DNA of 64,000 nt, taken from Terriglobia bacterium. GTDB taxonomy: Bacteria > Acidobacteriota > Terriglobia > Terriglobales > Acidobacteriaceae. This document shows positions 1-64,000 of the stretch, in pieces. Under the pieces are notes generated by a model that saw only the letters and a program-made list of their open reading frames with translations, did not search any database and was not told the origin of the DNA. The stretch lies in the NCBI GenBank assembly GCA_032252755.1, contig JAVUPY010000073.1:1-64000 (forward strand). The letters are read 5' to 3'. Every line of letters starts with the position of its first letter. The first letter of the stretch is position 1. Both the position numbers and the translations under genes were made by a program.

Positions 1-238
1 CGGAGAACGGAGAACTTCTTCTCAAGAATGTCCGATAACTAGCACCAGAATCGACATTTCTTGAGCGCAAATTCCTAAAAGCAAAGGAGATAACTGGATT
101 TTTAGATTTAAGTTCTTCGCTCTCAGTCAGTTACCGGGAAAATTTCCGTAACTGTTGAAACCAAAGGGGACCAGGAATAGGGGGTGGGAGAACTGAGAAC
201 CGAGAACTGGGAACCGAGAACTGGGAACTGTTTTCCCA
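1..238. other. intergenic left edge with heptad repeats
   Basis: No convincing gene. The first 14 bases are two copies of CGGAGAA, and positions 188-229 are a six-unit 7-bp repeat listed separately. The rest has no recognisable site. The region lies downstream of htpX, which ends at 239. Confidence 0.6.
188..229. repeat. 6 x 7-bp degenerate tandem repeat
   Basis: Six consecutive heptads of the pattern G(A/G)GAAC(C/T) run without a gap, for example GAGAACT then GAGAACC. Only the second and seventh positions vary. The array ends nine bases from the stop codon of htpX. It belongs to the period-7 family seen at many gene ends in this window. Confidence 0.9.
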
Positions 239-1087
239 TCAGTACTTGAAAGCCTGTCCCGCTTCCATCCCGGTCAGCCGAGCGATGCGCTCCGAGGTTG
301 GCGGATGCGTGGAGAACAGGTTGCCGAAGTTCATGCCGAGCAGCGGCTTGATGATGTACAGGTGCGCGGTGCTGGGCGAGGCCGCCATGGGGACGCGCTG
401 CGACCACTGTTCGAGTTTCTGCAGCGCGCTGGCGAGCGCGTGCGGATTGCCGGTGAAGTGCGCGCCGGTTTCGTCGGCGCCGTACTCACGCGAGCGCGAG
501 ATCGCCAACTGGATGAGCATGGCCGCGAACGGCGCGAGGATCATCATGGCAATGGCAGCGATGGGACTGCCACGACGCTCGTCGTCGCCGCCGCCGAACC
601 AGAACGCCATGCGAGCGAGCATGGTGATGGCTCCGGCGATGGTGGCCGCGACTGAACTGATGAGGATGTCGCGGTTGCGCACGTGTCCGAGCTCGTGAGC
701 GAGAACGCCTTCCATCTCGTCGTCATTCAGGATTTGAAGGATTCCCTGGGTGACGGCGACAGAAGCGTGCTGCGGGTTGCGACCTGTGGCGAATGCGTTC
801 GGCGACTGCGTCGGAATGACGTAGAGCTTCGGCATCGGCAGGCCGGTCTTGGCGCAGAGGCGCTCGACGATCTCGTAGATGCGCGGGAGTTGTTCGCGCG
901 TGACAGGCTTCGCGCCGGAACTCATGATCGCGATCTTGTCGGAGAAGAAATAAGAGACGAAGTTAAGCACGGCCGCGAAGACGAGCGCGATGACCATGCC
1001 GCGGTCTCCGCCGAGGATCTGTCCGATGAACAGCAGGAACAGAGTCAGGCCGGTTAGAAGCAAGAATGTCTTGAAGGCATTGCCCAT
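239..1087 (-). CDS. htpX: HtpX-type membrane zinc metalloprotease
   Basis: 282 residues, the usual length of HtpX, an M48 inner-membrane endopeptidase that degrades misfolded membrane proteins in concert with FtsH. Two N-terminal hydrophobic segments (about residues 7-25 and 30-48) are followed by the zinc-binding HELGH at 131-135 and a further membrane hairpin (about 143-165 and 175-197). The third zinc ligand is probably Glu201 in SREYGAD. The segment PTQSPNAFATGRNP before the active site is typical of the family. It is a monocistronic-looking minus-strand gene with an AAGG shortly before the ATG. Assignment rests on motif and topology and is firm. Confidence 0.95.
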   Translation of the reverse strand: MGNAFKTFLLLTGLTLFLLFIGQILGGDRGMVIALVFAAVLNFVSYFFSDKIAIMSSGAKPVTREQLPRIYEIVERLCAKTGLPMPKLYVIPTQSPNAFATGRNPQHASVAVTQGILQILNDDEMEGVLAHELGHVRNRDILISSVAATIAGAITMLARMAFWFGGGDDERRGSPIAAIAMMILAPFAAMLIQLAISRSREYGADETGAHFTGNPHALASALQKLEQWSQRVPMAASPSTAHLYIIKPLLGMNFGNLFSTHPPTSERIARLTGMEAGQAFKY

Positions 1088-1173
1088 ACCTTGTAGATGC
1101 TAACCCAATGGCCGCGGTCGCGTAACACAAATCGGGTAGCGGCGATATTGCTGGCGAGTAATATACGACGACA

Positions 1174-1213
1174 AAACGGCGAAGGGAAAAACGGCAAAAC
1201 GGAACTGCGGATT
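1174..1213. repeat. octad repeat element, copy 1
   Basis: Five 8-bp units beginning AAACGGCG, AAGGGAAA and ending TGCGGATT. The same units in the same order recur at 6727-6774, which carries one additional octad near its start. Partial copies occur near 4311-4338, 10057 and 16664. It lies downstream of a minus-strand gene and upstream of htpX. Confidence 0.8.
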
Positions 1214-1242
1214 TCGCGGGCGGACACGGATTAAAGTCGAAA

Positions 1243-1272
1243 CCCCACCCTGGCAACGAAGCCAGGATGGGG
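1243..1272 (-). terminator. hairpin downstream of 1287-1721 gene
   Basis: CCCCACCCTGGC (1243-1254) pairs with GCCAGGATGGGG (1261-1272), 11 of 12 bases, with a 6-nt loop. Read on the minus strand it is followed by TTTCG. It may terminate the minus-strand gene ending at 1287, but it also resembles the other CCCCA...TGGGG hairpins in this window, so it may simply be a repeat. Confidence 0.45.
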
Positions 1273-1286
1273 CACCCAAGTGTCGC

Positions 1287-1721
1287 TCAGGCGACGGTGC
1301 GTTCGCGCCAGGTTTCGGCCGGATGGCGTTTGCTGCTCGTGTAGTTGGTGAGGGCGGTGATCGCGGTTCCGGCGATTCCGGCGAGCAGAAAGAACTTTGC
1401 CTGGGGATCCTTGCGGAAGAACATCGCGCTGGGAATGGCAGTGGCGATGCCGGCGATCCCGGCGTCGATCTTGCCGTGAGTGTCGTAGTCGACGGTGTCG
1501 TAGATTCCGCCGTGGTAGTCGGTGAGCATGGACGTCACGGCGATTGTCGCTCCGCAGAGCATTGAGCCGATGGCGGCACGACGGTGGCGTTTCCAGAACA
1601 GCGCTCCGGCGGTGATGTAGGCTCCGGCCATGGCATAGTCGAGAATGGCGTGAGTTTTAGGCTCGATGGTTTCGGGCAGGCGATCAACGACGAGGGAAAC
1701 GGCGGACTGAAGCAGCGACAT
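1287..1721 (-). CDS. small four-helix membrane protein, function unknown
   Basis: 144 residues when started at the ATG at 1721, which has a strong AAGGAG Shine-Dalgarno. A longer in-frame start is possible but would run through the promoter region of the divergent peptidase gene and add a low-quality 100-residue leader. Four hydrophobic segments are visible (about 24-42, 48-66, 86-103, 109-128), separated by short basic or acidic loops, including a central loop rich in Asp/Tyr (TDYHGGIYDTVDYDTHG). No catalytic motif is recognised. It resembles small conserved membrane proteins of acidobacteria, but I cannot name a family. Confidence 0.75.
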   Translation of the reverse strand: MSLLQSAVSLVVDRLPETIEPKTHAILDYAMAGAYITAGALFWKRHRRAAIGSMLCGATIAVTSMLTDYHGGIYDTVDYDTHGKIDAGIAGIATAIPSAMFFRKDPQAKFFLLAGIAGTAITALTNYTSSKRHPAETWRERTVA

Positions 1722-1814
1722 TCTTCTTCTCCTTGGAAGGAAGATGCGGAGATGAGTCGGAGAGTTGGGAGGAGTCAGCGGTGGTAGAGGAATGCAGGTC
1801 CCTGGACTACGCTC

Positions 1815-1827
1815 CGCTCGGGATGAC
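1815..1827. repeat. CGCTCGGGATGAC short dispersed repeat
   Basis: This 13-mer is identical at 9143-9155, both times intergenic and preceded by a CTGCG/CTCCG-like context. It lies between the divergent membrane-protein and peptidase genes. It looks like a fragment of a dispersed intergenic repeat. Function unknown. Confidence 0.55.
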
Positions 1828-1914
1828 GAGTTCGTGAAGTGTGAGGTCGGGCGTGTTGCACCAGCAGAGTAGAATGGGCGGTCAGCAAATCCAGACATTA
1901 TGGAGTTGTTCAGC

Positions 1915-4248
1915 ATGGGTAAGTTGCCGTCGTACAGGTTTGTCTTCAGGTTTGCGTTCGTGGTTGCGTTTCTCTCGACTGCGTTGATGGTGGTGGCGCA
2001 GCAGCCCACAACGAAAGTCACAGCGGAAGATTATGCGCATGCGGAGAAGTTCATGCCGTATGAGACAGCGCCGCTGGTGTATGGGATCGTGCGGCCGACG
2101 TGGTTGCAGGATGACCGGTTCTGGTATCGGGAGAACACGCCGGAGGGGTTCCAGTTCGTGATCGTCGATGCGCAGGGAAAGAAGACGCCGGCGTTCGACC
2201 AGGCGAAGGTTGCGGCGGCGTTGTCGGAGGCTTCGGGAAAGACGCAGAACGCGGAGAAGTTGCCGATGGGTGAACTGGCGGAAGATGCGCAGTCGGTGAC
2301 GTTTCGGGTGGGGCCGAAGAGCTACAGGTGTGACGTGCAGGGGACGAAGTGCGAGCCAGTGAACGCTGAGCAGATTCGGAACGAAGTCCTCTCGCCGGAT
2401 AAGAAGCTGGCGGCGTTCATTCGCAACTGGAACTTGTGGGTGCGGGATGCGGCGACAGGTAAAGAAACGCAGCTTACGACGGATGGTGTGACGGATTTCG
2501 GCTACGCGACGGACAACGCGGGATGGATTCGAAGCGACAGGCCGATCGTGGTGTGGTCGCCGGATTCGAAGAAGATTGCGACGTTCCAGCAGGACCAGCG
2601 CAAAGATGGCGAGATGTACCTGGTGAGCACGACGGTGGGGCATCCGAAGCTGGACGCGTGGAAGTATCCGCTGCCGGGGGACAAGGATGTGACGATGATC
2701 GAGCGGGTAATCATCGATGTGAATCCGGCGAAGGTGGTGCGGTTGCAGATGCCGCCGGACCAGCATCGCGGGACGCTGTGCGACCACCTGATCTGTCGCG
2801 GGTCGAAGTGGGAGGATGTGCAGTGGAGTCCGGACTCGAAGACGATTGCATTCGTTTCGACGTCGCGCGACCACAAGCAGGAGAATCTGCGAATCGCGGA
2901 CGCGGCGACGGGGAAGGTGCGCGACGTGTACGAAGAGACGTCTCCGACGTATTTCGAGTCGGGCAATGGCGCGGTGAACTGGCGGTACCTGCCGGAGTCG
3001 AATGAGTTCATCTGGTACTCGGAGCGAGACAACTGGGGTCAGCTTTATCTGTACGATCTGAACGGCAAGTTGAAGAACCAGATCACGACGGGCGAGGGAC
3101 AGGCAGCGCAGGTGCTGCGAGTGGATGAGAAGAACCGGGAGATTTATTACCTCGGCCTCGGAAAGCAAAAAGGGGTGAACCCATATTTCCCGCAGTTGTA
3201 CCGCATCGGGTTCGATGGGAAGAATCAGAAGCTGCTGACGCCGGAGAACGCGAACCACGATGTAGTGATGTCGAAGTCAGGGAAGTATTTCGCCGACACG
3301 TATTCAAAGCCGGATGTGCCGCAGGTGACGTTGCTGCGCGACGAGGATGGGAAGACGATCGCGACGGTCGAGAAGGCGGATATTTCGAAGCTGGTGGCGA
3401 CGGGGTGGAAGCCGCCGACCCCGATCACGGTGAAGGCGCGCGATGGCGTGACCGACCTATATGGATTGATGTTCCAGCCGACAAAGCTCGATCCGAATAA
3501 GAAATATCCGATCATCAATCACATTTATCCGGGGCCGCAGGGCGGCAGCGTGGGGACGCGGGCATTTGTTCCGGCGCGAGGCGACTGCCAGGCGCTGGCG
3601 GAATTGGGATTCATCGTGATCGAGGTGGATGGGATGGGGAATCCGGGGCGGTCGAAGAAGTTCCATGACTTCTATTACGAGAACATGGGCGACAACACGC
3701 TTCCGGACCAGATTGCGGCGATGAAACAACTGGCGGCGAAGTATCCGTACATCGATCTCGAGCGCGCGGGAATTTATGGGCACTCGGGCGGTGGGTTCGC
3801 AACAGCGGACGCGATGTTCCGGTATCCGGATTTCTTCAAGGTAGGAATTTCGGAGGCGGGGAATCATGACAATCGCGTGTACGAGGACGACTGGGCGGAG
3901 AAGTGGCAGGGGCTACTGAAGAAGAATCCGGATGGCACGACCAATTACGACAACCAGGCGAACGAAGATATCGCGAAGAACCTGAAAGGGCATCTGCTGC
4001 TGGCGCACGGAACAGGGGACACGAACGTTCCGCCGAACAACACCCTGCTGGTGGTTGATGCGCTGATCAAGGCCAACAAGGATTTCGACTTGATCATGCT
4101 GCCGAACCGGAATCATGGGTTCGGCAATGAAGCGTACATGGTTCGGCGGCGTTGGGATTATTTCGTGAGGTGGCTGGCGGGCGAGGAGCCTCCGCACGAG
4201 TACCAGATGCATACGCCGGCGGACCCGAGAGCGGCGATGGGGTTCTGA
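1915..4248 (+). CDS. secreted dipeptidyl-peptidase IV-like S9 serine peptidase
   Basis: 777 residues from the ATG at 1915. GGAG nine bases upstream supports this start over the in-frame ATG at 1900, which lacks a ribosome site. A signal peptide (hydrophobic about 10-28, ending VVAQQ) directs export. Residues about 60-490 match a DPP-IV N-terminal beta-propeller, with recurring WSPDSK-like blades. Residues about 500-765 are the prolyl-oligopeptidase hydrolase domain. Its triad is visible as Ser624 in GHSGGG, Asp702 in GTGDTNVPP and His734 in NRNHGFG. It probably removes N-terminal dipeptides, possibly Xaa-Pro, from periplasmic peptides. The exact specificity is not visible. Confidence 0.93.
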   Translation: MGKLPSYRFVFRFAFVVAFLSTALMVVAQQPTTKVTAEDYAHAEKFMPYETAPLVYGIVRPTWLQDDRFWYRENTPEGFQFVIVDAQGKKTPAFDQAKVAAALSEASGKTQNAEKLPMGELAEDAQSVTFRVGPKSYRCDVQGTKCEPVNAEQIRNEVLSPDKKLAAFIRNWNLWVRDAATGKETQLTTDGVTDFGYATDNAGWIRSDRPIVVWSPDSKKIATFQQDQRKDGEMYLVSTTVGHPKLDAWKYPLPGDKDVTMIERVIIDVNPAKVVRLQMPPDQHRGTLCDHLICRGSKWEDVQWSPDSKTIAFVSTSRDHKQENLRIADAATGKVRDVYEETSPTYFESGNGAVNWRYLPESNEFIWYSERDNWGQLYLYDLNGKLKNQITTGEGQAAQVLRVDEKNREIYYLGLGKQKGVNPYFPQLYRIGFDGKNQKLLTPENANHDVVMSKSGKYFADTYSKPDVPQVTLLRDEDGKTIATVEKADISKLVATGWKPPTPITVKARDGVTDLYGLMFQPTKLDPNKKYPIINHIYPGPQGGSVGTRAFVPARGDCQALAELGFIVIEVDGMGNPGRSKKFHDFYYENMGDNTLPDQIAAMKQLAAKYPYIDLERAGIYGHSGGGFATADAMFRYPDFFKVGISEAGNHDNRVYEDDWAEKWQGLLKKNPDGTTNYDNQANEDIAKNLKGHLLLAHGTGDTNVPPNNTLLVVDALIKANKDFDLIMLPNRNHGFGNEAYMVRRRWDYFVRWLAGEEPPHEYQMHTPADPRAAMGF

Positions 4249-4261
4249 AGGCATGAACAGA

Positions 4262-4291
4262 CCCACGTCTGCTGACTGCGGCAGACGTGGG
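4262..4291. repeat. CCCACxTCTGC hairpin repeat, copy 1
   Basis: CCCACGTCTGC (4262-4272) and its exact reverse complement (4281-4291) flank an 8-nt loop, 13 bases after the stop of the S9 peptidase. Related hairpins occur at 9037-9071, about 46361-46392 and 49515-49544. No T-run follows, so it is scored as a repeat rather than a terminator. Confidence 0.75.
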
Positions 4292-4343
4292 GCACGGAAG
4301 TCAGGGAAGCAACGGCAAAGGTAAAAACGGCAAAACTGAAAAG

Positions 4344-4415
4344 CAACCGAAGAACCGAAGATCGGGGAAACCGAAGAGCTGAAATCGGAGGATCGGATCA
4401 TCGGAAGATCGGAAG
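4344..4415. repeat. 9 x 8-bp degenerate tandem repeat
   Basis: Nine octads in strict register. The first ones are variants of GAACCGAA, the last ones of ATCGGAAG, with AAACCGAA between. It follows a partial copy of the AACGGCAA element (about 4311-4338) in the gap between the S9 peptidase and the next gene on the same strand. Confidence 0.85.
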
Positions 4416-4486
4416 AACAATACGGAACGAAACGTTCAGCCCCGGTGTCTGTGACAGCGGGGCATTCCTTTTTATCGGGGAGAACA

Positions 4487-5596
4487 ATGAAAAGGCAATT
4501 AGGTCGGTTGATAGTGACGTTGATTGTCCTGTCGACGTGTGCATTGGGGCAGGTGAGCAAGGAGCAGATTGATGCGATTTTTCGACCGCTTGTGAAAGAT
4601 CAGGGGCCGGGGATGGCGGTTGGGGTGATTCGGGATGGAAAACTGGTTTTTGCCAAGGGGTATGGGGTGGCAGACCTGGAGAAAGGGACGCGGATCACGC
4701 CGGATACGGATTTCCGGCTGGCGTCGGTGACGAAACAGTTCACGGCGATGGCGATCATGCTGCTGGTGCACGATGGCAAGCTGCAGTACGACGAGACGCT
4801 GACGAAGATATTTTCAGAGTTTCCGCAGTATGGGCGTGACATCACGATTCGCGAGTTGTTGAACCACACTTCGGGGCTGAAGGATTATGGCGAGATTTAT
4901 CTGAAGCAAATGGGAGAAAACACTCCGATGGATCAGGTTCCGCAGCTGCTCGACAAAGACGTGCTGAAGATTATGGAGCAGCAAACCGGGACGAGTTTTC
5001 CGCCGGGAACGAAGTGGGAGTACAGCAATTCCGGGTACGCGGTGCTCGCGATGGTAATAGAGAAGGTTTCGGGGCAGCCTTACGAGGATTTTGTGCGTGA
5101 GCGGATTTTCAAGCCGCTGGGGATGAAGAAGACGGTCGCGTTCGTGAATGGCGTGAACGAGGTCCCGAACCGTGCGTTTGGATACAACAAGGACAAAGCT
5201 ACGGGGAAATTCGCGCTTGGCGATCAGAGTCCGACCTCGGCGGTGCTGGGGGATGGTGGGATCTACACGTCGATTAGAGAAATGGCGAAGTGGGATAAGG
5301 GGCTTCGCGAGCACAAGCTGCTGAGCGAAGCGGAGATGCGCGAGGCACTGACGCCGGTGGCGGTCGCGGAAGGACGGAAACGAAAAGACGAGACGATGCT
5401 TGAGTACGGGTTCGGGTGGTTTTTGGATCCGTATAAAAGGCACGAGCGGCAGTATCACGATGGTGGGACGACGGGGTTTCGGACGACTATTCAGCGGTTT
5501 CCGAAAGACGGGCTGACGGTGATTGTGCTGGCGAATCGGACGGACCTGGATCCGGATGCGGAGGCGTTGAAGGTAGCGGATTTGTATCTGAAGTAG
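4487..5596 (+). CDS. secreted serine hydrolase, class C beta-lactamase/DD-peptidase fold
   Basis: 369 residues from the ATG at 4487, which has GGGGAGAAC just upstream. An upstream in-frame start at 4445 would put a non-signal leader before a clear signal peptide (MKRQLGRLIVTLIVLSTCAL). The fold's three motifs are present: SVTK with nucleophile Ser80 and Lys83, YSN at 179-181, and HDGG beginning at His324 in place of the usual KTG. The HxG variant is common in the broad esterase/DD-peptidase members of this family, so a peptidase or esterase acting in the periplasm is more likely than an antibiotic-degrading enzyme. Confidence 0.92.
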   Translation: MKRQLGRLIVTLIVLSTCALGQVSKEQIDAIFRPLVKDQGPGMAVGVIRDGKLVFAKGYGVADLEKGTRITPDTDFRLASVTKQFTAMAIMLLVHDGKLQYDETLTKIFSEFPQYGRDITIRELLNHTSGLKDYGEIYLKQMGENTPMDQVPQLLDKDVLKIMEQQTGTSFPPGTKWEYSNSGYAVLAMVIEKVSGQPYEDFVRERIFKPLGMKKTVAFVNGVNEVPNRAFGYNKDKATGKFALGDQSPTSAVLGDGGIYTSIREMAKWDKGLREHKLLSEAEMREALTPVAVAEGRKRKDETMLEYGFGWFLDPYKRHERQYHDGGTTGFRTTIQRFPKDGLTVIVLANRTDLDPDAEALKVADLYLK

Positions 5597-5663
5597 AGGA
5601 CTTCACGGCTAAGACCCTCCTTGCGAGGTCCCCGAAGGCAGGTCTGAAGGTCTGGTCCACCCA

Positions 5664-6713
5664 TTATTTCTGGCTTGTGAAGGCTACGAGAGCCTCGAGC
5701 TTTTCGCGGGCGGCGCCGGATTTGATGGATTCGGTGGCTAGGGGAACGCCTTCTGCGATGGTATTGGCTTTGCCAGCAGAGACGAGCGAGGCGGCGGCGT
5801 TGAGCAGGACGATATCGCGGCGGGGGGATGCGGCGCCGGCGAGGATTTCGCGGATGATGACGGCGTTGGTGGCGGCGTCTCCGCCGGAGATGGCGGAGAG
5901 CGGTGCGCGGCAGAGTCCGAATTCTTCGGGAGTGACTTCGTAGACGCGTACGCGGCCGTCACGAAGCTCAGCGATCTTTGTCGGGCCGGAGATGGTGATT
6001 TCGTCGAGGCCGTCTTCGCCGTGAACCACGAGGGCGCGTTCAAGGCCGAGTTCGGCGAGCGCTTGTGCGAGTTTTTCCACGAGAGATTCGGAGTAGACCC
6101 CGACGACCTGCGCGGAGGCGTTGGCGGGATTGGTAAGCGGGCCGAGCAGGTTGAAGACGGTTCGCAGGCGGAGTTCGCGGCGCGCTGGTTGGACGTACTT
6201 CATGGCAGCGTGCATGGCCGGGGCGAAGAGAAAAGCGATGCCGATTTTCTCGAGGCAGGCGGCGACGCGCGGGATCGGGATGTCGAGCCGGACGCCGAGG
6301 GCTTCGATGACGTCGGCGGAACCGCACTGAGAGGTGACGCTGCGATTTCCGTGCTTGGCGACGCGAACACCGGCGCCGGCCACCACGAGCGCTGTCGCGG
6401 TGGAAACGTTGAAGGTGCCGCTGGCGTCTCCGCCGGTGCCGCAGGTGTCGATGAGGGCGTCGCGTTCGGTGCCGCTGACGTCGAGAGCGTGATCCTTATA
6501 TAAAGGCAACGGCGTTGCGGCGGCGCGAATTGCCTGCGCGAAGCCGACGATCTCTTCCACGGTTTCACCCTTCATGCTGAGTGCGACGAGAAAGGCGCCG
6601 ATCTGGGCGTCGGTGGCCTCGCCGCGGAGAATGGAACCCATCACATCGCGGGCTTCCTCGCGGGTGAGATTCGCGCGGCGGGTGACGAGTTTGTGGAGAG
6701 TCTCGGGAAGCAT
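5664..6713 (-). CDS. trpD: anthranilate phosphoribosyltransferase
   Basis: 349 residues, the usual length. It transfers the phosphoribosyl group of PRPP to anthranilate, the second step of tryptophan synthesis. Diagnostic motifs: GTGGD at 92-96, followed by SGTFNVST which binds PRPP phosphates, and [15 protein letters not shown] at 120-134. The small helical N-domain is intact. No other trp biosynthesis gene is adjacent; trpS lies far away at 19.3 kb. The gene converges on the serine hydrolase gene with a 67-bp gap. Confidence 0.96.
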
Positions 6714-6726
6714 GAGACTTCATGAT

Positions 6727-6774
6727 AAACGGCAAAGCGGCAAAGGGAAAAACGGCAAAACTGAACCGCGGATT
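6727..6774. repeat. octad repeat element, copy 2
   Basis: Six 8-bp units starting AAACGGCA, AAGCGGCA and ending AACTGAAC, CGCGGATT. Apart from one extra octad and a few substitutions it matches 1174-1213. It starts 13 bases upstream of the trpD start codon, between trpD and sucC. Confidence 0.8.
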
Positions 6775-6956
6775 TAGGGGGAGTCGCGCGGATAATGCCA
6801 GATTTCTGAGAGGCAGCACACTTTAGTCGTCTCGATTCGTTGCCCGTTGTGCGCTCCGGCATATAGAATCAAATGTTTTCCTACTGCGGTCAGAACGAAC
6901 AGGGAACAGTACCGGTTCTTTCAACACAATGGGACCGGAGAATCCGAGCACAATTT

Positions 6957-8135
6957 ATGAAGATTCATGAGTACCAGGCAAAAGCCATTCTGTCGAAATA
7001 TGGCGTAGCGGTTCCTCGCGGTGAAATGGTTGTGACGCGCGAGGAAGCTGAACGCGTAGCGAAGGACCTGATCAGCGGCGGCGCGAGCGGCGCGGTGGTA
7101 AAGGCGCAGATTCATGCCGGCGGGCGCGGCAAGGGCGGCGGTGTGAAGATTGCGAAGAGCCCGGAAGAGGCCGGCGCCCTGGCCGAGAAGATGCTCGGGA
7201 TGACGCTGGTGACGCACCAGACGGGGCCCGAGGGTAAGAAAGTTCAGCGGCTGCTGATTGAAGAGACGCTGCCGATCGCAAAGGAGCTGTATCTGGGTAT
7301 CCTGCTCGATCGCGCGGTGTCGCGGCCGGTGTTCATGGCGTCTGCGGCGGGCGGAATGGAGATCGAACAGGTCGCGGCGGAGAACCCTGACGCGATCATC
7401 AAGGAGTACATCGATCCGGCGATCGGCTTCCAGGCGTTCCAGGCAAGAAAGATCGCGTTCCGGTTGGGGCTTGACGCAAAGTTCATCGGGCCGGCAGTTA
7501 AGTTCATGCTGGCGCTATACAAAGCGTACGAAGATACGGATTCGTCGCTGTTCGAGATCAATCCTTTCATTACGACGACCGATGGGCGAGTGTTTGCGCT
7601 GGATGCGAAGGTGAACTTCGACGACAACGCGCTGTTCCGGCATTCGGACTTGCGCGACCTGCGGGACCTGACGGAAGAGGCTCCGCTTGAGGTTGAGGCG
7701 AGTAAGTACGGGCTCAACTACATCAAACTGGATGGCAACGTCGGTTGCATGGTGAATGGCGCGGGCCTGGCGATGGCGACGATGGACATCATAAAGTTTG
7801 CGGGCGGTATGCCGGCGAACTTCCTCGATGTCGGCGGCGGCGCGAATGCCGACCAGGTGACGCATGCGTTTGAGATCCTGCTGAGCGACAAGAACGTGAA
7901 AGCGGTGCTGATCAATATTTTCGGAGGCATCCTTCGTGTAGACACGCTGGCGACGGGCGTGGTACAGGCGGCGCGGCAGACGAATATCCAGTTGCCGATC
8001 GTGCTGCGGCTCGAGGGAACGAACGTAGAGAAGGGCCGCGAAATTCTGAAAGAGAGCGGATTGAACTTCATCGTTGCAGAGACGATGAAAGATGCAGCCG
8101 AGAAAGTGGTTGCTGCTGCAGGCGGGAGGAAATAA
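6957..8135 (+). CDS. sucC: succinyl-CoA synthetase beta subunit
   Basis: 392 residues from the ATG at 6957 ([10 protein letters not shown], the canonical start; the frame is open further upstream but without similarity). It is the ADP-forming ATP-grasp subunit that, with SucD, interconverts succinyl-CoA and succinate in the TCA cycle. The nucleotide-binding glycine loop GGRGKGGG lies at residues 55-62. The C-terminal ligase domain holds [18 protein letters not shown] and FLDVGGGA. Its TAA overlaps the ATG of sucD by one base, so the two are translationally coupled. Confidence 0.96.
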
Positions 8136-9013
8136 TGAGCGTACTGGTAGATAAAAGTACTCGGCTGATTGTGCAGGGACTGACCGGCAAAGAAGGTACG
8201 TTCCACGCGAAAGCATGCGCGGAGTACGGAACGAAGGTTGTAGGCGGCGTGACTCCCGGGAAGGGCGGAACCACGCATGAGGGCTGGCCGATTTTCAATA
8301 CGGTCGCCGATGCCGTAAAAGAGACGGGCGCGAATGCCAGCGTAATTTTTGTTCCGCCGCCGTTTGCCGCCGACGCCATCATGGAAGCCGTGGATGCAGA
8401 ATTGCCAGTGGTGGTGTGCATCACGGAAGGCGTGCCGACGCGAGATATGGTGAGCGTTTGGCGCTACATGGAAGGCAAGAAGACGCGGCTGATCGGGCCG
8501 AATTGCCCGGGGATCATTTCGCCGGGGAAGTGCAAGATCGGGATCATGCCGGCGCGGATTCACAAGGAAGGGAACGTCGGAATCGTTTCGCGCTCTGGGA
8601 CGCTGACGTATGAGGCCGTGCATCAGTTGACGCAGGCGGGCATCGGGCAGTCGACGGCGATTGGCATTGGCGGCGACCCGATCATCGGCACGAACTTCGT
8701 CGATGCGCTGCGGTTGTTCAATGAGGATCCGGAGACGGAAGCGATCATCATGATCGGCGAGATTGGCGGCAACGCCGAGGAGACAGCGGCGGAGTACGTG
8801 AAGAAGAACGTGCGGAAGCCGGTGGTCTCTTTCATCGCCGGGCAAACGGCGCCTCCGGGACGTCGCATGGGACACGCGGGCGCGATCATCTCGGGTGGGA
8901 AGGGAACGGCGGCAGAGAAGATCAAGGCTCTGGAAGCCGCAGGTATTGCGGTAGCGAAGTCGCCGGCGGTAATTGGCGAGACGCTGATGAACGCTATGGC
9001 GGCGAAGAAGTAG
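8135..9013 (+). CDS. sucD: succinyl-CoA synthetase alpha subunit
   Basis: 292 residues, full length. It carries the CoA-binding Rossmann domain and the active-site phosphohistidine, His247 in [32 protein letters not shown] and SRSGTLTYE are family signatures. Starts within the sucC stop codon (TAATG), preceded by GGAGG. Function as in sucC: substrate-level phosphorylation in the TCA cycle. Confidence 0.96.
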
Positions 9014-9036
9014 ACGCTGGACAGTGATCGGGAAAA

Positions 9037-9071
9037 GACCCACATCTGCGAAAGACGCGCAGATGTGGGTC
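9037..9071. repeat. perfect 14-bp hairpin, ACCCACATCTGC family
   Basis: GACCCACATCTGCG (9037-9050) and its exact reverse complement (9058-9071) surround a 7-nt loop, 23 bases after the sucD stop. No U-tract follows. It could stabilise the sucCD transcript 3' end. Sequence relatives are at 4262 and 49515. Confidence 0.8.
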
Positions 9072-9142
9072 ACCGAGAACGTTGCGTAGTACAGAGAGAA
9101 TGCGGGTCGCCTCGAGTCCGCCGCGCAATAACTGCGCGGCTG

Positions 9143-9194
9143 CGCTCGGGATGACGGTGGCGAGAGTGCAGTACGGCACGACTGAAGTCGTGCC
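9143..9194. repeat. mixed intergenic repeats: CGCTCGGGATGAC and GGCACGACT hairpin
   Basis: Contains the 13-mer also found at 1815 and a perfect hairpin GGCACGACT-ga-AGTCGTGCC (9175-9194). The same 9+2+9 architecture with sequence GGCACGGCT occurs at 18412-18431. Lies in the leader between sucD and ndk. Confidence 0.65.
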
Positions 9195-9228
9195 CAGATA
9201 CGATTTCTCAGGAATGGAGAGAATTAGA

Positions 9229-9654
9229 TTGAAGACATTGCAGAGAACGTTGGCAATCATTAAACCGGATGCGGTGGCGAAGCACGCGTCGGGAGACATC
9301 ATCAAGGCGATCGAAGAGCATGGATTCCGGATCATTGGAATGAAGATGCTGCACCTGAAAAAGGCGCAGGCGGCGGGATTCTACGCTGTGCACGTGGGAA
9401 AGCCGTTTTTCGATTCGCTGGTGCAGTTCATGACGTCGGGGACGGTGATCGTGATGGCGCTGGAGAAGGAAAATGCCATTGCGGACTGGCGGAAGCTGAT
9501 GGGCGCGACGAATCCGGAGAAGGCCGAGGAGGGCACGATTCGAAAAAAGCACGCGGAGAACATCGAGCGGAATGCGGTGCATGGTTCGGATGCGGAAGAC
9601 ACGGCGCGGTTTGAACTGAGCTTCTTCTTTGCGGGATATGAGTTAGCAAAGTAA
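9229..9654 (+). CDS. ndk: nucleoside diphosphate kinase
   Basis: 141 residues from a TTG at 9229, which has GGAGAG eight or so bases upstream and gives the family's normal N-terminus just before [11 protein letters not shown]. An ATG at 9214 is possible but lacks a ribosome site. The enzyme balances NTP pools by a phosphohistidine intermediate, His118 in NAVHGSD. The loop [12 protein letters not shown] and the nucleotide-binding residues match [13 protein letters not shown] is diagnostic. Located downstream of sucCD, a metabolically sensible neighbour because succinyl-CoA synthetase supplies NTP. Confidence 0.94.
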
Positions 9655-9684
9655 AGGCTGTGCCGATGAATTCGTTCGAACCGT

Positions 9685-9778
9685 TTCACCACAGAGGCAC
9701 AGAGAGACTGATTCATAAAGGCTCAGGACCTAAAGGTTTTGATTTTGATGCCTAGTTGCTCTGTGGCCCTGTGGTGAA
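9685..9778. repeat. inverted CACAGAGG-type repeat with 54-nt loop
   Basis: The 20-mer at 9685-9704 and the 20-mer at 9759-9778 are reverse complements at 18 of 20 positions. The unit is the octad-like CACAGAGG, also found as a direct array at 56637-56660. Lies between ndk and the tautomerase gene. Confidence 0.8.
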
Positions 9779-9810
9779 TCGGCTTTATTTTTGGTAAGAA
9801 GGGAACGGTC

Positions 9811-9999
9811 ATGCCATTAGTTCAAGTGACGATGTTGCAGGGGCGGACGGTGGAGCAGAAGAGGAACATCGCGGCGCGCATTACGGATGCCATGGTGGAA
9901 GAGGCTGGAGCGCGGCGAGAGGGAATTGTCGTGACCTTCGTGGAGGTTTCGCGCGAGAGCTATGCCAGTGGCGGAGTGCTGATGGTGGATAAAACTTAG
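9811..9999 (+). CDS. 4-oxalocrotonate tautomerase-family protein
   Basis: 62 residues, the typical size of the homohexameric 4-OT family. After Met removal the N-terminal Pro is the catalytic base (MPLVQVTML). The pattern GRTVEQKRNIAARITDAM and the central VTFVEVSRESYASGGVL match the beta-alpha-beta fold. Probably interconverts keto-enol tautomers, but the substrate cannot be read from sequence and no catabolic genes are nearby. AAGAAGGGAA upstream serves as ribosome site. The stop codon runs directly into a heptad repeat. Confidence 0.88.
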   Translation: MPLVQVTMLQGRTVEQKRNIAARITDAMVEEAGARREGIVVTFVEVSRESYASGGVLMVDKT

Positions 10000-10019
10000 G
10001 TACGAGGTTCGAGGTACGA
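9999..10019. repeat. 3 x 7-bp repeat
   Basis: Three heptads GGTACGA, GGTTCGA, GGTACGA starting on the last base of the tautomerase stop codon. Part of the period-7 family. Confidence 0.8.
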
Positions 10020-10030
10020 GGCAAAACAGA

Positions 10031-10052
10031 AGGCGCGAGTGATCGCGCCTTT
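10031..10052. terminator. bidirectional intrinsic terminator
   Basis: AGGCGCGA (10031-10038) pairs perfectly with TCGCGCCT (10043-10050) around a GTGA loop and is followed by TTC. It sits between the convergent tautomerase and monooxygenase-like genes. Confidence 0.6.
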
Positions 10053-10086
10053 CGTAACGCAAAACGGCAAAGGGATGAGCCGAAAG

Positions 10087-10371
10087 CTAGACGACGTTGT
10101 ACAACTCGCCCTCTATGCGTTTTGCGATTTCGGGCAGGACTTGCATGCCGAAGGTTTGGAAGTGCGGTGATTCGCGGTGGGCCTGCAGGGCCGCGTCGTT
10201 TTCGTACTGTTCATACAAAAAGAAGCGGCGGCGGTTGTCGCGGTGCTGATGCACCAGGTAGAGACGGCAGCCGGGTTCCTTGCGCGAAGCCTCGGCGAGC
10301 TTCTGGAATGTTTCTTTCACCTTGTCTTCTTCGCCAATGTTGGCCAGCCACTGTACTGTCAGAACGATCAT
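10087..10371 (-). CDS. ABM/YgiN-type putative quinol monooxygenase
   Basis: 94 residues, starting at the ATG at 10371 with GAGG overlapping the purA stop codon. The ferredoxin-like ABM domain is recognisable from PGCRLYLVHQHRDNRRRFFLYEQYENDAALQAHRESPHF, the stretch containing the conserved E-x-Y/W and AHxxSPHF residues. Members are small cofactor-free monooxygenases or related dimers acting on quinols or polyketides. The specific role here is unknown. It starts 7 bp after purA and is probably co-transcribed with it. Confidence 0.85.
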   Translation of the reverse strand: MIVLTVQWLANIGEEDKVKETFQKLAEASRKEPGCRLYLVHQHRDNRRRFFLYEQYENDAALQAHRESPHFQTFGMQVLPEIAKRIEGELYNVV

Positions 10372-10378
10372 CCTCACC

Positions 10379-11707
10379 TCACACTGATTTTTGGCGCGCC
10401 TGGGCGAGCAGCGCGGAAAACTCTTCAATGAATATCGTCTGTTCGCGATCGGGCCCGGTGGAGACCATACCGATTTTTGCGCCGGATTCCTTCTGCACGA
10501 ATTCGAGGTACTCTTTCGCCCTTTGCGGGAGTTTTTCGTATTCGGTGGTGCCGGCGGTTGCGGTCTTCCATCCAGGGAATTTCTCGTAAATTGGCTCGAT
10601 TTTTGCGTAGCCTGCGTCCTGCGGTGGAATCTCTTCCGATTTCTTGCCGTTGATCTTATATCCAACGCAGATTGGGATTTCGGCGAGTTCATCGAGCACG
10701 TCGAGTTTGGTAACGACGAGCCAGCCAGTGCCGTTGATCATGTTGGAGTAGCGGAGTAGCGGCAGGTCAATCCACCCGGTGCGGCGCGGGCGTCCGGTGA
10801 CGGCGCCGTATTCGTTGCCCTTGGCGCGAATGGCTTCGCCAAGCGAGTCGTGGAGTTCAGTTGGGAAGGGTCCGCTGCCGACGCGGGTGCAATATGCCTT
10901 GGTGACGCCAATGACGAGTCCGATGGAAGTTGGCGGGACGCCGGTCCCGATCACCGCCCCGCCAGAGGTGGCGCTGGACGAGGTGACGAACGGATAGGTT
11001 CCGTGATCGATGTCGAGCATGGTGCCCTGGGCGCCTTCGAACATGACCGAGTCGCCGTTGCGGATGGACTTGTTCAGCAGAAGGGCGGTGTCGGCGACGT
11101 ATGGCGCAACCTCGTCGGCAATCTTTGCGTATTCCTCGTACATCTTGTCGGCGTCGAGAGGTTCGGCATTGAAGAGCGCGTGAACGATGGTGTTTTTCTC
11201 GCGGACGGCGTTTGCGATGTGCGTCTTGAGCAACTGCTTGTCGAGCAGGTCGGCGACACGAAGGCCACGGCGGCCCATCTTGTCTTCGTAGGCGGGGCCG
11301 ATGCCGCGCGAAGTGGTGCCGATCTTGACGCGACCGGGAGCGTTCTCGGCGGCGAGTTCGATCATCCGGTGGTAGGGGAGGATGACGTGGGCGCGGTTGG
11401 AGAGGAAGAGGTTGCCGTCCACCCGGATGCCGGCTTCGCGCAGGGCGCGAACTTCTTTCATGAGGGCGAAGGGATCGAGGACGACGCCGTTGCCGATGAC
11501 GGCTTTGCAACCTTCGCGCAGGATGCCACAGGGAGTGAGTTGGAGGATGAACTTCTTGCCGCGAATAGTGACGGTATGTCCGGCGTTGTGACCGCCTGCG
11601 TAGCGCGCCACGACGCGGAAGTTATCCGAGAGGACGTCGACGATTTTGCCTTTACCTTCGTCTCCCCACTGAGCGCCAACCACCACTGCTGTTCTGCCTA
11701 GTTTCAC
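10379..11707 (-). CDS. purA: adenylosuccinate synthetase
   Basis: 442 residues, full length. It catalyses the GTP-dependent joining of IMP and aspartate, the first committed step to AMP. The N-terminal P-loop-like GAQWGDEGKGK is at 11-21. GTTSRGIGPAYEDK and GAVTGRPRRTGWIDL are further signatures. Followed after 7 bp by the ABM-like gene. Confidence 0.97.
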   Translation of the reverse strand: MKLGRTAVVVGAQWGDEGKGKIVDVLSDNFRVVARYAGGHNAGHTVTIRGKKFILQLTPCGILREGCKAVIGNGVVLDPFALMKEVRALREAGIRVDGNLFLSNRAHVILPYHRMIELAAENAPGRVKIGTTSRGIGPAYEDKMGRRGLRVADLLDKQLLKTHIANAVREKNTIVHALFNAEPLDADKMYEEYAKIADEVAPYVADTALLLNKSIRNGDSVMFEGAQGTMLDIDHGTYPFVTSSSATSGGAVIGTGVPPTSIGLVIGVTKAYCTRVGSGPFPTELHDSLGEAIRAKGNEYGAVTGRPRRTGWIDLPLLRYSNMINGTGWLVVTKLDVLDELAEIPICVGYKINGKKSEEIPPQDAGYAKIEPIYEKFPGWKTATAGTTEYEKLPQRAKEYLEFVQKESGAKIGMVSTGPDREQTIFIEEFSALLAQARQKSV

Positions 11708-11972
11708 GCGTGACTCCGCACACGACAGCCCGCGATGGGCTATCAGATTCGCACACAGAACCAGTTCTACTGGATTGAAAAAGGAAAGCGCTGGACAGGC
11801 TGTGTACGGATAATTCTAACGTGAAGAGAGGGTGGAGAACAACTGATTGACGATAGACGATTTTCGCATCGATCGATTGAAGGCCAAAAGCCGATCGTTC
11901 TCAGTTCTCCGTTGCGACGGCGGGGGCCTAGCTGTCGTAGGATGCCACAAACGTCCGATAGAATATATCCCC

Positions 11973-12794
11973 ATGCCTGAACTTCCTGAAGTGGAAACCA
12001 TTGCGAATGGGCTGAATAAGCGGGTTGCGGGAGACGTGATCGAGTCGGTGTGGATTGGGTCGCGGACGCAGCCGCTGAAGTCTTCGGCGCAGGAGATTGC
12101 GCGGGTGCTGGAGGGCGCACGTCTGGAGCGGGTGCGGCGTGTGGGGAAGCACATTGTCGCCGATCTCACGGAAACGAAGCGCAATCACAAGCCCCGGGCG
12201 CAGTGGGTGATTCATCTTGGAATGACGGGGCAGATGCTGGTCGCGCAGCCTGAAAGCGAGATCCAGAAGCATACGCACTTGATTGCCAAGCTTTCGTCAG
12301 GGAAAGAGTTGCGGTTCGTCGATCCGCGGATGTTTGGGAAATTACAGGTGGTTCCGGCGGCAAGTTTCAAGGCGCGGGGGGCGGAGCCGATCAATGCGGA
12401 CCGCGAGCACTTTGCGAAGCTGTTCAAGGGACGGAAGACGCCGATCAAGTCGGCGCTGCTGAACCAGGCGTTGCTGAGCGGGATTGGAAATATTTATGCG
12501 GATGAATCGCTGTTTCGGGCGGGGATTCGTCCGCGGAGGCGCACGGCTTCGCTGACGAAGAAAGAGTTGGAGCGACTGTACGACGCGATTCAGGAAGTCC
12601 TGGCGGAGGCGATTGCAGCTGGTGGATCGTCGGTATCGGATTATGTCGATGCCGATGGGGAAGAGGGCTTTTTCCAGTTGCAGCATCGAGTGTATCAACG
12701 CGAAGGAAAGCCGTGCTTAACGTGCAAGTCGCCGATCAAGCGGATCGTGATGGGGGGGAGAAGTAGTCATTATTGTCCGAAGTGCCAGAAGTAG
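11973..12794 (+). CDS. mutM: formamidopyrimidine-DNA glycosylase
   Basis: 273 residues from the ATG at 11973, giving the invariant N-terminus MPELPEVET in which Pro2 and Glu3 are catalytic; the longer frame upstream is not used. Removes oxidised purines such as 8-oxoguanine and cuts the abasic site. Also visible are the H2TH region (NQALLSGIGNIYADESLFRAGI) and a C-terminal four-cysteine zinc finger (CLTCKSPIKR...YCPKC). Its stop codon runs into a heptad repeat. Confidence 0.96.
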   Translation: MPELPEVETIANGLNKRVAGDVIESVWIGSRTQPLKSSAQEIARVLEGARLERVRRVGKHIVADLTETKRNHKPRAQWVIHLGMTGQMLVAQPESEIQKHTHLIAKLSSGKELRFVDPRMFGKLQVVPAASFKARGAEPINADREHFAKLFKGRKTPIKSALLNQALLSGIGNIYADESLFRAGIRPRRRTASLTKKELERLYDAIQEVLAEAIAAGGSSVSDYVDADGEEGFFQLQHRVYQREGKPCLTCKSPIKRIVMGGRSSHYCPKCQK

Positions 12795-12871
12795 GTGCAA
12801 GGTTCAAGGCACAAGGCGCAAGAAAAGATCAAACTTGAGTTTCTTGCAACTTGAGCCTTGTACTTTGAACC
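12794..12871. repeat. inverted pair of 4 x 7-bp arrays
   Basis: Left arm 12794-12821 is four heptads (GGTGCAA, GGTTCAA and relatives). Right arm 12844-12871 is four heptads of reversed sense (TTGCAAC, TTGAGCC and relatives). The arms can pair as an imperfect hairpin with a 22-nt loop. It starts on the last base of the mutM stop and precedes the kinase gene. Confidence 0.85.
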
Positions 12872-12944
12872 ACTTCTTGTCACTAGCAACTCATCCGATA
12901 CAATGTTTCCGCCTTGTATTGAGAAGAAATCTCAGAGAGACCTT

Positions 12945-13958
12945 ATGCCATCGTTTGCGATTGGAGTGGATCTTGGCGGCACGAATCTTCGGATTGCCGC
13001 CGTGGACGAAAACGGGAAGTTACTGGAGAAGGTGACGACTGGGACGCAGGTTTCGCGTGGGCGAGACTTTGTTATCGACGAGATGACAGATGCGATTCAA
13101 AGCGTTGTGTCCAAGCACCGTGACAAGGGTGAACTGCTCGGGATTGGGATTGGGATTCCCGGGGCGATCGATCTCGACACCGGAATGATCTACAAGTCAC
13201 CGAACTTACCGGGTTGGGATAACTACCCGGTGCGCGACGAGATCGAGCGGCGGCTGAGTGCGAAAGTGATTCTGGAAAATGACGCCAATGCGGCGGCGAT
13301 GGGAGAAAAGTGGCTGGGTGCCGGGCGTGATTACCCGAGCATGTGCATGCTGACGCTCGGAACGGGCGTGGGCGGCGGAATTATAGTGAACAATCGTATT
13401 TGGCACGGCATGACGGGAATGGCCGGCGAAGTGGGACACATGAATGTGGAGCCGGAAGGGCATCCGTGTGGATGTTTGAGCCGCGGGTGCATCGAGCAGT
13501 ATGCGTCGGCAACGGCGATTGTGCGTATGGCGAAGGAGGCGATTGCCAGCCTGAAGCCAGGAACGACGAGCATATTGCTGAGCGATATCGAGGCGGATAA
13601 GGAATTTAGTTCGCGCGTGGTGTACCAGGCGGCGGTGCAGGGAGATTCAGTGGCCCAGGATATTTACAGGCGTGTGGGGCGGGCCTTGGGGATCACTGTG
13701 GCCGACCTGGTGAATGCGTTCAACCTGAACATGTATGTGATTGGCGGTGGAGTGGCGAGCGCGTGGGACGCTTTCGCGCCGACCATGCTGGAAGAGGTGA
13801 AAGCGCGTTCATTTGTGTATCGCGCGACTGCTCCGGACGCGAAAGGTGGGATTACAAAGAAGACAACGATCATTACGCGGGCGCTGATGGGGAGCGACGC
13901 GGGGTTGTTCGGGGCGGCAAGGCTGCCGATGCTGGAAGATGAAACGGTTCTGAAGTAG
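12945..13958 (+). CDS. ROK-family glucokinase
   Basis: 337 residues from the ATG at 12945 (MPSFAIGVDLGGTNLR) with GAGAGACC upstream; the frame extends further but through repeat DNA. The phosphate-binding DLGGTNLRIAAVD is at the start. The ROK zinc site is seen in GHMNVEPEGHPCGCLSRGCIEQ, with Cys-x-Cys-Gly and Gly-Cys. LTLGTGVGGG and NAFNLNMYVIGGG complete the sugar kinase fold. Most likely phosphorylates glucose. A second ROK kinase lies at 34.3 kb. Confidence 0.9.
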   Translation: MPSFAIGVDLGGTNLRIAAVDENGKLLEKVTTGTQVSRGRDFVIDEMTDAIQSVVSKHRDKGELLGIGIGIPGAIDLDTGMIYKSPNLPGWDNYPVRDEIERRLSAKVILENDANAAAMGEKWLGAGRDYPSMCMLTLGTGVGGGIIVNNRIWHGMTGMAGEVGHMNVEPEGHPCGCLSRGCIEQYASATAIVRMAKEAIASLKPGTTSILLSDIEADKEFSSRVVYQAAVQGDSVAQDIYRRVGRALGITVADLVNAFNLNMYVIGGGVASAWDAFAPTMLEEVKARSFVYRATAPDAKGGITKKTTIITRALMGSDAGLFGAARLPMLEDETVLK

Positions 13959-14000
13959 GAGGGAAGAGGACAAAGGGCGAGGCGGAAATCGAAAAAAACA

Positions 14001-14035
14001 AAAAGGGCTGAGCAGCCGAACTGTTCTGCCCTTTT
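14001..14035. terminator. strong bidirectional intrinsic terminator
   Basis: AAAAGGGC-t-GAGCAG (14001-14015) pairs with CTGTTC-t-GCCCTTTT (14021-14035) around ccgaa, with one G-U pair and one bulged pair. A and T tracts on either side work for both strands. It lies between the convergent ROK kinase and hisC genes. Confidence 0.85.
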
Positions 14036-14047
14036 CCCTTTGTCCGT

Positions 14048-15181
14048 TTACTTCGTGACGGTAGTTCCCGCGGTGATTCGCTTCAGGGCGTTCGCGAGTT
14101 TCTCGTTCTGCTCTGGCGTTCCGATAGTGATGCGGATGGCGGTGCGCCAACCCCAGGATCCGGTAAGCGGGCGCACAATGATCCCCTCGTTCTGCAAACG
14201 CTTTGAAACGGCGCTGGCGTCCTCGTGCATTTCACAACAAATAAAGTTGGCCCAAGTCTCGATGGGCTGATAGCCGAGTTCACGCAGGACCGAGGTGATG
14301 TATTTCGCGCCGGCGCGATTATTCTCAACTGCTTTCTTGATGTGAGCGGAGTCGTCAATTGCTGCGAGCGCGCCGGCTTCACCGACGGAGTTTACGGCGA
14401 ACGCGGTCTTCAGGCGCGCGGTGTAACCGAGAAGTTCCGCCGGGCCGAGGCCGTAACCGACGCGGACGCCGGCGAGACCATGCGCCTTCGAAAAGGTGCG
14501 CAGGACGACAACGTTGCGGCCCTGCTTCACGTAGTCGAGTGAATGCGAGTAGGGGATACCGCGGAGCCTGGCGAAGTCGGTGGCGAAATCGCAATAGGCT
14601 TCGTCGAGAGCTACGACGACGTGGTCGGGGATGCGGGCGAGAAAGGCGTCGAGTGCATTCGCGTCGACTACGGTGCCGGTTGGATTATTCGGGTTCGCGA
14701 GGAAGATGAGACGCGTGTTTTCGTCGATGGCTTCGGAGATGGCGTCGAGGTCAAAGGCATCGTTGCGCATGGGCACGGTGCGGAACTCAGCGCCAGCGGC
14801 GACGGTGACGATGGGATAGACGATGAAGCTGCGTTCGCTGGTGATGGCGTTGAGGCCGGGGGCGAGAAGAGTGCGCGCGAGAAGGTCAAGCAGGTGGGTG
14901 GAACCGGCCGTGACGAGCACCTGCTCGGGCTGAAGACCGTGGACTTCGGCGAGGCGATTCTTCAGTGCAGTGTTGTCATTATCGGCATAAAGATTTGCGC
15001 CCTCGGCGGCGGCCTGCATGGCGTCGACGGCCTTGGGAGATGGTCCGAAAGGGTTTTCGTTGGAAGCGAGTTTGATCATCTTTACGCCGCTTTCCGCCTC
15101 GGCTTGCTTGATTGGTTTGCCCGGAACGTATGCGGGAAGCGCACGCACGCGCTCCGGGACGAGATTTTCGAACTTACCCAT
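14048..15181 (-). CDS. hisC: histidinol-phosphate aminotransferase
   Basis: 377 residues, fold type I PLP enzyme of histidine synthesis, converting imidazole-acetol phosphate and glutamate to histidinol phosphate. PLP lysine is Lys232 in FSKAHGLAGVRVGYG. SNENPFGPSP near residue 40, NPNNPTGT at 164-170 and DEAYCDF at 193-199 are signatures. Some family members also serve aromatic amino acids, which is possible because no his operon is adjacent. Starts 6 bp after the pseudouridine synthase gene, so it is probably co-transcribed with it. Confidence 0.93.
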   Translation of the reverse strand: MGKFENLVPERVRALPAYVPGKPIKQAEAESGVKMIKLASNENPFGPSPKAVDAMQAAAEGANLYADNDNTALKNRLAEVHGLQPEQVLVTAGSTHLLDLLARTLLAPGLNAITSERSFIVYPIVTVAAGAEFRTVPMRNDAFDLDAISEAIDENTRLIFLANPNNPTGTVVDANALDAFLARIPDHVVVALDEAYCDFATDFARLRGIPYSHSLDYVKQGRNVVVLRTFSKAHGLAGVRVGYGLGPAELLGYTARLKTAFAVNSVGEAGALAAIDDSAHIKKAVENNRAGAKYITSVLRELGYQPIETWANFICCEMHEDASAVSKRLQNEGIIVRPLTGSWGWRTAIRITIGTPEQNEKLANALKRITAGTTVTK

Positions 15182-15187
15182 GCCTTG

Positions 15188-16636
15188 CTAATCTCCTGAG
15201 TTTCTAGGACCGCGCCGGCCACCCGGCCTGGGACTCTTGCCAAAACCACCAGAACGTTTTCCGAAACCACCGGGACGTTTATCGAAACCGCCCGGACGTT
15301 TGCCGAAGCGGCCTGGGCCCTTGCCTTCGGTGCGCGATCCGCCTTCACGGCGAGGACCGCGAGTAGAACCACCTTCGCGAGGAGGTCGAGTGAAGCCACC
15401 TTCGCGCTTGGGTCGACCTTCACGCCCATAACTGCCTTCGCGTTTCGATCCACCATCGCTACGGAAGCTGCCTTCGCGCCGGGGGCCTTTCGGGAAACGG
15501 ACTTCTGATTTCTGGAAGCGATCTTCACGACGAGGGCTCTCGCGGTCACGACGGGGGCCGCGGTCGCGATCGAATCTGCCTTCCCGTTGTGGGCGGCCTT
15601 GGCGGGAAGGACGGTCTTCGCGAGGCGGACGATTTTCTCCGAATTGGCGACGTGGACGGGCTGCACCGAATTCTTTAGGCCGACGCTCATCGGCGCGCTC
15701 CTGATCTCGGCCGCGGAATTCTCGTTTGGGCGGGCGCTCGGGCCATTCGCGTCGCGGACGCAATTGCTTGCTCTTGCCGATCACGCGCTCGGCGAGTTTG
15801 CGGATGTCGCGGGGACCAAGTTCCTCCTCTTTGCGAGGAGGACGGATTTCCAGTGGTTTGCTGAGTGAGGCGCGGAGCTTTGAAACTTCCGGGGGAGTGA
15901 GCAGGCGCCATTGGCCCGGTTCGACATTGAGCGTCAGTGGGCCGTAGCGGACACGCTTGATCTTCTCGACGTGGTGTCCAATTTCTTCGAACATACGGCG
16001 GATCTGGCGGTTGCGGCCCTCCGTGAGTGTGATCTCATACCAGGGATTATTGCCTTCGCGGACAATGCCGACTTTTGATGGAAGCGTTGTGACAGCGAAG
16101 GAGCGGCGGCTCTCGCCTGGGCGGCGGCGGCCGCGGCCCTTGGTCATCGAAGGTTCGGCAGGGAGCTTGATGCCAGCGCGGAGCTTGTTGAGTTCTTCTT
16201 CGGACGGTTGGCCGCTGACCTTCACGAGATAGGTTTTCGGGACATGCGATGTCGGTGCCGTGAGGAGCTGCATCAGTTCGCCATCGTTGGTCAGGAGCAG
16301 CAAGCCCTCGGAATGGTAATCGAGACGACCGATGGGAAAGACGCGCTCGCGAACGTCGCGGACGAGGTCCATCACGGTGGGGCGGCCTTCGGGATCGCTG
16401 ACGGTGGTCACGAACTCCCGGGGCTTGTAAAGCATGATGTAGACGTGCTGCTGCGGGGCTTGGACACGGGTTCCGTCGACACGAATGTCATCGGTCGCGA
16501 GGTCGGCTTTTGAGCCGAGAGTAGTGATGGTCTCGCCGTTGACGGAAATGCGTCCGCTGGTGATGAGCTCCTCAGCCTTGCGGCGGGATGCTATGCCAGC
16601 GGAGGCCAGGATCTTCTGCAGACGTTCTAAGGCCAT
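15188..16636 (-). CDS. rRNA pseudouridine synthase (RsuA/RluB family) with long basic tail
   Basis: 482 residues, nearly twice the catalytic core. Residues 1-60 form an S4 RNA-binding domain (LQKILASAGIASRRKAEELI). The synthase domain follows, with catalytic Asp106 in GRLDYHSEGLLLLTNDG and the family motif GRNRQIRRMFEEIGH. From about residue 260 to the end is a disordered Arg/Gly/Pro/Phe-rich extension that finishes with 8-residue repeats of the type KRPGGFGK (coded around 15230-15310). It presumably pseudouridylates 23S or 16S rRNA. The tail may add RNA binding. Followed closely by hisC. Confidence 0.92.
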   Translation of the reverse strand: MALERLQKILASAGIASRRKAEELITSGRISVNGETITTLGSKADLATDDIRVDGTRVQAPQQHVYIMLYKPREFVTTVSDPEGRPTVMDLVRDVRERVFPIGRLDYHSEGLLLLTNDGELMQLLTAPTSHVPKTYLVKVSGQPSEEELNKLRAGIKLPAEPSMTKGRGRRRPGESRRSFAVTTLPSKVGIVREGNNPWYEITLTEGRNRQIRRMFEEIGHHVEKIKRVRYGPLTLNVEPGQWRLLTPPEVSKLRASLSKPLEIRPPRKEEELGPRDIRKLAERVIGKSKQLRPRREWPERPPKREFRGRDQERADERRPKEFGAARPRRQFGENRPPREDRPSRQGRPQREGRFDRDRGPRRDRESPRREDRFQKSEVRFPKGPRREGSFRSDGGSKREGSYGREGRPKREGGFTRPPREGGSTRGPRREGGSRTEGKGPGRFGKRPGGFDKRPGGFGKRSGGFGKSPRPGGRRGPRNSGD

Positions 16637-16661
16637 AAGTCTTTTTAATCATACAGGAAGG

Positions 16662-16800
16662 CGGACGGCAAACGGCAAAACTACAAGGCAAAGGGCAGAG
16701 GACAAAGGGAAGAACGGGAAACCGCTAAGGACACTCAGGGGTGCTAAGAGAAAACGGAAGAGTGACCGCGGATCGGCGCGGCGGTACGCGGATTTTTCCT
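16662..16800. repeat. degenerate AACGGCAA-type repeat tract
   Basis: Begins with two ACGGCAA heptads (16665-16678) and continues as A/G-rich short-period sequence to a CGCGGAT motif like that ending the elements at 1213 and 6774. Fills the gap between the small coiled protein gene and the pseudouridine synthase gene. Confidence 0.6.
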
Positions 16801-16809
16801 CCCGCAGGC

Positions 16810-17217
16810 TTAGAACTCGCTCACAACCTTCTGCAGTTCCTTGGCCAGTTCCTGGACGACTTCATTGAGTTCGAGGAGTTGGCCCTTTTTGAACTCGACC
16901 TGGTCGTTTTTGAGGTCGGCACGAATCGCTTCGCACATCTGAAAGGCGGCGCGGACACGTTCGCCAGCGAGGAGGGTGAGAACCTTCTTGGGGTCGCGAT
17001 CGTTTGCGGTGGTTTCGATATACTGCTGCATCGCCCAGGCGGTGGTGCGGACGCGGTTCATGGTTTCGCGGAATTCGGAGAGGATGCGCGGATCGAATTG
17101 GACACCGGCAGTGAGCAGAGCTTCGAGAAGACGAAGCTCGTCGTTGAGGCCCTGAAGCTTCTGTGATGTCTCGGGGGGCTTCGGCGGTTTGGGAAACTCG
17201 GTAATTTTTGAGCTCAC
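16810..17217 (-). CDS. small helical protein, unknown function
   Basis: 135 residues from a GTG at 17217 with AGAGG six bases upstream. After a proline-rich leader (EFPKPPKPPE) the sequence is almost entirely amphipathic helix, with leucine and glutamate heptads suggesting a coiled coil, ending KELQKVVSEF. No catalytic motif or membrane segment. The position between scpB and the rRNA pseudouridine synthase is reminiscent of conserved gene orders, but I do not recognise a family. Confidence 0.75.
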   Translation of the reverse strand: MSSKITEFPKPPKPPETSQKLQGLNDELRLLEALLTAGVQFDPRILSEFRETMNRVRTTAWAMQQYIETTANDRDPKKVLTLLAGERVRAAFQMCEAIRADLKNDQVEFKKGQLLELNEVVQELAKELQKVVSEF

Positions 17218-17436
17218 GAGGAACCTCTTGAAATTCGAACTTCAAGACGAATTTTAGCTGGTTAGGGAGCGGTAGTCGTGTACCGGTGGGGCCGAGACCT
17301 TTGTCATCGGGCGATTAGTGCCACAGGGTCATTGTGCCATCGAACTACAACGGAGTAACGCAAAGGCCGCGGAGGACGCGAAGGTAAACGACGAAATGAC
17401 CAATGATTCCTCAAGGCCACGGGTAGAGGTCCATAA

Positions 17437-18360
17437 TTACTCGGAAGTCATCGGAGATTCGGTCGTCGGAGCCACGCCTTCCGAGGCTTGTTCGGCGACG
17501 GGGACGCCGGCGTTGGCGGCTTCGGCGCCGGGTTCGAGGGTGGCGGGCTCGCCGCTGCCTTCGATGGGAGCCGATTCGGTTGCGGCCGGGGCGGCTTCGG
17601 GGGGAGATTGTGGGGTGAAGAGTTCGCCCTGGCCGTCGCTGGCGATCTTTTCGAACTCTTCCATGCTGGGCAGTTCGGAGACGTTGTCGAGTCCGAAGCG
17701 GAGCAGGAATTCCTTGGTCGTCTTGTAGAGGATAGGGCGTCCGATAACCTGCTTGCGACCGGCGGTGGTGATGAGTTTGCGGTCGAGCAGGGTACCGATC
17801 ACGCCGGCGGATTCGACGCCGCGGATTTCGCTGATTTCGGGGACCGTGACTGGCTGCTTGTATGCGATCACGGCGAGGGTTTCGAGGGCGGCGAGCGAGA
17901 GGCGGACGGGCGGCTTAAGGCTCTTGGCGAAGGCACGCACAACGTCGTGGTGCTCAGGCTTCGTCGACATGCGATAGCCACCGGCGACCTGGCGGATTTC
18001 CATGCCGCGATCGGCTGCGTCGTACTCAGCGATGAGAGCGTCGATGATTTCGCGAACCTTCCCTTTCACCCGTTGGTCTTCGGTGGGTTCCTTCTTCTCG
18101 CGCCTTTTCTTGGCAGGTTCGGGGACGGGGACTTCAGCCGTGGCATCGGGTTCGACGCTCTCGGCCGGTTCTGGAGAAGACTCTTGTTCCCCGACGGGTT
18201 CAGCCGGGATTTCTTCTGTCGGTTCGGTGGCGCCGGTGCGTGCGGCTTCGGCAGCTTCTTCGGCCAGCACCATGTCTTTGACGAGCGCGGTGATGTCGGC
18301 GAGAGAGATGGGTTCCTCGGCCGCGTAGATGATTGCTTCGATCTTTGCCTTCAGTGACAT
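17437..18360 (-). CDS. scpB: segregation and condensation protein B
   Basis: 307 residues. ScpB is a dimeric winged-helix partner of ScpA and SMC in chromosome condensation. The start MSLKAKIEAIIYAAEEPIS and the core LSLAALETLAVIAYKQPVTVPEISEIRGVE are diagnostic, as is GRPILYKTTKEFLLRFGL. Two features are unusual: an acidic/proline-rich insertion of about 70 residues (roughly 37-103) inside the first winged helix, and an Ala/Glu/Pro-rich C-terminal tail of about 65 residues. Both are probably disordered. It follows scpA by 93 bp. Confidence 0.93.
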   Translation of the reverse strand: MSLKAKIEAIIYAAEEPISLADITALVKDMVLAEEAAEAARTGATEPTEEIPAEPVGEQESSPEPAESVEPDATAEVPVPEPAKKRREKKEPTEDQRVKGKVREIIDALIAEYDAADRGMEIRQVAGGYRMSTKPEHHDVVRAFAKSLKPPVRLSLAALETLAVIAYKQPVTVPEISEIRGVESAGVIGTLLDRKLITTAGRKQVIGRPILYKTTKEFLLRFGLDNVSELPSMEEFEKIASDGQGELFTPQSPPEAAPAATESAPIEGSGEPATLEPGAEAANAGVPVAEQASEGVAPTTESPMTSE

Positions 18361-18377
18361 TCGAGTGATGTACCTCA

Positions 18378-18431
18378 GGGGCTAAAGCCCCCGCTATTCG
18401 CGCTACTTAACGGCACGGCTGAAGCCGTGCC
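18378..18431. repeat. two adjacent perfect hairpins between scpA and scpB
   Basis: GGGGCT-aa-AGCCCC (18378-18391) and GGCACGGCT-ga-AGCCGTGCC (18412-18431). The second has the architecture of 9175-9194. They lie in the 93-bp gap inside the scpA-scpB transcript. A degenerate relative (CCTCAGAGGC) is near 25172. Confidence 0.75.
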
Positions 18432-18453
18432 CCTTCAAAACACGGAGCCACTT

Positions 18454-19329
18454 CTAGCGCCAGTCGTCTTTGACGGTGCTGGTGTCACCGAGTACCGAGT
18501 CGAACATGGTGTGCTTTTTGAGCACGATGTCGCCGAAAGTTTTGTCCTGGCGTGCCAGGATCGCCTGCAGACGGATCAGTTCGAGCAGCGCGAGGAACGC
18601 GCAGATCAGGGCCTGGTGCGAGTGCAGGTTGCGCAAGAGTTGTCTCAAACGCACTGGGCGATCCTCGATCATCATGCGGCGACGGACGAATTCGATCATC
18701 TGGCCGACGGTGACGGTTTCTTCATTGACGTCGATCATCGGGCGAACCTTGGCGCGCTCGAGGATCTGCTGGAACGTTTTTACGAGATCGATGACATCGG
18801 CGGCCAGTTCGGGCTCTGTGCCCTCGGCGTCGCGAAATTCTTTCAGTGCCGGATTGCTCAGGACGGCATCTTCGATCTGCTGCTTTTGCAGGAGCATCTG
18901 CGCGGCGGTCTTGAAGCGTTCGTGCTCGAGCAGGCGATCGACGAGTTCGGTGCGCGGGTCTTCACCTGGTGACGCGTCGGGATCGCGCGGGAGCAGCATC
19001 TTCGACTTGATGTGGATGAGCAGCGAGGCCATGTAGATGAACTCGGCGGCGACATCGACGTCGAGCTGCTTCATGTTCTCGACGTAGTAGAGATACTGCG
19101 CGGTAATCTTCGCGATCGGGATGTCGTAGATGTCGATGTTCTGCTTGCGAACGAGGTCGAGCAGGAGGTCGAGCGGGCCGTCGTAAACTTGGCTGACGGT
19201 GACAGCGAACGGGAACGGCTCTTTCTCGTCGACAGGTTTCTTCGGAACCTGTGCCACGCCCGCCGGCGTTGGCGATGAGGTGGAGCTGTTCGCGGGCACT
19301 GAGTGCGTTGTGTTCTCGACTTCAGCCAC
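18454..19329 (-). CDS. scpA: segregation and condensation protein A
   Basis: 291 residues from a GTG whose first base is the last base of the trpS stop codon. ScpA is the kleisin that bridges SMC heads and binds ScpB. After a 30-residue low-complexity leader come the hallmark YDGPLDLLLDLVRKQNIDIYDIPI and FIYMASLLIHIKSKMLLP, with a C-terminal winged helix (LRNLHSHQALICAFLALLELIRL). The overlap indicates coupling to trpS. Confidence 0.94.
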   Translation of the reverse strand: MAEVENTTHSVPANSSTSSPTPAGVAQVPKKPVDEKEPFPFAVTVSQVYDGPLDLLLDLVRKQNIDIYDIPIAKITAQYLYYVENMKQLDVDVAAEFIYMASLLIHIKSKMLLPRDPDASPGEDPRTELVDRLLEHERFKTAAQMLLQKQQIEDAVLSNPALKEFRDAEGTEPELAADVIDLVKTFQQILERAKVRPMIDVNEETVTVGQMIEFVRRRMMIEDRPVRLRQLLRNLHSHQALICAFLALLELIRLQAILARQDKTFGDIVLKKHTMFDSVLGDTSTVKDDWR

Positions 19330-20444
19330 TACTTCGATCCCTCGGCAGAATTGACTTGGGGCGCCTCGTACTCGTGCGAGAGGTGGGCTGCCTTGCGCGC
19401 CAACTCCATGGTGTGCTCGGCGACGGTCCGGGCTTTCGCAGAGCCGGCCTCAAGGATATCCCAAACCAGCCTGGGTTTTTCCTCATAAGGACGGCGGCGT
19501 TCCTGGATGGGATTAAGGACCTTAAGCAAGTTGTCGGCAGCGCGGCTCTTGCACTCGATGCAGCCGATTCCGGCGCTGCGACAGCCTGCATTGACCCATT
19601 CGAGCGTGGCGGCGTCACTAAAAATCTTGTGGAGGTCGCCGACGGGGCAGACGTCGGGATTGCCGGGATCGGTGCGGCGGACGCGAGCGGGGTCGGTCAC
19701 CATTGTCTTCAATTTCTGGCGGACGACTGGTTCGGGATCACTCAGCAGGATGGAGTTGCCGTACGACTTCGACATCTTGCGGCCGTCGGTTCCGGGGAGC
19801 TTCGCGGCTGGTGTGAGCAGCGGCTGCGGCTCGGGGAAAACCTCCCGCGTGTTGATGGTGACCGATTCGGTCGCCGACTTGAAGGCGTGGCGCTGGATCG
19901 GCTGGTCGAGCGTGTAGAACTGGTTGAAGCGGCGCGCGACTTCGCGCGTGAGTTCGACGTGCGGGACCTGGTCCTCTCCGACGGGGACGAAATCAGCCTG
20001 GTAGATCAGGATGTCGGCGGATTGCAGCAGCGGGTAGCCGAGGAAGCCGTAGGTGCCGAGGTCCTTGTCCTTGATGTTCTCGCGCTGCTCTTTGTACGTG
20101 GGGACGCGTTCGAGCCAGCCGAGGGGCGTGACCATGCTGAAGAGCAGATGAAGCTCGGCGTGCTGCGGAACGTGCGACTGGATGAAGAGCGTCGACTTTT
20201 CGGGGTCGAGACCGGCGGCGAGAAAGTCAGTGACGATTTCGATGGAGCTTTGCTTGACGCGCGTGGTGTCGGCGTAGTCGGTGGTAAGCGCGTGCCAATC
20301 GGCAACGAAGTAGAAGCAGTCGAAATTTTCCTGCAGGCGAACCCAGTTCTGCAGGGCGCCGACGTAGTGGCCGAGGTGAAGCTTACCGGTGGGTCTCATG
20401 CCGCTGAGGATGCGGCCCTTGGTTTTTGGTTTCGAGACAGTCAT
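19329..20444 (-). CDS. trpS: tryptophanyl-tRNA synthetase
   Basis: 371 residues, class I synthetase. The HIGH-type signature is HLGH at 23-26, and KMSKS is at 223-227. GEDQVPHVELTREVARRFN is characteristic. It charges tRNA-Trp. Starts 4 bp after the site-2 protease gene and overlaps scpA by one base. This gene order (M50 protease, trpS, scpA, scpB) is common in Gram-positives and acidobacteria. Confidence 0.96.
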   Translation of the reverse strand: MTVSKPKTKGRILSGMRPTGKLHLGHYVGALQNWVRLQENFDCFYFVADWHALTTDYADTTRVKQSSIEIVTDFLAAGLDPEKSTLFIQSHVPQHAELHLLFSMVTPLGWLERVPTYKEQRENIKDKDLGTYGFLGYPLLQSADILIYQADFVPVGEDQVPHVELTREVARRFNQFYTLDQPIQRHAFKSATESVTINTREVFPEPQPLLTPAAKLPGTDGRKMSKSYGNSILLSDPEPVVRQKLKTMVTDPARVRRTDPGNPDVCPVGDLHKIFSDAATLEWVNAGCRSAGIGCIECKSRAADNLLKVLNPIQERRRPYEEKPRLVWDILEAGSAKARTVAEHTMELARKAAHLSHEYEAPQVNSAEGSK

Positions 20445-20448
20445 TTCA

Positions 20449-21108
20449 TTAAGAGCCTAACAAACGCTGGGCGGAAACGGCCACGAATTGCTGAGGAGGT
20501 CCGAGCAAAAGCCAGAGAAGCTTGTCGCCGAAGAACACGAGGACGAACAAACCCATAGTGCCAACGGTGTCGTAGGCGCGCAAGGCGGATCCGGAGAGCG
20601 CGTGGCGCAGAACGTGGCTGCCGTCCAGCGGGGGCAGCGGGATGAGGTTGAAGACGCCGAGCAGAACGTTAATCTCTGCCAGGTAGAAGAACATCATGGA
20701 GATAGGCGTCAGGACTGATTCGCCGCTTATGGCTGCAGTGGCACGGCCGATGATGCCGATAATGAACAGGACGATGAGGGCGAATATAACGACGAGGAAG
20801 TTGCTGACAGGACCGGCAACGGACGTGAGTATGTCGTCCACGACTACATTTTTGAAATTTCGCGGATTGACGGGGGTGGGCTTGGCCCATCCGATCATGG
20901 GAAAGCCGCTGACGAGCGCAATAATGGGAAGAACGATCGTGCCAATAATGTCGATGTGCTTGATGGGGTTGAGGGTCACCCGGCCCAACATCGCTGCCGT
21001 AGGATCGCCCCGCTTGGCTGCCATCCACGCGTGAGCCGATTCGTGCACGCTTATGGCGAACAGGAAAGCTACCGCCTCATAGGCATAATCGACGTAATGG
21101 GGGTTCAT
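20449..21108 (-). CDS. M50 site-2 protease family membrane protein
   Basis: 219 residues, an integral membrane zinc metalloprotease. HESAH at 22-26 is the zinc motif. The second motif NLIPLPPLDGSHVL supplies the Asp ligand near residue 165. Five to six hydrophobic segments are visible. It is the short, PDZ-less form often found upstream of trpS-scpA. Substrate unknown; relatives cleave membrane-bound regulators. Confidence 0.93.
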   Translation of the reverse strand: MNPHYVDYAYEAVAFLFAISVHESAHAWMAAKRGDPTAAMLGRVTLNPIKHIDIIGTIVLPIIALVSGFPMIGWAKPTPVNPRNFKNVVVDDILTSVAGPVSNFLVVIFALIVLFIIGIIGRATAAISGESVLTPISMMFFYLAEINVLLGVFNLIPLPPLDGSHVLRHALSGSALRAYDTVGTMGLFVLVFFGDKLLWLLLGPPQQFVAVSAQRLLGS

Positions 21109-21135
21109 GATTCTGGTTCTAGAGTAACAGAACTA

Positions 21136-21240
21136 AGCAATTAGCAATTAGCCATTAGCAACGGCAAAGGTGCGCTACGTTGGGCCGTCGCAAACCTAAA
21201 CCTCAGTGCTTGCTGCTTACAGGTAATGGCTAGTTGCTTA
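21136..21240. repeat. 7-bp AGCAATT repeat with inverted partner
   Basis: Three heptads AGCAATT, AGCAATT, AGCCATT (21136-21156). An inverted counterpart, TGGCTAGTTGCTTA, lies at 21227-21240 and includes the stop codon of the minus-strand gene ending at 21238. A fragment of the ACGGCAAAGG element sits between. Confidence 0.7.
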
Positions 21241-21825
21241 CTTTTGCGTGAGTGCCACCTGCGACTGCTGTACTACGGCGTTCTGGATGTTGTCGGGCAA
21301 GGAGAAGGTCGAGGTCATGCCGGCGTTCGGGTACTTGGGTTTGACGTAGTGCTGGATAAGATATTCAAGGGCAGCCTTGGGAATAGACACGCCATCGAGT
21401 TTTACTGTTTTAATCGTGACCGTACCCTGGCCGTTGGAGCCGCTGGCTTGAGCATCGGCCTCGACGTCGTGCGTGCCGGAGAAAAGGGCGGAGAAAATCG
21501 GATTGCCGCCGCCGTGGCCTTCGGACAAGTGGTCGAAGTCTACCTGTGAGGATGCGTGCACAGTGCCGGGGCTGAACTCGATTTTTACATCCGAGAGGCC
21601 CTTGGGGATATCGATGCCGCCTTCGCTGAGGTAAGCGTTCAGTTCATCCTGTGTAATCGTGGTTGTTTGCGGGTGCGACGGCGGATTCGAGGCGTTGCTC
21701 TCGATGGAGGCGACTTTTCTGTCCATGCTCAGATAAGCAGGGCTGTGACGGTCGGCCTGGGCGAGGAGGGCAAAGGTCGCCAGAACAATTAACGCAAGAA
21801 AGCAACGGTCGCGATTCGACATCAT
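21238..21825 (-). CDS. exported protein of unknown function
   Basis: 195 residues with an N-terminal hydrophobic signal (CFLALIVLATFALLAQA). The mature part contains a TITQDELNAYLS motif and beta-rich segments, KIEFSPGTVHASSQVDF and GTVTIKTVKLDGVSIPKAAL, a pattern resembling lipid-binding DUF2993/LmeA-like or AsmA-associated domains, although I cannot confirm it. It overlaps the AsmA gene by 4 bp (ATGA), so a joint envelope function is plausible. Confidence 0.8.
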   Translation of the reverse strand: MMSNRDRCFLALIVLATFALLAQADRHSPAYLSMDRKVASIESNASNPPSHPQTTTITQDELNAYLSEGGIDIPKGLSDVKIEFSPGTVHASSQVDFDHLSEGHGGGNPIFSALFSGTHDVEADAQASGSNGQGTVTIKTVKLDGVSIPKAALEYLIQHYVKPKYPNAGMTSTFSLPDNIQNAVVQQSQVALTQK

Positions 21826-24320
21826 CGATGCAGGGCAGCCTCGGCAGTCCGGGCAGCGGGAGTCGCGGTCACGCGCGGTTTCTCCAGGGTGCCAGTGACC
21901 TGATATGCGGTACCGTCGGCTCGAATGAACTCGAGTTGCAGGTCCTTCGTCGGCTGTACGGTTCCGCTAACCTCATAGATGCCGGAAACCGTCCGCATTT
22001 TGCTTGCAGAAACACGGAAACCTTCAGGGGACCATTCGCAGCTTCCGTCCCAGAGAGGAAACCGGACGGCGGGAGTGCGACCGTCTAAGGTGAGATGGCG
22101 GAGCGTGCCGTTGCGCCATTGGAACCGGCAGCCCCCCTTCGCGCTGGCGTACAGGTCCGAGGCCTGCCAACCCGACAGTTTGACTTCGTAGGTGCCGCTA
22201 ACCGTCCCTGTCCCCCACGAATCCTTCCCCAGAGCAGCCACATCGGCCAAAGAAACGCCGGAGACGGTCCCTGTGCCGCTGTAGCGTGGCTGGTCGCCAG
22301 TGAAGTCGGCGTTCCAGTTCCCAATATCCGTGCCCCCGAAGACATGGGCCTGAACATTCTTCAAGGCCAGCTTGCCATGATGCAGGTCGAAATTCATGCT
22401 GACCTTGTCGGCAGAAAGAGACTTGGCGACGAGATGCTTGATGGCGAGCGTGCCGTCGGCATCCCACGATGCAAGAACCGAGTGCTCGCCGCTGGTACCG
22501 AACAGTCGATACCACGGACGCTTTTTCAGGCGAGGATTCAGTAAGCGATTGACTTCGTCCAAGGTGATGTCGTCGGCCTGCAGGTCTACCTGGGAGACGC
22601 AGGGCTGGTCGTCTTCACAGTGCCGCGGAAAGGTAGCGGTTCCGGTGGCCTTCAGCGTGCCAAGCTCAGCATTCATTTTCCGCAGGGTGACCGTGTTCTG
22701 CTGAAGCAGGACGTCGGCGGAGGCGATCTTAACTGGGGCGGCGATGCCGGGAACCTCGGCGGTGAGGTTCTTCACCGCCATATTGCCGGTTGCGCTGGAT
22801 TGTACGAAGCCCCTCCACTCTCCGGCCAAATGTGCGTTCAGAGTTGCTGTGCCCTTCAACTGGATTCGAGGCACGCCGACGCCGGCGGTTCGGGCAAGAT
22901 TCAAGATACGAGCGACCTCTCCCTCACCGGTCACGGTGAAGTCATATCCCTCGCGGGAAAACCATCCAGAGGCAATCGCCGGTGTTGCGAGCCCAAGGGC
23001 GACGGCAAACGGTTCGACTTCGAGGCGGGGCTCGAAGGGAGTTTTCGATTTCTTCTTTGGTGGTTCGGCGGTTGCCAGTTGAATCTTGCCGAGCGTGAGA
23101 TCGGAGTTGAGGAGCGATGATTTTAGAACGAAACCTGTGGTCTCGCCTGCGCCGGTGAGTACAGGCTGTGGGGAGTTGGCATCCCTGCTGAGTTCGAACT
23201 TCCCGGATACGAGACCGTCAGCAGTGAGGTCGTTGGGAAGGTCGCGCTTAGCATGACGAGCTACGGACGTCACCCAGTTCATGGGGACTTTGTCGGCATC
23301 GAGTGCGACGGCATAAGAATCGGCTTTCCACCCCTGCATTGAGCCTTGCAGAGTGACGTTACCGTCGCCGGTTGGAATCACGCATTGGACATTGTCGACG
23401 GATTGGCGGATGCTGCTGAGCTGCCCTGTGCAGCGCGAATGAAGGTTGAGCGCTTCGCCTTGCATGATGTCGTACCGGCGGAAATCCTGAAGCGAAGTGT
23501 CGGTGACAAAATTGAGATCGGCAGGGGTTCCGGTCAGGTGGCCGGAGAGGTCGAGTGCTCCGCGCCAGCCGCGGTCCCGGCCGAAGATGAGCCGGGTTAG
23601 CTGGCCAAGCTGGCTGCGCTCGACCCCGACGCTCATGTCGACTTGGGTGTCCCGCAACCGGTCGGCGCGGCGAAGAGTGCCCTCGGCGCGAACGAGGCCG
23701 GTATCGGCTACGGGAATGTCAGTGCGTACGGGCTTTGCTTCCAGGCGCAGGCGCAGTTCGTTCTCGCCGGGACTCCAGACGGAAAATTTCGCTTCGGTAA
23801 AGGCGAAGACCTGCTTTTCAAGGCCGTACTTGAAATTAATCCGGCCATCGCTGGCTTCTATATACGGAAAACGCGGACGCGACTGGGGTCGGATGGCGGT
23901 CGTCGGGGCGGCAGCGGTTTTCGACGCGTGATAGAGAAGCGACTCGACGTTCCAGTTGCCGTCGTTCAGCCGAACGAGGTTAAGACTGGGATAGCTGAGG
24001 CTGAGGCGTGCCAACTCCAGGCGTCCCCGCCAGAGGGAACTGATTCGGAGGTAGGCGGTAACCTGGTCGGCGCGAAGGATCGGCTCGGCGCTGTAGGCGG
24101 GATCGTCGCCGATAGTGAAGTTTTCGAGATCAAAGCCTGGCTGCGGGAGAAGGCGAAGGCTAATCGAGCCGAACGTGACGGGACGCTCGAGGGCGCGGCT
24201 CATGGCATCGGCAATGTAGGCGCGATAGCGTCCCAGGTTGACGAACGGGGGGAGCACCAAGGCGAGGAAAATCACCAGGATGATCAATCCCGGGATGTGC
24301 CGCCGAACTACCTTGGCCAT
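21822..24320 (-). CDS. AsmA family envelope protein
   Basis: 832 residues. One N-terminal membrane anchor (GLIILVIFLALVLPPFVNL, about 11-29) is followed by a long periplasmic beta-rich region with repeated glycine-containing strands, starting with the AsmA-like SRALERPVTFGSISLRLLPQPGFDLENFTIGDDPA. AsmA/TamB-like proteins are thought to form hydrophobic grooves moving lipids between membranes. It overlaps lepB upstream by one base and the small exported gene downstream by four. Confidence 0.9.
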   Translation of the reverse strand: MAKVVRRHIPGLIILVIFLALVLPPFVNLGRYRAYIADAMSRALERPVTFGSISLRLLPQPGFDLENFTIGDDPAYSAEPILRADQVTAYLRISSLWRGRLELARLSLSYPSLNLVRLNDGNWNVESLLYHASKTAAAPTTAIRPQSRPRFPYIEASDGRINFKYGLEKQVFAFTEAKFSVWSPGENELRLRLEAKPVRTDIPVADTGLVRAEGTLRRADRLRDTQVDMSVGVERSQLGQLTRLIFGRDRGWRGALDLSGHLTGTPADLNFVTDTSLQDFRRYDIMQGEALNLHSRCTGQLSSIRQSVDNVQCVIPTGDGNVTLQGSMQGWKADSYAVALDADKVPMNWVTSVARHAKRDLPNDLTADGLVSGKFELSRDANSPQPVLTGAGETTGFVLKSSLLNSDLTLGKIQLATAEPPKKKSKTPFEPRLEVEPFAVALGLATPAIASGWFSREGYDFTVTGEGEVARILNLARTAGVGVPRIQLKGTATLNAHLAGEWRGFVQSSATGNMAVKNLTAEVPGIAAPVKIASADVLLQQNTVTLRKMNAELGTLKATGTATFPRHCEDDQPCVSQVDLQADDITLDEVNRLLNPRLKKRPWYRLFGTSGEHSVLASWDADGTLAIKHLVAKSLSADKVSMNFDLHHGKLALKNVQAHVFGGTDIGNWNADFTGDQPRYSGTGTVSGVSLADVAALGKDSWGTGTVSGTYEVKLSGWQASDLYASAKGGCRFQWRNGTLRHLTLDGRTPAVRFPLWDGSCEWSPEGFRVSASKMRTVSGIYEVSGTVQPTKDLQLEFIRADGTAYQVTGTLEKPRVTATPAARTAEAALHR

Positions 24321-25129
24321 TAATGCACCACTCGGAACATCCGCGACCAGCGTGTCTGGTCAAAGAAATGGAAGATCACGTGGAACATGTATGAGACTCG
24401 GTCACCGAGAGAGGTTCGTTCGTATTGCCCGGCAGGCTCTTCAAACGACCAGTAGATGAACATGGGGCGTCCGATTATATTCGCCCGTGGAATGAATCCC
24501 CAGTAACGGCTATCGAGACTTACGTCGCGATTGTCACCCATTCCAAAGTACTCACCGGGCGGAACGACGAGATCGCCGCCCTCTAAGTGCGAGGGCATCG
24601 TGAGCTGCCACTCCGGCGTAACATCCATCCCCGGCTCTGGTGAGACCGCGGGAAAGTCATCGCGGTAGGGGATGATGTTCGGGTCGATGTGCCGAACGTA
24701 CTTCTCATCGAGGGGTTGGCCGTTCAGGTAAACGGTTTTGTTCTGAAGGTGAATGTGGTCTCCGGGAACGCCGATCACGCGTTTGACGACATAGAGGCCC
24801 GGAGTTGACGGCGAGAGGAAGACGACGATGTCGCCGCGCTTGGGATTGCGATAGGGGATCAGGTGGTCGATCCAGTGTGTCGGCGGAGCGAGGTTGACAC
24901 GGTCAACGAAGACGTGATCGCCGATAAGGAGCGTGTTCTCCATGGAACTGGAAGGAATCTCGAACGCCTGAAGGCAGAAGGTGATGATGAACAAGCCGAC
25001 AGCAAGCAGGGCAGCTATGGACTGGATAAACTCCGCCGTGGTTTCTTTCGGCTTGGGCGGCTTTTCCGGTTCGACTGCTTTCTGTTTGACCTTGGACTTC
25101 TTCTTCGGCTCGAGGATGTCTTTTGCCAC
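24320..25129 (-). CDS. lepB: type I signal peptidase (second of a tandem pair)
   Basis: 269 residues. A lysine-rich cytoplasmic leader is followed by one membrane segment (about 36-57). The catalytic dyad is Ser62 in IPSSSMENTLLIGD and Lys116 in YVVKRVIGVPGDH; GMGDNRDVSLDSRYWG is the box E motif. It removes signal peptides at the outer face of the inner membrane. It shares the same core as the paralogue 89 bp upstream, suggesting local duplication. Confidence 0.94.
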   Translation of the reverse strand: MAKDILEPKKKSKVKQKAVEPEKPPKPKETTAEFIQSIAALLAVGLFIITFCLQAFEIPSSSMENTLLIGDHVFVDRVNLAPPTHWIDHLIPYRNPKRGDIVVFLSPSTPGLYVVKRVIGVPGDHIHLQNKTVYLNGQPLDEKYVRHIDPNIIPYRDDFPAVSPEPGMDVTPEWQLTMPSHLEGGDLVVPPGEYFGMGDNRDVSLDSRYWGFIPRANIIGRPMFIYWSFEEPAGQYERTSLGDRVSYMFHVIFHFFDQTRWSRMFRVVH

Positions 25130-25218
25130 GTGCGGTCGTATTCTCCAGAGGGTCTAAAGTTTAACGGCGGAGGACCTCAGAGGCCAAAGCCTCGAACGAG
25201 TGCCCCCTAAGCGACAAG

Positions 25219-26103
25219 TTAGCGAACGAGAGTGAACATTCTGTGCCAGCGCATAGAATGCCAACCGCGCTCGATACGGGATATCAGACCTGCCAGTTTA
25301 TCATCTGCAGTGCCCTCATCCGTATACACATCGGCGGGATTGCGCTGGCGGACCGACCAGTAAATGAGAAGCGGGCGGCCGACGATGTTTTCGCGAGGAA
25401 CGAAGCCCCAGTAGCGGCTATCGTAGCTCTCGTCACGATTGTCTCCCATGGCGAAATAGCAGTTCCGCGGAACGATAAGTTGATGATCCTCGGTGAGGCG
25501 CAGCAACTCGCGGGCCCAGGCGCCACCAAGGTGCTCTGGCCCAAGGTCGCCGTTGGGAAAATCGTCGCGGAATGGAATGACAACGCTCTGGCTGTGAATG
25601 GCGTAGGGTTCGTTTAGCGGCTTGCCATTGACGAATACCTGCTTGTCAATGAGGCGGATGTGGTCGCCAGGGACTCCAATCACTCGCTTGACGAAGTGCT
25701 GCGAAGGGTTCACGGGATAACGGAAGACGATAATGTCGCCGCGCTTGATCTTCTGGTAAGGAATCAGCCAGTCCCAGATGCCGGCAGGACCGTAATGAGC
25801 CTTGTCGACCAGCAGGTAATCGCCGATGAGCAGCGTGTTCTCCATCGATTCCGAGGGAATCTGGAATGCCTGCACGATGAAGGTAATCACGAACACCGCG
25901 ATGATGACCGTCACGAGAAGGGACTGAACCGTGCCGACCCACCCGGTATCAGGTTCGTGGTTTCGGTCGGAGGCAGGAATGGGCGGGGGCTCGGTGACCG
26001 AAACCGGTGCGGCGGTTTCGGGTAGGGTCGGTGCTTCGACGTCGGCAGATGGGGATGCCGTCGGTTGCGTTTCCGGGGCGAATTGATTGCCGGTTTCGTT
26101 CAC
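25219..26103 (-). CDS. lepB: type I signal peptidase (first of a tandem pair)
   Basis: 294 residues. Acidic/proline-rich N-terminus of about 55 residues, then a membrane segment (about 62-80). Catalytic Ser86 in IPSESMENTLLIGD and Lys139 in HFVKRVIGVPGDH, with AMGDNRDESYDSRYWG. It overlaps the end of rnc by 4 bp, a common lepB-rnc arrangement. The N-terminal tails of the two LepB proteins differ completely (basic versus acidic) while the catalytic parts are close. Confidence 0.94.
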   Translation of the reverse strand: MNETGNQFAPETQPTASPSADVEAPTLPETAAPVSVTEPPPIPASDRNHEPDTGWVGTVQSLLVTVIIAVFVITFIVQAFQIPSESMENTLLIGDYLLVDKAHYGPAGIWDWLIPYQKIKRGDIIVFRYPVNPSQHFVKRVIGVPGDHIRLIDKQVFVNGKPLNEPYAIHSQSVVIPFRDDFPNGDLGPEHLGGAWARELLRLTEDHQLIVPRNCYFAMGDNRDESYDSRYWGFVPRENIVGRPLLIYWSVRQRNPADVYTDEGTADDKLAGLISRIERGWHSMRWHRMFTLVR

Positions 26104-26858
26104 GCTGGCGTGGCCTGTGTTTCTGCCTGCCGCTGCGCCTCAAAATGCGTCAGGACGCGATGAGCTGCGTTCTGCTCGGCGCGCTTCTTGGTAGATCCTC
26201 GTCCGCTGGCGGAGAATTCGACGTCACCGGTTCGTGATTGCACGCGAGCCTCCACAGTAAATGTACGCCGGTGAGCCGGACCATGTTCCTTCAAGAGTGC
26301 ATAGACGGGCTGAGGACGACCGGTGGCGTGGACGAATTCCTGCAAGCGGGATTTGTAATCGGCGACGCTCGGAGCTTCGTCCGGATGCCTTTCCAAGCGC
26401 CGAAATTCCGGCGCGAGGATGCGGTTGAGGATGAATTTCTCCGCGACAGGAAGACCGGCATCCAGATAGAGCGCGGCGAGAATGGCTTCGAGCGAGTCGG
26501 CGAGTAGGGTGGCCTTGGCGCGTCCGCCGCTCTTTTCTTCGCCACGGCCTAAACGAAGGTATTGCCCGATACCGAGACGCTTGGCCGCGCGTACGAGATG
26601 CTCGGTGCTCACCAGGTGCGCTTTGAGCTTCGAGAGATGCCCCTCCTGATGCTCGGGGAAGCGACGGAAGAGTTCCAAGCTGGTCACCAGACCCAGAACG
26701 GCGTCGCCTACGAACTCCATCTGCTCATTGTCAGGGCCCATGCCCTGATTTTCCCGAGCATGAGAACTGTGCGTCAGAGCCTGTTCGAGCAGTGCGCGAT
26801 TCTTGAAGCTATGGCCGAGCTTCGTCTCGAGCGCATTGAGGGCGGGTGCTGTCATCAC
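26100..26858 (-). CDS. rnc: ribonuclease III
   Basis: 252 residues. The double-strand RNA endonuclease that processes rRNA precursors and some mRNAs. The signature NEQMEFVGDAVLG (44-56) carries the metal-binding carboxylates. A C-terminal double-stranded RNA-binding domain is seen in DYKSRLQEFVHATGRPQPVYALLKEHGPAHRRTFTVEA and GRGSTKKRAEQNAAHRVL. The start may be the GTG at 26858 or the adjacent ATG. Upstream neighbours are secreted TPR proteins. Confidence 0.96.
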   Translation of the reverse strand: MMTAPALNALETKLGHSFKNRALLEQALTHSSHARENQGMGPDNEQMEFVGDAVLGLVTSLELFRRFPEHQEGHLSKLKAHLVSTEHLVRAAKRLGIGQYLRLGRGEEKSGGRAKATLLADSLEAILAALYLDAGLPVAEKFILNRILAPEFRRLERHPDEAPSVADYKSRLQEFVHATGRPQPVYALLKEHGPAHRRTFTVEARVQSRTGDVEFSASGRGSTKKRAEQNAAHRVLTHFEAQRQAETQATPA

Positions 26859-26911
26859 GTTGCGGGTGCTCGCGGCCGGCTTTGGACCGGCCGCGAGGAA
26901 GTTAACTCGCC

Positions 26912-27832
26912 TTACTGCGGTTGTACGGGTTCGGGCTGCGGAGAACTCGGTGTCGGAGCAGCAGCAGGCTTAGGTGCATTGACCAGTTTCTGGAGGCGGA
27001 TCTTTTCCTGGGTCGCCAACTGTGTTACTTGGGGAGCCGCACCGGGTATTGCCAGAGTCTGGTTCGCGGCTTCTAAGGCTTCGGGATATCGCGCAGCTTT
27101 GTCCAGAGCCAGAGTGTAGCGGAGATAGACGGTTGGGTCGGGATCGCCCTTGGTTACTTCGATGGATTGCTTGAAGTTGTCGGCCGAACTGGCGTAGTTC
27201 TTGTTAGTGTAGTCAGCCATACCCATGATGGAGTACGCGCTGCCTCGGATTTCATTCTTGATTTTGGTTACCTGATCAGCGGGCATGGTCGGTGGAGCGG
27301 GGAAGTCGGTGACGGTTTCGAGCGCATGCTTTGCGTCTTTCGTCGCCTCAGCGAGGCGCTGATCCTTGTCCAGGTCGGTCTCGCGAGTACGGCTTGCGAT
27401 GAGTTCGCCGATGCTGACCAGGACGGTCGGATCATCCGGGTTGTAGCTCAGCGATTTGCGCCCCATTTCAAGAATCTTGTCTTCGTTCCCGGCCTGCTGA
27501 TAAGTCGCCATGGCTCGCTGATAGACCGCAGCTTTCAACTCGCTGTCCGGGTACTTGGCAACAAAGTCATCGGCGGCTTTTTCCAGCGCGGCGGGATCGG
27601 TCATCTGCACGATCGCCGCGTAAGCGTTGAATTCCTCTTTGGTCTTGGCTTGCGGCTGACGCTTTCCGGGAGGTACAGCGGCGGCCTGTCCTGCTGCCGG
27701 CTGTTGCTGCTGCTGGCCCTGAGCTGCCGGTTGGGAGTTCTGGTTGGACTGCGTGTTGCTCTGTGCCAGCGCCATACCGGCGGCAAGCAACAATACAGCG
27801 GGGAGGGTGACGAGATTGCGAACTTGAGTCAT
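26912..27832 (-). CDS. secreted TPR-repeat protein with Gln-rich linker
   Basis: 306 residues. Signal peptide (LVTLPAVLLLAAGMALAQ), then a glutamine/asparagine/alanine-rich linker (about 25-55), then helical TPR-like repeats (AAVYQRAMATYQQAGNEDKILEMGRKSL, PDPTVYLRYTLALDKAARYPEALEAANQTL). Ends in a proline/alanine-rich tail. No enzyme motif. Probably a periplasmic scaffold. Follows the gene at 27879 by 46 bp and precedes rnc by 53 bp. Confidence 0.85.
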   Translation of the reverse strand: MTQVRNLVTLPAVLLLAAGMALAQSNTQSNQNSQPAAQGQQQQQPAAGQAAAVPPGKRQPQAKTKEEFNAYAAIVQMTDPAALEKAADDFVAKYPDSELKAAVYQRAMATYQQAGNEDKILEMGRKSLSYNPDDPTVLVSIGELIASRTRETDLDKDQRLAEATKDAKHALETVTDFPAPPTMPADQVTKIKNEIRGSAYSIMGMADYTNKNYASSADNFKQSIEVTKGDPDPTVYLRYTLALDKAARYPEALEAANQTLAIPGAAPQVTQLATQEKIRLQKLVNAPKPAAAPTPSSPQPEPVQPQ

Positions 27833-27878
27833 GTTATGTCTCCACGGAGGCGTTGATTCGCATCCGTTCTTAATGAAA

Positions 27879-29396
27879 TTAGTTCTGAGCTTGTGGCGGC
27901 CTGAACTGCTCTTTCAATCCGTTTTCAGCGGCGTGCTTGATATCTGGACTATTGTCGCCGGAGTCGAGGGCGGCCTTGTAGTGCTTCAATGCTTCAGCAC
28001 GCTCATTGCTGAGATCCAAAATCCGTCCGAGATAAATGTGCGACCAAGCTTTCAACCGCGGGTTCGAAGTCGCTTCGATCGTTTGCGTGAAATACGATTT
28101 TGCATCCTCGGCTTTTTTCGTTGTCAGCGAGGCGCGCGCCAGAAGGAAAAGTGCTCGATCGGTGTCTTGATGCGCGTCGAGCGACTCATGCGCCAGTTTC
28201 TCAGCGCCGGTCACATCCCCCGAGGCCAAGAGACGCTCGGCCTGGTCGACGAGTGGGATACGCCGAGGCCCGGCATGCACGACTTCTTCGGTCGAAGTCC
28301 TGGCCCATGCAATCCCGCGGGCGCGCTTGACTTCCGATGACACGTCCATCTGCATCAGCCAGATTCCATAAGAATCGTTAAGGCCGGCCGGATCTTTTTC
28401 GAACTTCACGAGGCAGTCATAGAAGTACCGCGTGAGCACAAAGCCCTCGCTCATTGCTTTCTGCACTGCCGCCTGTCGCGGTTCCTCCGGCCCTTTGGGG
28501 CCGCCGATGAGCCGCGCTTCGACTGCACGAATGATGCTCTCGGTGATCAACAGAGATGCATCCTTCTTATAGCTGTCGTCGAGGGGCGAGTTTGCGACGG
28601 TTTCGAGGATGGGCGAAATCCGCTTCACCTGGTTAGCGCGCTTGAGAATGAGCGGGTCGAGAATGTAATGCAGATAGGTGTGGCGAATCTGGTCAATCTT
28701 GATTCCGTTGGTGCCGGGCGTGACGACCATGAAGTAGTCGTCGCCGTAATTCCGTGCGTTTACCTGTCCGGGCGCGCCCATCGGCTCCAAATAGACGACA
28801 AAGCTGCGTCCGACATAAGAACTTAACTGGCGCTTGAGATAGATGTCGGTGGAAAACAGCATGCCCGCGACTTGCCTGTGGTACTGCTCGATGAGTGCGT
28901 TGTAGTCAGGTTCGTGCCGTTTCCAGATGTTACCGAGTTCCGCGGTGATATAGAAATTCTGCAGCAATGGGATGGCACCCAGTACATAAACCGCATCAGG
29001 CGGCATGTCAGCTTCTTTGAGCTTCGGGCTGAGCGCCGGCGGATCATCGAGATTGAGCGCAAGCGAAACGTACTGAGCGAGATTGCGCGCGGCTGTCGGT
29101 TGGCGGTGGTCATTGTAGAACTGGCACAACTGCGAGAGAGCGTCCTGGGCGGCGACCGACTTTTCGATGTTGGCTCTTATGTCGTTGCGAATCTGGTTTC
29201 TCAGCGGCAGGGAAGTCGACAGATCTTCGTCGAAGCCGCAGGCATTCATTCCCGCAAGCACGGTGAAAATGCTCGAGTCGGTGTCGAGAGTAAGGCGCGG
29301 AGTTTCTTGCGCGAAGACGAGGGTCGAGCAGCAAAGAATCGTTGCGGCAAAGAGGGAGCGGGAGAGAATCCCCGAAAGGGCCTTCAGCAGTTTCAT
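27879..29396 (-). CDS. large secreted helical protein with C-terminal TPRs, unknown
   Basis: 505 residues. Signal peptide (LSRSLFAATILCCSTLVFAQ). The central part contains an ordered domain with conserved-looking YFMVVTPGTNGIKIDQIRHTYLHYILDPLI, and the last 140 residues are TPR-like (AERLLASGDVTGAEKLAHESLDAHQDTDRALFLLARA). HTYLHYILDPL is not a classical metalloprotease motif, although an H-x3-H is present. I do not recognise the family. Its place between the anti-sigma gene and another TPR gene suggests an envelope role. Confidence 0.8.
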   Translation of the reverse strand: MKLLKALSGILSRSLFAATILCCSTLVFAQETPRLTLDTDSSIFTVLAGMNACGFDEDLSTSLPLRNQIRNDIRANIEKSVAAQDALSQLCQFYNDHRQPTAARNLAQYVSLALNLDDPPALSPKLKEADMPPDAVYVLGAIPLLQNFYITAELGNIWKRHEPDYNALIEQYHRQVAGMLFSTDIYLKRQLSSYVGRSFVVYLEPMGAPGQVNARNYGDDYFMVVTPGTNGIKIDQIRHTYLHYILDPLILKRANQVKRISPILETVANSPLDDSYKKDASLLITESIIRAVEARLIGGPKGPEEPRQAAVQKAMSEGFVLTRYFYDCLVKFEKDPAGLNDSYGIWLMQMDVSSEVKRARGIAWARTSTEEVVHAGPRRIPLVDQAERLLASGDVTGAEKLAHESLDAHQDTDRALFLLARASLTTKKAEDAKSYFTQTIEATSNPRLKAWSHIYLGRILDLSNERAEALKHYKAALDSGDNSPDIKHAAENGLKEQFRPPQAQN

Positions 29397-29451
29397 GGAA
29401 AAGGTCGGGACTTACCCTTCACAGTCTACGGAATTGCGGGCAGAACGTAAA

Positions 29452-29486
29452 CCAGTTCCCAGTTCCCAGGTGCCGATTCCCAGTCA
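29452..29486. repeat. 5 x 7-bp repeat
   Basis: Five heptads starting CCAGTTC, CCAGTTC, then diverged CCAGGTG and CCGATTC, in the 163-bp gap between the anti-sigma gene and the secreted protein gene. Same period-7 family. Confidence 0.8.
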
Positions 29487-29559
29487 AAGCAGGTCGGGAC
29501 TGCAAGGCAAGGACGAGGTTAGTCCCGCATATTCAGCATGCGGAACAAGCGGCTACAGT

Positions 29560-30228
29560 TCACCCTCTAACGTTCACCTTCGCGAACGACAGGACAGCGC
29601 GCCCGTTTGTGGGCTTGCCGAATGCTGTTGCCGGGCGGAAGGTAGTAAAAATCAACATTTTGTTCAGCTCGGGAACGAGATCTTTCGCGTCCTCTGGAGC
29701 TGACAATATCCGGTAATCCTGAACTCTGCCGTTGGCGTCAACGTAGGCTTCGACGACCAACGAGTCGGCATTGATTCCGTTCATCTCCAGGCCGAACGGC
29801 GAGAACGTCAGTTCCGGCGGGGTATAGAGCAGGGTCGGAACATCGTTGTTCGCCCGGCTGATCTGGGCAGGATAAAGCACTCCGATCAGCAGACCGAAGA
29901 TGATGATGGCGCTGATCATTCCAGCAGTGGCCGGCACCATGAAAGCGTTGAAGGTATTTTCGAACCGCAAGCGCAGACCTTCGAAGGGCTTCTTCCGGCT
30001 TTGCGCGAGTTCTTGCGAGATCATCACGCGAAGTTTCAACGCAAGATCACGCGGCGGTTGCCTGCGTCCGAGGCCTGAAACCAATTTCTGCGTATTGCAC
30101 AGCAGAGTGAACTCCGAACGGCAGGCCCTGCAGCTATTCAGATGCTCGGAGATTTCATGCATCCGCTTGCCGCTGATGGAGTGGTCCATGTATGACGAAA
30201 ACTGGGGCTTTGCTTCGGAACACGTCAT
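29560..30228 (-). CDS. anti-sigma factor: zinc-finger, membrane helix, TonB-like C-domain
   Basis: 222 residues. The N-terminal ZAS zinc finger is His29-x3-Cys33-x2-Cys36 (EHLNSCRACR). One membrane helix is at about 93-117. The periplasmic end (VVEAYVDANGRVQDYRILSAPEDAKDLVPELNKMLIFTTFRPATAFGKPTNGRAVLSF) matches a TonB C-terminal-like fold of the kind with V-x-G-x-V and F-x-P. It starts 4 bp after the sigma gene and should bind and silence it. A fused TonB-like sensor domain is an unusual read-out of the envelope. Confidence 0.87.
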   Translation of the reverse strand: MTCSEAKPQFSSYMDHSISGKRMHEISEHLNSCRACRSEFTLLCNTQKLVSGLGRRQPPRDLALKLRVMISQELAQSRKKPFEGLRLRFENTFNAFMVPATAGMISAIIIFGLLIGVLYPAQISRANNDVPTLLYTPPELTFSPFGLEMNGINADSLVVEAYVDANGRVQDYRILSAPEDAKDLVPELNKMLIFTTFRPATAFGKPTNGRAVLSFAKVNVRG

Positions 30229-30232
30229 AGCT

Positions 30233-30982
30233 TTACTGTGACCTCCCGATCACCTTGGCAACCGAGGTGGCGCGGTTCCCGGGTTCGGCCTCGACTTTCT
30301 TTACACCAACCTTCAATCCCAACTCAGGCCCGATCTCGCGGGCGTAGCGTTCTAACCGCCGGCGCAGAGCATCGCGACCACGAACCAGCCGCGACTTGAC
30401 GGTACCGAGCGAAACATTCAGCACTTCGGCGATCTGCTCGTACGACATCTCCTCGATATCGCGCAGGACGACGGTCGTGCGGTACGGCTCGGGCAACTGC
30501 TTCAGTTCCGCTTCCACGCGGCTACGCACTTCTTCGTGAAGCACGGTATCCAATGGCGATTCGGAGCCGTCGGTCAAGGTATCACGGATTGCCAGCGCAC
30601 CCTGTTCGTCAGCCTGGCGCTCTGCCGCAGGTTCGATCGAGGTCTCACGAACCTTGTGCCGGAACCACCAGCGGCGGCGATTTGAAGCCTCATGAACGGC
30701 GATACGGTAAATCCAGGTCTTCAGGCTTGATTCACCATGGAAGCGATTTATTCCCCGGAATACCTTGAGGAAAACTTCCTGGGTCGTGTCAGGCGCGTCA
30801 GCCGGGTCGTCGAGAATTCGGTAGACCAAGCTGTAAATCGGCTGATGATATTGAGCGATTAACCAGGCGTAGGCCTCCTCCGATCCCGCTTGCAGTTCGG
30901 CGATGATCGAGGCCTCTTCGGTGTGTACACCGATGGCGCCGGCGAGTTCACTCACTGAGGTTGCTCCAGCTACGGCTTTCAC
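30233..30982 (-). CDS. ECF-type RNA polymerase sigma factor
   Basis: 249 residues from a GTG with GGGGG upstream. Region 2 is seen in DAPDTTQEVFLKVFRGINRFHGESSLKTWIYRIAVHEASNRRR, and region 4 in LPEPYRTTVVLRDIEEMSYEQIAEVLNVSLGTVKSRLVRGRDALRRRL. A 45-residue acidic linker and a 35-residue N-terminal extension make it longer than a minimal ECF sigma. With the next gene it forms a sigma/anti-sigma unit, probably responding to envelope stress. I found no convincing autoregulatory ECF promoter upstream. Confidence 0.95.
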   Translation of the reverse strand: MKAVAGATSVSELAGAIGVHTEEASIIAELQAGSEEAYAWLIAQYHQPIYSLVYRILDDPADAPDTTQEVFLKVFRGINRFHGESSLKTWIYRIAVHEASNRRRWWFRHKVRETSIEPAAERQADEQGALAIRDTLTDGSESPLDTVLHEEVRSRVEAELKQLPEPYRTTVVLRDIEEMSYEQIAEVLNVSLGTVKSRLVRGRDALRRRLERYAREIGPELGLKVGVKKVEAEPGNRATSVAKVIGRSQ

Positions 30983-31212
30983 CGTGCTACCCCCATCTTA
31001 GAACCGATCCACCTGAGCAAACAACTTCCAGTTGTAACGCTTCTATTCTCGCCAATAAGCCTCTGGATGCCGGCGAAACAACAGGTCGCTAACTTGCTGA
31101 TCTATATGCCCCTGCGGACATCCACTGCTATAGACTCCACAGGCACTGGCTAAGTTCCCTGATTTGGGCCTCGATGACCGGAAAATCACTGTTACTAAGG
31201 TGCCAACACGGC
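30983..31212. other. intergenic, nothing recognised
   Basis: Gap of 230 bp upstream of the sigma factor gene and downstream of the exported gene at 31213. It must hold the sigma operon promoter. A GGAAGTT-like box is present on the minus strand, but its spacing to a TCTAA box is too long for a usual ECF promoter. Confidence 0.5.
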
Positions 31213-31857
31213 TCAATGCTGAGGCTTGGCGGGCGGCTTCGGTACCACTTTTCTGGGTTTTGTTTTTCTGGTCTTTGGGGGAGCGTTGTCGTCGATGATG
31301 ATCTTCTTGGGGGGGGCGGAAACCTCTGCATGTCGAATTGCCTGTACCTGACTGCGGAGTTGGACCAATTCGGATTGATTTTGCGCGGTCAACTGGTCGA
31401 GACGGTCGCCCAAGTCATGTCTCACCTGATCGATCGCAGACAATGGTTGGGTCAACATCTCGTATTGATCCTTGGGACCGAAAGCACCAGCTGATTCCGC
31501 GACGTTGGAGAGCACGTCATAGAGCGCGTTCAAGTTCCGATATAGCTTGAAATTGGCATTTAAATCCTGCGGATTCTGACGGATCTTGCTTGTCAGTTCG
31601 GGAATTGCATACGCAAGATTTTTCTGCAGCGAGTCCCTGTTCGCCTGTGCCTGCTGCTTCTGGTCGGAATTGGTCTTCCATTTGTCGATGCGCAAGCGGC
31701 CCAGGGCACCGTTGGCATCGAGGGCGGCACGCTCCAGTTGAGTGAGCATGTTCCCGAGATGGACATCCATGGGCGGAGCAGGTTGCAGGGGTAAGTTCTG
31801 TCCGACTAGAGCGACGCTCATCATGAGCAAAACGGCAGTCAGGGCAAGTTTCTTCAT
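31213..31857 (-). CDS. exported protein of unknown function with basic tail
   Basis: 214 residues. Signal peptide (LALTAVLLMMSVALVGQNL), a helical body (ERAALDANGALGRLRIDKWKTNSDQKQQAQANRDSLQKNLAYAI) without catalytic motifs, and a C-terminal Lys/Pro-rich stretch (PPKTRKTKPRKVVPKPPAKP). Probably a periplasmic coiled protein. No family recognised. Single gene, divergent from the phosphoesterase. Confidence 0.75.
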   Translation of the reverse strand: MKKLALTAVLLMMSVALVGQNLPLQPAPPMDVHLGNMLTQLERAALDANGALGRLRIDKWKTNSDQKQQAQANRDSLQKNLAYAIPELTSKIRQNPQDLNANFKLYRNLNALYDVLSNVAESAGAFGPKDQYEMLTQPLSAIDQVRHDLGDRLDQLTAQNQSELVQLRSQVQAIRHAEVSAPPKKIIIDDNAPPKTRKTKPRKVVPKPPAKPQH

Positions 31858-32157
31858 CAGTTCGCCTCGTTCATCAACAATTTCGAAGTAATAGCGCTGC
31901 TAAGCTGGTTGGATGCCACTTCAGACTACAGGGTAATTGTACTGGCTTACAAATTGCGTGGGCTGTGCCAATTGGCGCAAAGTGAGAATCCCGGTTCTCG
32001 GTTTGAGTAGTACCTTTCGCATTCCTGAGTCGTTGTTCGAAAATTTCGATCGCCTAGCAAACCGCAGCTTCTTACCCGCATCTCTCGTAGGTGGTCCTGT
32101 GATGATGCGGCGTTGCCCTTTGCCCGAATTAGAACTGCGGGATTTTCCTTGAAGATA
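31858..32157. other. divergent promoter region, no gene
   Basis: Separates the exported protein gene from the phosphoesterase gene. The open frame of 71 codons at 31937 has no protein-like composition. No clear promoter hexamers, repeats or RNA were identified. Confidence 0.5.
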
Positions 32158-33363
32158 ATGAATAGAAATCTACGGTCAGGCCTTCTCAGTGCTGCTTTCG
32201 CGGTCTTTACTCTCCTGTGCTCCTCTTGCCGCGGTCCCCTGGACGTTCAGAGCGGCGGCTCAGGGAATGCGTTTGGCGGAGGTGACCCCAATGTCGCCAC
32301 TAATTCGCCTATCAAGCACGTGATAGTAGTCGTATTCCAGAACAGCTCGTTCGATCACCTGTTCGGCCATTACACGCCACCGAGCGGTCAAATGATCGAA
32401 GTCGCCAATTCGGGGTCGCCGGGCTGGTCGGAGACTGATGCGAATGGGAATGTGGTGACGCCCACGCTGCGTACGGACCCCAATTCCACGGACATGCCGC
32501 ACGGTCATGAAGCGTATGTCGCGTCATACAACAATGGGGCCATGGACGGCTTTGCTGCTGCTGAAGGCGAGCAGGCGATGCAGTACTACGATCAGACCGT
32601 TTCCGGCGTCGATGTTTTTTACAACTACGCCAGCCAGTACGCGCTGGCGGACCATTACTTCTCGTCAGCGCTGACTAGCGCTCCGGCGCAGATGTTTTAC
32701 ATGGTTTCGGCAACCGACAACGATATTTACTACAGCACGTACCCGGTTTATGGGCCTTGTACGCAACCGGACGCCGCGGCAACGCCCAACACTTCGCCGA
32801 ACGTGGGCGACGAGATGAGCCAGCATAAAGTTGGCTGGACTTGGTTCCAGGAAGCGTACGGCCAGTGCGGCAATTACGTTCCGCAGGAAAATCCGTTTCA
32901 ATATTTCACGAGCACGCAAAATGGATCGCACATCCAGGACCTGTCCGTCTTCTACGCGCAATTGCAGAGTGGCGAGATTCCCTCGGTTTCTTTCATCCAG
33001 ATGGCGCCGGCTCACAGTGGACACCCGGGGTCGAGTTCGATTACGGCAGCTGCGACCTGGTTCGATCAATTCGTAAAACAGGTGCAGGGTTCCAGTGAAT
33101 GGAACAGTACGGCGATCATCGCGATCTGGGATGAGGGTGGTGGTTGGTACGACCACGTCGCGCCGCCGCAGATCGACTCGCAAGGGCTCGGGATCCGAGT
33201 GCCGATGATCCTGGTCTCACGGTATGCGAAGAAGGGAATCGTGTACCACAACGTCGCGGATCACACTTCCATTCTGAAGTTCATTCAATGGAATTGGAAT
33301 CTGCCGTCATTGAACTCGCGGAACGAGCGGTTGGATGACCTGCGAGGAATGTTTACGTTCTGA
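32158..33363 (+). CDS. secreted phosphoesterase (phospholipase C / acid phosphatase family)
   Basis: 401 residues from the ATG at 32158, which directly precedes a signal sequence (LLSAAFAVFTLLCSSC) that may be a lipoprotein signal, although the lipobox is imperfect. The phosphoesterase family motif near residue 50 reads IVVVFQNSSFDHLFGHY, a variant of the usual ENRSFDH. HSGHPGSS and WDEGGGWYDHVAPP near the C-terminus are typical metal-binding elements. Presumably hydrolyses phosphate esters or phospholipid head groups outside the cytoplasm. Confidence 0.9.
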   Translation: MNRNLRSGLLSAAFAVFTLLCSSCRGPLDVQSGGSGNAFGGGDPNVATNSPIKHVIVVVFQNSSFDHLFGHYTPPSGQMIEVANSGSPGWSETDANGNVVTPTLRTDPNSTDMPHGHEAYVASYNNGAMDGFAAAEGEQAMQYYDQTVSGVDVFYNYASQYALADHYFSSALTSAPAQMFYMVSATDNDIYYSTYPVYGPCTQPDAAATPNTSPNVGDEMSQHKVGWTWFQEAYGQCGNYVPQENPFQYFTSTQNGSHIQDLSVFYAQLQSGEIPSVSFIQMAPAHSGHPGSSSITAAATWFDQFVKQVQGSSEWNSTAIIAIWDEGGGWYDHVAPPQIDSQGLGIRVPMILVSRYAKKGIVYHNVADHTSILKFIQWNWNLPSLNSRNERLDDLRGMFTF

Positions 33364-33429
33364 CGTAAACTAACTCACCTCGTGGCTTGCAAAAGGAAAA
33401 TCTCCTGAGTGGATCGCTTGCTCGTTGCC

Positions 33430-33867
33430 TCAGAACATAACTTTGCCGGCTATGCGCACTGCCGCGACATTGGTCGAGACAGAGGGGATCAGCCTTTTTG
33501 TTCCCTCCGGCGAGCGTGGGCCTGGCGCCATGAAATGGTAAAACATCAGAAGGCCAACGAACACCAGCAGCAAGAATCCGAGTACCGCGCCGAGTACGTA
33601 AACAACTGGGCCAAGGTGCCGGGGAACCACTGAACTTGGGTTGAGGTTGGTGTCGTACCGGAAGTCGTGCGTGGGGTCCTCACCGTGCTCGACGCGAGCC
33701 TCCCGCGGACAACCATCGTAAGTTTCCCATCCGGGAAAGCGGCTCTTCCATGCCTTGTCACCTGCACGTACGGCACCGGTGTCGGTCCGCTCCTCCGGTT
33801 CCCCCGGCGTGGCTGGACGCCTTGGCGGACCACTCTCAAACTCGCTTTCGCGCTTCGGAATTGTCAT
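33430..33867 (-). CDS. single-pass membrane protein, unknown
   Basis: 145 residues. A hydrophilic charged N-half (GETYDGCPREARVEHGEDPTH-like composition, Pro- and Glu-rich) precedes one strong membrane helix (VVYVLGAVLGFLLLVFVGLLMFY, about 92-114) and a 30-residue tail. No strong ribosome site. Hypothetical. It converges on the phosphoesterase gene. Confidence 0.6.
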   Translation of the reverse strand: MTIPKRESEFESGPPRRPATPGEPEERTDTGAVRAGDKAWKSRFPGWETYDGCPREARVEHGEDPTHDFRYDTNLNPSSVVPRHLGPVVYVLGAVLGFLLLVFVGLLMFYHFMAPGPRSPEGTKRLIPSVSTNVAAVRIAGKVMF

Positions 33868-34107
33868 AAGAAGTGGGATGCGGTCGGGGCTCCAGAGGTG
33901 CTATTCGCGCCAGGAACCGTCGTTTGTCCGGGAACCTTCGCGAGACACTCAGGAGAGGAGCGGCACATCTGGCGGAACCAGCGTCCCAGTTTCGGATGTT
34001 ACCCCCGTCAATGGGTGCTTCAAGGTAACCCAGATGGTGCCAGACACCTTCGACACCTTGTTGGCCGCAAGGATTCTTTCTATTGTTGCCAACAATTGGG
34101 GGAGGGT
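33868..34107. other. intergenic with 7-bp palindrome at 34082
   Basis: No gene recognised. The only feature is ATTGTTG-c-CAACAAT (34082-34096), a perfect dyad 12 bases upstream of a small open frame at 34108. Confidence 0.5.
34082..34096. promoter_or_regulatory. perfect dyad, possible operator
   Basis: ATTGTTG and CAACAAT separated by a single C. It precedes the 31-codon frame by 11 bases. The short spacer suits a dimeric repressor better than an RNA hairpin. Function is inferred only. Confidence 0.3.
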
Positions 34108-34203
34108 ATGTTTCCTGTTTTGATCGTGCTAGTGCTGGTTGTTATAGGTTGTTTCCTGGTCGGGACGGTGACAGACCGTCCGCTGGACTACATTCCGCGA
34201 TAA
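34108..34203 (+). CDS. possible 31-residue membrane micropeptide
   Basis: ATG preceded by GGGGGAGGGT. The peptide begins MFPVLIVLVLVVIGCFLVG, a single hydrophobic helix, and ends DRPLDYIPR. The good ribosome site and membrane-helix composition suggest a real small protein, but only 31 codons are present and conservation cannot be judged. It could also be a VIGC-type small lipoprotein. Confidence 0.4.
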   Translation: MFPVLIVLVLVVIGCFLVGTVTDRPLDYIPR

Positions 34204-34276
34204 ATCAGTCGGACCAAAGGAGCTAAAGTCGAAAGCCCGCGAGATCGAGCCTGGACTCTCGACTTTCCGCTTGGGA

Positions 34277-35212
34277 CTAGCTCTCGCTCAGCAAAGGTAT
34301 GGCGCCAAGCAGGGCCGCATTGTTTCCCAGTTCGGCCGCGCGTACTTTCACTTTGCCCCACGGCGTCCATGCATGCTTCTGCACGTACGTTTCGACATAC
34401 GGGATGATGATGTCGGCACTCTTCATCACTCCGCCGCCAATGACGATGATCTCGGGATCAAACGAATGAACTAATCCTACAGCGTCGGCGGCCCAGATAT
34501 TCAGGCAACGGTCACGAATTGCAGTGGCAATTTTGTCGCCCAGGTTTGCTTCTTCGAAAAGCTCTTTGAATCCGACCACGGGATGTTGCGCCAGTGCGCT
34601 TCCCGAAATTCCCGGCCAATCCTTGACGACAAACGGTAACGACCATCCTGCGGCTTCGGCTTCCGCACATCCAATTGCGCCGCAGTTGCACGCGCGGCCG
34701 TTGAAGACCGCCGGAATGTGACCGCCGAGGCAGCCAGCCTGCCCGTGCTTTCCGCGCAGCAGTTTACCTTCAATCATGGCGACCCCGCCGATTCCGGTTC
34801 CGAGTGTCATCATCACTGCATCTTCGTAACCGCGAGCGGCGCCGGCATAAACCTCCCCGAGCAGGGCCATGCGCGCGTCATTCTCGAGACGCAGAGGAAT
34901 GTCGAAGGTGTCGTGGCTCCAGCCGTTCAGGTCAAAGCCGAGCGCGTCAGGATATTTTTCGTTCGTCGACAATACCTGGCCGATTCGGCCGTCGATCAGA
35001 GCCGCCATTCCGACGCCAATCCCCGCACAGTCTTTGAAATCGAGGGAAGCAGATTTCAGGAGAGAGCGGAAAGTATCTGCAATTCTGGGCAGAACAGCAA
35101 TCAGACTCTTTGCGCGATCGGTGTCGATGGTTTCGTGGGCGAGAATCTGACGGTCATCTACGAGACCGCAAGTTGCGTGTGTTCCTCCAAAGTCTATGGC
35201 GAGTGCCTTCAT
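34277..35212 (-). CDS. ROK-family sugar kinase
   Basis: 311 residues from the ATG at 35212 (MKALAIDFGGTHATCGLVD) with GGAG six bases upstream. The ROK zinc motif CNCGAIGCAE lies in GRACNCGAIGCAEAEAAGW, with the glycine-rich MMTLGTGIGGVAM preceding it. Phosphorylates a hexose or N-acetylhexosamine; specificity is not readable. It faces away from the TonB receptor gene, across a 333-bp gap, and may belong functionally to the sugar locus at 35.5-46.2 kb. Distinct from the paralogue at 12.9 kb. Confidence 0.9.
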   Translation of the reverse strand: MKALAIDFGGTHATCGLVDDRQILAHETIDTDRAKSLIAVLPRIADTFRSLLKSASLDFKDCAGIGVGMAALIDGRIGQVLSTNEKYPDALGFDLNGWSHDTFDIPLRLENDARMALLGEVYAGAARGYEDAVMMTLGTGIGGVAMIEGKLLRGKHGQAGCLGGHIPAVFNGRACNCGAIGCAEAEAAGWSLPFVVKDWPGISGSALAQHPVVGFKELFEEANLGDKIATAIRDRCLNIWAADAVGLVHSFDPEIIVIGGGVMKSADIIIPYVETYVQKHAWTPWGKVKVRAAELGNNAALLGAIPLLSES

Positions 35213-35545
35213 TAAATGCTCCGAATAGTAGTACGAGATCTGCCGACAAAAGCAGCGTTCTGTTCCAGACGTGTGAAGCACGGCCAGAATACACTTGTGC
35301 TCTCAAGCAGCCATATTTGATTCATTCCGAACCAGCCACAAAGACAGCCGAAAATGAGGTTCGTCCTTCGGTGGCGCAGAGCGGCCTCATCAGTTCCAAT
35401 GAACTCCCCCGCGGAGGGGCATAAAGAAAGAAATTAAGATCGTTTAGGCTATAAAAGCAACAAAAAAAGATTGACTTCGCACATGCGGAGCACTAGCATG
35501 CAGCCGGGGTTCCAGGTGCGATCCGTTCTATGCCCTGGAAGGGAA
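35213..35545. other. divergent regulatory region upstream of TonB receptor
   Basis: 333-bp gap between the divergent kinase and TonB receptor genes. It contains a promoter at 35471-35499 listed separately and A-rich tracts (AAGAAAGAAA, CAACAAAAAAAG) just before it. No gene or recognisable operator. Confidence 0.6.
35471..35499 (+). promoter_or_regulatory. sigma-70-type promoter of the TonB receptor gene
   Basis: TTGACT (35471-35476), 17 bp, TAGCAT (35494-35499). A preceding A-tract could act as an UP element. The predicted transcript begins near 35507, so translation must start downstream, in agreement with the ATG chosen at 35546. Confidence 0.6.
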
Positions 35546-38500
35546 ATGAGACGAGAAATGATGCACACGAAACAAAATGCGCAGCTTCGAGGCTCAATAC
35601 GAATATTGCGCCTCGCCGCCGTTCTGAGCTTGTTCTGCTTCTTGTTCACATTGCCAGTTTTCGCGCAGTTCGATACCGGCACAATTGCTGGAACAGTCCA
35701 TGATCCGTCAGGCGCGGTGGTGACAAACGCCGCAGTTACGGTTACGAATATCGGAACTGGCCTGACGAAAACTCTGCACACCGACAGCGACGGTAATTTC
35801 GTGGCATCCGCACTCCCGTTCGGCAATTACGTTATCTCGGCGACGTCGAGCGGGTTCACGGAGTCGAAAAGCCAGCAGATCGTTTTGAACGTGGGTGCCA
35901 CCGTGCACGTGAAGTTGACGATGGCGGTAGCGGCCGCGACCACAAACGTGGTGGTCACGGGAACGGCAACAACGGTCGACACGGCGTCGAGTACCTCGGG
36001 CACGACGCTCAATGCCGAGCAGGTTTCCAACCTGCCGATCAACGGCAGAGACGTAAGCAGCTTCCTCAACATTGCACCTGGGTCGATTAACTCGACAGGC
36101 TTCTTCCAGGGAAGTGTCAACGGTATTGAGAACATCTTCACCGGGCTGAATGTCACCGTGGACGGCCAGAGTGCAACGCGTGGTGACATTAACGGGTTCC
36201 TCGCGACAGAGGGTCAAGAGGCTGCCCGCGTGACACGTTCCAGCCTCGACAGCATCCAGGAGATTGATTTCAACAACAGCGGCTACACGGCGGAGACCGG
36301 CCACTCGCTCGGTCCGCAGATGAATATCATCACCAAGGCCGGCACCAACGAATTTCACGGAACGCTGTTTGAGTTCTTCCGCAACAACGCGCTGGATGCG
36401 CGAGACTATTTCGATACTGGCGCGAAACAGCAACCGCTGCGGTTGAACCAGTTTGGCGGCAACGTTGGCGGCCCGATCGTGAAGAACAAATTCTTCTTCT
36501 TCGCGAACTATGAGGGCGTGCGGCAGACGATTAACCGTATTCTGCCTTTCAACGAAACCCTCAGCCAGCATGCTCGTTCCAATCTTGCTGACTTCGTGCC
36601 GAATTTCGGCACGCCCGGTTTTGATGGAGGGCCAAACCTGCTGAAGCCGGTCCTGCTGAGCCAGTTGATGCCGCTTCCCGTCAACTGCATGGGCGACCCG
36701 GCGCCCGTCCCATGTCAGGTCAAGGACGGCAACGGCAATGTCATTCCCGAACTGGTCTATGCACCCGTAAGTTTACCAACCACTCTGCGGGAAGACACTG
36801 GATCACTCCGGCTCGACTACAACGCGTCGGACAACGACCGAATCTTCTTCCGCTACAACATCAGCGATTCTTTGACGGTCTACACATCCGGCCCGAACGT
36901 TGGCCAGGTTTCGCCCCAGAAGCTTCGCAACCAACTGGGGAAAATCGACTATACGCGCACGTTCAGCTCGACACTGCTGAACCAGCTCAGCCTCTCGGTG
37001 ACTCGCTTCTATTCCGATACCAACTCGAGTACTTCAGATCCGAATGCGGCTGTCACAGGAACACCGCTTGTCGGCTTCTCGGGATTCTTCACGGATCTCG
37101 GTTCGTTGCCCGGTCCCAATTCGTTCAACCAAATCACGCCGTACACCCAGTATGAGTTGTTCGACAATGTGACCAAGGTGATCGGAACCCATTCGCTGAA
37201 GGTCGGCGCGCAGATTCGTCTCAACCGCTTCAACGAGTCACTCCGGCCGCAACAGACTTACAGCTTCGGTAGTTTTAGCGATCTCGAAAACAATGTTCCG
37301 TTCGTCCTGCAGAAGATCGGCTTCCCCGGTTCTGTCGGAATCAGGAATTCCAACTGGGATTTCTATGTCCAGGACGATTGGCGCGTGACGCGTAAGCTGA
37401 CGCTGAATATTGGTCTGCGCTACGACTACAACACCGTTTGGCGCGAACGGAAGAACCAGATTGCTAACTTCGATCCTGCAACCCAGACGATTCTTCCAAA
37501 TACCCAGGCTCCTTACAACGCGCCGAAGTCGGATTTCGCGCCGCGCCTGGGGTTCTCCTTCGATCCATTCGGCACCGGCAAGACCGTAATTCACGGATAC
37601 GGCGGTCTCTTCTATATGCCGATGTACCTCAGCTTCAACTTGACATCGAATATCCCTGACCTCGCCAGCTATAACGCCGACCTCTTCCACGCAATTGGAT
37701 TCTACCCAAACCCGACTTTCTCGGTTGCGTATCCGTCGCCAAACCCCCCGCTGGTAGCCGGAACACAGAACGTCTATGCATTCCCGCGGAACCCGAAAGA
37801 CCCTTACTCAACCAACTGGATGTTCGGAATCCAGCAAGAGGTCGCGAAGGATACGGTCCTGACGATCAATTACACCGGCAACAAGACGCAGCATATGCAG
37901 GCTGGTGTCTCGTTCGCTCAGATCAACCTGAATCCGGCAAACCCGTTTACACAGGCGCGCCCGCATTCGGAGTTCGCGAATGAGGCCTTTCTCGATGACA
38001 TTCTGTCTTCCAGGTACAACGCCTTGCAGGTGCAATTGCGGCACAACCTCGGAAATCTACAGCTAGAAGCGAACTACACCTGGTCTCACGAATTCGACGA
38101 CCTGGTGAACGTGTTCGCTCCCGGCGGCAGTTTCTCCAATCCATTCGATCCCAATTCGGATTGGGGCAGCGGTGACATCGATGTACGTCATAACCTGACC
38201 GCCAGCATGGTCTACAACTTGCCGGAACTGAAGGACCGCAACATGTTGATGCGCGGAGTACTGGGCGGATGGCAGACATCCAACGTCATCCAGACTCGCT
38301 CGGGGCTTCCGGTGAACGTCACCCTGGTCGGCGGCTTCTTTGGCAATGCGGAGCGTCCGAATCTCGTCCCGGGTCAGAATCCCATCGCGCCTGGCGGCAC
38401 TTGGCAAAACGGGATGTACAGCACCGCTGCATTCACCCCACCACCCGGGTACGACGGAACGCCTGGTGAGAACCTTGGAAACGTTCCTCGCAATTACCTT

Positions 38501-38779
38501 CGCGGCCCTGCATTTTTCCAGTGGGACTGGTCGGGCATGAAGAACTTCCCGATCAGGGAGAAAGCGAAGCTCCAGTTCCGGGTCGACCTGTTCAACATTC
38601 TGAACCATCCGAATTTCAGCAGTCCTGACGGTGGCATCTGCAAGAGCTTTGCCCCGGGCAACTGCGTTCCCAACGACAAGTTCGGCGTAGTCTCATCGAC
38701 CGTAGCGGGCGCCTCGCAGGGCATGATCGGAAACGGAACGGCGCGTCAGACGCAGTTGTCGCTGAAGGTCATCTTCTAA
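35546..38779 (+). CDS. Oar-like TonB-dependent receptor with carboxypeptidase-regulatory domain
   Basis: 1077 residues from the ATG at 35546, with GGAAGGG upstream. The signal sequence (LRLAAVLSLFCFLFTLPVFAQ) is followed by a carboxypeptidase-regulatory-like beta-sandwich (about 42-135, TIAGTVHDPSGAVVTNAAVTV). A plug domain follows (VSNLPINGRDVSSFLNIAPG). The rest is an outer membrane barrel rich in aromatics, with TNEFHGTLFEFFRNNALDARDYFD and a C-terminal SLKVIF, the terminal Phe expected of barrels. Transports a large or polymeric substrate with TonB energy. No SusD gene is adjacent, unlike Bacteroidetes systems. Upstream of the glycan genes, so likely a glycan importer. Confidence 0.93.
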   Translation: MRREMMHTKQNAQLRGSIRILRLAAVLSLFCFLFTLPVFAQFDTGTIAGTVHDPSGAVVTNAAVTVTNIGTGLTKTLHTDSDGNFVASALPFGNYVISATSSGFTESKSQQIVLNVGATVHVKLTMAVAAATTNVVVTGTATTVDTASSTSGTTLNAEQVSNLPINGRDVSSFLNIAPGSINSTGFFQGSVNGIENIFTGLNVTVDGQSATRGDINGFLATEGQEAARVTRSSLDSIQEIDFNNSGYTAETGHSLGPQMNIITKAGTNEFHGTLFEFFRNNALDARDYFDTGAKQQPLRLNQFGGNVGGPIVKNKFFFFANYEGVRQTINRILPFNETLSQHARSNLADFVPNFGTPGFDGGPNLLKPVLLSQLMPLPVNCMGDPAPVPCQVKDGNGNVIPELVYAPVSLPTTLREDTGSLRLDYNASDNDRIFFRYNISDSLTVYTSGPNVGQVSPQKLRNQLGKIDYTRTFSSTLLNQLSLSVTRFYSDTNSSTSDPNAAVTGTPLVGFSGFFTDLGSLPGPNSFNQITPYTQYELFDNVTKVIGTHSLKVGAQIRLNRFNESLRPQQTYSFGSFSDLENNVPFVLQKIGFPGSVGIRNSNWDFYVQDDWRVTRKLTLNIGLRYDYNTVWRERKNQIANFDPATQTILPNTQAPYNAPKSDFAPRLGFSFDPFGTGKTVIHGYGGLFYMPMYLSFNLTSNIPDLASYNADLFHAIGFYPNPTFSVAYPSPNPPLVAGTQNVYAFPRNPKDPYSTNWMFGIQQEVAKDTVLTINYTGNKTQHMQAGVSFAQINLNPANPFTQARPHSEFANEAFLDDILSSRYNALQVQLRHNLGNLQLEANYTWSHEFDDLVNVFAPGGSFSNPFDPNSDWGSGDIDVRHNLTASMVYNLPELKDRNMLMRGVLGGWQTSNVIQTRSGLPVNVTLVGGFFGNAERPNLVPGQNPIAPGGTWQNGMYSTAAFTPPPGYDGTPGENLGNVPRNYLRGPAFFQWDWSGMKNFPIREKAKLQFRVDLFNILNHPNFSSPDGGICKSFAPGNCVPNDKFGVVSSTVAGASQGMIGNGTARQTQLSLKVIF

Positions 38780-38790
38780 GTGGATCGGAA

Positions 38791-38820
38791 GCCGGCGGCG
38801 GTGAAGATGCCGTCGCCGGC
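38791..38820 (+). terminator. strong GC hairpin after the TonB receptor
   Basis: GCCGGCGGCGG (38791-38801) pairs with CCGTCGCCGGC (38810-38820), 10 of 11 Watson-Crick plus one G-U, around an 8-nt loop. There is no T-run, so it may attenuate rather than end transcription, or stabilise the receptor mRNA. 11 bases after the stop. Confidence 0.5.
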
Positions 38821-38897
38821 CAATTCCTTCACGAAGATGGTTCGCTGGACGAAAGTGATGTTTCTTCGCACGTGCGAACGCGGAGTTCCGAGGGGAA

Positions 38898-40646
38898 ATG
38901 TCCAAGTCGAATTACGATAAGCATCCCGTAGTGCGGGTTTCCAATTCGAGAGAGGGCTGTGAAGTTGGTTGGGCGGCAATTGCGCAGCGGCTCAAGTCGA
39001 GAGTTCGGCCCGGGCGGTTCATCGTTTGTGCCGAGTGTTATCCCGGCTGTTTCGAAGAGGAGATTGAGCGGGAACTGGCGCGGGCGCTGAGCCCCTTACA
39101 AGTGATTCGCGCCAGGCAATGCTATCTGCAGGAAGATGCGATCCGCGTGGTAACCGAGCACGATCTCGGGGACGACCCTGTCTTCGGGTTCCTGAACCAT
39201 TTTGTAATCTCCGATTTTTTCGACGAAGGTGAAGTTGCCAGTGCGCGGTCGAAACTGGACCAGGCAGCCGGACTGGTGCTGGTCATCGGTACCGGCGCAG
39301 GTTTCATCGCCGAGAATTGGGACATGCTGGTTTATTGCGATATGGCGCGGTGGGAGATCCAGTTGCGCCAGCGCGCGGGGGAGATTTCAAATCTCGGCCT
39401 CAACAACTCCGACGAGCGTGCGTCGCTGAAGTATAAGCGCGGATATTTCGTTGACTGGCGCGTCGCCGACCGGCTAAAGAAGTCGCTTCTGCCGCAAATC
39501 GATTTTCTGTTGGATACGGACGATCGCACGACGCCGAAGATGATTTCGGGCGCCGAGGTGTTGCACGGCCTGAAGATAGCGGCGCACCAGCCTTTTCGAG
39601 TGGTGCCGTTCTTCGACCCCGGTCCATGGGGTGGGCAGTGGATGAAAGAGGTCTGCGATCTTCCGCGCGAGGCCGAAAATTACGCCTGGTGCTTCGATTG
39701 CGTTCCGGAAGAGAACAGCCTCATGCTGGGTTTCGGCGACGTTGCAGTTGAAATCCCGTCGATTGATGTCGTATTCCGTCATCCGCGCGAGTTGCTTGGC
39801 GATGCGGTGCACGCGCGCTTCGGCACTGAATTCCCGATCCGGTTCGATTTTCTCGACACAATGGACGGCGGCAACCTGTCGTTCCAGGTGCATCCGTTGA
39901 CGGAATACATCCAGGACAACTTTGGAATTCACTACACGCAGGACGAAAGCTATTACCTGCTCGACGCCAAAGAAGATGCGACCGTTTATCTCGGGTTGAA
40001 GGAAGGGATCGATCGGAAGCAGATGACGGCAGATTTGCGCGACGCGCAGTGGGGCGGGATAGACTTCGACGCCGAGAAGTACGTGAACAAGTGGCCAGCG
40101 AAGAAGCACGACCATTTTCTTATTCCCGCCGGAACACCGCACTGCTCAGGCAAGAACAGCATGGTGCTGGAGATTAGTGCGACTCCGTACATCTTCACGT
40201 TCAAAATGTGGGATTGGGGACGCATGGGGCTTGACGGACTGCCGCGACCGATTCATCTCGAGCACGCGCTGCAAAATCTCCAGTGGGATCGCACTACCGA
40301 GTGGGTTCGAACGAACCTCGTTAACCAGGTTGAGCCAGTGGAGCAAGGCGACGGCTGGTGCGAAGAACGCACGGGTCTGCACGAACGCGAGTTCATTGAG
40401 ACGCGACGGCATTGGTTTACCAAGCCGGTTCTGCACTCCACGAATGGAGGCGTCAACGTGCTGAACCTGTGTGAAGGAAGGGAAGCCGTCGTTGAGAGCC
40501 CGACCGGCGCATTCCCGCCGCTGGTTGTCCATTACGCGGAGACGTTTATCATTCCCGCAGTGGTGGGCGAGTACACGATTCGCCCGCATGGGTCGTCAGA
40601 AGGAAAGTGCGCGACCGTCAAGGCTTCCGTTCGTACGAACTTCTGA
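38898..40646 (+). CDS. class I mannose-6-phosphate isomerase with extra N-terminal domain
   Basis: 582 residues. The C-terminal about 350 residues carry the type I isomerase (cupin) zinc ligands, seen as Gln330 and His332 in FQVHP, Glu350 in DESYYLLDA and His415 in GTPHCSG, with an approach sequence PFFDPGPWGGQW. The first about 225 residues resemble a nucleoside-kinase/P-loop fold, but the expected Walker A is replaced by GRFIVCAECYPGC, so it is probably non-catalytic. Converts mannose-6-phosphate to fructose-6-phosphate. It is followed after 23 bp by the GH38 gene. Confidence 0.88.
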   Translation: MSKSNYDKHPVVRVSNSREGCEVGWAAIAQRLKSRVRPGRFIVCAECYPGCFEEEIERELARALSPLQVIRARQCYLQEDAIRVVTEHDLGDDPVFGFLNHFVISDFFDEGEVASARSKLDQAAGLVLVIGTGAGFIAENWDMLVYCDMARWEIQLRQRAGEISNLGLNNSDERASLKYKRGYFVDWRVADRLKKSLLPQIDFLLDTDDRTTPKMISGAEVLHGLKIAAHQPFRVVPFFDPGPWGGQWMKEVCDLPREAENYAWCFDCVPEENSLMLGFGDVAVEIPSIDVVFRHPRELLGDAVHARFGTEFPIRFDFLDTMDGGNLSFQVHPLTEYIQDNFGIHYTQDESYYLLDAKEDATVYLGLKEGIDRKQMTADLRDAQWGGIDFDAEKYVNKWPAKKHDHFLIPAGTPHCSGKNSMVLEISATPYIFTFKMWDWGRMGLDGLPRPIHLEHALQNLQWDRTTEWVRTNLVNQVEPVEQGDGWCEERTGLHEREFIETRRHWFTKPVLHSTNGGVNVLNLCEGREAVVESPTGAFPPLVVHYAETFIIPAVVGEYTIRPHGSSEGKCATVKASVRTNF

Positions 40647-40669
40647 TTTCCGAGAAGTTGAAGCGATAT

Positions 40670-43600
40670 ATGAAGACTCCAAAGAGCTGGGCTTTGTTGG
40701 CAGTCGCGGTTGTTCTCTCGTCGTTCTCATTGCGCGCAGGCGCGCAAGAATCAGGCTCGCAACTGGTGTGGCGCGTCGGCGAGTTCAACGACTCTTCCGG
40801 CGAGTTTCGCAGCCAGGGCATCGATTACGCCAACCCGAAGAACGATCCTGTCTACATCGTCGGCAAGAGCACCGACCAGGACTGGCTGCGCTTCCAGCCA
40901 GGCCCGGCGAACGGGATGACGGGGGGAAGGCTTCATCCGTTCACGATTCGGTTCAACCTGAAGGCCGAGCCGCGCGGAGTGTATCTCCTGAAGATCGCGA
41001 TGCTGTACGAGACGCCGAGACTCTCATACCTGAAGCTGAGTGTAAATGGGCATGCAGGGTTCTTTTACTTCCATCCGAAACTGGATTTCGCCGCCGGAGA
41101 CTGGGAAGGGACGTTCGTTCCACAAACGTCAGCAGATACGAAGGCGATTTCGATTCCCGCGAACTGGCTGAAGCAGGGCGAGAACGAGCTTGTCCTTACA
41201 GCAATGGATGATCCGCCAACGAAACAAAACTCCCTGGGAGCAATAGCGCCGGGACATACGGGGATTGTTTATGACGCGCTGGAACTCACGAATGCGCCTT
41301 CCGGGAAATACGATCGCGGTCACTTTTCGGCACTGATCGAGCCGACGATCTTCTATCAGCAGAAGGACGGGTTGAAGGAGTTAGTGAATGTGTTCGCCGA
41401 TTTCGGGGCGCTTCCCGCGGACAGCACGGTAACCCTGGCGATCGGGAAAACCAAGATACGACAGGAAGTGCGCGCCAACGAAGAATTCGGTGAAAGGAAG
41501 CTTGCGTTCCTGATTCCGGAGTGGATAGGGAAGACCACCGCAACGGTGCACGTGAGCGGTTCGGGTTTGAGCCGAACTGTGCGTGCGGAGGTAACTCCGG
41601 CGAAGAAGTGGACGGTGTTCATCGTTCCGCACGAGCATCTCGATATCGGATTTACCGACTACGTCGCGAAAGTGGCGGAGTTGCAGTCGCAGTCGGTGGA
41701 TGACGCGATGAATGTGATCCAGAAAGTACCGGATTTTCGCTGGACGCTCGATGGGTCGTGGGTAGCGAAACAATACATCGCCGGGCGATCGCCGGAGGCG
41801 CAGCAGCGATTCTTTGAGTCGGTGCGCAAAGGCGACGTCGTGATTCCGCCGGAATTTGCGAATCAGCACACTGGCAATGCGTCGCTCGAAGGGCTGATTC
41901 GTACGTTCTATGACAGCCATCAGCTTGCGTTGAAGCACGATCTGCCACAACCGGAAGCGGCGCAGACGGTGGACGTGCCTTCGTATACGTGGGCGTTTGC
42001 GTCAGTTCTGCATGATGCGGGGATCAAGTACTTCCTGGGTGCGAGCAATAGCTGGCGGGCGCCGATCATGCTACTCGGGCGGTGGAACGAGAAGTCTCCG
42101 TTCTACTGGGAAGGGCCGGACGGCGGACGCGTCCTGATGTGGTATTCGCGCGCGTATCTGCAGATGCATACGTTGTTCGGCGGGCCGTGGCGGATGGAGG
42201 CAGTTGAGGATTCGCTCCCGGTTTTCCTGCAGGCGTACACACGTCCGGATTACACGGCGAACAGTACCATCATCTTTGGCTCGCAATTGGAGAACACGCC
42301 CTTCGCGAAAGAGCAGGCGGAGTTACCCGCGACGTGGAACGCGCAGTATGCATATCCGCACCTGGAATTCGGGACGGTGCAGAGCGCGATGTCGCAGATA
42401 GAGAAGGAGGCCGGCGGGAAATTCCCTGTCTACCGCGGCGACTTCGGTCCGTACTGGGAAGACGGCTACGGGTCGGACGCGAAGTACACGGCGATGCATC
42501 GTGCGAACCAGGAGAGAATTCTGACGGCGGAGAAGATGTCGGTGCTGCCGACAATCTTCTCCCCGATCCTGCGGCCGGATCGCTCGCTGCTGAAGAGGGC
42601 GTGGGAAAACGAGTTGCTTTATGACGAACACACATGGACCTACGTCGGTGCGACCTCGCAACCGGAGAACAAGCAGAGCGAAGAGCAGATAGCACTGAAG
42701 GAATCGCGGGTGCGGGAGGCGAAGAAAGAGATCGATGAATCGATCCAGAGGAGCTTCGCGCAACTGGGCGGGTTCCTGTCGCCGCCGCAGAATTCGCTGA
42801 TGGTCTTCAATCCATTGGGTTGGGAACGTAGTGGAATGGTTGATGTCGATCTTCAGGATGGGATGGAGATTTTCGACAATACAACGAACAACGCCGTGCC
42901 TTACCAAGTCCTGTTTGTCGGGAAGGGAATCGAGTTGCCGGGATTCGGCAAGGGATACAAGCGAGTTCGCTTCCAGGCCAGTGATGTTCCCGCGTTGGGT
43001 TACAAGCTGTATTCGTTCAGGCCAGAAGAGCAGAAACCGGCGGAGGTCGGGACTGTCACAGATCGGAATGTGCTGGAGAATCGGTATTATCGTGTGGCGC
43101 TCGATGCTGCGTCGGGCGCGATCACCAGCATTTTCGACAAGCAGCTTGGTAAGGAACTCGTCGACCAGAAGAGTCCGTACAAGTTTGGCAGCTATCTCTA
43201 CGTTACGGGCGGAGACGATATTCCGAACAACAGTCTGTACCGTTTTGGCGCGGGATTGAACCCGCCGAAGCTTACGGTCCATCCGGCAGAACACGGCAAG
43301 CTTGTTGATGTTAAACAGACGCCGTTTGGAATCGTTGCTACACTCGAATCATCTTCGGTGAACACGCCTCGAATTCGTACTGAGATTACGCTTTATAACA
43401 ATGCGAAGAAGATCGAGATCCGCTACGACCTGCACAAGAATCGCGTACTGACACGCGAGTCCGCTTATATTGCGTTTCCGGCGGAGATCGTGACTCCTTC
43501 CTTCACTTATGGGAACCAGATCGGGTGGGTGAATCCGGCAAAGGATGAATTACCGGGTGGTAGCCGGGAGTGGTACGTGGCGCGGCATTGGGCGAACGTC

Positions 43601-44203
43601 AGTGATGCCGGAGTTTCCATGACTATCGTTCCGGTCGATGCACCGCTGGTTGCATTCGGTGACATCGTTCGTGGCAACTGGCCGGCAGAATTCAAGCCGA
43701 AAAGCAGCACGGTGTTCTCATGGCTGATGAACAATTACTGGGGAACGAATTTCCCGGCGTGGCAGGGCGGTGATTACACTTTCAGATACGTGATCACCAG
43801 TGGCACGAGTCCGAAACCGGTGGAAGCCGAGCGTTTCGGCACAGAGGCCATGACGCCGCTGGAGACCACGGAATTACCCGCGAGTATTGGACCATCGCAA
43901 TTGCCACTCACAGAGGCTGGATTAGTAGAAATTGACAATCCGAAAGTCGCCATCTCAACCTGGAAAATGGCTGAGGATGGAAAGGGCACAGTGCTGCGCC
44001 TGCAGGAGACATCGGGTACTGTTTGTCCCCACGTGTGGATTCGTAGTGATTACTTCAAGTTTGCTCACGTATGGAGGGCCACTGCGCTCGAAGACAAACT
44101 TGAAGAAATCCCAATCCGCGATGGTGGGGATATCGAGTTGTCGCTGCAACCGTTCGAGACGCTGACATTGCGAGTGGAAACGGTGATTCCGCCCTCGACG
44201 TAA
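40670..44203 (+). CDS. secreted GH38-type alpha-mannosidase-like glycosidase
   Basis: 1177 residues from the ATG at 40670. Signal peptide (SWALLAVAVVLSSFSLRAGAQ) then a beta-sandwich of about 170 residues similar to the rhamnogalacturonan lyase domain III (WRVGEFNDSSGEF, GQNELVL-like). The GH38 catalytic region starts at about residue 315 with zinc residues in HEHLDIGF (His321, His323, Asp325), a variant of the usual H-x-H-x-D-x-G-W/F. The C-terminal half is the beta-rich GH38 C-domain (EMFDNTTNNAVPYQVLF region). Likely cleaves alpha-mannosidic or related linkages in the periplasm. The nucleophile was not located with certainty. Confidence 0.85.
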   Translation: MKTPKSWALLAVAVVLSSFSLRAGAQESGSQLVWRVGEFNDSSGEFRSQGIDYANPKNDPVYIVGKSTDQDWLRFQPGPANGMTGGRLHPFTIRFNLKAEPRGVYLLKIAMLYETPRLSYLKLSVNGHAGFFYFHPKLDFAAGDWEGTFVPQTSADTKAISIPANWLKQGENELVLTAMDDPPTKQNSLGAIAPGHTGIVYDALELTNAPSGKYDRGHFSALIEPTIFYQQKDGLKELVNVFADFGALPADSTVTLAIGKTKIRQEVRANEEFGERKLAFLIPEWIGKTTATVHVSGSGLSRTVRAEVTPAKKWTVFIVPHEHLDIGFTDYVAKVAELQSQSVDDAMNVIQKVPDFRWTLDGSWVAKQYIAGRSPEAQQRFFESVRKGDVVIPPEFANQHTGNASLEGLIRTFYDSHQLALKHDLPQPEAAQTVDVPSYTWAFASVLHDAGIKYFLGASNSWRAPIMLLGRWNEKSPFYWEGPDGGRVLMWYSRAYLQMHTLFGGPWRMEAVEDSLPVFLQAYTRPDYTANSTIIFGSQLENTPFAKEQAELPATWNAQYAYPHLEFGTVQSAMSQIEKEAGGKFPVYRGDFGPYWEDGYGSDAKYTAMHRANQERILTAEKMSVLPTIFSPILRPDRSLLKRAWENELLYDEHTWTYVGATSQPENKQSEEQIALKESRVREAKKEIDESIQRSFAQLGGFLSPPQNSLMVFNPLGWERSGMVDVDLQDGMEIFDNTTNNAVPYQVLFVGKGIELPGFGKGYKRVRFQASDVPALGYKLYSFRPEEQKPAEVGTVTDRNVLENRYYRVALDAASGAITSIFDKQLGKELVDQKSPYKFGSYLYVTGGDDIPNNSLYRFGAGLNPPKLTVHPAEHGKLVDVKQTPFGIVATLESSSVNTPRIRTEITLYNNAKKIEIRYDLHKNRVLTRESAYIAFPAEIVTPSFTYGNQIGWVNPAKDELPGGSREWYVARHWANVSDAGVSMTIVPVDAPLVAFGDIVRGNWPAEFKPKSSTVFSWLMNNYWGTNFPAWQGGDYTFRYVITSGTSPKPVEAERFGTEAMTPLETTELPASIGPSQLPLTEAGLVEIDNPKVAISTWKMAEDGKGTVLRLQETSGTVCPHVWIRSDYFKFAHVWRATALEDKLEEIPIRDGGDIELSLQPFETLTLRVETVIPPST

Positions 44204-44267
44204 ATGACAAGCGAGGTTCTGCTCGATATGTATGCTAAGGCCAGTTAGCTCGCTAAGGAGGATTCCC

Positions 44268-45284
44268 ATGCCGGATGCAACGGCTGGCATTTTGTTGTTG
44301 ATCGTCGCTGGGGTGATGAACGCCAACTTCACTATCCCGATGAAGTTCACGAAAAAGTGGGCGTGGGAAAACACATGGGCGGTGTGGAGCGTCTACGCGC
44401 TGCTCCTTCTGCCGCCGCTGGCCGCATATCTCACGGTGCCGAGTCTCGGGACGGTGTATGCGCAGGCGGGAGCGCGAGCGGTCACGCTGGTTGCGTTGTG
44501 CGGGTTCGCGTGGGGGATTGCGCAGGTACTATTCGGGTTGGCGGTTGACTCGATTGGCGTGGCGCTGGCGTTTGCGATCGTGCTCGGGCTTTCGGCGGCG
44601 ATCGGCAGCTTGATTCCGCTGATCCAATTGCATCCGGACAAGATCTTTACTCCTGCGGGACTAGGTGTCATCGCAGGCGTGATCCTCGTGGTAGCGGGAG
44701 TGGCGGTTTGTGCCATTGCAGGGAAGAAGCGAGAGAAAACCGCTGGAACTGAGCGCCACAGCAAGATGTCTTTCGGAACGGGATTGGCCTGCGCGATTCT
44801 CAGTGGGCTTGGTGCGGCGGCGATGAACTTCGGCGTTGCATTCGGTGGCGCGCTCAGCAGCGCGGCCAGTTCAGCCGGGGCGAGTCATAACTGGACGATC
44901 AATGCAGTGTGGTTTCCGTTGATGGTCGCCGGGGCGGTTCCGAACGTTCTGTATTGCGTTTACCTGATGCGAAAAAATCACACCGGCGGAAACTTTTCGG
45001 TTTCGGGCAGCAGTTCGTACTGGGTTCTTGCGCTGGTGATGGCGCTGTTCTGGTTTGTCAGCACAATTATGTATGGTGTCGCGAGCAACAAGCTTGGGGA
45101 ACTTGGACCCGTTCTCGGATGGCCATTCTTTATGTCCCTGATCGTCATTGTGGCGAGCGTAATGGGTTGGCTTACCGGCGAGTGGAAGAATGCCGGTAAG
45201 ACTCCGGTTCGGTTGCAGATAACGGGAGTTGCGATCCTGGTAATCGCGGTCGTGGTATTGTCGCGTGCGGGACAGTATGTGTGA
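44268..45284 (+). CDS. rhaT: L-rhamnose/proton symporter
   Basis: 338 residues from the ATG at 44268, preceded by a perfect TAAGGAGGA. Ten hydrophobic segments fill the sequence. The start AGILLLIVAGVMNANFTIPMKFTKKWAWENTWAVWS and FGLAVDSIGVALAFAIVLGLSAAIGSLIPL match RhaT (drug/metabolite transporter superfamily). Brings a deoxy sugar or mannose-like monosaccharide into the cytoplasm with a proton. 64 bp after the GH38 gene. No rhamnose isomerase or kinase (rhaA/rhaB) is in the window, so the actual sugar could differ. Confidence 0.9.
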   Translation: MPDATAGILLLIVAGVMNANFTIPMKFTKKWAWENTWAVWSVYALLLLPPLAAYLTVPSLGTVYAQAGARAVTLVALCGFAWGIAQVLFGLAVDSIGVALAFAIVLGLSAAIGSLIPLIQLHPDKIFTPAGLGVIAGVILVVAGVAVCAIAGKKREKTAGTERHSKMSFGTGLACAILSGLGAAAMNFGVAFGGALSSAASSAGASHNWTINAVWFPLMVAGAVPNVLYCVYLMRKNHTGGNFSVSGSSSYWVLALVMALFWFVSTIMYGVASNKLGELGPVLGWPFFMSLIVIVASVMGWLTGEWKNAGKTPVRLQITGVAILVIAVVVLSRAGQYV

Positions 45285-45329
45285 TTCGATCTTGCAACAG
45301 CCAACCACGAAGGAGCACTGAGATTTGCG

Positions 45330-46217
45330 ATGAGGAATCGAGCAGCGATTGTAGCAGTTCTGGTGATGGGACTTGCTGGGAGTGTATTTGCGCAGGAGGA
45401 GAGCACCGCGAGTTTGGAACCGAGTCAGGCGATTGCGTCCGAGTCGCGGATGCAGGATCGCGTGTTCCAGAGCGACTCGCTGGGTCGGCAGATGCACTAT
45501 CGGATCTTTCTTCCGAAGGGATATTTTGAGTCGGATCGATATTATCCGGTGCTTTACCTGCTCCATGGATTTAGCGGCGATTACCAGAACTGGAGCACGC
45601 TGACGAACCTGACGCATTACGCGGAAAATGCGCCGATCATCATCGTTATGCCGGATGCGGGCAATTCGTGGTATGTCGATTCGGCGACGGTTCCGCGGGA
45701 CAAGTTCGAAGAGTACATAGTCAAAGATGTCATACAGGAAGTTGAGCATCATTGGAGAGCGATTCGCGCACCGCATCGGCGGGCGATTGCTGGGCTCTCG
45801 ATGGGTGGTTATGCGGCGGTGAACTTGGCTCTGAAGCATCCCGGAATTTACAAGATGGCGGGAAGCATCAGCGGGGCGTTCAACGCGGCGTTGCCGGAAC
45901 TGGAGCAGAGAACGGATCTGAAGGCGAGCCTGGCACAGACATTTGGACCGGCGAACAGTAAAACGCGAGCGGAGAACGACGTATATCGCGAAGCGGCTAA
46001 TGCCGATCCGCAAAGCACACCTTATTTGTATATCGATTGCGGAAGCGAGGATGTGACGTTTGCCGAACCGAACCGAAGACTCGTCGCGATTCTCGGTCAG
46101 AGGAAGATTGCGTTCGAGTATCACGAGTTTCCGGGAGCGCATTCCTGGCAATACTGGGATGAGCGATTGCCGACGCTACTGAAGGTGGTTGAGCGCGAGA
46201 TTGCTCCGGATATGTGA
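45330..46217 (+). CDS. secreted esterase, alpha/beta hydrolase (esterase D / tannase-feruloyl-like)
   Basis: 295 residues. Signal peptide (AIVAVLVMGLAGSVFAQE). The alpha/beta hydrolase core is seen in YYPVLYLLHGFSG (oxyanion HG), nucleophile Ser157 in GLSMGGYAAV, then Asp probably in the YLYIDCGSEDVTF region and His in FPGAHSWQYWD. Typical of acetyl or feruloyl esterases. It would remove acyl groups from a glycan. 45 bp after rhaT, ending the sugar run. Confidence 0.9.
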   Translation: MRNRAAIVAVLVMGLAGSVFAQEESTASLEPSQAIASESRMQDRVFQSDSLGRQMHYRIFLPKGYFESDRYYPVLYLLHGFSGDYQNWSTLTNLTHYAENAPIIIVMPDAGNSWYVDSATVPRDKFEEYIVKDVIQEVEHHWRAIRAPHRRAIAGLSMGGYAAVNLALKHPGIYKMAGSISGAFNAALPELEQRTDLKASLAQTFGPANSKTRAENDVYREAANADPQSTPYLYIDCGSEDVTFAEPNRRLVAILGQRKIAFEYHEFPGAHSWQYWDERLPTLLKVVEREIAPDM

Positions 46218-46293
46218 GACAAGTAGCTCAAAACTTTTCGGAATTGTGAGCTGCCTCAACCCCATTCGCCGATCCCGGGCGGCTAACAACGAC

Positions 46294-46313
46294 GGGGACT
46301 GGAGACAGTCCCC
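46294..46313. terminator. perfect hairpin, bidirectional terminator candidate
   Basis: GGGGACTG (46294-46301) and CAGTCCCC (46306-46313) around gaga, followed by TCCTTCTTTGT. Lies between the convergent esterase and TPR genes. Confidence 0.6.
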
Positions 46314-46360
46314 TCCTTCTTTGTGGGTGCGGAAAATCTGAGATCGGAGCAGGTAAATGA

Positions 46361-46392
46361 CCCCACCTGCGACAGACGCGCAGACATTGGGG
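46361..46392. repeat. degenerate CCCCACCTGC...GCAGACATTGGGG hairpin
   Basis: A mutated member of the ACCCACATCTGC hairpin family (compare 9037, 49515). Sits in the same convergent gap. Confidence 0.5.
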
Positions 46393-46410
46393 TACCGAAG
46401 TTGGATGCGA

Positions 46411-47838
46411 CTAGCTCCTGACGGCTTGTTGCGCGAGCCAGAGGTCAATGTCGAGGCGGTGCAGAGTAAGAATAGAGTCCTTCAATTCTGATGCTGCCTT
46501 GTCATTGCCGGCCGCCTGGCAGGCTTTCAGCAGCATGAGCTGAGAAAAGGGATTCCCGGCATCATCCTGCAGTTCAGAGATGGCGTCTTCGTACTTTTTC
46601 TGAAAGTAGAGCCAGGCGCCGTTACCGCCTTTCCATGCAGCCTGGATCAAGGGGTCAGGAGACTCCTTGAAGGCTTCCAGTTCGGTGATGGAGCGCTTGG
46701 CGAGGGCGGTGTCACCGGCCAGAACAGCAACTCGTACCTTGTGAGCCATGATGCGTGCAAGCAGTTCGTCCTGCTGCGCCTGCGGCATGTTGTGATCCTC
46801 GTGAAGTTCGACGATAGCTCGGTCGAAACTGGTGAATGCAGATGACACATCTTTGGCCATGAATGCTTCGGCGAGGATGGCGTTGACGGCGAATGCTATC
46901 TGGCCTTCCTTGTGCATTGCGGCGATGAAGGTCTCAAGCTCTTTGTTGGCGGCGTCGAGATTGTTCTCGCGAATGTAGCTGTAGGCCGCCATCTGTCGGC
47001 AGACAATCGAAACACTCGGCTCGATCTGCCCGCCGGAACACTTAGCATATTCGGCGCGGGCGCGTTCCTGATCGCCCATCAGGGCGTAGGTGTCGCCCAA
47101 GCCCTGCTGAGAGGAATAGAAGGTTGGAAGAATTTTGAGGGCCTCGCGGTAGTGGGTGAGGGCCTCTTCGTAGTGTCCAGACAGGCGCAGGATTTCGGCG
47201 TAGGAGTCCTGCGGGTTCGGTTCGTTGGGGATGACATCGGCGTATCGCCTCATGGCTGCGATAGCCTGGACGAACTTGTGCTGGTAGGCGTAAGCGTAGC
47301 CGGCTTCGTTCAGGGCCGGTGCGTAATTGGGATCGAGCGCCAGGGCTTTCTCCTGCAGGACGGCAACACGCTCCCACTGGTTCAACGCGGTGCCGTACCA
47401 CGAGCCAACCTCGTAGAGGACGAACTTGTCTCCGGGATACCTGGAGACGAGGTCATTGGCGGCGGAGATAGCCGCGATCATGTTGGAGCCACCACGAGCG
47501 ACGACCCAGCGAATCATCAACTGCTCGCCTTCTGAGGCTTTGGGCGCCAGTTCGCTGACCTTCTCGCGCGCGCGTGCGGCAGCTGCGGGTGAAGAGTCGG
47601 AGATGGCGATCATTGCCCAGGCCATCGCGAAGTCGGGGTCCGCCTTTACTGCCGAGCGAAATTTGCGCATCGCTTCGTCGAGCCGGAGATTGCCTTGCAA
47701 CTCGATGCCTTGACGATAGAACCGGAGAGCGGCTGCAGACCTTGAGTGGACGGGTAGCGTAGATTGCGCGTCAGCGCCGAAGCAGGGAATGATTGCGAGC
47801 GCTGTCAGGAAAACAGCGAAGCACACCTTGTTCCGCAT
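46411..47838 (-). CDS. secreted TPR-repeat protein
   Basis: 475 residues from the ATG at 47838, which begins a signal peptide (CFAVFLTALAIIPCFGADAQ); a frame 28 codons longer lacks a signal. About ten TPR-like units follow, for example ALRFYRQGIELQGNLRLDEAMRKFRSAVKADPDFAMAWAMIAI and YEEALTHYREALKILPTFYSSQQGLGDTYALMGDQERARAEYAKC. A role in protein-protein contact is expected; no enzymatic motif. Similar TPR regions occur in kinase-linked proteins of this phylum (see 56785). Confidence 0.88.
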   Translation of the reverse strand: MRNKVCFAVFLTALAIIPCFGADAQSTLPVHSRSAAALRFYRQGIELQGNLRLDEAMRKFRSAVKADPDFAMAWAMIAISDSSPAAAARAREKVSELAPKASEGEQLMIRWVVARGGSNMIAAISAANDLVSRYPGDKFVLYEVGSWYGTALNQWERVAVLQEKALALDPNYAPALNEAGYAYAYQHKFVQAIAAMRRYADVIPNEPNPQDSYAEILRLSGHYEEALTHYREALKILPTFYSSQQGLGDTYALMGDQERARAEYAKCSGGQIEPSVSIVCRQMAAYSYIRENNLDAANKELETFIAAMHKEGQIAFAVNAILAEAFMAKDVSSAFTSFDRAIVELHEDHNMPQAQQDELLARIMAHKVRVAVLAGDTALAKRSITELEAFKESPDPLIQAAWKGGNGAWLYFQKKYEDAISELQDDAGNPFSQLMLLKACQAAGNDKAASELKDSILTLHRLDIDLWLAQQAVRS

Positions 47839-47934
47839 AATAGGGTGACAATAACAGAGGTCTAAACAATTTGAGGCATTACGGTTGTAACTTGCGTTAC
47901 CCTCCCCGGGTCGCTGTACCATTGCGGGAAATTC

Positions 47935-48402
47935 ATGACTATTGCCGCCTCAAGACTTACAAAAATGTTCGCCTTCGCGCTTGTGCTCGCCGGTTTGTCC
48001 GGCGCGGCATGGGCGAAGGAGGTGGCATTAGTGGTCGCGAGGTCATCGGCGCTGAAAGGCGTGCAATCTGTGGAGGTTGTAAAGGCGTTGAAGACGGCGC
48101 CAGCGAAATGGGCGGACGGTAAAGAGATAGTTTTCGTAATAAAAGCACCGGGCTCGAGTGAAACAAAAATCTTCGGCACCAAGCTTCTTAACCAGGCGCT
48201 GGAGCAGTTGCCGGCGTTCCTTGCTAATGCCAAGAAGACTTTCATCGTCGTCGCCACGGACGACGAAGTCATCAAAACCGTGAACAGCATGCCGAATGCG
48301 ATCGGCGTCGTTGATCTCTACTCCATCAACAGCTCCGTAACAGTGCTGAAGATCGACGGCAAACTGCCGCTCGAGCCGGGCTACCTGCTGCATTACAACT
48401 AG
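47935..48402 (+). CDS. exported periplasmic-binding-protein-like single domain
   Basis: 155 residues. Signal peptide (MFAFALVLAGLSGAAWAKE). The mature part (VALVVARSSALKGVQSVEVVKALKTAPAKWADGKEIVFVIKAPGSSETKIF ... VVDLYSINSSV) resembles one lobe of PstS-type phosphate/PBP-like proteins, with about 130 residues instead of 250-300. No transporter genes nearby. Possibly a ligand-binding sensor. It is divergent from the TPR gene at 46411, 96 bp apart. Confidence 0.7.
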   Translation: MTIAASRLTKMFAFALVLAGLSGAAWAKEVALVVARSSALKGVQSVEVVKALKTAPAKWADGKEIVFVIKAPGSSETKIFGTKLLNQALEQLPAFLANAKKTFIVVATDDEVIKTVNSMPNAIGVVDLYSINSSVTVLKIDGKLPLEPGYLLHYN

Positions 48403-48653
48403 GGCGCGAGCGGAGCTTCGCCCGAACGCCGGACTCGTAACAACACTCAATTCCGGTTATCACCCGTCAAGGTGACCGGTCTGCTTGTCTTCCGAGAAAT
48501 GAAAATGCAAAATCGGCGGCATATATAAGAAGGATGTCCCCACGGTTAAGGGCTCAGGGCTCGCTGTCTTCGAAAACATTCATCAACCGAAAACCAGGGC
48601 TAACAGGCTCAGGCCATATTTTGTTGTGCGTTGCAGCAGCCAGGAGGCCTAGT

Positions 48654-49496
48654 ATGTGCGAATTCTGCCTGAAGCATGGAGAAGGTAAAAAGTGGTATCT
48701 CGAAGCAAAGAACTACTCCGCGGATCTTGCGAGTGATGTCGAGCGGAGGAACCTGCTCAAGATGATGTACGAGAATCCGGAGGCAGTGGGGAAAGCGGTC
48801 GGGAAAGCTGAGAGTTTGCAGAAGCTTCCGAAATTCGTGCGCGAGTGGTTCGTGTTCATGATCACGCGGAAGCAGAAGAAGATGCACTACGGGCAGGTGG
48901 TGCCGATCGAGGATGTCGAGAAGATTTTCAACCTGACGAACTCGATTGTGCGCGTTGCGTGTTATTGCCGCTACAACACATTGGGCAAGGAGAAGCGATA
49001 TTGCTACGGAATCAGTGTGTCACCGGAGACCGGCCTGGCCGAGATTCTGGGTACAGTTGTTGAAGGATTCGATGGTGGGCCGTATACGTCGGGCGCGGAA
49101 ACGCTGACGCGGGAAGAGGCACTGGAGGCTTTTCGCAGACATGAGCGGGAGGGATTGGCGCACACGATCTGGACGTTCGGGACGCCGTTCATCGGCGGCG
49201 TCTGCAACTGCGATCGTTCGGATTGCTGGGCGATGCGGTTCACGCTGTCTCGAAATATGCCGATGATGTTTCGAGCAGAGTACGTCGGACAGATTGATCC
49301 GGATGTGTGCAACGGGTGTCGTGAATGTATGCGTCAGTGCCAGTTTGGCGCGCTGACGTGGAGCGCGTCGAATAAGAAAGCGGTGATCGATCAGCGCTGG
49401 TGCTATGGGTGCGGCGTTTGCCGGGCGGTGTGCAAGGAGAATGCGATCGCGCTGGTCGATCGGGCGCAGGTTCCTGTGGCGGCGAATTTGTGGTGA
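48654..49496 (+). CDS. 4Fe-4S dicluster ferredoxin-type protein
   Basis: 280 residues from the ATG at 48654 with CAGGAGG nearby; the open frame extends upstream without a site. The start MCEFCLKHGEGKKWYLEAKNY is distinctive. C-terminal two clusters: CNGCRECMRQCQFGAL and CYGCGVCRAVCKENAI, each CxxCxxCxxxC, one residue-spacing variant apart. The central CYCRYNTLGKEKRYCYGI and CNCDRSDCW add further cysteines. Cytoplasmic electron carrier or regulatory iron-sulfur protein; partner probably the flavoprotein gene that follows at 49698. Confidence 0.85.
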   Translation: MCEFCLKHGEGKKWYLEAKNYSADLASDVERRNLLKMMYENPEAVGKAVGKAESLQKLPKFVREWFVFMITRKQKKMHYGQVVPIEDVEKIFNLTNSIVRVACYCRYNTLGKEKRYCYGISVSPETGLAEILGTVVEGFDGGPYTSGAETLTREEALEAFRRHEREGLAHTIWTFGTPFIGGVCNCDRSDCWAMRFTLSRNMPMMFRAEYVGQIDPDVCNGCRECMRQCQFGALTWSASNKKAVIDQRWCYGCGVCRAVCKENAIALVDRAQVPVAANLW

Positions 49497-49514
49497 GGAA
49501 AGAGATCGGACAGA

Positions 49515-49544
49515 CCCACATCTGCTAACCGCGGCAGATGCGGG
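49515..49544. repeat. CCCACATCTGC hairpin repeat
   Basis: CCCACATCTGC (49515-49525) and GCAGATGCGGG (49534-49544) with one mismatch, just after the stop of the ferredoxin-type gene. Family as at 4262 and 9037. Confidence 0.7.
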
Positions 49545-49697
49545 GTACCCACGAGACGGTACCCTCCAGCCGAACAGCCCGCTCTCGCGCTGAAATGCCA
49601 CTCGAAGGTAGAGCCCGTGAGTGAATGAAGTTTCTTTTCACGCGGTATTCCACAGCGTAAGTTGAAGAGGAAACGGCGATGTACTTGGAGGCGCGGG

Positions 49698-50279
49698 GTG
49701 AAAGTACTGCTTATCAGTGGGAGTCCGAAAGAGAACGGCAATACGGCGCTGTTGATGCGGGAGTGCGCGAAGGTCATTGAAGAGCATGGGGTCGAGGCGG
49801 AGGTCGTTTCGCTGGCGGGGATGAAGATTGAGTCGTGCATTGCGTGCCTGAAGTGCGCGAAGACGGGCGAGTGCGGGCTGGATGATGGGCTGAACGAGAT
49901 CATTCGGAAGCTGCGCGGATCGCAAGGGTTCATTGTGGGGACGCCGGTGTATTTCGGCACGGCGCGCGGGGATGTGATGTGCGCCCTGCAGCGAATTGGA
50001 TATGTCTCACGGAACAGCGACAAGTATCTGACGGGGAAAGTTGGCGGCCCGGTGGCGGTGGCACGGAGAGGCGGCCAGACACTGACGCTGCAGGAGATGC
50101 TGATGTTCTTCCTTATTAATGACATGATCGTGCCGGGATCGAGCTACTGGAACATGGTTTTTGGGCGGCTGCCGGGCGAGGCGTTGAACGACGAAGAGGG
50201 AGTCGCTACGGTTCGGCACTTTGCGGAGAATGTGGCGGAGCTGGTGAAGAAGTTGAATGGGGGAACCAGAAATCAGTAA
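49698..50279 (+). CDS. flavodoxin-fold NAD(P)H/FMN oxidoreductase with Cys motif
   Basis: 193 residues from a GTG at 49698 with GGAG seven bases upstream. The FMN-phosphate loop is SGSPKENGNTALLM at 7-20 and the second FMN loop GTPVYFG at about 86-92. The insertion ESCIACLKCAKTGEC gives Cys-x2-Cys-x2-Cys-like residues as in iron-sulfur flavoproteins. Probably transfers electrons between a ferredoxin and an organic acceptor. Likely paired with the 4Fe-4S gene upstream (201-bp gap containing a hairpin). Confidence 0.87.
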   Translation: MKVLLISGSPKENGNTALLMRECAKVIEEHGVEAEVVSLAGMKIESCIACLKCAKTGECGLDDGLNEIIRKLRGSQGFIVGTPVYFGTARGDVMCALQRIGYVSRNSDKYLTGKVGGPVAVARRGGQTLTLQEMLMFFLINDMIVPGSSYWNMVFGRLPGEALNDEEGVATVRHFAENVAELVKKLNGGTRNQ

Positions 50280-50582
50280 GAGACTAACCGTTCACTTGAG
50301 AACTATCGTGGACGACGCCTCGCGTCGCTTTGGGCCGACGGGGCGTCGGCGCTCCGAATAGAGTTACTTTGGCATCAGAAAGATGCGACCGGAGTGGGTT
50401 TCGGGGCATCAACAAAGAGAAATACCTTTCATACACACGGGCACGGCCGGCGAAGAGCCGGTGCTCCGAGAAGTGTGCATCCATAAGGCTGGCAGGGAGT
50501 TAGGAGTCGGGAACGGGTGCGCAAAAACCGGTCCGATAATTTAAGATAGTCTGTTTGGTCTACCTTGGGTGAGGTTGATTGA
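50280..50582. other. intergenic leader of the pyruvate dehydrogenase genes
   Basis: 303 bp, no gene. Contains GC-rich self-complementary stretches around 50310-50360 (GACGCCTCGCGTC... GGCGTCGGCGC) and 50440-50470 (GGCCGGC ... GCCGG). Both end in the phrase GTGCTCCGA/GCGCTCCGA, so they are probably a dispersed repeat. No clear promoter hexamer pair seen. Confidence 0.5.
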
Positions 50583-53270
50583 GTGAACAAGTCTGATGGC
50601 AGTAATGGGAACGAGGCCGTGGGTCTTGAGGTGGTGGAGACCCGTGAGTGGCTGGATTCGTTAGATTACGTCCTGCAGAATGAGGGCGCCGAGCGCGCCG
50701 GGCGTCTGCTGCAGCAGTTGGAATTGCATACGGCCCAGAGCGGCTTCCGGATGCCGTTTACGGCGACAACGCCGTATACGAACACGATTCCGCCCGATAA
50801 GCAGCCACCGTTTCCGGGAAGCCAGGAGCTGGAACGCCGCATCAAGAGCCTGGTTCGATGGAACGCGCTGGCGATGGTGATGCGGGCGAACAAGAAATCC
50901 GAGGGCATTGGCGGCCACATTTCCACTTATGCCTCCGCGGCAACTCTCTACGAAGTCGGCTTCAATCATTTTTTCCGAGCGAAAACTGAGGATGGCGATC
51001 GCGACCTGGTTTATTTCCAGGGACACGCGTCGCCGGGTATGTACTCGCGGGCGTTCCTGGAAGGTCGGCTCTCGAAGGAAAAGTTGGAGAATTTCCGTCG
51101 CGAACTGGCTCAGGGTGGTGGGTTGTCGTCATATCCGCACCCTTGGCTGATGCCGGATTTCTGGGAGTTCCCGACGGTTTCGATGGGACTGGGGCCGATC
51201 CAGGCGATCTACCAGGCGCGGTTCAACCGCTATCTCGAGAATCGCGGCCTGAAGAAGGGAACGAGCGGGAAAGTCTGGGCGTTCCTCGGCGACGGCGAGA
51301 CGGATGAACCTGAGGCGCTGGGCGCGATTTCGCTGGCGGCACGGGAGAAGCTCGACAACCTCATCTTTGTTATCAACTGCAACCTTCAACGGCTGGATGG
51401 GCCGGTGCGCGGCAACGGCAAAATCATCCAGGAACTGGAAGCGAGCTTCCGCGGAACCGGCTGGAATGTGATCAAGGTCATCTGGGGCAGCGATTGGGAT
51501 GCGCTGCTGGCGAAGGATCGCGAGGGCCTGCTGGTGAAGCGCATGGGCGAGGTCTGCGACGGACAATATCAGAAATACTTTGTCGAGAGCGGCGCCTACT
51601 TCCGCGAGAACTTCTTCGGCACCGATCCTCGACTGCTGAAGATGGTGGAGCACCTCAGCGACGAGCAACTAGAGAAGATGCGACTGGGTGGACACGACCC
51701 ACTCAAGGTCTATGCGGCGTACAAGGCGGCTACAGATCACAAGGGATCGCCGACGGTGATTCTCGCCAAGACGATTAAAGGTTACGGGCTGGGCGAGAGC
51801 GGCGAAGGCAAGAACATCACGCACCAGCAGAAGAAGATCAATGACGAAGAGCTGGCGCTGTTCCGCTCGCGATTTGGGATTCCGATTAAGGACGAAGAGC
51901 TGCACGGTGCTCCGTTCTATCGGCCGCCGGAAGACAGCCTGGAAATCCAGTACATGCAGGATCGGCGGAAGCAACTGGGCGGGTACATGCCGGCGCGAAA
52001 GGTTGTGGCGCCGAAGCTGGAGCCAGTGAGCGAAGAGGTATTCGAGGAGTTCTACAAGGGGACGGAGGGACGCAAGGTTTCGACGACGATGGTGTTCGTG
52101 CGCATGCTATCGAAGATGCTACGCGACCCGCAAGTCGGAAAGCTGGTGGTGCCGATCGTTCCCGACGAAGCGCGCACGTTCGGCATGGAAGCGATGTTCC
52201 GGCAGGTGGGAATTTATTCGAGCGTCGGCCAGCTTTACGAGCCGGTCGACATGGACACGCTTCTTTATTACAAGGAGTCGAAGGACGGGCAGATCCTGGA
52301 AGAAGGCATTACGGAAGCGGGATCGATGTCGTCGTTCATTGCCGCCGGCACTTCATATGCCAACCACGGGATCAATACGATTCCGTTCTTTATTTATTAC
52401 TCGATGTTCGGGATGCAGCGGGTGGGCGACCTGGTGTGGGCGGCGGGCGATATGCGCTGCCGCGGCTTCATGCTGGGCGGAACGTCGGGACGCACGACGC
52501 TGAACGGCGAAGGACTACAGCACCAGGACGGCAACAGTCACCTGCTGGCGTATCCGGTGCCGAACCTGGTTGCATACGATCCGGCGTTTGCATATGAGCT
52601 GGCGGTGATCATCCAGGATGGCATTCGGCGGATGTATGTGGAGCAGGAGCCGGTCTTCTATTACCTGACGGTGATGAACGAGCCCTGGGAGATGCCGGCG
52701 ATGCCCGACGGTTCGCGCGAAGGCATTCTGAAAGGGATGTACCTGTTCCAGAAATCCGAAAAAAAGGATGCGAAGCTGCGGGCGAAGTTGCTGGGCAGCG
52801 GTGCGATGATGCAGTCGGTGATGGAGGCACAGAAGATCCTGGAAGAGAAGTACGGGGTGGCTGCGGACATTTACAGTGTGACCAGCTATAAATGCCTGTA
52901 CATCGACGGGATTTCGACCGAGCGCTGGAACATGCTGCATCCGGGGGAGAAAGAGCGGTTGCCATATGTGACGCAGATCCTGGGCGGAGATGACGGCGTG
53001 GTTGTCGCGGCATCTGACTATGTGAAGATGCTGCCGGAGTCGATTTCAAAGTGGGTGCCGGGAAAGATGATTTCGCTCGGGACGGACGGCTTTGGGCGGA
53101 GCGAGTCGCGCGCCGCTCTGCGAGACTTCTTCGAGGTGGATGCGAAGCACATTGTGCTGGCGACACTTTCGGCGCTGATGAGGGACGGCAAGGTGAAGGC
53201 TGACGTAGTGAAGAAAGCAATCCAGGATGTTGGGATCAATCCCGAGAAGCCGCACCCGGTGGTGTCCTAG
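50583..53270 (+). CDS. aceE: pyruvate dehydrogenase E1 component (homodimeric type)
   Basis: 895 residues from a GTG, with GGTGAGG about 10 bases upstream. E. coli-type E1: decarboxylates pyruvate with thiamine diphosphate and acetylates the lipoyl domains of AceF. The ThDP motif runs from GDGETDEPEAL to NCNLQRLDGPV (about residues 238-278). GHISTYASAATLYEVGFNHFF and PVDMDTLLYYKESKDGQILEEGITEAGSM are conserved. The stop TAG overlaps the first possible start of aceF, giving a tight operon. Confidence 0.96.
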   Translation: MNKSDGSNGNEAVGLEVVETREWLDSLDYVLQNEGAERAGRLLQQLELHTAQSGFRMPFTATTPYTNTIPPDKQPPFPGSQELERRIKSLVRWNALAMVMRANKKSEGIGGHISTYASAATLYEVGFNHFFRAKTEDGDRDLVYFQGHASPGMYSRAFLEGRLSKEKLENFRRELAQGGGLSSYPHPWLMPDFWEFPTVSMGLGPIQAIYQARFNRYLENRGLKKGTSGKVWAFLGDGETDEPEALGAISLAAREKLDNLIFVINCNLQRLDGPVRGNGKIIQELEASFRGTGWNVIKVIWGSDWDALLAKDREGLLVKRMGEVCDGQYQKYFVESGAYFRENFFGTDPRLLKMVEHLSDEQLEKMRLGGHDPLKVYAAYKAATDHKGSPTVILAKTIKGYGLGESGEGKNITHQQKKINDEELALFRSRFGIPIKDEELHGAPFYRPPEDSLEIQYMQDRRKQLGGYMPARKVVAPKLEPVSEEVFEEFYKGTEGRKVSTTMVFVRMLSKMLRDPQVGKLVVPIVPDEARTFGMEAMFRQVGIYSSVGQLYEPVDMDTLLYYKESKDGQILEEGITEAGSMSSFIAAGTSYANHGINTIPFFIYYSMFGMQRVGDLVWAAGDMRCRGFMLGGTSGRTTLNGEGLQHQDGNSHLLAYPVPNLVAYDPAFAYELAVIIQDGIRRMYVEQEPVFYYLTVMNEPWEMPAMPDGSREGILKGMYLFQKSEKKDAKLRAKLLGSGAMMQSVMEAQKILEEKYGVAADIYSVTSYKCLYIDGISTERWNMLHPGEKERLPYVTQILGGDDGVVVAASDYVKMLPESISKWVPGKMISLGTDGFGRSESRAALRDFFEVDAKHIVLATLSALMRDGKVKADVVKKAIQDVGINPEKPHPVVS

Positions 53271-53284
53271 TGAAAGGAACCTCA

Positions 53285-55063
53285 GTGGCAATTGAATTCA
53301 AGTTACCGGAACTGGGCGAGAACATTGAGCAGGGCGATTTGGTAAGAGTGATGGTCAAGCCCGGGGACAATGTTTCCGAGGGACAGCCGGTGATCGAGTT
53401 AGAAACCGATAAGGCGGTGATCGAAGTGCCGTCGTCGGTTGTGGGCACCGTTAAGGAAATTGCGGTGAAGGCGGGCCAGAAGTTGAAAGTGGGCCAAACG
53501 ATTTTCACAGTTGAGGGAGATGAGGCCGGGGCGGCGGTAGAAGAGAACAAAGCGGGACCGAAGAAAGATATCCCGCGGACTGAGCCTGTGGGTGCCCGGC
53601 CGAGGGCAGCTGAGCCTGCAAAAGCAGAGGCTGGGCCTACAAAAACAGAGCCGAGGCCGGAGGCGATTGCGCCGGCGGTTCCGGCTAGCGGTGGCAAAGG
53701 AGCCACGGCGCTTGAGTTCAAGTTGCCGGAACTGGGCGAGAACATTGTTCAGGGAGATGTGGTTCGCGTTGCCGTAAAGCCGGGTGACACAATCAGCGAC
53801 GGGCAGACGTTGATCGAACTGGAGACGGATAAGGCTGTGGTGGAAGTGCCGTCGACAGTGTCTGGGACCGTGAAGGAAGTTCTGGTTCGTGAGGGGCAGA
53901 AGGCGAAGGTTGGGCAGGTCATCCTGACATTGCGAGAGGGTGCTGCGACGACCACACCGCCGGCTGAAAAGAAGGTAGAGGATCGAGCCGCACAGGACAC
54001 GAGCAGCGCGGAGATGGCGCGCGCGAGTTACAACATTGCGCGTGCGGCCGAGGGAAAAACCGAAGCGCAGGCGTTCCCGCGCGATACGCGGCAGGAACCG
54101 GCGCATGCAATTGTAGCGTCGCAGGTGGTGAAGAGTGCGGGGGCGGAGCATCGTCCGCCTGTGCCGGCGTCGCCTTCGGTTCGTCGGCTGGCGCGCGAGA
54201 TCGGTGTCGATATCTACAACGTGCAGGGAACGGGGCCGAACGGCAGGATCTCCGAGGCCGACGTCAAGAATCACGCGAAAGCGGTGATCACGGCGGCGGC
54301 CGCGGGAGTCGCGGTGCCGGGTGTGCGTCCGGCGGTGAAGTTGCCGGACTTCAGCAAGTGGGGACCGGTCGAGAAGGTCCCGATGCGGGCGATCCGGCGG
54401 AAGACGGCCGAGCACCTCGCGGAAGCATGGACGACGATTCCGCACGTTACGCAGCACGACAAAGCCGACATCACCGAATTGGAAGAGCTGCGGAAGAAGT
54501 ACTCGTCGCGCGCGGAACTTGCCGGCGGCAAGATGACGGTGACAGCGATTGCGCTGAAGGTAGTCGCTTCGGCGCTGAAGGTGTTCCCGCAGTTCAACGC
54601 CTCGGTCGACATGGCGGGTGAAGAGATTGTTTATAAGCGCTACATACATCTTGGCGTGGCGGTCGATACGGATCGCGGACTGCTGGTGCCGGTGATTCGG
54701 AACGTCGATGAGAAGAACATCACCGAGTTGGCGGCCGAGCTTTCGCAACTTTCAGTGAAGGCGAAGAACAAGACGTTGAAGCCAGAAGAGATGGAAGGCG
54801 GCACGTTCACGATTACGAATCTGGGCGGCATCGGCGGAACGTACTTCACGCCGATCGTGAACCATCCGGAAGTTGCGATCCTCGGGATGTCGCGTTCGCG
54901 GATTGAGCCTTGTTGGGTGAATGACAAGTTTGAGCCCAGATTGATGCTGCCGCTCTCGCTCTCGTACGATCACAGGTTGATCGATGGCGCGGACGCGGCA
55001 CGGTTCCTGCGCTGGGTGGTGGAAGCGCTGGAGCAGCCGTTCTTACTTTCGGTACAGGGATAG
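53285..55063 (+). CDS. aceF: dihydrolipoyl acetyltransferase (E2)
   Basis: 592 residues from the GTG at 53285, with AAAGGAAC five bases upstream; a GTG overlapping the aceE stop at 53270 would add five residues. Two lipoyl domains with lysines Lys43 and Lys183, both in ELETDKAV, are joined by Ala/Pro-rich linkers. The peripheral E1/E3-binding domain is at about 295-331 (PSVRRLAREIGVDIYNVQGTG). The catalytic acetyltransferase domain occupies about 360-592 with His563 and Asp567 in DHRLIDGADA. Passes acetyl to CoA. Followed after 97 bp by lpdA. Confidence 0.95.
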   Translation: MAIEFKLPELGENIEQGDLVRVMVKPGDNVSEGQPVIELETDKAVIEVPSSVVGTVKEIAVKAGQKLKVGQTIFTVEGDEAGAAVEENKAGPKKDIPRTEPVGARPRAAEPAKAEAGPTKTEPRPEAIAPAVPASGGKGATALEFKLPELGENIVQGDVVRVAVKPGDTISDGQTLIELETDKAVVEVPSTVSGTVKEVLVREGQKAKVGQVILTLREGAATTTPPAEKKVEDRAAQDTSSAEMARASYNIARAAEGKTEAQAFPRDTRQEPAHAIVASQVVKSAGAEHRPPVPASPSVRRLAREIGVDIYNVQGTGPNGRISEADVKNHAKAVITAAAAGVAVPGVRPAVKLPDFSKWGPVEKVPMRAIRRKTAEHLAEAWTTIPHVTQHDKADITELEELRKKYSSRAELAGGKMTVTAIALKVVASALKVFPQFNASVDMAGEEIVYKRYIHLGVAVDTDRGLLVPVIRNVDEKNITELAAELSQLSVKAKNKTLKPEEMEGGTFTITNLGGIGGTYFTPIVNHPEVAILGMSRSRIEPCWVNDKFEPRLMLPLSLSYDHRLIDGADAARFLRWVVEALEQPFLLSVQG

Positions 55064-55080
55064 CGGGAAATACGGGATAA

Positions 55081-55145
55081 GGGTACCGGGTTCCAGGTAC
55101 CGGGAAGAACGTACCCGGTACCCGGCACCTGGCACCCGGTACCCA
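55081..55145. repeat. heptad repeat forming a 24-bp inverted repeat between aceF and lpdA
   Basis: Left arm 55081-55104 (units GGGTACC, GGGTTCC) and right arm 55121-55144 (units GCACCTG, GCACCCG) are reverse complements at 22 of 24 positions with a 16-nt loop. Units are 7 bp, and five follow each other in strict register at 55111-55145. It fills the 97-bp gap between aceF and lpdA and ends 15 bases before the lpdA ATG, with no stronger ribosome site visible than AGAAAA. Confidence 0.9.
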
Positions 55146-55160
55146 TTTCGAGAAAACTAC

Positions 55161-56570
55161 ATGGCAAATACGAATCTGAAGGTTGCAGTCATGGGCGGCG
55201 GGCCGGGTGGGTACGCCGCCGCTTTTCTTGCGGCTGACCTTGGAATGCAGGTCACGCTGATCGATCCGGAGAAGAATCCGGGGGGAGTTTGTCTTTATCG
55301 CGGATGCATTCCGTCGAAGGCGTTGCTGCACGTAGCGGCGATGATCGAAGAAGCGAAGCACATTTCGAACATGGGCATCGATTTCGGAGCTCCGAAAATC
55401 GATGTCACTCGCCTGCGCACCTTCAAAGAGAACGTTGTGAACAAGCTGACCGGCGGTCTTGGGCAGATCGCGAAGATGCGCAAGGTAACCTACATCCAGG
55501 GAACCGCGAGCTTCGTCAATTCGAACACGCTGAAGGTGGAGAAGACGGCGGGCGGTTCGGAGAACCTGACGTTCGACAAGATCGTCATAGCGACCGGTTC
55601 GCGGCCGGCGGTGATTCCGACCTTTCCGAAGAGCGCGCGGGTGTGGGATTCAAGCGGGGCATTAAACCTCCCGGACGTGCCGAAGAGCTTGCTAGTCGTC
55701 GGCGGCGGGTATATTGGATTGGAACTTGGGTCCGTCTACGCTGCGCTCGGGTCAAAAGTCTCGGTGGTTGAAATGTTATCGGGATTGTTGCCTGGCGCGG
55801 ATCGCGATCTCGTGTTGCCGCTGCACAAGCGACTGGAGAAGCAGTTTGAGGCGATCATGGTGAACACCAAGGTCGCGTCGATGAAGGAAGAGAAGAACGG
55901 CGTACACGTCACCTTCGATGGCGATGTGAAGGAGAAGGAGAAGACGTACGACCGCGTGCTGGTGTCTGTTGGCCGCACGCCGAATTCGCAGGTGCCGGGA
56001 CTGGAGAACACGAAAGTTCAACTCGACGGCAAGTTCATCAAGATCAACAAGCAACTACAGACCACCGATCCTTCGATCTACGCGATTGGCGATGTTGCGG
56101 GCGAGCCGATGTTGGCACACAAGGCCATGCACGAGGGTCGAACGGCAGTGGAGCACATTGCCGGGCACAAAGTCGCGTTCGAGCCGTACGCGATTCCGGC
56201 AGTAGTATTCACGGACCCGGAGATCGCATGGGCTGGCCTGACGCAGACGCAGGCGGAGAAGGAAGGCCGCGAGGTTTCGATTGCAAAGTTCCCGTGGGCG
56301 GCTTCGGGACGCGCGGTAACGCTGGATCGGACGGAAGGTGTGACGAAGCTGATCATCGATCCGAAGTCGGAGCGCGTACTTGGCGTCGGAATCACCGGGC
56401 CGGGAGCGGGGGACATGATTGCGGAGGGTGTGCTGGGGATCGAGATGGGCGCGACGGCAAAGGACATCGGGCTCACGATCCATCCGCATCCTACGCTTTC
56501 AGAGACCGTGATGGAAGCCGCGGAAGTGTTCTACGGAACGAGCACGGATACGTATCGGCCAAAGCGGTAA
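55161..56570 (+). CDS. lpdA: dihydrolipoyl dehydrogenase (E3)
   Basis: 469 residues from the ATG at 55161 (MANTNLKVAV). FAD-binding GGGPGGYAAA at 12-21. Redox-active disulfide Cys44/Cys49 in CLYRGCIPSK. NAD-binding GGGYIGLELG near 180. The C-terminal base His-Pro-His-Pro-Thr-Leu-Ser-Glu carries the His/Glu pair. Reoxidises the dihydrolipoyl groups of AceF and makes NADH. Third gene of the PDH operon. Confidence 0.95.
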   Translation: MANTNLKVAVMGGGPGGYAAAFLAADLGMQVTLIDPEKNPGGVCLYRGCIPSKALLHVAAMIEEAKHISNMGIDFGAPKIDVTRLRTFKENVVNKLTGGLGQIAKMRKVTYIQGTASFVNSNTLKVEKTAGGSENLTFDKIVIATGSRPAVIPTFPKSARVWDSSGALNLPDVPKSLLVVGGGYIGLELGSVYAALGSKVSVVEMLSGLLPGADRDLVLPLHKRLEKQFEAIMVNTKVASMKEEKNGVHVTFDGDVKEKEKTYDRVLVSVGRTPNSQVPGLENTKVQLDGKFIKINKQLQTTDPSIYAIGDVAGEPMLAHKAMHEGRTAVEHIAGHKVAFEPYAIPAVVFTDPEIAWAGLTQTQAEKEGREVSIAKFPWAASGRAVTLDRTEGVTKLIIDPKSERVLGVGITGPGAGDMIAEGVLGIEMGATAKDIGLTIHPHPTLSETVMEAAEVFYGTSTDTYRPKR

Positions 56571-56587
56571 GTCGCTTTCAGGTTTAG

Positions 56588-56621
56588 ACCGGTACTCCTT
56601 TTGGGGTGCCGGTTTTGTTTT
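56588..56621 (+). terminator. intrinsic terminator after lpdA
   Basis: ACCGGTACTCC (56588-56598) pairs fully with GGGGTGCCGGT (56603-56613) allowing two G-U pairs, around TTTT, followed by TTTGTTTT. Classic rho-independent end of the PDH operon. Confidence 0.9.
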
Positions 56622-56636
56622 AGGCGAAGATCTCAC

Positions 56637-56660
56637 CACAGAGGCACAGAGGCACAGAGA
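56637..56660. repeat. 3 x 8-bp CACAGAGG array
   Basis: CACAGAGG, CACAGAGG, CACAGAGA. Same unit as the inverted pair at 9685-9778. Downstream of the lpdA terminator. Confidence 0.85.
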
Positions 56661-56784
56661 AATTCTGCTCTAAAAGACAAAAACAACAGCAAGAAAAGCA
56701 AGAGATCAGAACAGCATCAAGCCTCGTTTGACCGGTCTTTGCGGTGGGGCTAACATTCGCGTTTAATACCCGGGGGGCCGAGTC

Positions 56785-59268
56785 GTGATTGGCCAGACGA
56801 TTTCCCATTATCGCGTCCTGCGGAAGCTGGGTGGCGGCGGGATGGGTGTGGTGTATGAGGCCGAAGACGAGACTTTGGGCCGCCGGGTGGCGCTGAAATT
56901 TCTTCCTGCCAATCTAGCCAATGACAGCAAAGCTCTGGAGCGATTCAATCGCGAGGCACAGGCCGCTTCAGCATTGAATCATCCGGGTATCTGTACCGTG
57001 TACGACTTCGCAGTGCACGAGGGCCGCCCGTACATTGTGATGGAAATGTTGGAGGGGCTGAGCCTTGATCGAATGATTCAAGGCGGACATCCGCTGCAAC
57101 TCGAGAAGATCCTGGATATCGGAGTGCAAGTAGCGGATGCCCTCGATGCCGCGCACGCGAAGGGAATCGTTCACCGGGACGTCAAGCCGGCGAACATCAT
57201 TGTGAATGAACGGGGGCAGGCGAAAATCCTGGATTTTGGATTGGCGAAGCCGGTCGCGGTGCGCGACCTCGAACTGGAGAAGGTTGGGCCTGATGGCGTC
57301 GAGATCCTGAGAACGAAGTTGCCGAGCGGAGACGTGGTGATCACGAATCCAGAGATCATTGCAGGGACTTCGGCGTACATGTCGCCGGAACAGGTACGGA
57401 ACGAGGAGTTGGACGCTCGCTCGGACCTGTTCTCGTTTGGTGTGGTGCTGTACGAGATGGCGACGGGGCAGAGGCCATTCACGGCTTCAAATTCCGTGCT
57501 CACACTGGCGGCAATTCTCGACAAGAAGCCAATGTCGCCGCTGGCGCTGAACCATGAACTGCCCTCAGAGTTTGAGGCAGTCACTGGGAAGGCGCTGGAG
57601 AAGGATAAGGGCCGGCGATATCAGCGAGCGTCGGAGCTGCGCGACGATTTGCAGTCCCTGAAGCGCGACACGGATTCAACAGAACTGCCGGCGCTGAGCC
57701 GGCTCATGAAGGCGCGGCATGGGAGGGTGTTCCGCCGGATGGGAGCGAAGACGACGTACATCCTCGCGGGGATATCGGCATTCCTGCTAATGCTTGTAAT
57801 TGTTTTTGGAGTTTATTTCTATAGGACACGCGCATCGCTGGCGGGAACCACGATTGCGGTTCTTCCGTTCCAGAGCATGAACCCGACGGACATCAACAGC
57901 GACTATCTCGGCTATGCCTTGGCAGACGAGGTCGCGACCATCCTGACGTACACGCCGAATCTTGAGGTCCGCCCGGTTACGTCAACACGTCAATATATCG
58001 GTAATGTCGATCCGCAGAAGGCGGGGAAGTCGTTGCACGTTGGAACGGTGGTTACGGGGCAGTATCTGAAGCAAGGCAATACGCTGCAGGTATCGTTGTC
58101 AGCGATCGATGTGAGGAAGAACCGGCTACTTTGGCAACAAGCGCTGAAGATGCCGGTGCAGGACCTGACGACGATGCAGAAGGAGTTGGAGACAGATCTG
58201 CGGCGCGGCTTGATACCGATGCTGGTGGGTAGGTCATCGGCGATTGAGACGGCGACACGGCCGAAGAACGCCGAAGCATACGATCTGTACCTGCGCAGCT
58301 CTGCCGTTTCGCATGACCCGGCGCCAAATCGGGTTGCGATCAAGATGCTGGAGCGATCTGTTGGGCTCGATTCGACTTACGCTCCGGCATGGGATGCGCT
58401 GGGATTCCGCTACTACTACGACGCGGAGTATGGCGGAGGGGGACCAGAGGCTTACAAGCGAGCGGGAGATGCTTATGAACGGGCGGTTGCGCTGGATCGG
58501 AACTATGTCCAGGGGGCGGCGCACCTGGTGCGGCATCATGTGGAACGCGGCGAACTGAGCCTGGCGTACAAGCAGGCGAAGGAACTACTGCAGCGTCGCG
58601 GCGACAATGCGCAGGCGCATTTCACGATGGCATACGTGCTGCGCTATGCCGGATTGCTCGACGAGGCCGGCAACGAGTGTGAGAAGGCGATTCAACTGGA
58701 TCCGGGCGATTACCTGTACCGTTCATGCGCATTCGCTTTTTTCGAGAAGGGCGATACGGATCGCGCGATGCAGTTCCTGTCGCTGGACGCCGGATCGGAG
58801 TGGGCACGGAACGTCGAGCCGGGAATCCTACTGCGGGCGGGCCAGACGGACGAAGCGCGTGTGGCGGCGCAGGCGATGACGAATGATGCCACCTGGTTCG
58901 GCCGAATTCTGCAGGGATGCCTGGATGGACGGCCTGCTGGCGATATGAACGTGCTGGTGGCGCAGAACGAGAAGGCATTGATGGCACAACTCGATCCCGA
59001 ATTTCGCTATTACCAGGGCAGCCTGATGGCTTACTGCGGGCAAATGGACGTCGCGACGAAGCTGATCAAGAGCGCTATTCAGCAGAACTACTGCGCCGCT
59101 GAGGCGCTGGAGAAAGACCCGGCCCTCGCAGCCTACCGAAAGTATCCGGACTACGCAGACGTGCAGAAGGCGGCATCGGAGTGTCAGTACCGATTCAAGA
59201 ATGAGGCGGGATTAAATCATTCAGCAATCAGCAGTCAGCGTTCAGTCGAAGCAGCAATGTGGCATTAG
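56785..59268 (+). CDS. membrane Ser/Thr protein kinase with TolB-like and TPR regions
   Basis: 827 residues from a GTG preceded by GGGGGG. Cytoplasmic Hanks-type kinase (about 9-290): glycine loop GGGGMG 16-21, Lys38, HRDVKPANI 130-138 and DFG 150-152, with [10 protein letters not shown] as activation-loop end. One membrane helix (about 325-347). Then a TolB-like domain ([31 protein letters not shown], about 353-480) and TPR repeats (500-810). The periplasmic part probably senses envelope signals. The C-terminal about 17 residues ([10 protein letters not shown]...) are encoded by a heptad repeat that runs past the stop. Confidence 0.93.
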
Positions 59269-59367
59269 CCATTAGCAATTCGCGGTTTCCCATTCGCTAT
59301 TCGCAAAATCCAAAATGGCCGTCCACGACCCTTCATTCGCAATCCGCCATCCACAAAACTTCAAAAT
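59218..59367. repeat. long heptad array overlapping the 3' end of the kinase gene
   Basis: Heptads of the CAxTCxG type run in register: CATTCAG, CAATCAG, CAGTCAG (59218-59238), then after a short gap GCATTAG, CCATTAG and six more (59262-59317), and again from 59333. The kinase stop codon is the TAG of the unit at 59262. A weak inverted counterpart of the first units occurs near 59417-59437 (TGCTGATTACTGA). Confidence 0.85.
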
Positions 59368-59717
59368 TCCGCCAAGCGTTGGATCTCTCTGAAGCTTTTG
59401 CTGAGCCGAATGCTGATTACTGACCGCTGTTTCACACGGTCAAGCGTCACCGATTCTTGTGAGGTCAATCACAGCCCCTTTGGGCGTGTCGGAATTCTAA
59501 TCAGAACATGCTCTATGTGCTTTAAGCCGCGTAGGTTGCGAGCGATTTGGCCGTCTCCGGTGAGCGCGTGCCGGAGGTAGCGACCCGGCTGGAAAGTGCG
59601 TTAGAGGCCTTCCCGAGGGAAGGTGGGTGAAGAGGGGATGACCCACCCCGCCCTGACGTCCGGTAGGTGGGACGCCGCAGTCAATTTCATACGCGATGTG
59701 ACTGGAATTATAAAAAA
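59269..59717. other. long leader upstream of nifJ
   Basis: 449 bp without a gene: first about 100 bp are heptad repeats, then unstructured sequence, then a hairpin-rich stretch from 59555. The open frame at 59398 (60 codons) has no protein-like features. Confidence 0.6.
59555..59671 (+). promoter_or_regulatory. structured nifJ leader with competing hairpins
   Basis: CTCCGG/CCGGAG (59555-59576), CCTTCCC/GGGAAGG (59608-59623) and GGTGGGT/ACCCACC (59622-59647) are each perfect. CCCACC at 59642-59647 could alternatively pair with GGTGGG at 59666-59671. The second and third share two bases. Such mutually exclusive pairings are seen in attenuators and riboswitches, but I could not match a known class (it is not a TPP riboswitch). 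Confidence 0.4.
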
Positions 59718-62700
59718 ATGACAAGAGCGAAGGTAACTATCGACGGCAACGAAGCTGCGGCTTATGTTGCTCACAAAATCAACGAAGTGATCGCGATTTA
59801 CCCGATCACGCCATCGTCGCCGATGGGCGAATGGTCGGACCAGTGGTCTTCAGAGGGTAAACCCAATATCTGGGGGACGATCCCGACTGTCATCGAGATG
59901 CAGAGTGAGGGCGGCGCATCCGGCGCTCTCCATGGCGCGCTGCAGGGTGGTGCGCTCGCAACGACATTTACATCATCGCAGGGCCTGTTGTTGATGATCC
60001 CCAACATGTACAAGATTGCGGGCGAACTTACGTCGAGCGTGATGCACGTCGCGGCCCGCTCCGTTGCCGCCCAGGCACTGTCGATCTTTGGCGATCACCA
60101 GGATGTTATGGCAGTGCGGCAGACGGGTTGGGGACTGCTTTCGTCGAACTCGATCCAGGAAGTGATGGACTTTGCGCTGATCGCGCAGGCAGCGTCGATG
60201 GAGGCACGTGTTCCATTTGTGCATTTCTTCGATGGTTTCCGGACCTCGCATGAAGTCGCGAAAGTTGAACAGCTCACGATGGATGACATGCGGGCGCTGA
60301 TTTCCGACGAACTGGTGCATGCGCATCGGGCGCGGGCACTCTCGCCGGATCGGCCAGTACTGCGAGGCAGCGCACAGAATCCGGACGTTTATTTCCAGGC
60401 ACGCGAGACGGTGAACCCGTATTACCTGGCGGCGCCGACCATCGTGCAGAACGCGATGGACAAGTTCGCAAAGGTAGTCGGGCGGCAGTACCGGCTGTTT
60501 GATTACGTCGGTGCGCCCGATGCCGAGCGCGTAATCATCCTGATGGGCTCGGGCGCCGAAGTGGCGCAGGAAGCGATCGAGTACCTGGTGGCGAAGGGCG
60601 AGAAGGTCGGCATGATCAAGGTTCGCCTGTTCCGGCCGTTCTCGGTCGAGCATTTCCTGAAGGCGCTGCCGGCGACAGTCCAGTCGATCGGCGTACTGGA
60701 TCGGACGAAAGAGCCGGGCGCGGTTGGCGAGCCGCTGTACCAGGATGCGGTCACGGCGATCCAAGAGGGCCTGGCAGCCGGGGCGCTGCCATTTAAGGGC
60801 TTCCCGCGGATCGTCGGCGGACGTTACGGATTGTCGTCGAAAGAATTCACGCCGGCGATGGTGAAGGGCGTGCTGGATGAGTTGAAGAAAGAACGCGCGA
60901 AGAACCACTTCACGGTTGGCATCAAGGACGACGTCACGCACACGAGCATTGATTACGATCCGGCGTTCTCCACCGAGGACAATAAGACGGTTCGGGCACT
61001 GTTCTACGGTTTGGGTGCGGATGGAACGGTCGGGGCGAACAAGAACTCGATCAAGATCATCGGCGAAGAGACTGACAATTACGCGCAAGGGTACTTCGTC
61101 TACGACTCCAAGAAGTCGGGGTCGATGACGACTTCGCACCTGCGGTTCGGCCCGAAGCCGATCCGCTCGAGTTACCTGATTACGCGCGCGAATTTCGTCG
61201 CCTGCCACCAGTTCACGTTCCTCGAAAGAATGGATGTGCTGAAGGGCGCCGATACAGGAGCAACCTTCCTGCTGAACACGCCCTATGGCAAGGACGAGAT
61301 CTGGGATCACCTGCCACGGCAGGTGCAGAAGGACATTATCGAGAAGAAGTTGAAGTTCTATGTGATCGATGCCGTTAAAGTCGCACGTGACACGGGCATG
61401 GGTGGACGTATCAACACGATCATGCAGACGTGCTTCTTCGCGATTTCAGGCGTGCTGCCGAGAGAAGAAGCCATCGAAGCCATCAAGCACGCAATCAAGA
61501 AGACCTATGGACGCCGCGGTGAAGCCGTGGTGCAGAAGAACTTCGCAGCGGTAGACGAGGCACTTTCGAACCTGTTCGAAGTGAAAGTTCCAACCGCTGT
61601 TACGAGCACGTTCGATGTGCACCCGGCGGTGCCGAAAGCCGCTCCGGAGTTCGTGCAGAACGTGATCGCGCCCATCATCACTGGCGACGGCGACTTTTTG
61701 CCGGTGAGCGCGATGCCGATCGACGGAACGTTCCCGACCGGAACGGCACAGTGGGAGAAGCGGAACATCGCGCTCGAAATTCCGGAATGGGATGAGAAGC
61801 TGTGCATCCAGTGCGGCAAGTGCGTTCTGGTTTGCCCGCACGCGGTGATTCGCGCAAAAGTCTACGACGGCGCGGTGCTGGCGAAGGCTCCCGAGGGATT
61901 CAAGTCGGCGGAGGCGAAGTGGAAGACTTTCGCAAGCCAGAAGTACACGTTGCAGGTGGCTCCGGAAGACTGCACGGGTTGCGCGCTGTGCGTTGAGGCG
62001 TGCCCGGTCAAGTCGAAGACGGAAGTAAAGCATCGCGCGATCAACATGATTGCGCAGCCCCCGGTGCGCGAGAAGGAAGCCCAGAATTGGGACTTTTTCC
62101 TCGAACTGCCGGAAGTCGACCGCACGGTTCTGAGCGTGACGCAGGTTAAGGATGTTCAACTGATGCAGCCTCTGTTCGAATTCAGCGGCGCGTGTTCCGG
62201 TTGCGGCGAGACACCGTACGTGAAATTGATGACGCAGTTGTTCGGCGATCGCACCGTCATCGCGAACGCGACGGGTTGCTCTTCGATCTACGGCGGCAAC
62301 CTGCCGACGACTCCATACACGTTCAACAAGGACGGGCGCGGAGTGGCTTGGTCGAATTCACTGTTTGAAGACAATGCCGAGTTCGGGTTGGGTATCCGGC
62401 TGGCAATCGATAAGCAGAACCAGTACGCCAAGGAGCTCGTCGTCCGCTTGGCTGGGAAGCTTGGGGAAGAACTGGTGAAGGGAATCCTCGGGGCGGATCA
62501 GTCGAATGAAACCGGTATCCAGACGCAGCGCGGACGTGTGGCGGAACTGAAGAAGATGCTCCAGGGCCTGAACACGTCGGAAGCAAAGGATCTACTGAGC
62601 CTCGCCGATGTGCTGGTGAAGCGGGCGGTGTGGATTGTCGGTGGCGATGGTTGGGCATACGACATCGGCTACGGTGGGCTCGATCATGTGCTTGCCAGCG

Positions 62701-63335
62701 GGCGAAACGTGAACATCCTGGTGCTCGATACCGAGGTTTATTCGAATACGGGCGGCCAGATGTCGAAGGCCACGCCGCGCGGCGCGGTAGCGAAGTTTGC
62801 GGCGGGTGGCAAGCCGGTGGCGAAGAAAGACCTCGCCATGATGGCCGTAAACTACGGCTCGGTGTACGTCGCGCGAATCGCGATGGGTTCGAGCGACATG
62901 CAGACGGTGAAGGCGTTCCTGGAAGCCGAAGCGTGGGACGGACCGTCGATCATCATCGCATACAGCCACTGCATTGCTCACGGATACGACCTGGTCCATG
63001 GACTTGATCAGCAGAAATTGGCTGTGCAGGCCGGACACTGGCCACTGTTCCGCTACAACCCGAAGCTGGCGCTGGAAGGCAAGAATCCCTTCGTCCTGGA
63101 TTCGAAAGCACCGACGATTTCGCTCGACAAGTACATCTACAACGAAACGCGGTATACGATGCTGCGGCAGAGCAATCCAAAGGCGGCGGAACTTCTGCTG
63201 AAGGAAGCGCAGGAAGACGTGGTGGAGCGCTGGAAGGTGTACGAACACTGGTCGAAGATGCCGTTCAATCCGCCCGAAGGAGCGACCAAAACCACGGAAG
63301 AGAAGGCCATGAGCAAGGAGGCGAGCAATGACTAA
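59718..63335 (+). CDS. nifJ: pyruvate:ferredoxin oxidoreductase
   Basis: 1205 residues, full length for the single-chain enzyme, from the ATG at 59718 ([38 protein letters not shown]). Oxidatively decarboxylates pyruvate to acetyl-CoA and reduces ferredoxin or flavodoxin. Two 4Fe-4S sites are in [14 protein letters not shown] and [12 protein letters not shown] (about 694-770). The proximal cluster CSGCGE lies near 828. The ThDP site is [12 protein letters not shown] and NTGGQMSK (about 975-1025). Stop overlaps the next gene by 8 bp. No strong ribosome site before the ATG. Confidence 0.96.
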
Positions 63336-64000
63336 GCTATCGACGAAGTATCTCGGACTGAACCTCAAGAACCCGCTCGTTGCCTCCGCCTCGCCGATCT
63401 GCAAGGAGGTCGCGAATATCCGGCAGTTGGAAGACTGCGGGGCGTCGGCCGTGGTGCTGCACTCGTTGTTCGAGGAACAGATCAACATCGAGAGCAACGA
63501 ACTCGATCATTTCCTGTGGTCGGCCGCCGACGTATCGGCGGAGGCGCTCAACTACTATCCAGATTTCCAGACGTTTAAGATCGGTCCGGATGAGTACCTG
63601 GAGCATATTCGGGCTGCGAAGCAGGCAGTCAAGGTCCCGGTAATAGCCAGCCTCAACGGAATTTCTAAGGGCGGCTGGATTCGATATGCGAAGGATATGG
63701 AGCAGGCCGGTGCGGATGCACTGGAACTGAATATCTATTTCTTGCCGACGGATCCCAACCAGAACGCCAGCGATGTTGAGGCCATGTATACCGACCTGGT
63801 GAAGTCGGTAAAACAGAACGTGAAGATCCCGGTTTCCGTGAAGATCGGGCCGTACTTCAGCGCGATGGCGAACATGGCAGTCAAACTTGAGAAGGCCGGG
63901 GCGGATGGGCTCGTATTATTCAACCGCTTCTACCAGCCGGATTTCGACCTGGAAGCGCTCGAGGTCGTGCCGCACCTGGTATTGAGTCGAAGCAATGAAC
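63328..64000 (+). CDS. dihydroorotate dehydrogenase-like protein, truncated by window edge
   Basis: Starts at the ATG at 63328, 8 bp inside the nifJ 3' end, with AAGGAGG upstream, and is open to the window end (224 codons seen). A TIM-barrel flavoprotein of the DHOD/PreA type: [43 protein letters not shown] and [22 protein letters not shown] are FMN-binding segments. Homologues of about 330 residues often follow nifJ in anaerobes and acidobacteria. The overlap suggests coupled expression, perhaps an electron-transfer partner using ferredoxin. Actual substrate unknown; not necessarily pyrimidine synthesis. Confidence 0.88.

Follow-up and report, generated by a model that had tools for sequence, protein, structure and literature searches.

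Heptad repeats in other bacteria

Repeats built of seven-nucleotide units include the cyanobacterial STRR heptamers and the heptads of the cyanobacterial tRNA-Leu intron. In many bacterial genomes, heptads are reported as the most frequent class among longer simple repeats (PMC4679880, PMC4692102). The Xanthomonas GGGAATC heptads are reported to lie between aligned genes, usually as four units; sense-strand copies stand within 50 bp of a stop codon, antisense-strand copies upstream of a start codon. They occupy 183–186 sites, and their inverted pairs number 70 and 75 in the two genomes counted (PMC4692102). The same paper reports that transcription in Xanthomonas begins or ends at quadruplex-capable heptads more frequently than at control repeats, and mentions heptad repeats in Calothrix (PMC4692102).

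The family analysed here, with the unit GGTRCCR, resembles the Xanthomonas family so described in its tandem heptads, with four units commonest, in its strand rule and in its inverted pairs; it differs in that GGGAATC is G-quadruplex capable, whereas GGTRCCR is a palindrome plus one base that forms a duplex stem. The likeness to other reported systems is partial. Nostoc GGGGA(C/T)T heptads are also intergenic and tandem, one of them inside the pec operon, but have another unit and few reported inverted pairs (PMC4692102). The GGGACCG element of Geobacter metallireducens consists of four tandem heptads of a similar unit and is GC-rich and present in many copies between genes; it differs in being reported at 49 places, some within genes and some between, and is termed a putative regulatory element (PMC2700814). 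The TAACTGA heptads of Beggiatoaceae are intergenic and tandem and stand beside gene edges, but are nearly all direct (one indirect among 169 sets) and lie mostly just upstream of starts (PMC4679880). REPIN and REP doublets share the inverted arrangement and the extragenic hairpins, but are linked to RAYT genes (PMC3116915, PMC3733652), a link that GGTRCCR lacks at five of six Y1_Tnp loci. In our literature search, which left subscription journals mostly outside, neither the GGTRCCR family nor a paper on heptad repeats in Acidobacteria or on the tRNA-Leu intron heptads of cyanobacteria was met. Heptads of this sort are already known from Xanthomonas, Nostoc, Geobacter and Beggiatoaceae; what is newer is an apparent turnover of the unit with kept orientation, often with pairing of the arrays.

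Structure of the element between aceF and lpdA

The window, that is, the whole stretch of 64,000 nucleotides that was analysed, contains a pyruvate dehydrogenase operon with the following features.

50583..53270, plus strand: aceE, pyruvate dehydrogenase E1 (open reading frame; PF17831, E 7.7e-101)
53270..55063, plus strand: aceF, E2 with two lipoyl domains (open reading frame; PF00198, PF00364, PF02817)
55081..55144, plus strand: 24-nt inverted repeat of both arrays (22/24), predicted RNA hairpin
55082..55102, plus strand: stop-side array of 3 heptads, sense-strand GGTRCCR, 18 nt past the aceF stop
55116..55143, minus strand: start-side array of 4 heptads, antisense-strand GGTRCCR, 17 nt ahead of the lpdA start
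55150..55160, plus strand: weak ribosome-site-like GAG and spacer before lpdA, adjoining the stem foot
55161..56570, plus strand: lpdA, dihydrolipoamide dehydrogenase E3 (open reading frame, internal ATG start; PF07992, PF02852)
56586..56615, plus strand: terminator-like stem of 13 pairs with a T-rich tail after lpdA (terminator scan)

Pfam domains in all three genes bear out the E1, E2 and E3 identities, and the internal ATG start of lpdA is backed by orthologues. The aceE–aceF junction is as tight as the first-pass annotation had described, with the aceE stop TAG (53268–53270) and the aceF GTG at 53270 overlapping by one base. In all, 97 bases separate the aceF stop (55061–55063) from the lpdA ATG at 55161. 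The inverted repeat reported in this gap is present as described, its arms 55081–55104 and 55121–55144 being complementary at 22 of 24 positions. It had been placed at 55081–55145, of which the start is correct, but the right arm ends one base earlier, at 55144; the hairpin is close to lpdA as claimed, at 16 bases from the right arm to the ATG instead of 17.

Both arms have the proposed heptad build and consist of GGTRCCR-type units; the left array reads GGTACCG GGTTCCA GGTACCG, and the right array reads CGGTACC CGGCACC TGGCACC CGGTACC. All four occurrences of GGTACCGGG in the window, where 0.15 are expected, fall within the hairpin element, and Tandem Repeats Finder (TRF) assigns period 7 to 55111–55144. 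GGTACC is its own reverse complement, so that whichever way two GGTACC arrays are oriented they score as a near inverted repeat. That the arms are truly inverted is visible in the seventh base, mostly a purine on the left and a pyrimidine on the right, and in the GGCACC units on the right; read in the opposite orientation, mismatches rise from 1 to 4 in the left array and from 0 to 6 in the right. The heptad inverted repeat in the E2–E3 gap is real and beyond chance.

The RNA of 55060–55170 has a predicted fold of -49.6 kcal/mol (z -4.26), a stability that no shuffle out of 200 equals, in agreement with the strong hairpin proposed earlier. The foot of the stem adjoins the GAG, presumably the lpdA ribosome site, where base 55150 is predicted to be paired at 0.92 and the mean over 55150–55156 is 0.15. 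The lpdA ATG itself is predicted to pair with other bases, so further structure besides the stem is predicted nearby. When folded, the hairpin leaves 33 unpaired bases in the gap, inside the range of the hairpin-free gaps of relatives, short examples of which measure 18, 38 and 47 nt. The window has no match above the gathering threshold of any family in Rfam 15.

A GC-rich stem of such stability could act as an intrinsic terminator or attenuator between aceF and lpdA. The sequence 3' of the stem, however, is ATTTCGAGAAAAC and holds no U-tract, and a terminator scan of 10 kb on both strands gave no terminator-like site at the 55.1-kb hairpin but one after lpdA; the scan returned 8 sites against 8.8 expected from shuffles, so the post-lpdA site is a scan hit and no proof. 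We regard termination at the hairpin as highly improbable. Since the 55.1-kb position carries no terminator-like site and the region after lpdA carries one, the hairpin most likely lies inside one transcript. An array of CACAGAGG with period 8 is present at 56637–56659, between lpdA and the next gene; arrays of this type form hairpins in the aceF–lpdA gap of some relatives.

The GGTRCCR family and its strand rule

Heptads of the GGTRCCR type are dispersed in this genome. The two-unit pattern GGTRCCNGGTRCC has 68 matches in 5.39 Mb against 3 for a reversed control, and BLAST with the element returned 43 places at E up to 10, a count that covers the query as well and in which one site may appear again through its opposite strand. 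In the 24 regions fetched around the BLAST places, 30 oriented arrays were called, none of them inside a gene, with four units the commonest number (16/30) and a range from 2 to 6; units and lengths vary between copies. Most arrays are single, with three to six units, and some form inverted pairs, such as that at C32:123703–123807. One two-unit match, in region L066, lies inside a predicted gene and does not count among the arrays; L065 and L066 gave no array at the calling setting used. The dispersed heptads share with the Xanthomonas type the tandem 7-nt units, the many copies and the mainly noncoding location, and membership of the aceF–lpdA element in the GGTRCCR class is likely.

The family was seen in one genome only, the class- and family-level comparison genomes including none of its own genus. 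A three-unit scan of the class matched 8 of 299 genomes; among the matches listed outside the own genome the units are GGTGCC-only throughout, and a few other genomes match the reversed control. A four-unit GGTRCC scan over a wider genome set gave at least 114 stretches, many of them in Streptomyces and other actinobacteria, and was not used.

Array orientation follows the nearest gene edge. Of the 24 arrays within 100 nt of an edge, 23 conform to a rule by which sense-strand GGTRCCR follows stops and antisense-strand GGTRCCR precedes starts, with C25:63094 as the sole misfit and six more arrays farther from any edge. A fair coin gives at most one misfit among 24 with p 1.5e-6. On recount, C51:79018 proved to be an orientation tie and C70:229596 a doubtful array with 4 mismatches; without both, 21 of 22 arrays agree (about 5e-6). 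Five arrays belong to a multicopy segment, and counting this segment once gives 17/18 (about 7e-5). Gene edges were set in the 24 fetched regions with a simple codon-based gene finder. Both halves of the aceF–lpdA element follow the rule, and it is because the two arrays stand in opposite orientation in one short operon gap that they pair as a 24-nt stem.

Inverted doublets that form hairpins are also typical of REP and REPIN elements moved by a RAYT (Y1) transposase, and the genome contains six Y1_Tnp genes, one of them about 1.1 kb from an array. A REP or REPIN origin is nevertheless very unlikely: GGTRCC heptads adjoin none of five of the six loci, the array near the remaining one follows a different gene, 5 nt from its stop, and the number of units ranges from 2 to 6. 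By eye, and within 55060–55165 only, a GTAG/CGTC tag is found at neither foot; a minus-strand GTAG occurs outside the stem, at 55157–55160.

Comparison of orthologous aceF–lpdA gaps

The first-pass annotation had proposed that the hairpin could lower or separate E3 expression. A search of 300 genomes of the family at E up to 1e-150 gave 85 matches to an E3 of the lpdA type, spread over 84 genomes. Of the 83 loci inspected out of these 85, 77 have a clear aceF–lpdA gap and six have none, and the distance from the aceF stop to the E3 core ranges from 23 to 611 nt (median 132). With a strong inverted repeat defined by a score of 11 or more, a level passed by 1 of 231 shuffled gaps, 20 of the 77 gaps carry one and 57 carry none above the threshold. 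Period-7 arms at the 0.6 level occur only in the gap of the window itself (1/77); in the gap of L252 period 7 is best, but reaches only 0.50. The other 19 inverted repeats are of other kinds, several of them unrelated, among them TGTCATCCTGAGCGAAGCG in L209, L210 and L211 and ACCACGAAGGACACGAAGG in L233, with a close form in L256.

The repeats of unrelated kinds in these 20 gaps could mean repeated recruitment of hairpins to uncouple E3 from E1 and E2, and the strong stem with its foot at the presumed lpdA ribosome site would suit such a role. On the E. coli aceEF–lpd transcript, RNase III is reported to act and to affect PDH activity, though its site is upstream of aceE (PMC5371410). Selection of the hairpin to set a lower E3 level is nevertheless unlikely. 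Clear heptad arms are missing from 76 of the 77 gaps and a strong inverted repeat from 57, heptad arrays of the family to which the element belongs stand beside many unrelated genes across the genome, and the rpoB–rpoC gaps described below are richer in inverted repeats (12/15 and 24/60) and carry heptad hairpins much more often. The supporting premise that E3 is shared by other complexes was not established, as contig C14 carries another E3-like gene, whose two adjoining pieces are 36% and 40% identical. What survives of the proposal is a possible, partial effect of the predicted hairpin on lpdA expression.

Heptad hairpins in other operon gaps

As controls, the gaps of conserved gene pairs were taken from 30 of the E3-bearing genomes. 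For rpoB–rpoC, a gap was obtained from 15 of 30 loci, with strong inverted repeats in 12/15 and period-7 arms in 11/15 (shuffled, 0/45). For infB–ylxP (11 of 27 loci), inverted repeats were present in 3/11, all with period 7 (shuffled, 0/30). The result for rplL–rpoB (8 of 30 loci) is weak, with 2/8 gaps positive, both with period 7, and 1 of 24 shuffles passing too. The motif search extracted no groES–groEL locus (0/27), and this control adds nothing. A stricter threshold gave 14/77 for aceF–lpdA, 6/15 for rpoB–rpoC and 2/8 and 1/11 for the other two control pairs, in the same direction. In a second rpoB–rpoC set of 60 further genomes, hand-picked from 117 with a match, strong inverted repeats were found in 24/60 (0/60 when shuffled once) and period 7 at 0.6 or above in 11/60.

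The rpoB–rpoC gaps (L277–L300, L363–L422) often contain a long hairpin that begins almost directly behind the rpoB stop, a few bases away at most. The heptad units of these hairpins vary by genome, for example TCAGTTC, CCAGTGG, TAGCTCC and GTCGTTG, with GTACC-containing units in L378 and L396; the rpoB–rpoC gap of the own genome (L360) has heptads of a unit other than GGTRCCR. No Rfam family was matched in 11 rpoB loci. When all gaps are pooled, 33 hairpins have arms of at least 14 nt and period 7 as their best period. Their stop side carries CAGT or CGGT in 19, with 11 ties and 3 in the opposite orientation, namely those of the window, L378 and L396, all with GTACC-type units; orientation looks constant within each unit type, as judged from these sequences.

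Arms of the same rpoB–rpoC gap match each other better than arms of different genomes (mean 13.5 against 8.5 in 16 gaps), a difference reached by none of 10,000 permutations in a test that carries kinship, since related genomes share units. In 4 of the 16 gaps (own genome, L279, L284 and L285), the within-genome score is below the mean cross score. Because these four, the own genome included, pair no better within the genome, the arms may pair only incidentally.

The motif NAYYGRN, derived from published heptads as a general description of them, matched 10 of 23 arrays against 3.1 expected from permuted units; it was dropped, having been chosen after the examples were seen, and one published heptad fails it.

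Origin and possible role of the hairpin

The element is probably an oriented pair of GGTRCCR arrays that makes an intercistronic hairpin in the RNA, with an effect that is modest at most. Slippage or copying at gene edges may be what creates and alters its heptads, and the sense-strand array behind the aceF stop would have come to share a short gap with the antisense-strand array before the lpdA start. The stem is presumably transcribed within the aceE–aceF–lpdA mRNA without terminating it. If active, the hairpin might serve as an RNase III type site, for which a stem of this length is suited, or protect the 3' end of aceEF, and its influence on lpdA would be modest; an RNA-level effect of such size is possible. 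Its folding away, which would leave the 33 unpaired bases, is a possible reason for its tolerance in the operon.

Neutral slippage debris without any effect at the RNA level, tolerated because it is folded away, would account for the absence of this form from 76 of 77 orthologous gaps and for the differences in units and lengths between copies. Pure debris predicts neither the strand rule nor the arm orientation shared in other genera, and we consider this explanation possible, if somewhat doubtful, and favour the oriented array pair.

A wider proposal, which we hold tentatively and with distinct doubt, is that the heptad units edging gaps are replaced from genome to genome across the family while their orientation to stop and start and the pairing of the arms persist, so that a directional gene-end process, perhaps together with selection on the RNA stems, builds the hairpins in concert. 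If this is true, the aceF–lpdA hairpin would be one product of the directional process, and the heptads of Xanthomonas, Geobacter and Nostoc further ones. A family with a palindromic unit and a Xanthomonas-like strand rule, together with operon gaps in which different heptads retain their orientation and in many cases their pairing, makes the question of slippage noise accessible to countable tests of placement, orientation and covariation. The pyruvate dehydrogenase case warns against building a regulatory story on a single hairpin.

Other repeats and open reading frames

A segment of about 1 kb is repeated in L057, L058, L061, L068 and L072 and in part in L074, with roughly 78–94% identity. 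Its open frame would encode a protein bearing the motif HIKTNGIKCGSPALRHHTLCYFH, for which a Pfam search of the L072 copy returned no family; in L061, L068 and L072, a heptad array is close ahead of this frame. A different heptad array, with GAGAACT/GGGAACC units, is found at 188–230, 8 nt past the stop of a minus-strand frame (239–1087) that resembles an M48 (HtpX-type) protease by its HELGH motif.

Among the relatives, a long palindrome unrelated to heptads, TGTCATCC(T/C)GAGCGAAGCGA, fills the aceF–lpdA gap of L209, L210, L211 and L230. Six aceF–lpdA gaps (L205, L207, L216, L221, L235 and L239) display a small-open-frame pattern, and the frame of L207, the one examined of the six, is SnoaL-like (E 1.7e-11).
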